This document shows, one piece after another, positions 1 through 22,799 of a stretch of 22,799 bases of DNA; positions within the stretch are counted from its first letter, which is position 1, and the number at the start of each line of letters is the position of its first letter. The DNA lies in the IMG/VR virus record IMGVR_UViG_3300050821_024075, positions 1-22,799 of that record, one strand, 5' to 3'. The notes beneath the pieces are model-generated. The model saw nothing but the letters and a program-made list of their open reading frames with translations, was not told the origin of the DNA and ran no database searches. The DNA comes from a virus. The translations under genes were made by a program, and so were the position numbers.

Positions 1-336
1 CTAGCGCCGGTTTTGCTTTTGCACGAGCTCGGTGCGCAGCCCGCCGATCGCTTCCATCACGCGCTCGATCTGTGCGCGCATCTCGGTCTGGAACTGGCGG
101 TCCTCACGGCGGCGATCGTCGAGCTCGCGCTCGGCCTCGGTGAGTCGCGCCTCATGTGCCGCAAGGGCGACACGGTACTCAGCGCGCTGCGTGTCGACAT
201 CGCTGCGCAGGCTGAGATAGCCGCCGAGGATACCGCCGCCGCCTGTCACCAGCACAACCGCGGCCTGCAGCAAATGCCCGAGCGTGATGTCGGGACTGAA
301 ATGTGGATGCAGCATCTCGACAAACCGCAAGCTCAT
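1..336 (-). CDS. Small membrane-anchored coiled-coil phage protein, lysis-module or holin-like candidate
   Basis: This 111-residue protein is complete, with its TAG stop at the first bases of the window. Residues about 18-45 are hydrophobic and glycine-rich, consistent with one membrane segment. The rest, about 47-105, is highly charged (many Arg, Glu and Gln) with a heptad-like pattern that suggests a coiled coil. It lies 31 bases downstream of the 152-aa fibre-like gene, at the end of the tail module, where siphophages often keep holin, spanin or other lysis genes. I do not recognise a family. A holin or spanin-like role is inferred only from position and shape. The ribosome site before the ATG at 336 is weak, and a second in-frame Met at residue 8 is an alternative start. 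Confidence 0.6.
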   Translation of the reverse strand: MSLRFVEMLHPHFSPDITLGHLLQAAVVLVTGGGGILGGYLSLRSDVDTQRAEYRVALAAHEARLTEAERELDDRRREDRQFQTEMRAQIERVMEAIGGLRTELVQKQNRR

Positions 337-367
337 CGCCAGGCCCGACCGTCGCCAGCAGACCGGC

Positions 368-826
368 TCACGACACGACGCTCCATTGGGTGCCGCCGAT
401 AAAAACGATTTTTACCGTCGCGTACAGCGTGTTGAGCGAGGTCGAGGCGGCGCCGTCGATGGTCTGGCCGGACGGCGCGGCGACGGTCATCGCAAAGCTG
501 CCGCTCGCCGCAAGATACTTGAACGCATGCACCTCGCCGACGCGCAGGCTCGACGGCAGCGTAAAAGTCGTCGTCGCCGGTGTGCCCGGCTGCCAGGCGA
601 TGAGATCGTCGGTGATGTTGACGCTTTGCGTGCCGGCACCGGTGACGATGCGCACATTGAGACGCGGCCGGACCACCCAACCGCCGGCCGTGACGCCGTC
701 CTGCGCCTGCACGCTCCAATCATCGGTGTTGAGTACCAACTCGCCGATCGGGCCGGTATACGCGGCAACCGAAGACGTGTTGCCGCGCGCCCATTGAACC
801 TGGGTGTGAGACAAGAGACTCTCCAT
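368..826 (-). CDS. Tail-fibre-like protein of unknown function (152 aa)
   Basis: This is an open frame with coding character between the hub protein and the membrane protein. Residues about 20-70 are rich in Val, Thr and Asn. The C-terminal part, with a PSGQTIDGA motif and a closing GGTQWSVVS, looks like the short beta-structured modules found at the ends of phage tail fibres. Its place directly after the hub suggests an accessory tail-tip or fibre component. No catalytic motif is visible. The ATG at 826 has no strong Shine-Dalgarno sequence, and a palindromic repeat (835-939) separates it from the hub stop. The function is inferred from context only. Confidence 0.65.
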   Translation of the reverse strand: MESLLSHTQVQWARGNTSSVAAYTGPIGELVLNTDDWSVQAQDGVTAGGWVVRPRLNVRIVTGAGTQSVNITDDLIAWQPGTPATTTFTLPSSLRVGEVHAFKYLAASGSFAMTVAAPSGQTIDGAASTSLNTLYATVKIVFIGGTQWSVVS

Positions 827-834
827 CGTTTTTC

Positions 835-939
835 GTCATTCCCGCGAAAGCGGGAATCCATGGACCGCGCCCATGCCAACCTAGAGCAGTCCGTGTTCAT
901 GGGTTCCGGGTTCATCGCTGCGCGATGCCCCGGAATGAC
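835..939. repeat. Composite palindromic intergenic repeat, copy 1
   Basis: The element is bounded by GTCATTCC and GGAATGAC. It contains two hairpins: ATTCCCGC-GAAA-GCGGGAAT near 838-857, and a longer one around 905-936 built on TTCCGGGTTCATCGC and its partner GCGATGCCCCGGAA. Copies 4544-4649 and 10048-10152 share the same plan. It fills the gap between the hub stop and the next start. Such elements are typical host chromosomal repeats (REP/RIME-like), not phage genes. Confidence 0.85.
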
Positions 940-948
940 AAGAAGTGG

Positions 949-3172
949 CTAAGGCAAACCGCCCAGACTGATGTCGTAGCCGATCGGGGCGGTGATCGAC
1001 GCTAGGTCGGCCTGCGCGGTGACGCTGCTACTGACAGCGCCCCAATCCTGGTCGACACCCGAGGCAAGCGAGGCGATCACATCGACCGACATGCCGCCGG
1101 TGCCGAGCAGCGTGTAGCTGTAGGCCGTGACGGCGGCGAGGTCCTGCAAGGCCTGGCCGAAAATATTGAACCCCGGCAGCTTGAGATAAATCGTCTGGCC
1201 GACAAAGCTCGCCGGATAACCGTAGCGAAACAGCGACGGGTCGTTTGGTCCGAAACGCGCAAACGGCGCGCCGGCAACATGCGTCGCGATCGTCGTGCCA
1301 TAAGCGCCGCGCCGCAGATAGCTGAGGCCGTATTTATAGGCGGCGGTCAGCGTCGCGGTCTCGTAAGAGACCAGCTCGCCGCCGCAATAGCACAACGTGA
1401 CATAGGCGTCGGCATCGGCCTGGGTGCCCGACAAAAGCTGCCCCTGTGACTCGGTCAGGTCGACCGCCAGCGTGTCGCTCGTGTCGGGGTCGGCGGCGGC
1501 TGGCAGGCTCGCGGTCAGCACGCCCTGCCGCGCACCGCGATAGATCGTGCCGGCGAGCCCGTAATGATTGCCGTCGGTCGAAATCCACGCCTGGCAGCCG
1601 CCCCAATCGGCGCCGCCGGTGGCGATGATCCAGACCTCGACCGCGCCGCCGGTCAGCGCCGCGGGCGGCCCAAAGATGATCGGCGCGTTGGTGTTGCCGG
1701 GATCGACAAACGGGTCGAGCGGCGCGCCGGCCGTCGCCTGTTTCGGGTGCAGCACAGCCGTGCCGACGCCGATCGGCGTGATCGTCCCGGTCACGGTGTC
1801 ACCCCCGGGATTTCCTCGGCGGTGACGGTCAGCTCGCCGTTTTCGTTTTCGTCGATCTGGGTGATGCGCACCGGCGCGGCGTTGAGGCCCAGTGTCGTGT
1901 CGGTGATCAGCACGATGTCCATCGGCTCCAGCAGCGCGTATTTCCAGCCGAGCTTGAATTGATACGTGTTGCGGACATAAAGCCGCCGCTGGAGCATCAG
2001 CTGCGCCGAGATCGATGCGCTGGCCGGGTTGGTGAATTCGTGCGCCTGGATCGACGGCTCGGTGCGCAGCCCGTACTGGTCGACCGTGCCCTGGTCGAAC
2101 GCGGCGATGATTTGCGGGTTGTAGCTGTTGTCGGCGTCGAGATATTCGATCGAAAGCCAGTTGGTCGCTTGCGCCGGGTCGCTCCGCGTCAGCAGCACCG
2201 GATCGGTCGCCCCTGACCCACCACCTGAACTCCCATCGGCCGACCAGGGCAGGAAATCGCTGTCGGTCAGGCTGTATTGCCAAATGAGGTTTGGCGTCCA
2301 GCTCGCGCCGTTGGCCGACAACGCCTGATCCCCGTAAGGAATGATCTTGAGCAGCGTCCCCGACCATACGACAGCGGCGACGCTGAGCTCGGTCATCTCC
2401 TCGAGCCAGCGCGCCGCGGGCTGCTGCGAGTCGAGCAGCAGCGACATCGCCAGCTGCGCCGCCTGACAATAATTGCCCCAATCGGCGAGCGAACCCGAGA
2501 CATCGAGATTGGCCGCGGGAAACCCGGCGCCGTAGCGCGGGTTGGTCAGCAGATCGCCGACGATCAGGTCGGGGCGCGCGTCATTGGGATAGCCCGGCCC
2601 GGCGGTGCCTTGCTCGAAACCGGTGATCTCAAAGGAGATGTCCGGCAACGCCGAGGACGACCCCAGATTCATCGGCGTGCCGGTCACGTAGCAGATGCCG
2701 AATAGCCGATCACCGGCTGGTTCACGTCAGAGCTGGCAAAGACCGGGTCGGGCGATTGCCCGTCATTGCCGGCATAGCCATTAAGCCCGGCATTGCCGAG
2801 ACCGTTGGTGATGCCGCCATTGGCCCATATGCGGTTGTTGCCGCCAGTGCCCCAGCTCGACCCGGTAAAGCTCACCGGCCCCTGGCAGATGCCAAACGCG
2901 ACATCGACCGAGTATTGCTGGTTTGCGCCTTTCTTGCTGCCGCTGCTGCCCAGCCCCTTGCCGCCACCACTCGAACTGCTGCTGCTTCCCGAGCCTTGGA
3001 AATTCCAGAACTCGAGCAGATTCACCGAGACGCGCTGCGTCCCATAACAGATGAAAATCGGGCTGCCCGCTTGACTTGTATTGTACCGGAGCGACCCGAG
3101 CGTTGGGTTGTTGAACGCGTTGACAAAGGGCGTCGGGCCGCCGCCCTTCCCCGCCGGCGCAAGATCAAACAT
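949..3172 (-). pseudogene. Tail hub/baseplate protein (GTA gp15-like), broken by two frameshifts
   Basis: Three consecutive open frames join into one protein of about 740 residues. The first piece (3172 to about 2700) starts MFDLAPAGKGGG and holds a Ser/Gly-rich linker. The second (about 2698 to 1806) includes the DLIVGDLLTNPRYGAG stretch typical of phage tail hub proteins. The third (about 1802 to 949) ends in DISLGGLP. At 2698-2701 the frame is restored if one base is added to the G pair (giving YSGICYVTG). At 1802-1806 one G added to a run of five gives EIPGGDTVTG. The order after DUF2460, DUF2163 and NlpC/P60 matches the hub position in gene transfer agents and related siphophages. The start ATG overlaps the NlpC stop. 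Whether the breaks are real or sequencing errors cannot be told here. Confidence 0.8.
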
Positions 3173-3587
3173 CGATCACCCCAAAAAACCGCACCTTGCG
3201 CCCGACAAGCGGGTTGAGCGTCGCATCACCCCACACGACACCACGCCGCCAATAGGCATGAATGAGGCGGGGCCAGTCGGTGACGATCGCGCCGTGCGAA
3301 AACGTGCGGCCGAACTGGAACACCGCGACATCGCCGGGCGCCGGCGGGCCGGACAGCTCGCGCGCATAAGGCATCAGCTTTTCCAGATAGCGCTCGGCAT
3401 CACGGTGCAGATGCCAATCGGGCGGGTAGTAGCCGGGGTCGACAAAAGGCACGAGCCCGCAGCGGTGATAAATCTCGGCGAGCAGCATCGCGCAATCGAC
3501 ACCGCCACCTTTGACCCTCCCCTGATGATGAAACGGCGTGCCGAGCCATTCCTGGGCCTCGGCGACAATTGCGGCGCGCGCATCCAT
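3165..3587 (-). CDS. NlpC/P60-family phage cell-wall peptidase (GTA gp14-like)
   Basis: This 140-residue protein is probably the tail-associated hydrolase that cuts peptidoglycan stem peptides during DNA entry. The papain-like catalytic set is visible: Cys32 in a VDCAML motif, His98 in SHGAIV, and His110 in LIHAYW as the likely third residue. The N-terminus reads like the family's opening (AEAQEWLGTPFHHQG), and the length is normal for the phage type. It starts 2 bases after the DUF2163 stop, and its stop overlaps the hub start, so the three genes look translationally coupled. The start ATG is at 3587. Confidence 0.92.
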   Translation of the reverse strand: MDARAAIVAEAQEWLGTPFHHQGRVKGGGVDCAMLLAEIYHRCGLVPFVDPGYYPPDWHLHRDAERYLEKLMPYARELSGPPAPGDVAVFQFGRTFSHGAIVTDWPRLIHAYWRRGVVWGDATLNPLVGRKVRFFGVIDV

Positions 3588-3589
3588 GC

Positions 3590-4510
3590 CTAGACCGCCA
3601 GCTCGGGCGGCGGGATATAGGGAAACCCGCCGAAATGGCTCAAATTGTTAAAGCTGTTCTGGCAGGTCGCCAGCGTGTGGTCGCAACCCGGCAACAACTG
3701 AAACCCGTCGCCGACCGCAACCGGTTCGAGCCACGCCTTCAGCAGCGAGATCGTGCCGCCGGAAAGCTGGGTGATCGTGCGGCTCTGCCCGATATTGGCG
3801 CCGCTGGTGGCGATGATCGTCCCCTGGTCGTAGAGCGTCGACGGGCTCGGTGATAGCGTGGTGACGATAGCGGCCTGGGATGATCCAGTTTGCGCCGTGA
3901 TCGTCGCAGCTAGGCTGGCCCGGTTGAAGCTGCACATCGCGTCGCCAAAAACATGCGTGCAGGCGGCTTGATAGAGCCGTCGCGGCATCTGTTGCTGCGC
4001 GAGCAGGTTCAGCAGTGACTTCACCTTCATCTCGATCTTGCTGCGGCCGACATCGGTCTCGGCGACACGGCCGTAAAACCAGACGATCGCGCCGAGATTT
4101 GTCGCCGGGCCACCGGATCCGTCGGGCTGCGGCGGTGCGAAAAATCGGTCGAGCTCGACGGTTGCGCCATCAAATTGCCCGACCCGCACCGCATCGGCAA
4201 AACTCGACCCGCCGACCAGGTCATTCGCGCCGGCCAAAATCGAAATATCTAGCTCCGTCGGCTCGACACCGATCTTGGTCGACACCATCGAGCGGTCGAA
4301 CCGCGGCCCGAGCGCGAAATTCGTACAGCCGGTGGCATTGTAATTGAGGCTGCCGGCGGCAAACGCGGTGCCGGGGATGGTCAGCGGGGTCGTCCAACCC
4401 GAGTAGTACAACACCGTCCCGCTGGTCAGCGCGAAGGTGTAGAGATCGATGACGGCAAACATGTCGTTCGCCGCCAGATAACTCTGCAGCGCGGAGGAAG
4501 CCGGTCGCAT
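3590..4510 (-). CDS. DUF2163 / BR0599-type tail hub-associated protein (GTA gp13-like)
   Basis: A 306-residue protein with the usual features of this phage family: an N-terminal half with LDISILAGANDL and GATVELDRFF, then the conserved MPRRLYQAACTHVFGDAMCSF stretch, and a C-terminus with LPGCDHTLATCQNSFNNLSHFGGFPYIP. In gene transfer agents the homologue forms part of the baseplate hub beside gp12, gp14 and gp15. I chose the ATG at 4510 because AGGGGAAA lies just upstream. The frame stays open further up, but that part runs into the repeat at 4544-4649. The conserved cysteines (ACTH, DAMC, PGCDH, TCQN) are present. Confidence 0.92.
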   Translation of the reverse strand: MRPASSALQSYLAANDMFAVIDLYTFALTSGTVLYYSGWTTPLTIPGTAFAAGSLNYNATGCTNFALGPRFDRSMVSTKIGVEPTELDISILAGANDLVGGSSFADAVRVGQFDGATVELDRFFAPPQPDGSGGPATNLGAIVWFYGRVAETDVGRSKIEMKVKSLLNLLAQQQMPRRLYQAACTHVFGDAMCSFNRASLAATITAQTGSSQAAIVTTLSPSPSTLYDQGTIIATSGANIGQSRTITQLSGGTISLLKAWLEPVAVGDGFQLLPGCDHTLATCQNSFNNLSHFGGFPYIPPPELAV

Positions 4511-4543
4511 CGTGTTTCCCCTGATGGTGGAAACAGTTCCGCT

Positions 4544-4649
4544 GTCATTCCACGAAAGCGGGAATCCATGAACACGAGCCTGTGCCAAACTTGCTCAGGT
4601 CCGTGATCATGGGTTCCGGGTTCATCGCTCCGCGATGCCCCGGAATGAC
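4544..4649. repeat. Composite palindromic intergenic repeat, copy 2
   Basis: Same plan as the repeat at 835-939, with the ends GTCATTCC and GGAATGAC. The second hairpin is nearly identical (TTCCGGGTTCATCGC, loop, GCGATGCCCCGGAA). The first hairpin is damaged: its left arm reads ATTCCAC where the other copies have ATTCCCGC. The element lies between the DUF2460 and DUF2163 genes. Confidence 0.85.
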
Positions 4650-4658
4650 AAGTTGGCG

Positions 4659-5303
4659 CTAGACAAAGACCGATTGCAGCTTCACCTGCTTCAGCGCCCA
4701 GAGCTGGTAGAGGAAGTTCTCGAAATCGGCTGTGTCGTCGGCAAAGCGGACGCGGAAGTAATAGGTGAAGTCGGCGGTGAGGACTTGACCCGCGGGCGGC
4801 GGTACGGTGAACGTCACCAGCCCGGTTGCCGGATCGATGCTGTATCCTGAAGCGCTCTGCACGATTCCGTCGAAATAGATCGCCGAGACCGTGTTTGGCG
4901 CGGTGATCGGTTCGGCAAACCCGCCGCCCGGCAGCGCCACGCCCATTGAGCGAACGAGTTGGAAAACGGTGGCGCTGCCGTTGCCGGTGCCGATCGCCTG
5001 CGCGCTCACCGTGTCGTCGGTCGGGTCATTGAACAGAAACGGCTGAAACGCCCCCTGCTGCTGAAGGAAAAACCCCATCAGCGTACGCAGCTCGTCATAG
5101 CCGACACCGGGGCCGCTGGTTGCGCGCGTGTCGCGCTCGTCGCGCAGCATCGAGTAGGTCAGCGTCCAGCTCCAGATCGGGTTCGGCTGATCCAGCACGC
5201 GCAACTCACGGCCCGATACGGCGCGCTGAATGCGTGTCGCAAAGCGCGGCGCCTTGCTGACGCTCCAGCCGAGCCCCGGCAGCGTTGGGAAAATCGCGGT
5301 CAT
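4659..5303 (-). CDS. DUF2460 distal tail protein (GTA gp12-like)
   Basis: A 214-residue protein that matches the DUF2460/TIGR02217 type: an N-terminal FPTLPGLGWSVSKAPRF, a central GAFQPFLFNDPTDD, and a C-terminal YYFRVRFADDTADFENF. In gene transfer agents and related siphophages this protein forms the distal tail ring, linking the tube to the hub. It follows the tape measure stop by 9 bases and precedes DUF2163, the normal order. No frameshift is seen. The ribosome-binding site before the ATG at 5303 is weak. Confidence 0.92.
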   Translation of the reverse strand: MTAIFPTLPGLGWSVSKAPRFATRIQRAVSGRELRVLDQPNPIWSWTLTYSMLRDERDTRATSGPGVGYDELRTLMGFFLQQQGAFQPFLFNDPTDDTVSAQAIGTGNGSATVFQLVRSMGVALPGGGFAEPITAPNTVSAIYFDGIVQSASGYSIDPATGLVTFTVPPPAGQVLTADFTYYFRVRFADDTADFENFLYQLWALKQVKLQSVFV

Positions 5304-5312
5304 GAAAGCGTC

Positions 5313-5725
5313 TTAAAAACTGCGCGGGGTCAGGGCGTTCTGGCGAAATAGGTCACGGACCGCGCCAGCATTGTTCTTGAGGTTGTCGCGGAACCAGCGA
5401 TTGATCGACGGCGCGTCGGCGGGGCCGTGGAAATGCGCGTGAAAATGCGCATCGCCCGCGCCGCCGGCGATCATGCCTTGCAAGCCCTGCGAGATGTCGG
5501 CCGGCAGCACCATCTCGCGCGCATGGAGCAGCGCCGGGGTCGCGCCGGCAAAATTCGGCACGGCCCAGCCACCCGCCGCCGATGGCACGATGCCGCCGCC
5601 GCCAAAGCTGAAGAGCCCGCCAAGCCAGGAGAAGAACCCTCCTCCACCCGCAGCGGCGCCGGCGCTGGTGCTGTCCGCCGCCGTCGCGCCGGTCAGCGCC
5701 GCGGTGGTGCAGGCGAGCCAAGAAC
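5313..5725 (-). pseudogene. C-terminal remnant of the tape measure protein
   Basis: Only about the last 135 residues of a tape measure protein are present. They include the typical end of this family: a Gly-rich FFSWLGGLFSFGGGG, then GIVPSAAGGWAVPNFAG, LLHAREMVLPADISQGLQ, a His-rich HFHAHFHGP, and the closing RDLFRQNALTPRSF. Upstream of about 5725 the same frame is only the antisense-free shadow of the small secreted gene at 5693-6025, with no plausible start. Tape measure genes usually encode several hundred residues or more and lie between the tail chaperones and DUF2460. Here only about 330 bases separate those genes from the remnant, and they hold another gene. I infer a large internal deletion. 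Confidence 0.8.
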
Positions 5726-6025
5726 CAGTGTGATGCCGACCAGCTCGTCGCGCTTTGGCACCTTGACGTCGACAACGATCTTGCGGTGCGCCGTGCGGCC
5801 GTTGACATCGAGCTCGTTGCGCTTGGCGATCTGCGCGGTCACGACCTCCATGTTGAACCAAAAAGCCGTGCCCAGCGAGATCATGCAGGCACGTAACTGG
5901 GTATGGACGCAGCCGGCATGGGCCTCTTCGGGTGAAATGGCCGGTGCCGGCGTCGACGACGAAGCCGCCACCCCCTGCCCCGCCCCGGCGATGACAAGCA
6001 TCAGCGCCGCCGCCAGCCCCCGCAT
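5693..6025 (-). CDS. Small secreted protein with signal peptide, unknown function
   Basis: This 110-residue protein starts with a classic Sec signal peptide (MRGLAAALMLVIAGAGQGVA, cleavage likely after GVA). The mature part has two cysteines about 8 residues apart and a conserved-looking segment (ISLGTAFWFNMEVVTAQIAKRNELDVNG, then KIVVDVKVPKRDELVGITLVL). I do not recognise the family. GGGAGG lies 5 bases before the ATG at 6025, and a 6-bp hairpin (6036-6052, loop GAAAA) sits directly before it. Its 3' end overlaps the tape measure remnant in another frame, so its last residues (SPAPPRR) may be a product of the deletion junction. It occupies the place where a tape measure gene should begin. 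Confidence 0.7.
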   Translation of the reverse strand: MRGLAAALMLVIAGAGQGVAASSSTPAPAISPEEAHAGCVHTQLRACMISLGTAFWFNMEVVTAQIAKRNELDVNGRTAHRKIVVDVKVPKRDELVGITLVLGSPAPPRR

Positions 6026-6035
6026 CCGCGCCTCC

Positions 6036-6052
6036 CTGCGCTTTTCGCGCAG
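6036..6052 (-). promoter_or_regulatory. Short hairpin overlapping the ribosome site of the small secreted gene
   Basis: On the minus strand CTGCGC and GCGCAG form a 6-bp stem with a GAAAA loop. The stem ends at the edge of the GGGAGG Shine-Dalgarno sequence (6031-6036) of the gene at 6025. It could limit ribosome access or protect an mRNA end. This is inference from sequence only. Confidence 0.4.
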
Positions 6053-6055
6053 AGG

Positions 6056-6334
6056 CTACAGCCGACCGCCATTATTCGCCAACCGCGCGCGGTTACGCCG
6101 ACGCAGCGCTTCGATATCGAGCACCGGCGCCGGCATCCCGAGCGAGCCATTCGCGACAATCGCCAGGCCAGGCGGCGCCATCGCCGCGACATCGGAAAAA
6201 GACGGCGATGTCTTCTCCACCGGCTTCCAGCCGAGCATCCGGGCGATCACCTGAACCATTACATGAACTGGCGGGTTGTCGATCCAGTGAGCAAAAATCT
6301 CGCCGGCCTCGGCGAGTGTCATGCTGTCGATCAC
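6056..6334 (-). CDS. Tail assembly chaperone, downstream (GT-type) frame
   Basis: This is a 92-residue frame beginning at a GTG (VIDSMTLAEAGEIFAHW). It carries the short pattern seen in phage tail chaperone extensions: an ALATGCGYPY-like segment just upstream, the D-x-MTL motif, and a C-terminal HWIDNPPVHVMVQVIARMLGW. The frame is open without a start well into the end of the upstream chaperone gene (6382-6726) and lies at -1 relative to it. That is the G/GT arrangement of lambda and many siphophages, so it is probably made mostly as an extension after ribosomal slippage near 6403-6411. No good ribosome site precedes the GTG at 6334. Confidence 0.72.
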   Translation of the reverse strand: MIDSMTLAEAGEIFAHWIDNPPVHVMVQVIARMLGWKPVEKTSPSFSDVAAMAPPGLAIVANGSLGMPAPVLDIEALRRRNRARLANNGGRL

Positions 6335-6381
6335 GGCATAGGGATAACCACAGCCGGTGGCGAGTGCGCCGTAGATCGTGG

Positions 6382-6726
6382 CTAGCTGCTCGCGGCAGCC
6401 GCCTCCCCCTGCGTCACCGCCACCGGCACGGCTTCCCCCGGTTTGGTCTCCCCTGGACGGTTAAGGCCGGCGACACCGAGGATCACCGCGACCGCTGCGG
6501 TCACCTCGTCCATCGTTGCTTCAAGCTCGAGCACATCGTCGAGCGACATGTCGGGCAGCGCGCGAACCAGGCCCGCCTGGATGACCCGTGCCGCGGCATC
6601 GATCACCGCGCCGCCGGTCTTGCCCGACAGATCGTCTAGCGCGTCAAGCAACGCGCGCAACTGGCCGAGCTTCAGCGGCTCGATCGCGAAATCGCGGCCG
6701 CCGAGCGTGATTTTGGTTTCAGTCAT
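6382..6726 (-). CDS. Tail assembly chaperone, upstream (G-type) frame
   Basis: A 114-residue acidic, Ala- and Leu-rich helical protein directly after the tail tube gene, the standard place for a tail chaperone that coats the tape measure protein before tube polymerisation. It begins MTETKITLGGRDFAIEPLKLGQL and contains a long helical stretch rich in Asp and Glu. The ATG at 6726 has an excellent AAAGGAG site 5 bases upstream, so I reject the longer start. The stop (TAG, 6382-6384) lies shortly after a run of five G that could let ribosomes shift to the downstream frame. The repeat at 6751-6830 lies just upstream. Confidence 0.8.
   Translation of the reverse strand: MTETKITLGGRDFAIEPLKLGQLRALLDALDDLSGKTGGAVIDAAARVIQAGLVRALPDMSLDDVLELEATMDEVTAAVAVILGVAGLNRPGETKPGEAVPVAVTQGEAAAASS
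6403..6411 (-). promoter_or_regulatory. Candidate -1 ribosomal slippage site in the tail chaperone gene
   Basis: In the chaperone frame the codons are CAG GGG GAG, containing five G in a row. A tRNA on GGG can move back one base and still pair with GGG. From there the -1 frame has no stop and runs through REQLATIYGAL into the downstream chaperone frame. It is not a perfect X-XXY-YYZ heptamer, so the exact site is uncertain. Confidence 0.5.
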
Positions 6727-6750
6727 GAGACTCCTTTGAAGCAAAGGCCC

Positions 6751-6830
6751 GTCGTCCCGGCGAAGGCCGGGACCCAGGCTTCCACCGCTCATGCGTTTGA
6801 TGGCTGGATACCGGCCTTCGCCGGTATGAC
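6751..6830. repeat. Palindromic intergenic repeat, second type
   Basis: It is bounded by GTCGTCCCGG and CCGGTATGAC. It has two hairpins: GTCCCGGC-GAAG-GCCGGGAC and ATACCGGC-CTTC-GCCGGTAT, separated by about 35 bases. The plan (two hairpins, near-palindromic ends) resembles the repeats at 835, 4544 and 10048, but the sequence differs. It sits between tail tube and chaperone. Confidence 0.8.
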
Positions 6831-6871
6831 GAACGAAAGAGGCACCACTGGGTGCGGACACAGCCTGAAGG

Positions 6872-7633
6872 TTACTCCAGCGTCGATAGCGTGCCGATCG
6901 TCCCGGTCGAGTCGGCAAAGGCGGAAAAATCGAATTCCTGGATCTCGTAATCATCGGTCTTAGTCGGCAGCGACAGTTTGGTCGCGGTGCACGCGTTGAG
7001 CACCAGCGCCAGCCCGGCCGGCACGCCGAGTGTCGATTTCTGCGTGTAGAACGTTGCCTTGAACGCCGGAGTAAAGCCCATCAGCTGGTTGGTGATGACG
7101 AGTTTCTTGCCCGGCGTATTCGGCGCATAGAGATACGAGATCAGCAGCGAGGCGCTCGCGTCGCCGGCACTGAAGGTATAGACGCCAGTTGCCAGGTTCA
7201 CCGAATACTGCCCCGCCGCCGAGGGCGTGGTGACTCGCGTGAAGCGTTCGCCGGCATTGGCGCCGGTTGCGTAGAAGACGCCGAGATCGTCGGAGAATGT
7301 CGCGGCATTGGCGACCGTCACCGTGTAGGGCGTCGTCGCCGGGACGTTCTGCGCTTCGTTCTCCGACACGGTCAGCTGACCGGTCGCCGGCACCTGGCCG
7401 AAGAACAAATCGCCATAGATCGCGCCAAAAATGCGGGCATATTTTGCCTTGCCGCTGATCTTGCCGCGCGCGATATCGACCGGGAATTGGAACTGACCCC
7501 AAAGCTCTTTGGTCTGCCAGTCCCAGTCGATCTGGACGTCCTGCAGGATGGCGAACTGGTCGGGGCCAATGCCCGCGCCGGTAACGTCGGTGCGGTTGCC
7601 CCACAGCGCCCCAGCGCCAAAAGCGAGCTGCAT
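6872..7633 (-). CDS. Tail tube (major tail) protein
   Basis: A 253-residue protein placed between the tail terminator/fibre genes and the tail chaperones, where siphophages encode the tube subunit. The N-terminus (MQLAFGAGALWGNRTDV) and internal segments (QIDWDWQTKELWGQ, RGKISGKAKYARIFG, GDLFFGQV) fit the GTA-like/phage major tail protein type that senses target polarity by its beta-sandwich. The middle (residues about 85-160) is a less conserved beta-rich insert. GGAGGA lies 8 bases before the ATG at 7633. The upstream 68-aa gene ends 1 base before the start. Intact reading frame. Confidence 0.82.
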   Translation of the reverse strand: MQLAFGAGALWGNRTDVTGAGIGPDQFAILQDVQIDWDWQTKELWGQFQFPVDIARGKISGKAKYARIFGAIYGDLFFGQVPATGQLTVSENEAQNVPATTPYTVTVANAATFSDDLGVFYATGANAGERFTRVTTPSAAGQYSVNLATGVYTFSAGDASASLLISYLYAPNTPGKKLVITNQLMGFTPAFKATFYTQKSTLGVPAGLALVLNACTATKLSLPTKTDDYEIQEFDFSAFADSTGTIGTLSTLE

Positions 7634-7634
7634 G

Positions 7635-7841
7635 TCAGTGTTCCTCCGAACTGAGATTGGCGAGCCGCCGCTTCAGCTCTTCCTTGGCGGCGAAGGCATG
7701 GTTCCAGGCAGCGGTCGTCGCGGCGACCGGCGAGCCCGGAAAATGATCGGCCCACCAGCGCTCGACGAGCGCGTGGATATCTTCCGGCGGCGCGGGCAAC
7801 GGTGCCGGCGCCGCTCTCTGTGACGAGACGGTGTCGTTCAT
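7635..7841 (-). CDS. Small phage protein of unknown function (68 aa)
   Basis: A short protein with a Pro/Ala-rich N-terminus followed by a helical segment (DIHALVERWWADHFPG, then a second helix AAKEELKRRLANLS). It is preceded by an AGGAA site 7 bases from the ATG at 7841, and its stop lies 1 base from the tail tube start, so the two are probably co-translated. I do not recognise a family. The tight spacing and Shine-Dalgarno site support it as a real gene. Confidence 0.65.
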   Translation of the reverse strand: MNDTVSSQRAAPAPLPAPPEDIHALVERWWADHFPGSPVAATTAAWNHAFAAKEELKRRLANLSSEEH

Positions 7842-7897
7842 CGCGATTTCCTGTGTCTGACGATGGCTCCGGATTGAGCGCGAATGACGGAAAGGCC

Positions 7898-9280
7898 TTA
7901 AGGCGCGATCTGCTGCAGAAAAGCGTTTGGCTGCCGCGTGTTCGGCCAGATCGCCAGTCGGGCGATCGTGCCGTCCAGCTGATGTACGCCATTGCCATTG
8001 GCCCCAATGACGATGCGCGCTGGTGTGAACATCTCGGCCGTGCCGCCATAGGTATTAAGGGAACCGCTGTAGACGATCGCCTGGTCGTTGGTCTGCAAGG
8101 TGTAGGCGACCGGCCATTGCGTGTTCTGCGGCCAAACCCCTCCGCTGGGCGCGCCCCAGGCCGTGTTGTTCGAGGTGATGCCGCCGCTGAGTCGCCCCGA
8201 GCCGCTGCCGCGGTCGATATCGATCCGCTGCAGGTTGTCGCCCTCGTCGATCTGCAACGGCGTCTGCGTCGTGCCATAGCTCGTCGGCAGCTCCGGGGTC
8301 GCCAGCACATAGGCGGTGACCGCCTGGCCAAATGCCGGCGACGGTGATGAAATCAGCCTGACGCGTCACCGCCGCACCGTTGGTGTAGATAAGGCTCGTC
8401 GCGCCCTGGCCTTGTTCGAGCTGAGCGGGGCCAAAGCGGAATGTGACGTTGATCGTTTGCGCTCCCGTCCATGCACAACTGAGGAAGTGGTTGACGTAGG
8501 CGGTCGATGCGTTGTTGAGCGTTTGGGCTCCTTGCACGCGGCCCAACCCCAAGGTCGTCGCGGTGGGCATGCTCATCGCCGTTCCGAGCTGCGTCAGAAA
8601 CGATCCGCTCGAATTATAGATGTCGATAAAATACGTGCAGCCCGATAGCGTCGATGCGGAGCCGGCGCTCACGCGCCAAAACCAACTGCCCGTCCAGATC
8701 TGACCATTCGACGCGGCGATCGCGGTGTTGTTCGTGTTGAAATTGATGTTGAAACTGCCCGAACTGGCCACGTTGCCCGCAAGATTGAGATCGAAATACG
8801 GCAGCCCGTTCTCCGTCCCCGTCCCTGCCACCGAGATCACCAAACCGCCCGATTGCGAGTAGCTCCAACCCGTCGGCATCGAGCCCGGCGAACCCGCCAC
8901 CGCGCCGGCCATTTCGTTATAGGGCTGACCGTTGGTGCGACTTTCCTCGACGAGCAGCCCCTGATTGGTGACGCGCGGCTGACCGTTGGGGAACGAGATG
9001 ACGTTGCCGGCGCTGTCCTGTGCGGTGCCGGCCAGGCACGGACCACGTTGAGGCAGGTCGCTGCCGCACGGCAGCCGCTCTTTCCTCCCCAATACCGGCC
9101 TTGGACGAAATTGAGGTCGAGCGCCGCGCCCGGCAGCACCCAACCCTGTGCGCCCAGTTGATCCCGTTGCCTGAGCCGATCAGCATTTGCGTTGCCGATG
9201 ATGAGGATAGCCAGGGCCAAGCCGCCGATTAGCCGCGACCCGGCCCCTAGGGCGAATTTTCCGCGCATCGGGCTACTCAT
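7898..9280 (-). pseudogene. Secreted fibre-like protein with LamG-like end, broken by two frameshifts
   Basis: Three frames join into a protein of about 460 residues. The first piece (from ATG 9280, or ATG 9268) starts with a signal peptide ending IIGNANA, then ALDLNFVQGRYWGG. The second holds GNVISFPNGQPRVTNQGLLVEESRTN, a segment common in phage fibre or head-spike proteins, followed by a beta-rich domain with WSYSQSGG and FNINFNTNN. The third ends with LDGTIARLAIWPNTRQ, like the end of a LamG/concanavalin domain. The first break (about 9030-9036) is repaired by one added base (giving RASAGTAQD). The second (about 8333-8341) needs one base removed or two added. The start overlaps the stop of the preceding fibre-like gene. 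Confidence 0.72.
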
Positions 9281-10013
9281 CGCGATCGGTGGATACCAGC
9301 AGCGTCTCGACCTCGCCGGAAAGCGGCGTATACCCGCCCGAACCCGTCTCGACGAGCGCATATAGATAGGTCGCGCCGGCGAGCGCCTTGAACGGCAGCG
9401 CCGGGATCATCGCGTTGTTGCTTGAGCAGGGCGAGAACCACTGCGCGGTGCCGTCATTGGTCTTCTGCCATGACGCGCAGGTAAGCGTCCCGATGTAAGA
9501 ACCGCCGGTGACATCCGCCGCGTAAGGGCCGACATAGGCCGACTGATCCTTGAGGCTCGCGACCGTGATCCCCGAGTTCGAGAACAGGTGCCAATACTGC
9601 GTCGGCGGCGCCGAAGAGCCGGTATAGCTGGTCTCGGCAAACGCCGCGGTAAGCTTGCCGGTGCCGGCATTGGTGCCAGTGACGGTAATCTGCGTCGGCG
9701 TGACATTGCCGCTCGTGTTGTTGGCGATCAGCTGCGAGCCGGTATAGGCGGTCGTATTAGCCGGCCGCGTCACCGCGCCCGAGCCGTTGATAGTGGCCAG
9801 CGTGTTGATCGTCACCGTGCCACCAACCGGGAGCGGCAATACAGCGCTGGGCGGCACCGTGCCGCCGCTGCCGTTCGGAATGACGAGCTCCGCCGGCGGC
9901 GAGAGCGCGCCCGGTTGCAATGCTTGAAACGGGCCCTGACTGTTGTCGGCGTTCGCCGGCGCGGCCAGCGCGAGCAGCAGCGGGACCGCTAGGCCGAAAT
10001 ATTTTGGATTCAT
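9273..10013 (-). CDS. Secreted fibre-like protein with signal peptide
   Basis: A 246-residue protein. I chose the ATG at 10013 because AAGGA lies 8 bases upstream and because translation then starts with a clear Sec signal peptide (MNPKYFGLAVPLLLALAAPANA). The mature part is Gly-, Ser- and Thr-rich and beta-like (TINGSGAVTRPANTTAYT, then LIANNTSGNVTPTQITV), as in phage fibre or decoration proteins. The C-terminus has a YLYALVETGSGGYTPLSG segment. Its function is unknown. It sits between the tail terminator and a second secreted fibre-like gene, which starts inside its stop region. A signal peptide is unusual for a virion structural protein, so it may be a cargo gene acting in the envelope. 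Confidence 0.7.
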   Translation of the reverse strand: MNPKYFGLAVPLLLALAAPANADNSQGPFQALQPGALSPPAELVIPNGSGGTVPPSAVLPLPVGGTVTINTLATINGSGAVTRPANTTAYTGSQLIANNTSGNVTPTQITVTGTNAGTGKLTAAFAETSYTGSSAPPTQYWHLFSNSGITVASLKDQSAYVGPYAADVTGGSYIGTLTCASWQKTNDGTAQWFSPCSSNNAMIPALPFKALAGATYLYALVETGSGGYTPLSGEVETLLVSTDRDE

Positions 10014-10047
10014 CGAATGGTCCTTGGGATGGTGGCGTTTTCTCGTT

Positions 10048-10152
10048 GTCATTCCCGCGAAAGCGGGAACCCATGGACACAGGCCTCCTGGAGCCTGGCT
10101 CCGCCCGTGCTCATGGTTCCGAGTTCAGCCTTTCAGGCCGCCCCGGAATGAC
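10048..10152. repeat. Composite palindromic intergenic repeat, copy 3
   Basis: It starts GTCATTCCCGC-GAAA-GCGGGAA and ends CCCCGGAATGAC, like 835-939 and 4544-4649, but the second hairpin stem has diverged (TTCCGAGTTCAGCC against GGCCGCCCCGGAA). It contains an extra small palindrome (GGCCTCCTGGAGCC region). It lies between the tail terminator and the secreted fibre-like gene. Confidence 0.8.
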
Positions 10153-10161
10153 CTTTCTTGG

Positions 10162-10599
10162 TCAACCGACGCAGAGAATCTCGATCGGCACGATGGCGAC
10201 CGCCTGGTCGCCGAGCACGCCCTCATCGGTCTCGACCTTGCCGGCGATATAGGCGTGCTGCACCGTTTCCGGCAGGCCGAGATCCTGAAGCCCGGTCGTC
10301 ACCGATGGTGCCAGCGCCGCCTCGACCGCGTCGAGCAGCGGGTTGAGCACCGTCGCCGGCGCGAGATAAGGGTCGCTCGAATGCACGTAGACATAGACAT
10401 CGACCGACAGCGTCCACACGGTCGGCGCGCCCAGCGTGTTGATCTTCGCCAGCTCGCTCTTTTGCGCCATGAACAGCGCCGGCTGCTCGGCCGGCGCGAC
10501 ATCGCTCCAATGCCGCAGGCGCCGGTCGACGACCGTGAAATCCGCCGCACTCTCAAGCAGCCCAAACAGCGCGGCATAAATCGGCTCGCGGCTGATCAT
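10162..10599 (-). CDS. Tail terminator-like protein
   Basis: A 145-residue protein in the position of the tail terminator (gpU/gp17-like), which caps the tail tube and joins it to the head. It begins MISREPIYAALFGLLESA and has a strand-rich centre (TVWTLSVDVYVYVHSSD) followed by helices (LNPLLDAVEAAL) and a final strand pair (VAIVPIEILCVG). This is the common pattern in this fold. The ATG at 10599 overlaps the stop of the gp10-like gene (ATGA), showing translational coupling. The assignment rests on position plus this pattern. Confidence 0.72.
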   Translation of the reverse strand: MISREPIYAALFGLLESAADFTVVDRRLRHWSDVAPAEQPALFMAQKSELAKINTLGAPTVWTLSVDVYVYVHSSDPYLAPATVLNPLLDAVEAALAPSVTTGLQDLGLPETVQHAYIAGKVETDEGVLGDQAVAIVPIEILCVG

Positions 10600-11072
10600 C
10601 CCTGCACCGCCTCGACCGCCGCGGCTTGGATCGCGGCCTGGATTTCGGGCGCGGTTTCGTCGAGTGCCGAGCGCATGAAAGAGCGCTCGGGCATCGTCAC
10701 CGCCGGCAGCTGCACGCGCTTGAAGAAACGCTGCTGGCCGCGCCATGGGAACGCCAGCGCCCGTGCGCTTTGCGGCAGGATCGCACGCGCCGGGATCGTG
10801 CCCCCATATTCGTGGATCGCGGCATAAGGCGCATCACTGGTGACCGAGGCGCTGACGCCCATCCCTGCCCGCTCGACATTGACCGCGATGCTGCCGGCGA
10901 GCCGCCCGCTGCGTTGCTGCAGCACGGCACCCGAGAGGTTGCGCTCGACGCGGTCGCGCAACACGCCGCCCAGCCGTTCGACCTCTTGCGCCAGGCGCTC
11001 GGCAAGCGTCTGCGGCAGCGCTTCGAGCCGCGCGGTCAGCGTGTCGAGGCCACTGATCGATGCGCTGATCAT
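10596..11072 (-). CDS. HK97 gp10-like head-tail protein
   Basis: A 158-residue protein with the HK97-gp10-like pattern: LDTLTARLEALPQTLAERL at the start, RSGRLAGSIAV in the middle, then YAAIHEYGGTIP and the late PERSFMRSALDE motif. In siphophages this protein acts in head-tail joining or tail completion. It overlaps the upstream connector stop (ATGA at 11069-11072) and the downstream terminator start in the same way, so three genes form a coupled set. Confidence 0.88.
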   Translation of the reverse strand: MISASISGLDTLTARLEALPQTLAERLAQEVERLGGVLRDRVERNLSGAVLQQRSGRLAGSIAVNVERAGMGVSASVTSDAPYAAIHEYGGTIPARAILPQSARALAFPWRGQQRFFKRVQLPAVTMPERSFMRSALDETAPEIQAAIQAAAVEAVQG

Positions 11073-11707
11073 AGCGCCGCCGCCATCGTCGCTGTGTCGG
11101 TCGCGGTCGCCGCCAACCCGCGCGCAAAGCCCGAGACCGGCGCGACGACCTGGTATTGCTGGAGCAGCGTCTTCACGTCGTCGCTCATGTCTTTTTGCGA
11201 GTAGGTGACGGTCTCGCCGCTCATCAGCGCCTTTGACACTTCACCGATCCGGCTGCGTTCGCGATAACGCTGGCACACCAGCTCGATGCAGGCCTGCCTG
11301 ATATCGGGCGGCACGCTCGCATAGCCGGCGGTGTAGGTGACGATGACGTTCTGCGCCCGCCGACTGAACACATAACCGCGCAGCGCGAGCTCGGTCGGGC
11401 TGAACACATAGCCCGCGCCAAACCCGCCGGTGGCCGGGGCCGGCGGGATCACGATCCCGTCGATCGACAGCGCCAGCACCGCGCTCACCGGAAAATTGGC
11501 AAACGCCATGCGCTGCCCGCCATTGCCGTCGCGCAACTCGATCCAGTCGCTCACCGCGATCTGCCGTTGCAGCCAGCTCTGGATAAACTGGCTCGCCGCG
11601 GTGATGAGGCGCGTCAACAGCGCGTCATCGGTCGCCGGAAACGGGTTTTGTCCGGTCTGCAGCCACGCCGTAACGTCGCTCAGCTGACAAAGGTCGCCAA
11701 AGGCCAT
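11069..11707 (-). CDS. Head-tail connector/adaptor (gp6-like)
   Basis: A 212-residue protein following the major capsid gene. The N-terminus (LCQLSDVTAWLQTG, then DDALLTRLITAASQFIQSWLQR) is the helical opening of gp6/gp15-type connectors that bind the portal from below. The later part has ELRDGNGGQRMAF and a final helical segment (PPDIRQACIELVCQRYRERSRIGEVSKA). GGGAG lies 7 bases before the ATG at 11707. The repeat at 11722-11824 separates it from the capsid stop. Intact. Confidence 0.85.
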   Translation of the reverse strand: MAFGDLCQLSDVTAWLQTGQNPFPATDDALLTRLITAASQFIQSWLQRQIAVSDWIELRDGNGGQRMAFANFPVSAVLALSIDGIVIPPAPATGGFGAGYVFSPTELALRGYVFSRRAQNVIVTYTAGYASVPPDIRQACIELVCQRYRERSRIGEVSKALMSGETVTYSQKDMSDDVKTLLQQYQVVAPVSGFARGLAATATDTATMAAAL

Positions 11708-11721
11708 GTAGTTCTCCCGTT

Positions 11722-11824
11722 GTCATTGCGAGGAGCCGTGAGGCGAGGAAGCAATCTCGCGCGGAGGAGTCTTCGGTGGATCGAGATTGCTTCCCCTCGG
11801 GCCAAGCCCGAGGTTCGCAATGAC
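11722..11824. repeat. Palindromic intergenic repeat, third type
   Basis: The outer arms are GTCATTGCGA and TTCGCAATGAC. The inner arms GAAGCAATCTCG and CGAGATTGCTTC match perfectly over 12 bp, and there is a small GGGC/GCCC hairpin near 11797-11812. This type is common between genes in Bradyrhizobium-like genomes. Here it lies between capsid and connector. Confidence 0.85.
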
Positions 11825-11833
11825 AATCTGCGG

Positions 11834-13323
11834 TCAACCGTTGCCGATATTGGTGATGACGCCCATCGCAAACGGCGCGTAGACCGCGAACACCTCTTCG
11901 GCGTAGACCCCGACCTGGCGCTGGCGGGTCACGATCGGCCAGTCGATCTGGTAGTAGTCCTGCCGCGTCTTGACCTCGGCGACATTCGGCACTTCGTTCG
12001 ACTGGTACTGCACCGGCAAATTCTCGGCCCAGCCGATGATCGTGCCGGGCGGTACCTTCGGGTGGATGCGGATCGGAATGCGCAGACCGCCATTGAGCGC
12101 ATACGGGTTGAAGTAGAACGACACCGCGCCCGCCGCCGCGAGGTCATAGGGGTTGCCGTCGTCATTCACATTGTAACGCAACAGCGGCGACGAAGCGTTC
12201 GACAGCACCTTGGCGGTGATGTTCTTCAGCTCCTGCACGTTGACATAAAGCACGGTCGGCGAGAGCTGGTAGTTGTTCCACATCGTCTGGAACATCGTGT
12301 CGATCTCGACCACCGAGCCGCGCCCCGACGAGGTGAGCGGCGTGCCGGTGCCGGCGGTGCCCGTCGCCTGCGTCGCGACATAGGCGTTCGACCCGCTCTT
12401 GAATGCGCTCGTCAGCAGCCCGTCATAGGCGTAATTCGGATTGGCCGAATTGTCGGCGGTGATCGCGGTCTGCGCCTGCTGACCGCTGGTGACCGGCGCC
12501 GAGAAGGCGGCGCTGTTGACCGTGGTGATCGCCTGCAACGTTTCGGCGCCGGTCGCGGTGCCGACATACCAGGCATAGGCGACCGCACCGGCGAGCGGCG
12601 TGACGGTCGCCGACAAGGTCTGACCCGATGTCACCGCCTGGCTCGTCTCGGCGCTGACGTTGGACGACCCGCCGGAGAGCGTATAGGTGGCGCCGTCGGC
12701 GCCGGTGATGGTCTTTGTCGCGGCGACACCGCCCGATACGCTCGAATTCTGGTAGCCTTCGAGTGTCAGACCGACAACCTTCACGTAATAGGTTGCGGCC
12801 GGCAGCGTCGCGCCGCTACCCGCGGCCGACAGCACCGGTGTCGCCGGCACGCCAGTTGCAGCGAGGCGTTGCCGCCGAGGATCGCCATCTCCTCCTTCAG
12901 CATCATCTTCTGCAGCAGGCGGAAGGTCATGCGCGCCTGGATGTCTTCAAAGTCGCGGCCGGCACTGATCGCCTCGTAGGTCGCCGCGTCCTCCTCGCCG
13001 ATCGTGACAAACGTCGCCGATTTCGTGGCCGTCTGGTACGACATCTGCGCCGAGCGCTGGCCTTCCGGTACCCAGCCCATCGCGTCAAAGCCGGAGCCGA
13101 CCAGCGCGCTCACCTGCCGCCAATGCGTCGCGGTGCCAGTGCCGCCACCGACACGCGGGATAACATTCCGGATCGGTGTGACAAACGGATAGAGGTTTTT
13201 CGCCGGCGCCTGCAAATCGAACGCAACCAGGCCGGTGCCGGTGTTGATCGTCTTGGCGATCTGGTCGCTGGGCGAGCGCAGCGCGCCCTTGACCAGATCG
13301 AGCGTGTCTAGTGTCGGGTTCAT
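11834..13323 (-). pseudogene. Major capsid protein with Ig-like insert, one frameshift
   Basis: Two frames join at about 12850-12853 into a protein of about 496 residues. One added G (giving ASLQLGVPATP) restores the frame. The first part (residues about 1-155) includes NLYPFVTPIRNVIPRVGG, GWVPEGQRSAQMSY and FLLQ-like helices (MTFRLLQKMMLKEEMAILGGN), consistent with an HK97-fold capsid of the kind that follows a protease. Then comes a Ser/Thr/Gly-rich stretch of about 125 residues that looks like two Ig/FN3-type beta modules (TYYVKVVGLTLEGYQNSS, AYAWYVGTATG). The last third returns to capsid-like sequence and ends VFAVYAPFAMGVITNIGNG. GGAGGG lies 11 bases before the ATG. Confidence 0.82.
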
Positions 13324-13350
13324 CGGGTCATTTCCCTCCGCTCGGGCAAC

Positions 13351-13373
13351 AAAAAACCCGCCGAAGCGGCGGG
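13351..13373 (-). terminator. Rho-independent terminator after the toxin gene
   Basis: On the minus strand CCCGCCG and CGGCGGG pair over 7 bp with a 3-base loop, followed by six T. It lies 28 bases past the toxin stop and only 27 bases before the capsid start, so it would end the toxin-antitoxin transcript and also attenuate read-through into the capsid gene. Confidence 0.9.
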
Positions 13374-13401
13374 TTGGGTAAAAAGTGAGTAGGTCCTGAG
13401 G

Positions 13402-14133
13402 TTAGATCAGGCGTGGGTCATTGAAATCTTCTCGGCGAAACTCCAGCGACTGGCGCGGACTTTCGCACCATGCCCGGATCAGTTGTGCCCCGGGCATGAT
13501 GTGCCAGGTTTGCTCTCGCCGCGGCCGACGCTCGGCAAAAGCCGACGGCGACAATATCGCGCAATTCATTCCCCCACGCCGATCGCGCACCGACGCGTAA
13601 CGAATGGCATCAACACCCCCTGCCCTCGCCGCATCCGCCAAATCCTGACATCCCGCATAATCGACAGGCTGTCCCCAGATCTCCGCATCGCGGTCGAGCG
13701 GCGCTTTGCAGAGGTTCAGCGCCAGCAAAAATCGACAGCGAACGGAAAACACGGTGTGCTCGACTGCCGAGGATGGAAGTTTCACCCCCGGTGCTTCCGC
13801 AAAAAACAAAAGTCGATAAAAGCTCGTTTCCGCGACGGCGGTTTGCGGCATCTCCGAACAATAGAATACCCCCTCCCGCTGACCAGCTCTTCGAAACCGA
13901 GAGCCATGAGGATAGGGCGCGTATCGGAAGGGCGTTGCCAGCAGATAGTGCAACTTCTCGCATTCCGCCGGCAGGCGTGGCTTGCTGCGCTCCAGTATCG
14001 CTTCGAGCAACTCTTGCTCGTCGAGCGTGTCGGTTAATCGCATCGTCGACGCTTTTGCCTGAGACTCGACAGCACGCCACAAATCGGCATTCCACGCGTG
14101 GGCTTCAGAGCGGAGCGCGTCGGGAGTCCACAT
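13402..14133 (-). CDS. RES-domain toxin of a toxin-antitoxin pair
   Basis: A 243-residue protein with the RES fold pattern: an Arg-rich segment at 70-82 (FRYAPYPHGSRFRRAG), then GVFYCSEMPQTAVAETSFYR with the key Glu near 102, and the ILSPSAF motif with the key Ser near 195. RES toxins (for example MbcT) consume NAD+, stopping growth. The ATG lies inside the end of the antitoxin gene (29-base overlap), the usual order of the Xre-RES family with antitoxin first. The terminator at 13351-13373 closes the cassette. Intact frame. The cassette sits between head genes. Confidence 0.9.
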   Translation of the reverse strand: MWTPDALRSEAHAWNADLWRAVESQAKASTMRLTDTLDEQELLEAILERSKPRLPAECEKLHYLLATPFRYAPYPHGSRFRRAGQREGVFYCSEMPQTAVAETSFYRLLFFAEAPGVKLPSSAVEHTVFSVRCRFLLALNLCKAPLDRDAEIWGQPVDYAGCQDLADAARAGGVDAIRYASVRDRRGGMNCAILSPSAFAERRPRREQTWHIMPGAQLIRAWCESPRQSLEFRREDFNDPRLI

Positions 14134-14515
14134 ATCGCAGCGCTTCCACCAAACCGGGGACGGTCTGTATCAGATCAAGCGGTCTATCGCCGAGAGCGGT
14201 GTTAGGCGTTCTCATCCAAGACTTGAGTGTGTCGTCGTCACTGCCCACGATCGAATCGAGACTACGGAAAAGCCGCACAAATAACTGTGCCAATTCAAAC
14301 GTTTTTGTTTCGGGTGAGATGACATAATCGCCGCTCCGCAACCGCGACGCCGACGCTTCCGACAGGCCGATGGTACGCGCCACAACCTTGTTGGACAGAC
14401 CAAGAAATCCGGCGGCCCGAATGACGGCCTTGCTCAGTATCATGCCTTCTCGCTCGGCTCCCGGAATGGCCGAGGTCCTTGACGCTCGCGTCGCGGTCTG
14501 CATTCGATCCTTCAT
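14105..14515 (-). CDS. Xre/MbcA-type antitoxin for the RES toxin
   Basis: A protein of about 136 residues. The N-terminal part holds a helix-turn-helix (AAGFLGLSNKVVARTIGLSE, then ASRLRSGDYVI). The C-terminal half is the toxin-binding type (LFRSLDSIVGSDDDTLKSWM, then NTALGDRPLDLIQTVPGLVEAL, as in DUF2384 antitoxins), which plugs the toxin's active site. The ATG at 14515 is 8 bases from a -10-like TATATC, so the message may be nearly leaderless. The internal ATG at 14503 has AAGGA close upstream and is an alternative. I reject the longer frame to 14611 because it would run through the promoter and into the upstream gene. Confidence 0.85.
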   Translation of the reverse strand: MKDRMQTATRASRTSAIPGAEREGMILSKAVIRAAGFLGLSNKVVARTIGLSEASASRLRSGDYVISPETKTFELAQLFVRLFRSLDSIVGSDDDTLKSWMRTPNTALGDRPLDLIQTVPGLVEALRYVDSRRAPL

Positions 14516-14518
14516 AAC

Positions 14519-14542
14519 GCAAGATATAGCCAGTTTTCTTGC
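14519..14542 (-). promoter_or_regulatory. Antitoxin promoter with candidate autoregulatory operator
   Basis: GCAAGA and TCTTGC form a 6-bp inverted repeat with 12 bases between the arms. The -10-like TATATC (minus strand, 14523-14528) overlaps one arm. No strong -35 is visible; CTTTCA lies about 17 bases upstream. Such a palindrome at the start of an Xre antitoxin gene usually binds the antitoxin for self-repression. Confidence 0.55.
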
Positions 14543-14588
14543 ATATGAAAGATACGATGAGTGACCGGTTTCGTCAATCGACCATCGG

Positions 14589-15329
14589 CTAAGCGCGCGG
14601 GCGTGAGCCAAACGGCCTTATCGGGTCGGCATGCGCGGCTTTGATGAGGGTCAGGGTGCGGTCCTCGTCGCTCATGCGGGCCAGCGTGGCGACAACGTCG
14701 TCGGGCGAGGCCCCGGGATAGGCGCTGTCTTCGCGCTTGGTGAGGCTGGCGGTCGCGCGCGCCATGGTCTGCGGCGGCAACGGCGTCGCCTCCAGCTCGG
14801 CGACGCGTTTGGCGAGCGCATCGAGCCGCGGCAGGATTTCGCTGGCAAACGCTTTCATCAGGTCACCGCCCCGTGCCGCTTTGTCGGTGTCGCCCTCGGC
14901 GCCGGCTTCGTGGGCTTCTGGGACAAACCCTTCGCATTTGGCGCCGGCGCGGCACAGCGCGTCGTGCGCCTCTTTGAGATGGCCGAGCAACACCCGCCCA
15001 TGCCGCCCGGCCGCACTGGGCTTGCAGCAATCGCCATCGGTCATCGCCTTGAGGCAATCGTGGACATGGTCGAGCGAAGCCTGGTTGGCGATCGCGTTTG
15101 ACGCCGGCCCAGTGGCGGCAGGCGGCCCGGCTGGGTCGATCTTGTCCTTCCACGCGGCGACGATGCGGTCCCGGATCTGCTGCAGCTCACCTGCGGTGTA
15201 GGGCGCCGTGTTGCTCGCCATATGGACAAAGGCCCAGGCGGCGCGGATATGCCGCTCGGTATCGAGCGGGTAGCGCTTTTTGCCGTCGGCCTGAAAGCCG
15301 GGATCGGCGTGGTCGATGTCCTCCGCCAT
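14589..15329 (-). CDS. DUF6582-like protein between protease and capsid, possible scaffold
   Basis: A 246-residue protein. Residues about 15-65 (KKRYPLDTERHIRAAWAFVH, then YTAGELQQIRDRIVAAW) look like the DUF6582 module common in phage and mobile-element proteins. The centre holds a Cys/His-rich part (DHVHDCLKAMTDGDCCKPS, HDALCRAGAKCEGF). A later helix (LMKAFASEILPRLDALAKRVAELE) suggests a coiled coil. Its place between prohead protease and capsid fits a scaffold. GGGGAG lies 8 bases before the ATG at 15329, just after the protease stop. The frame is intact. The scaffold role is inference. Confidence 0.75.
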   Translation of the reverse strand: MAEDIDHADPGFQADGKKRYPLDTERHIRAAWAFVHMASNTAPYTAGELQQIRDRIVAAWKDKIDPAGPPAATGPASNAIANQASLDHVHDCLKAMTDGDCCKPSAAGRHGRVLLGHLKEAHDALCRAGAKCEGFVPEAHEAGAEGDTDKAARGGDLMKAFASEILPRLDALAKRVAELEATPLPPQTMARATASLTKREDSAYPGASPDDVVATLARMSDEDRTLTLIKAAHADPIRPFGSRPRA

Positions 15330-15333
15330 ATGG

Positions 15334-15773
15334 CTATCTCCCCTGAGGCCGCCCTCCGCCTTCCAGCAATCGAACACCGCCTCGGGGGTTGGCCGGGCGG
15401 TCGACCAGGCTGATCTCGGTGAGCGACAGCGCGGTGATGACATTTCGATCGGCGGGCGAGCGCGCCTTCACCTTGCCGCCGACCGAAAACCCCTTGTAGA
15501 CGCCGCCCGTCACCTTGTCCCAGGCGCGAGGGTCGACGATGCGGGCGCCGACATAAAGCCCCTTGTCATCGACCCCGCCTCCTCGGCGACACCGACCGCC
15601 GACATCTGGTGCATTTCTCGGATATTGGCGAATTTCAAATAATCGCCCAGCGCCGCGGCGAGCGCGTCGCGGGTGATGACCTCGCCCTGGTCGTCCTCGG
15701 CTTCGGTCGAGGCATAACCCCAGACCATCCGCTCGACGGCATCGACCTTGGCGATCGGAGCGTAAAAGCGCAT
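15334..15773 (-). pseudogene. Prohead (head maturation) protease-like protein, one frameshift
   Basis: Two frames join at 15573-15576, a run of four C on the plus strand; one more base restores the frame (EEAGVDDKGLYV). The joined protein, about 147 residues, reads MRFYAPIAKVDAVERMVWGYAS, then DDQGEVITRDALAAALGDYLKF, NIREMHQMSAVG, and VYKGFSVGGKV with LTEISLVDRPANPR near the end. The His of NIREMHQ and the Ser of GFSVGG plus SLVDRPA are the usual landmarks of HK97-type proteases of the XkdF/U35 type. The start is the ATG at 15773 or the GTG at 15782 overlapping the portal stop. The stop is 5 bases from the DUF6582 start. Confidence 0.8.
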
Positions 15774-15778
15774 GCGGA

Positions 15779-16880
15779 TCACCGTGTTGTTGAAGAGGAA
15801 GCACCAAGCGGCACCGCGCCTTGGGCGCCGTAGATCATCGGCTGGTCGCCACCGAAGACGGGGTCGAGGCCCAGCAGCCCCCGCGCCTCGTTGATCGCGT
15901 AGATGCCGTCGCGCACATAAATATCGATGATTTTGGCCTGCTCGGCGGGGTCGGCCGGCCGCAGATCGCCCCAGGCGAATTCGAGGTCGGGGTGACCCAT
16001 CAGATCCTGGATCACGTGGTCGCAGAGCCGCTTGACCCACAGCATCAGCGGCGCGAGACCCTCGGTCGCTGCAGTGTCCTGCGAGGTTTCCGCGGTCGCC
16101 CGGTTCACCTGCTTGGTGAAGGCGGTCGGCGGCAGCGAAACGCGTAGCAGACGATCCGCGCCAGCCATTCGTCGAAATCGTCCTTGTAGGGCGCTTCCTT
16201 GAACGCCTGGTATTTTGACCCCGACGGCCCCCACACCAGCCGCGTGCGCGACCCGGTGTTTCCCGCCAAGACGCTGTCGAACCATTCCTGGAACAGCGAA
16301 ATCTGCTCGACATTCCAGCCATCCGGCGCGTTGAGCAGCCCCGGCGGCACGTTGCCGTCGGTAAAATGCTGCAGCTGCATTACCTGGCGGCGCAGCGCGA
16401 TGTTGACCGTCATCACGATCTGCTCAACCGGGCTAAAACCGTAAGCCTTGTGCGGGCGCGGATTGTGCGGCCAATAAAGCAGCTCGTCGCTGGTCAGCAG
16501 CTTCCATGGCCTGCCCTTGATCACCTGCTCATAGGCCGGCGCCGGCGGGCGCGGACGGCGGCCGGTCTCGTCGGCCAGCACCTTGATCGTCGCGCCGTCG
16601 ACAATGTCGAGCCCGATCAGCGCGCCACCGCGGTTGCGCCGGAGTTCGAGCACCGGCGCGTCGAGCACCAGCAAATCTTCCATCAGCTCGCGCAGCCAGG
16701 TCGCGAACGGCCGCTCGCCGTCGGGCCGGCGCCAGAACTCCGCCACTGCCTGGACGCGCCCCGCGGCATGCGGCTGCCGCGGCTTGTCGCCGATCACCCG
16801 GATCGCCCAGTCGAGCCGTTCGAGCTGGTCCTTGCGCGTCTCGATCGCGAGCCGGGTGATGTCGTGCGCGTCGGCGATCG
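15779..16880 (-). pseudogene. Portal protein, N-terminus missing and one frameshift
   Basis: About 367 residues of a portal protein are readable. They begin abruptly at ADAHDITRLAIETRKDQLERLDW, a segment normally found roughly 100 residues into portal proteins of this type. Later landmarks are LLTSDELLYWPHNPRPHKAYG, SPVEQIVMTVNIALRRQ, SLPPTAFTKQVNRATAETSQ, and AINEARGLLGLDPVFGGDQP. At 16138-16140 one extra T on the coding strand restores AFSLPPTAF. The 5' side is joined in frame to the beta-helix gene. The protein would form the ring through which DNA is packaged, but without its N-terminal domain it is unlikely to work. The stop overlaps the protease GTG. Confidence 0.85.
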
Positions 16881-18654
16881 CATTGCCATTGTCAGCGACC
16901 GTGGCCGCATAGGCGCTCCCCGAGGGGAAACTCCACCGGCTGATCCCACCGATCCCCGCCACACCAAGTTGCTGCGCGGTGGCCGGCGTCATCTGCTCGA
17001 CGCGGAAATCGCCCGAACCGTCATATTGCAGCGTCACATATTCGTACTGATTCCCGGCGAGGGTCAGCGAGCTCTGCCCGGAGGTATTGACCAGCGGGTA
17101 AAGGATGTGCCCGCCGCTCGTGCCGTTGACCTGCACCTTGAGGCTCTTGCCCTGATCGGTCGCGAACCCCATCGACCAGCCAGACGGCAATCCCGTGGTT
17201 GGGGGCAATGTCACCGTCAGTCCGGCCGAGCTGTTGAAGCTCGACACGACGTTCCCATTGTCACCAAGTTGCGCGGCATAACCCGATGTTGACGGGTAGA
17301 GCCAATTACCTGGCCAATCACGGCTTTGCAGCCCGTTGGTGGCGAGCGTGTTTCGCGTGCCGGTGACAACGCGGAAATTGTTGCCATCCGATTGCAGCTC
17401 GAGATACTCGTAATTGCCCGGGCCGAGCGTCACCGATGACAGCGCCTTCCCACCCGACACAATCGAGCCGGATGGCGCGGTCACGGTCATGCCTTTGCCG
17501 TTATCGGTCGCGAAACCCATCCGCCAGCCGGCGTTAACCGCGTTCGGCGCCGGCAATGTCACCGCCAGCGAAGCGCCTGGCGCGTTGTAGGACGAGATCG
17601 CCGTGCCATCATCGATGCCGCTCGCCGTGTAGCTCGTGGTACTGGGAAACTGCCACACCGCCCAACTTCCCGTGCCGACCACTTGCACGCCCGTCGATTG
17701 CGGCCCGCGATTGGTGACGGCACCGGCATAGGTCGGGTTGATCAGCAGGTTGCGGGTGCTCGCGGTGGCATTGACCGCGGTCGCGCAGTTGAAATAGGGC
17801 GAGACAAAGCTGTTCTGGCCGTCATGGCTCGTGGTGATCGACAGGCAGGTCGGCGCCACCTCGAAATCAAAGCCAAAGACCGTGTTGGAAAAATCGTAGC
17901 CATTCCCCAGCAGCATCGCCGCACCGCCGGTCCCAGCCGCCGATCCGGCGCCGGAAATCCGCGAGAATTGCGTCTGTTCGAGCGCGATCCCCGCCGCGCC
18001 ACCGGCGCTGTCGGCGACCGCATAAATATCGCTGTCGAGCACATAATTGAGCTGCAGCCCGCCCGCCGCCGAGCTCGTGTTAGCGTTGTTGACGACCAAA
18101 TGATCGATCTTGATCGAATTATGCGCGTCGGAGAAATCGCTCTTGCCGATCACCACCGCGTAACCGGACGCGTTGGCCCGCACAAAGAGCGCACCCTCTT
18201 CCTTGAAATAAAAGCAGCCCGTCGGGCTTCCGGTCGTGCCGCCGGAGCATTCGACTTGCAGCACCGGCCCGGAGGCGATGCCAGTGCCGTCGAGCGTCGC
18301 GCCTTCCGAGACCAGCCGGAACCCGTTCCCCGCCTGGCCGGCATAGTCGATCACGAGACCGCTTGTCACCTTGTAGGTCCCGGCCGGGATATGCACCGGC
18401 CAGTTATTGGTGATCGCGGTGGTGATCGTCACCTGGATCGCGCTGGTGTCGTCGTGCGTGTCGTCTCCGGTCGCGCCGTTACAGCGCACATCAATCCACG
18501 GCTGCCCGCCGCAAGCCAGCACGGTGCCGCCGAGCGTCGCCGTACCGGTCGTCGACAGCGTCGAGAAATTGCCCGGCGATTGCGCCAACGCGGCCGACAC
18601 CACCAGCCCGCAAGCGGCGAATGCCGCCAGCGCAAGGACGCGGTCAATGAACAT
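16881..18654 (-). CDS. Secreted beta-helix/tail-spike-like protein, C-terminus lost by fusion to portal
   Basis: About 591 residues are present. The ATG at 18654 starts a Sec signal peptide (MFIDRVLALAAFAACGLVVS, ending AALAQ). Residues about 45-330 resemble right-handed beta-helix/pectate-lyase-like spikes: WIDVRCNGATGDDTHDDTSA, IPAGTYKVTSGL, then irregular repeated strands with Asn and Gly. Then come two homologous modules of about 110 residues, each with DxGxxxSSxN, LTVTLP, GWxMGFATDxGK and an EYxxLQ pattern, and the start of a third that stops after DNGNAI, where portal sequence begins in frame. A host-surface or polysaccharide target is inferred. No ribosome site is visible before the ATG. 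The repeat at 18662-18776 lies directly upstream. Confidence 0.8.
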
Positions 18655-18661
18655 TTGACGT

Positions 18662-18776
18662 TGCGTCCTTCGAGGCCTCGCTGACGCGAGGCGCCTCAGG
18701 ATGAGGATTTTTCTTAATGCCATCCGCAAACCGTCCTCATCCTGAGGTGCGACCGGAGGGAGCCTCGAAGGACGCA
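18662..18776. repeat. Palindromic intergenic repeat, fourth type
   Basis: The outer arms TGCGTCCTTCGAGGC and GCCTCGAAGGACGCA match perfectly over 15 bp. Inner CTCAGGATGAGGA and TCCTCATCCTGAG form a second pair. The motif with CTTCGAG and CTCAGGATGAGG is a familiar intergenic repeat in Bradyrhizobium-like genomes. It lies between the 146-aa gene and the beta-helix gene. Confidence 0.9.
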
Positions 18777-18807
18777 CCGCGCTCGTGCAGCGCGCGCGGC
18801 CCAAACG

Positions 18808-19248
18808 TCACCACCGCCGCGCGGCGAAGACCTGGCCGGTCGTCGCGCCATAAAGGCTGACCGCGCCGGCCGGCTTGTATCCCGAGGGCGTCGCGAACAG
18901 CCCGCCATTGGCCGCGAGCTGGATGCTGGCGCCGCCGTTCGAGGCGATCCCGGTGTCGCAGATCCACAAGGCAGCTGACGAATTGTTCCGCACCAGAAAG
19001 CCGTTCACCGGCACCGTGCCGCCGAACAGCGTCTGCGGGCTACCGCCCGTCGCGACCGACCCGCTGCCATCGCTCGCGACGGCGCCGGCGGTGTTGATCA
19101 CCGGCAACGGGTTGGTCGGCCCAACCGGGTTCGCGACCCCCGCCACAACCGAGGCCGGCGCATGCACCGGCACGAGGTTGCCGCCGCCATCCGTCTCGGT
19201 AGACAACGACTGGATCGTGGTGTTTGCGTCTTTGACGAGCAGCGTCAT
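18808..19248 (-). CDS. Phage protein of unknown function (146 aa)
   Basis: The ATG overlaps the terL stop (ATGA), so it is coupled to terL. The protein is small, neutral and beta-rich: an N-terminal MTLLVKDANTTIQSLST, a middle LFGGTVPVNGFLVRNNSSAALWI, and a C-terminal GLFATPSGYKPAGAVSLYGA. This resembles small surface or accessory proteins in alphaproteobacterial phages. It lies between terminase and the portal region, so a role in head assembly or decoration is possible but unproven. I do not recognise a named family. Confidence 0.65.
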   Translation of the reverse strand: MTLLVKDANTTIQSLSTETDGGGNLVPVHAPASVVAGVANPVGPTNPLPVINTAGAVASDGSGSVATGGSPQTLFGGTVPVNGFLVRNNSSAALWICDTGIASNGGASIQLAANGGLFATPSGYKPAGAVSLYGATTGQVFAARRW

Positions 19249-20600
19249 GGCGCCTTTTGCTCCTGTTGGTCATGTCCCGTTTGCGCGAGGCGGCGATACG
19301 CCTCGAAAATCCCTTCGCCGGCGACCGGCGCGACCAGCAATTCGGTCAGCGCCCAGACCAGCGCGTCGACCCGGTCGGGCGAATACCCGGCTGTGTCGCG
19401 GTCGAAATCATGCGCGAAGCAACACATCTGGTCTTCGAGCCGCGCCAGCGCGCCGAGATGATGCACCCGGCTTTGCTCGTAGAGCGCGGCGACCGGCTCG
19501 GCCCGCGCGACCTTGCCGCGTGAGGCGCGCACCGCGGTGAAAGCGACGCTCGGATCGACCATGCGGATCGTCGCCTCGACCATCTCACCGCCGTTGTTCA
19601 CTTCGGCGACGACGCGGTCGGCGCCGTGCGTCCGATAGGCAGCTATCGCCGCCCTCGCCCATTCGGTCGGCGTGTAGCGGCCCGACAGATCGGCGAGCAC
19701 ATAGCCGTGCCCGCCGGCATCCTTGCCGGCGATGACGATGCCGGTCTCGTCCGAATGCTCGCCCGAACCCGCGGCCGGATCGATCGCCACGACGATCCGT
19801 GTCAGCTGCGGCACGCTGGAGACTCGCGCCGCGTCGATCATGCCGTGACCCCACAGCGCACCCGGCACGTCTTCGAGGATTTCGGCGTCGAGCTCCTGCC
19901 GTCCGAGCCGCGTGCCCTCGTAACTCCGCACGATCTGTTCGAGAAAGCCCGGCGCCAGATTGTGCTTGTTGTCGTAGGTCGTGCCGTGTGTGACGACGAC
20001 CTTCGCGTCGGCGACCAGCGCCTTGATCAGCTTGGTCGGGCGCGGCGTGGTGGTGACCACGGCGCGCGGGTCGTCGCCGAGCCGCAGCCCGAACATCAGC
20101 ATGTCCCAGGCCTCGGGATAGCGCCACGCCGCCAGCTCGTCGCACCAGGCGAAATCGTGTTGCGGCCCCCGCAGCCGTTCCGGTTCGTCCGCGGAATAGG
20201 TCGTCGCGATCGCGCCATTCGGCCAGGTCAGCCGCCGCTTCGACGGCTCGTAAATCGGCCGCTGCTTGCGGGTCGCGACCGCCAGCAACCCGCTTTCACC
20301 TTCGATCATCACATCGCGGGCATCGGCCGCGGTCGGCGCCACCAGCGCGATATGCCGCGCCCGATGTGCCGAAACCTGCCGCCGCACGAACTCGGCCCCG
20401 GTCCGCGTCTTGCCAAACCCGCGCCCCGCGAGCAGCAGCCAAACCCGCCAGTCGCCTTCCGGCGGCTGCTGGGTGTCACGCCCTTTGAGCGGCCAATCGT
20501 GGTCGAGCGTGTAGAGGACCCGCCGGGGAAGGCTATTGAGGAGCCTTATCCTCGTCGCGCTCGGCAGCGAGGCGAGCCAGCCAGCGAGCAAGCTCCTCAC
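19245..20600 (-). CDS. terL: Terminase large subunit
   Basis: A 451-residue packaging motor. The ATPase part has Walker A GRGFGKT at about 60-66, Walker B (HDFAWCDE) at about 149-155, and the TTTPRPTKLIKAL coupling segment near 184-195. The nuclease part has a first Asp near 274 (VVAIDPAAGSGEHSDETG) and a late DALVWALTEL. It cuts concatemers and drives DNA into proheads with TerS and portal. The order and type match GTA-like siphophages. The start ATG at 20600 lies inside the end of terS (about 68-base overlap). The N-terminal LASLPSATRIRLLNSL resembles the opening of relatives, supporting this start. Intact. Confidence 0.95.
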   Translation of the reverse strand: MRSLLAGWLASLPSATRIRLLNSLPRRVLYTLDHDWPLKGRDTQQPPEGDWRVWLLLAGRGFGKTRTGAEFVRRQVSAHRARHIALVAPTAADARDVMIEGESGLLAVATRKQRPIYEPSKRRLTWPNGAIATTYSADEPERLRGPQHDFAWCDELAAWRYPEAWDMLMFGLRLGDDPRAVVTTTPRPTKLIKALVADAKVVVTHGTTYDNKHNLAPGFLEQIVRSYEGTRLGRQELDAEILEDVPGALWGHGMIDAARVSSVPQLTRIVVAIDPAAGSGEHSDETGIVIAGKDAGGHGYVLADLSGRYTPTEWARAAIAAYRTHGADRVVAEVNNGGEMVEATIRMVDPSVAFTAVRASRGKVARAEPVAALYEQSRVHHLGALARLEDQMCCFAHDFDRDTAGYSPDRVDALVWALTELLVAPVAGEGIFEAYRRLAQTGHDQQEQKAP

Positions 20601-21044
20601 GCGCTGCCTCCGCCTCCGCTTCCCAATCGTCGTCTTCGTCCTGCCGCCGCTCGCGCGGGGTGAACATGCCGAGATGGCGGGCGATCGCGTCGAGCGCCGC
20701 CTTCTTGTCGTAAAGCTTGACCCGAACCGGCCCTTTTCCTGCCGTCCCGGTGCCGATCTCGGCGATAGCCGCGGCGTTCGCCTTGCTCAGCTTCTCTTTG
20801 ACGTAGATGTGTTCCGCATCCCAGTCGAGGATGTGTCGTAGATGGCAAAGGCGATATGAGCGTATTCCCGCAGCACCTTTTCGACCGTCACACCGAGCCG
20901 GGCGGCCCGCGCCTCGACATCTTCAAACGGCGCTTCGGTGTCTTCGGCAGTCTCGGCGTCCTCCGTTTCGGGCGGACCGAGATGGCGCAGCGCGTCATCC
21001 GATGCCGACCGGGTGCGTCCCCGCCGTCGCGATCGCGTTGCCAA
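20533..21044 (-). pseudogene. terS: Terminase small subunit, one frameshift
   Basis: Two frames join at 20841-20846 into a protein of about 170 residues. The first part (from a TTG at 21044, GGAG 8 bases upstream) has a disordered N-terminus and VEARAARLGVTVEKVLREYAHIAFA. The second reads LRHILDWDAEHIYVKEKLSK, then AAIAEIGTG, VRVKLYDKKAALDAIARHLGMF, the landmark end of the Terminase_2 family. One missing base explains the break (GCC-nAT-CTA, for example ADLRH). The C-terminus overlaps the terL start. TerS recognises the packaging site. With the break the C-terminal part cannot be made in frame, unless the base loss is a sequencing error. Confidence 0.85.
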
Positions 21045-21116
21045 GAACCAAGCTCCGAGGGAGATGCGGCGGGGGCGCCGGCTTGTCGCCGCGCCCAGTT
21101 CCGCCAGGGTGAGCAG

Positions 21117-21162
21117 TTTGTACTCGATCGATCTGGATTTGTCAATAACAAAATTTGCGATA
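21117..21162 (-). promoter_or_regulatory. Strong promoter upstream of terS with a repressor-like half-site
   Basis: On the minus strand TTGACA (21140-21145) and TACAAA (21117-21122) are spaced 17 bases, a good sigma-70 promoter placed after the DUF6456-like stop and before terS. Ten bases upstream of the -35, TATCGCAA (21155-21162) is the same 8-mer as the left part of the palindrome at the repressor promoter (22068-22083). A local run of A/T here contrasts with the GC-rich surroundings. Confidence 0.65.
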
Positions 21163-21170
21163 ATCGTACT

Positions 21171-21707
21171 TTAACGAAAATGCGCTTCGAGCGCGCCGAG
21201 CGCGGCGACGAGAATTCCCGAGGCCGCCTCCTGGCTGACCCGACGCCCGGCCCAGCCCTGTTCCTGCGCCCATTCCTTGAGCGACCGCTCCCAGCCGACG
21301 ACGTGCCACAGACAGGACCCCGCCGGCGAGGCGATGCCGCCGACCGCGCCGATCGCGCGCCACACCGCGCCGCGCGCCGCCTCGACCCGCAGCCCGGGCG
21401 CATGGTCGCCCTGGCGCGACGGCTTATCACCAAGACTCAGCCGCGACAGGTCGAGCGCGCGCAGCGGATCGAGTTGCGCCACCGCGAAACGCTGGCGGAA
21501 ATCCTCGCCCGCCTGCCGCATGTCGGCGGTGATCGAGCCTCGCCGTTCCATGAGCATCAGCGTATCGACCGCACGGTACGGTCGCGCCGGCCGCCCGTCC
21601 GCGTCGGCAATAACCGCCTGCACAAGCTCGACCGGCCCGTGCTGCAGCCGTTCCGGGCTTATCACGTCCGCGTTCGGCCGTTTTTCGGATTGTCGGCGTC
21701 GCGTCAT
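21171..21707 (-). CDS. DUF6456-like regulatory protein
   Basis: A 178-residue protein. The middle (RRGSITADMRQAGEDFRQRF, then AVAQLDP) and the end (VWRAIGAVGGIASPAGSCLW, SLKEWAQEQGWAGR, AASGILVAALGALEAHF) follow the pattern of the DUF6456 domain found in alphaproteobacterial regulators and phages. Its start overlaps the GcrA-like stop (ATGA), and it ends just before the terS promoter, so it may act on late genes. The N-terminus is basic. The family assignment is from pattern memory, and the role as late-gene regulator is inferred from position. Confidence 0.68.
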   Translation of the reverse strand: MTRRRQSEKRPNADVISPERLQHGPVELVQAVIADADGRPARPYRAVDTLMLMERRGSITADMRQAGEDFRQRFAVAQLDPLRALDLSRLSLGDKPSRQGDHAPGLRVEAARGAVWRAIGAVGGIASPAGSCLWHVVGWERSLKEWAQEQGWAGRRVSQEAASGILVAALGALEAHFR

Positions 21708-22042
21708 GGCTCACCCTCTCGAACAATACGTGAACATTTAGGTTGCACGAAGCCGCGAGTGACATTTTCGAGCCGTCTCAGAAAGCGATCCGGCGGCACG
21801 CGCGCCGAACGCCCGCGACGACCACCGACCGCACTCGCCAGCGCCTCGGTTTCCCTCAACCTGCGCCGCTCGCGGGAGCTGCCCTCGGGCACATGACACA
21901 ACGCATGGTGATGCGCGCAATAGACTGAGCCGCGCTGTCGCACCTCGCCGCAGTTCCCACCCCCATCAAGGATAAAGGCGCAACCTTCGTCCTCAGCCTC
22001 ATCGTTCCGTCGACCAGGCGCACGAAATCCCCCACCATCCAC
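21704..22042 (-). CDS. GcrA-like Cys/His motif protein
   Basis: A 112-residue protein starting at a GTG with GGGAG 7 bases upstream. Residues 21-49 hold CAFILDGGGNC, then SVYCAHHHALC, a Cys/His set (C21, C31, C42, H44-46, C49) like the zinc-type C-terminus of GcrA cell-cycle regulators. After it comes a conserved-looking basic part (RRRLRETEALASAVGGRRGR, then PPDRFLRRLE). GcrA-type proteins act with sigma-70 at methylated sites in alphaproteobacteria; whether this one does is not shown. First gene of the left-facing operon opposite the repressor. Confidence 0.7.
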   Translation of the reverse strand: MDGGGFRAPGRRNDEAEDEGCAFILDGGGNCGEVRQRGSVYCAHHHALCHVPEGSSRERRRLRETEALASAVGGRRGRSARVPPDRFLRRLENVTRGFVQPKCSRIVREGEP

Positions 22043-22060
22043 GGCCCGCTCCCTTGCCTA

Positions 22061-22089
22061 TTGCCATTATCGCAATCGCGATATATCAT
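22061..22089 (+). promoter_or_regulatory. Repressor promoter with operator in its spacer
   Basis: TTGCCA (22061-22066) and TATCAT (22084-22089) are spaced 17 bases. The spacer holds the 16-base palindrome TATCGCAATCGCGATA (22068-22083: TATCGC, AATC, GCGATA). The layout fits self-repression by the downstream S24 protein. Confidence 0.7.
22068..22083. promoter_or_regulatory. Palindromic operator candidate TATCGC-N4-GCGATA
   Basis: A perfect 6-bp inverted repeat with four bases between the arms. It sits in the repressor promoter spacer and overlaps the -10 of the opposing promoter, so one bound dimer could block both. An 8-base half matches a site upstream of the terS promoter. Confidence 0.7.
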
Positions 22090-22107
22090 CGCAAAATAGC
22101 ATGTCAA
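22080..22107 (-). promoter_or_regulatory. Divergent early promoter for the GcrA-like/DUF6456-like operon
   Basis: On the minus strand TTGACA (22102-22107) and TATATC (22080-22085) are spaced 16 bases. The -10 overlaps the palindrome at 22068-22083. The -35 overlaps a second inverted repeat, TGTCA-ATA-TGACA (22102-22114). It would give a leader of about 30 bases before the GTG at 22042. Confidence 0.62.
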
Positions 22108-22114
22108 TATGACA
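22102..22114. promoter_or_regulatory. Second short palindrome in the divergent control region
   Basis: TGTCA-ATA-TGACA is a perfect 5-bp inverted repeat covering the -35 of the left-facing promoter. It is flanked by two direct copies of TCGCAAAAT (22089-22097 and 22118-22126), the second reaching into the repressor start codon. Possible further repressor sites or a second regulator's site. Confidence 0.45.
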
Positions 22115-22124
22115 ATTTCGCAAA

Positions 22125-22799
22125 ATGGACACGATCTGGTTTCACAACGCCCTCGAACGGGTCGGCCGCACCCAGGCCGACCTCGCGCGGCATCTCGGTC
22201 TGCCGCCCTCAGCCGTCTCGCGCATGTTGCGCGGCGAGCGCGGGATGAAATTGCTGGAAGCGGCGCAGATCGCGGCCTTTCTCGGCGTCCCGCAGGAAGA
22301 GCTGTCGCATCACGTCGACGACACGCCGACCCCATCGCCCGAGCCGGGGCGGCGCGGCCGGCCGCCGCGCCCAGCCGGTGCCGGTCCCGCCCCCCTGCCC
22401 CTGCCGCAGCGCCAAGACACGATGCCGATCCGCAGCGGCGCGCGCGGCGGCGGCAACGAGCGCGAGATGTTTCTACAAGACGGTCCGATCGGCTATACGC
22501 CGCGCCCGGCAAACCTCGCCGGGGTACGCGACGCCTACGCGATCTACATGACCGGCGACTCGATGGAGCCACGCTACGAGCAGGGTTGGCTGCTCCACGT
22601 CAACCCGTTCAAGCCGCCGATCCGCGGCCGCGACGTCGTCGTCTACAAGCGCGACCAGGCCGTGCTGATCAAGCAGTTCGTCAGCTGGAACGATGACGCG
22701 CTGGTGCTGCGCCAGTTCAACCCGGAAGAGACGCTGCGCATCCCTCGCGCCGAAATCGTCGAGTGCCACCTCGTCGTCGGCGTCGACCAGGAGGGCTAG
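22125..22799 (+). CDS. S24-family phage repressor (LexA/CI-like)
   Basis: A 224-residue protein, the only plus-strand gene, complete with its TAG at the window end. Residues about 13-36 form a helix-turn-helix (RTQADLARHLGLPPSAVSRM). A Pro/Arg-rich linker (about 67-100) leads to the S24 peptidase part: TGDSMEPRYEQG with Ser146, and VLIKQFV with Lys183 as the catalytic pair. Such proteins hold a prophage silent and cleave themselves when RecA is activated by DNA damage. A possible cleavage site is the Ala84-Gly85 pair in the linker. No Shine-Dalgarno sequence is seen before the ATG. It faces the early operon across a shared control region. Intact. Confidence 0.92.
   Translation: MDTIWFHNALERVGRTQADLARHLGLPPSAVSRMLRGERGMKLLEAAQIAAFLGVPQEELSHHVDDTPTPSPEPGRRGRPPRPAGAGPAPLPLPQRQDTMPIRSGARGGGNEREMFLQDGPIGYTPRPANLAGVRDAYAIYMTGDSMEPRYEQGWLLHVNPFKPPIRGRDVVVYKRDQAVLIKQFVSWNDDALVLRQFNPEETLRIPRAEIVECHLVVGVDQEG

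Follow-up and report, generated by a model that had tools for sequence, protein, structure and literature searches.

We analyzed a stretch of viral DNA of 22,799 bases (hereafter the window), a fragment of a phage genome of soil type whose virion genes occupy the minus strand and keep their usual order. According to the coordinates of the open reading frames, the chaperone region (end at 6056) and the DUF2460 gene (start at 5303) are separated by only ~750 bases, as the initial annotation had stated, and the 110-residue signal-peptide ORF that it described there, overlapping the end of a tape measure gene, was recovered from the ORF list and a PHROG match (Table 1). The signal peptide of this ORF was judged by eye, and the order of genes around the first chaperone ORF is the same in relatives.

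The second ORF of the interval, of 182 codons, matched the tape measure family phrog_27190 in a PHROG profile search (E 8e-5), and its last ~107 residues showed 80-94% identity to the tape measure C-termini of the closest relatives. Both this homology and the position between the chaperones and the distal tail genes identify the segment as tape measure sequence. However, it is not a full-length tape measure gene with its own start, and the Met residues of the remnant are all internal, with no start codon of its own in the sequence.

Table 1. Coordinates of the genes, junctions and one-base changes discussed in the text.
Feature	Position	Strand	Evidence or remark
First chaperone ORF, tail assembly chaperone-type	6382..6726	-	PHROG 7947, E 1e-9; weak match to PHROG 1442 'tail assembly chaperone'
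Second chaperone-region ORF	6056..6334	-	Conserved upstream of the exported-protein slot in relatives
110-codon ORF (110 aa, ATG)	5693..6025	-	By homology, front part (~104 codons) of the gene for an exported protein of 224-230 aa, plus out-of-frame codons from tape measure DNA; homology ends at ~5714
182-codon ORF from TTG (182 aa)	5313-5861	-	Overlaps the 110-codon ORF in another frame; its end is the tape measure C-terminus
Junction 1 (putative deletion)	5703..5708	-	Alignments to relatives; up to 3 bases (ACC) assignable to either side
Tape measure remnant, last ~130 codons, without own start codon	5316..5705	-	Homology to relatives and PHROG
DUF2460 tail gene, intact	4659..5303	-	Pfam PF09343, E 7e-45
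Junction 2, beta-helix gene joined in frame to portal gene	16876..16877	-	1.02-1.30 kb missing relative to relatives
One-base deletion, major capsid gene (MCP) split into two frames	12853..12853	-	
One-base deletion, hub gene split into two frames	2699..2699	-	
One-base deletion, portal gene	16138..16139	-	
One-base deletion, protease gene	15577..15578	-	
One-base insertion, protease gene	15388..15388	-	Run of C

Several other features of the window were noted. A RES-domain gene (Pfam RES, E 4e-30) and an Xre/MbcA/ParS-type antitoxin gene (Xre_MbcA_ParS_C, E 2e-13) lie between the protease and major capsid genes (13402-14611, minus strand), and no relatives of either were found among 126 loci compared. 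Upstream of the major tail gene, another signal-peptide-like protein of 259 aa (9273-10052, minus strand) had no Pfam or PHROG match and is conserved at 77-80% in two relatives (L007 2455-3195 and L045 2465-3208). An intergenic repeat of ~100 bases is present in three copies (835-933, 4543-4643 and 10047-10127) and was also seen in 9/126 loci, at differing places; it resembles a mobile host-type intergenic element. The interval from the portal end to the protease, which in relatives (L047-L126) ranges from ~0.15 kb in L052 to >3 kb in L066, is nearly absent in the window and looks like another variable slot.

Junction between the exported-protein and tape measure genes

In four relatives (L007, L008, L009 and L011), the alignment with window DNA stops at ~5770 and resumes at ~5664, and between these points the relatives have an extra segment. 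In all four, the ORFs encode an exported protein of 224-228 aa followed by a tape measure protein of 419-443 aa, the tape measure gene of L009 running off the contig end. A search with the exported family brought in two further contigs of this arrangement, L045 and L046. Thus, to the question raised by the initial annotation, whether the secreted gene normally precedes a full tape measure gene, the answer from these six relatives was yes.

Protein alignment showed that the exported protein of the window matches the family to ~residue 104, just before a conserved ND, and then diverges, and the DNA downstream of the junction matches tape measure DNA from ~residue 300 of ~440. The lesion that had been suspected near 5720 could therefore be placed at 5703-5708. 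Sequence comparison thus indicates that the 110-codon ORF is the front part of a broken gene, while the tape measure remnant is the last ~30% of its gene and follows, in another frame, the initial ~104 codons of an exported gene of ~226 codons. Because the window joins the front of one gene to the end of the other, a single loss would have cut both. The missing segment measures 1244-1376 bases by comparison with L007, L008, L009, L011 and L045, and the longest word common to both of its ends (within 40 bases) was 6-8 bases in these five relatives, the same as in shuffled sequences.

To place the length of the remnant among its relatives, we used the 135 C-terminal residues as the query and obtained 39 loci, 36 in viral contigs and 3 in genome contigs. 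Of the 39 loci, 37 contained the tape measure frame, and 32 of those 37 had it complete at both ends. These 32 complete frames, some of which are near-duplicates of one phage, span 307-939 codons from stop to stop, and the ~130 codons of the window are fewer than in any of them. The shortness of the window tape measure is far outside chance, and the claim that this gene is reduced to its end holds; an intact relative with an equally short tape measure was looked for among the 39 loci and was not found.

The 21-base pattern just left of the junction was absent from the viral contigs (viral_contigs), so that no strain close enough to show the intact copy base by base was found. A search with window DNA 4659-6726 gave no match in phages. 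A DNA search of 385 class-level genomes gave matches in 65, among which G009 proved to be the already known locus L002; the other places listed in that search were pieces of <90 bases, which we judged to be chance.

Second junction, one-base indels and selection

The initial annotation had drawn a parallel between the tape measure lesion and the beta-helix/portal joint, and our comparison revealed the same kind of loss at both. From the best 80 of 137 relatives found with a portal fragment, we compared the flanks of this second junction in 9 loci. In these nine relatives, the end of the beta-helix alignment and the start of the portal alignment are 1022-1295 bases apart, and in the window they abut. 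Because of this loss at 16876/16877, the 899-codon ORF of the window would be an in-frame fusion of the beta-helix and portal genes. Both the tape measure and the beta-helix/portal regions are whole in two contigs, G004 and G005.

Furthermore, four core genes of the window (MCP, hub, portal and protease) carry one-base indels, five in total, each of which falls at a short run or next to one. When 13 reference proteins were used to scan the window and 30 relative loci for frameshifts, none was detected in 23/30 loci and one or more in 7/30 (three in L046), versus three in the window, to which two protease indels visible only in alignments must be added. The same scan showed two internal stops in the window and a single one in each of five loci. 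Those of the window probably result from the frame changes in the protease gene, and no independent nonsense mutation was noticed there. The core virion genes of the window are thus truncated relative to those of intact relatives, as in prophages made defective by deletion.

We also asked whether the remnants bear signs of relaxed selection. The dN/dS of the tape measure remnant was 0.04-0.17 against seven relatives, versus 0.07-0.25 for the relatives among themselves, and its mean dN was 0.064 versus 0.079. There was no excess of mean dN in the exported-gene remnant (0.308 versus 0.301) or in DUF2460 (0.105 versus 0.134). Since the remnants show no relaxed selection, the lesions appear to be either recent or not in the DNA. 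The loci used for the junction, indel and dN/dS comparisons were chosen from those fetched, and several are parts of one contig (L045/L052, L011/L062 and L007/L055).

Origin of the lesions

Altogether, the region looks like that of an ordinary broken prophage, or like a sequencing fault, rather than a new kind of phage tail. Our preferred reading, to which we assign a probability of about 0.58, is that a single deletion of ~1.25-1.4 kb left this scar in a defective prophage which, judging from its gene set, would belong to a GTA-like alphaproteobacterial siphovirus group. No host flank was identified in the 22,799-base viral contig. In the ancestor, the chaperones would have been accompanied by genes for an exported protein (~226 residues), a tape measure protein (~420-445 residues) and DUF2460, and the deletion would have fused codon ~104 of the exported gene, with a change of frame, to ~codon 300 of the tape measure gene. 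The ~3 bases common to both sides of the join are as expected if illegitimate recombination produced it. If the deletion is truly in the DNA, the tape measure remnant would presumably be untranslated and a normal tail could not be built; the element would therefore not produce virions by itself, and it may survive as a remnant that carries immunity (repressor, RES-Xre pair).

Alternatively, the sampled phage might be intact, and the deletion and the frameshifts might have arisen as artefacts when a single metagenomic contig was amplified, sequenced or assembled, which we regard as less likely but far from negligible. With all five indels at short runs or next to them, and with no nonsense mutation of independent origin noticed, the lesions also resemble sequencing error, and the contrast with the majority of relative loci, which are free of frameshifts, points the same way, as does the undisturbed purifying selection on the remnants. 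In addition, neither junction 1 nor junction 2 was found in another viral contig when the viral contigs were searched, leaving the join without independent confirmation. However, the ends of the missing segments in relatives share no word beyond chance (5-8 bases), so that a k-mer misjoin is not a simple cause, and two separate losses of kilobase size would be needed. True deletions are favoured by this absence of a long word that an assembler could confuse.

Two other readings fare much worse than a deletion or an artefact. A genuine short-tailed design, in which a tape measure of ~130-182 codons would be functional and set a very short tail, agrees with the good conservation of the C-terminal part and with the short tape measures of related gene transfer agents, but we consider it very improbable, because the remnant lacks a start codon, 0/32 complete relatives fall below 307 codons, and the portal, capsid, protease and hub genes are broken in the same record. 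The insertion of a foreign secreted-protein gene that replaced most of the tape measure gene, as the initial annotation had proposed, is hardly credible: the slot is indeed variable, the exported gene being absent from some relatives (L002 and L010), but where relatives have the gene, it occupies this one place next to a full tape measure gene, and in the window it is itself cut short at the join. Hence that annotation was right about the reduced tape measure, the lesion near 5720 and the parallel with the beta-helix/portal joint, and its replacement by a small secreted protein is contradicted, that gene being the normal upstream neighbour.

The exported-protein family and known systems

The exported family was reached only through the tape measure end. 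With the 110-aa ORF as the query, 17 stretches of the viral contigs matched the pattern and none was confirmed; the family surfaced only after full-length relatives had been obtained. Full-length members occur at 12 sites, namely L007, L008, L009, L011, L014, L015, L045 and L046 in viral contigs, L127 and L128 in two of 192 genomes searched, and L134 (G211) and L135 (G210) in viral records from a search of 20 records, the G210 copy having one in-frame stop. At 12/12 sites, the gene is flanked by the chaperone-region ORF on one side and the tape measure gene on the other, and it is accessory, being present in 6/24 loci in which the second chaperone-region ORF was seen. L008 has a further small gene (3168-3560), of glyoxalase/VOC look by eye, between the chaperones and the exported-protein gene.

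An alignment of eight members contains four invariant cysteines (C36, C44, C145 and C192 in L009 numbering), of which the window copy keeps only the first two. Two full-length members had no match in Pfam or PHROG, a tblastn search of the L009 protein against phages and plasmids gave no match, and PADLOC reported none for six proteins scanned. A Pfam row for the truncated 110-aa ORF (Cas3-like C-terminal, E 0.09) was below the cut-off and was taken as noise, and the single row from a profile search against solved structures, a ubiquitin ligase (E 0.01), was judged to be chance. The structure predicted for the L009 protein had a fair pLDDT of 82 and no confident fold match in PDB or BFVD (best Foldseek E 0.025). 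A second structure comparison gave a best Z of 3.3, with several PsbP/Mog1/DcrB-type chains at Z ~3, which is noise level; a fold missing from these lists is not thereby ruled out. Chains of this type form one superfamily, and DcrB is linked to phage DNA entry.

Next, we compared evolutionary distances. Distances of the exported protein correlated with those of tape measure residues 1-150 with r 0.92, versus 0.29 for the major tail protein, in five taxa, and with r 0.83 versus 0.76 in nine taxa; L008 was left out (major tail gene split), L009 is 3'-cut, the tape measure start of L045 is set too far upstream, and the pairs are non-independent. Since adjacent stretches may be exchanged together and the pairs are non-independent, this correlation is not proof of interaction.

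As for the lesion itself, it is ordinary, and the record should not serve as a guide to which genes a tail contains. Deletions of virion genes are known from cryptic or defective prophages, and the window resembles such prophages in having several core virion genes truncated or frameshifted while neighbours are intact. Unlike them, the window is known from a contig only, and its lesions look very recent and could be artefacts. The uncultured viral contigs G004 (L011/L062) and G005 (L045/L052) share with the window the gene order, the exported protein and a beta-helix gene before the portal gene, and their tape measure C-terminus is 85-89% identical to that of the window. They differ in that the exported gene is whole (224-228 aa), the tape measure is long, and ~1.17-1.18 kb more lies between the beta-helix and portal alignments.

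The possible importance of the region lies in the exported family, which has no Pfam or PHROG match, is tied to the tape measure slot, and diverges at a rate similar to that of the tape measure N-terminus. Its position and its export suggest, by analogy, that the family may keep out related phages through an action on the tape measures of those phages. A more specific proposal, which we offer tentatively and consider rather unlikely as a whole, is that it is a new periplasmic superinfection-exclusion protein that would recognise the N-terminal part of incoming tape measures, be kept beside the tape measure gene for exchange as one block, and represent the alphaproteobacterial-phage counterpart of HK97 gp15 and TP-J34 Ltp. 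The HK97 record lists the tail protein gp13 and its frameshift product, gp15 ('moron product') and the tape measure gp16 in that order, so that the superinfection-exclusion moron gp15, like the exported family, occupies the slot between chaperone and tape measure genes. This location, at 12/12 sites, and the accessory presence are both gp15-type features of the family. However, the gp15 gene has 189 bases, whereas the family has 224-230 aa, a signal peptide and four invariant Cys; the likeness is one of position. A passage of PMC10883804 describes the gp15 product as a predicted inner-membrane protein, and the same source presents TP-J34 Ltp as an exported phage superinfection-exclusion lipoprotein whose block is overcome by tape measure changes. 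The likeness to Ltp is by description, Ltp being, unlike the exported family, a lipoprotein from a phage of a Gram-positive host. The exported family thus offers a simple way to test whether this phage group also uses the tape-measure-directed superinfection exclusion that HK97 and TP-J34 show.

Follow-up and report, generated by a model that had tools for sequence, protein, structure and literature searches.

An in-frame beta-helix/portal fusion in a phage contig is very probably a deletion joint in a broken sequence and not a gene

Portal proteins of the HK97 type (PF04860, PHROG 2662) have to form a ring in the cytoplasm, and the right-handed beta-helix of the pectate-lyase type (PF12708) is the fold of phage tailspikes. 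Cryptic prophages and broken phage contigs from metagenomes present neighbouring genes fused by deletion and frameshifted portal, capsid, protease and tail genes, with the repressor and the toxin-antitoxin cargo kept; kilobase deletions are commoner in real prophage decay than in base-calling error. The window analysed here, the whole 22,799 bases of an IMG/VR record analysed as contig sequence, shares these features of cryptic prophages and broken contigs, among them a single reading frame in which the beginning of a beta-helix protein is joined to an HK97-type portal protein. We propose that this fused frame is very probably a non-functional deletion joint, located in a broken contig, and not a gene (Table 1).

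Table 1. Coordinates in the window of the fused frame, its upstream neighbours and the other breaks of the contig.
Feature	Coordinates	Strand	Evidence
Intact terminase large subunit	19245..20600	-	PF03237, PF17289
Intact gene of 146 aa preceding the beta-helix gene, position as in relatives	18808..19248	-	87.7% identity in L037 and L090
REP-like palindrome (nested inverted repeat) located after the 146-aa gene and before the beta-helix gene	18659..18779		L037 has the motif at the matching place
Truncated beta-helix gene: signal-peptide-like N-terminus, beta-helix, two modules and start of the third	16876..18654	-	ORF, PF12708, homologues, tailspike-like matches
In-frame joint GCGATC/GCC	16873..16881	-	Alignment to native junction DNA, 10 portals and 8 beta-helix genes
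Portal part read in the fused frame, 84-92 N-terminal residues absent	16139..16875	-	97% aa identity to the L003 portal; alignments
One-base deletion near 16138, after which the fusion ORF ends out of frame at 16105	16105..16142	-	50/50 covering comparisons; alignment
Remaining portal in a different frame; final codons SSTTR-stop within the conserved protease leader	15779..16138	-	PF04860, PHROG 2662; leader compared with relatives
Probable second deletion joint, between the portal core and the protease start	15775..15805	-	35 nt in the window, 169-2965 nt in relatives
Prohead protease gene carrying one-base indels at two sites: ~15572, G5 to G4; ~15388, C4 to C5	14589..15775	-	Comparison and alignment with relatives
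Major capsid gene, one base deleted at ~12853	12845..12862	-	34/39 covering loci; alignment
Deletion joint in the tape-measure gene	5659..5712	-	Last ~108 of 409-490 residues left
One-base deletion in the tail-tip gene, ~2696, TTCGG for TTCCGG	2690..2702	-	Three relatives

The fused frame runs on the minus strand from an ATG at 18654 to a stop at 16105, as established from the list of open reading frames and their translations, and stays open for 849 codons, in frame over the joint. Its residues 1-593 comprise a signal-peptide-like start, a pectate-lyase-type beta-helix, two repeat modules and the beginning of a third one, in which, after DNGNAI, the frame switches to the portal sequence ADAHDITRLAIETR, from 16875 onwards. 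Pfam profiles recognize both halves: PF12708 matches residues 53-104 at the beta-helix start with 33.3 bits (cut-off 27), and PF04860 matches residues 636-840 in the portal core with 49.7 bits (cut-off 39.1), the portal part being matched by PHROG 2662 as well. The translation and these matches agree with a preliminary description of the locus, which had read the same succession of parts. The frame had been said to continue to 15779, however, and it does not reach that position: one base is absent near 16138, where the window reads GCGTTTCGC while relatives have TTTTCG or TTCTCG (50 out of 50 comparisons covering the site), and the remainder of the portal, from 16138 to 15779, is in another frame. 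The window therefore has no complete, uninterrupted portal reading frame, since N-terminal loss and frameshift coincide in it, and of the two fused parts the portal is frameshifted about 240 codons past the joint; in relatives, by contrast, the portal N-terminus is intact.

The joint falls at 16876/16875. Native portals read CGGCTCGCC at this point and native beta-helix genes continue with GCGATCTC, so that the native neighbours share at most two bases (TC); the GCGATC bases at the joint, earlier regarded as possible microhomology, are rejected on that account. Counted up to the portal sequence that follows the joint, the loss with respect to intact close relatives is that given in Table 1; a missing N-terminus had been anticipated correctly, though its size had been put at roughly 100 residues. 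On the other side of the joint, alignment with intact homologues reveals that about 258 C-terminal residues of the beta-helix protein are absent, in accord with the proposal that the third module is cut off, and the repeat noticed just upstream of the gene corresponds to the nested inverted repeat. In terms of coordinates, the sequence missing over the beta-helix/portal boundary amounts to about 1.30 kb when compared with L085, 1.17 kb with L037 and 1.03 kb with L005.

About 140 related loci were gathered by scanning IMG/VR with each half of the fusion and the GTDB genomes with the portal half. A beta-helix gene separates terminase from portal in 56 of the 79 contigs having both, usually together with the 146-aa gene. 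Terminase directly adjoins portal in most of the other contigs, whose portals are mostly more distant, and the beta-helix gene is hence an inserted cassette. The native order in this clade, which consists of temperate alphaproteobacterial phages, runs terminase, 146-aa gene, secreted beta-helix gene, portal and protease; no arrangement of terminase, beta-helix and portal of this kind appeared in the titles or abstracts of the literature searched. In the 56 contigs, L028 excepted, beta-helix and portal are separate genes and the portal is normally intact, the beta-helix stop being placed usually 173-521 nt ahead of the portal ADAHD codon. L028 is the only relative with both in one frame, and was rejected as a second independent fusion: a small frameshift close to the beta-helix end reads through the spacer, and the portal N-terminus is complete. 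In a few other relatives the beta-helix gene is broken by a frameshift or stop of its own. The nearest contig, L003, with about 90% DNA identity, begins within the beta-helix C-terminus, and the beta-helix part kept in the window therefore lies outside it; searches with portal, beta-helix and terminase yielded no near-identical contig of the same phage closer than L003. A chimera of two different phages was also considered; though possible, it finds no support for two parents, both halves being nearest to the same contig group.

Beta-helix and portal being normal neighbours, a fact that the preliminary description had missed, one deletion of about 1.0-1.3 kb accounts for the fusion. This single event would have taken away the 3' part of the beta-helix gene together with the spacer and the beginning of the portal, and the leftover parts would have remained in frame by chance, with a likelihood of one in three. 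The fusion was found in one genome: neither the exact joint sequence nor a degenerate pattern of the fused sequence was present in any other IMG/VR contig (0 in both searches), while a pattern of the same type made from the native portal start, used as positive control, was found in 14.

The fusion is one among several breaks, which had likewise been overlooked. One-base indels occur at five sites, in portal, protease (two), capsid and tail-tip genes, mostly within short base runs, and the tape-measure gene lacks about 1.27 and 1.4 kb with respect to two gene-matched relatives having the same neighbours. The portal/protease junction is rated as no more than a probable third deletion joint, because the gap varies naturally. 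This gap (15775-15811 in the window) is hypervariable in relatives, from 169 to 2965 nt, and C-terminal extensions are frequent in the portals there.

Across five conserved genes, 3 frameshifts in 2037 compared codons were counted for the window versus 15 in 279,700 for the relatives, a density about 27-fold higher, where the relatives' count is approximate, overlapping loci of one contig having been counted repeatedly, and the second protease indel falls outside the compared stretch. The compared genes of the window contain no in-frame stops, whereas in the relatives' contigs stops are about as frequent as frameshifts. Polarised substitutions gave nonsynonymous to synonymous ratios of 21:46 for the window and 27:47 for L003, with no nonsynonymous excess and no visible relaxation of selection. 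Thus neither of the marks of a long-decayed prophage, relaxed selection or nonsense mutations, was found.

Taking into account that: (i) the portal N-terminus is gone; (ii) the product would carry a signal peptide, and (iii) the frame shifts within the portal part, we infer that the fused product cannot act as a portal, and consider it very unlikely that a secreted portal is at work here. The pattern is compatible with a technical error and with an inactivation of very recent date, and accordingly two of the three options raised in the preliminary description, false join and inactivating deletion, both survive. Between these two origins of the deletion joint we lean to the technical one, since the frameshifts are accompanied by neither a nonsense codon nor relaxed selection. 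Error-prone or low-coverage sequencing, an assembly error or a chimeric read in a metagenome assembly would have generated the joint and the other breaks, both genes being intact in the real phage. The excess of frameshifts over the relatives, the confinement of the one-base indels mostly to short base runs and the absence of the joint from other contigs all argue for such an origin, which we consider somewhat better than even. It has to accommodate two or three separate deletions, two of them of about 1 kb, which are unusual in base-calling error, and a joint at which just about 2 nt are shared; this is unlike a k-mer misassembly, so that the joint would call for a chimeric read or a true deletion.

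The other origin, which we hold to be the less probable of the two but still a serious candidate, is a real deletion in a very recently dead or defective prophage, where the same decay would have struck the tape-measure N-terminus and introduced the small indels. True deletions require little shared sequence, several structural genes have been hit by deletions, and the presence of a repressor (S24 peptidase) and of a RES-Xre toxin-antitoxin pair is consistent with a resident prophage. Against this origin, the compared genes have no in-frame stops, although in the relatives' contigs stops arise about as often as frameshifts, and no nonsynonymous excess is seen. The window differs in this respect from cryptic prophages, and the decay is, if real, very recent. 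The third option, a functional or domesticated fusion in which a secreted beta-helix has gained a portal fragment as a new domain, could appeal to the long open frame that crosses the joint in phase but is dismissed as highly improbable, given the frame break with its out-of-frame tail, the lack of any relative in IMG/VR with the joint, the many other broken genes of the contig and the established assembly of HK97-type portals as a cytoplasmic ring. No better chances are given to a real phage population having a domesticated exported beta-helix/portal-fragment protein, with the 16138 frameshift as a sequencing error.

Apart from the deletion joint, the beta-helix gene is an ordinary tailspike-like cargo gene. 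Its homologues range from 729 to 975 aa, the complete ones being mostly of 850-860 or 912-915 aa, and in most complete ones the N-terminus is hydrophobic and closes with what is, judged by eye, a typical AxA-Q site. The length of the protein varies among contigs, L181, L037 and L111 included (729, 850-860 and 912-915 aa), and repeat modules may have been gained or lost. Profiles of the tail and tailspike families PHROG 17312, 2234 and 7458 match the intact homologues. The intact L085 homologue, modelled with moderate confidence (pLDDT 73.5, pTM 0.43), resembles tailspikes, adhesins and epimerases by both fold and profile; its fold matches include the K2-2, Phi92 and Sf6 tailspikes as well as the AlgE4 epimerase, and TM-scores across the whole chain are low. 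No relatives of the protein were found in cultured phage records. From these predictions, the protein is probably an exported, polysaccharide-directed cargo protein. It resembles phage tailspikes in its family matches and, at low TM-scores, in its predicted fold, but differs from them in its signal-peptide-like N-terminus and in the location of its gene, between terminase and portal and not among the tail genes.

Other genes of the window, all on the minus strand, deserve mention. A RES-domain toxin and an Xre/MbcA/ParS antitoxin (PF08808, PF09722, PF20432) are encoded at 13402-14611, between the protease and major capsid genes, and neither was matched in the other loci compared. A second protein with a signal-peptide-like start, at 9273-10052, lies between tail-terminator-like and tail-tube-like genes; it has relatives in L086, L011 and L039 and no family match in profile searches. 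The tail-tip protein (949-2481) matches PF23666, the Rcc01698-like C-terminal family, known from gene transfer agents, and the tail module therefore looks GTA-like. PADLOC gave no matches in the window.

The fused sequence should not enter databases as a secreted portal. When a striking fusion is met in a phage contig, frameshifts and missing segments should first be counted contig-wide against relatives. What the locus does offer is a modest new cargo gene, a tailspike-like gene with a signal peptide that sits, as an insertion, between the terminase and portal genes of one phage clade, represented by the 56 contigs, and missing from more distant ones.
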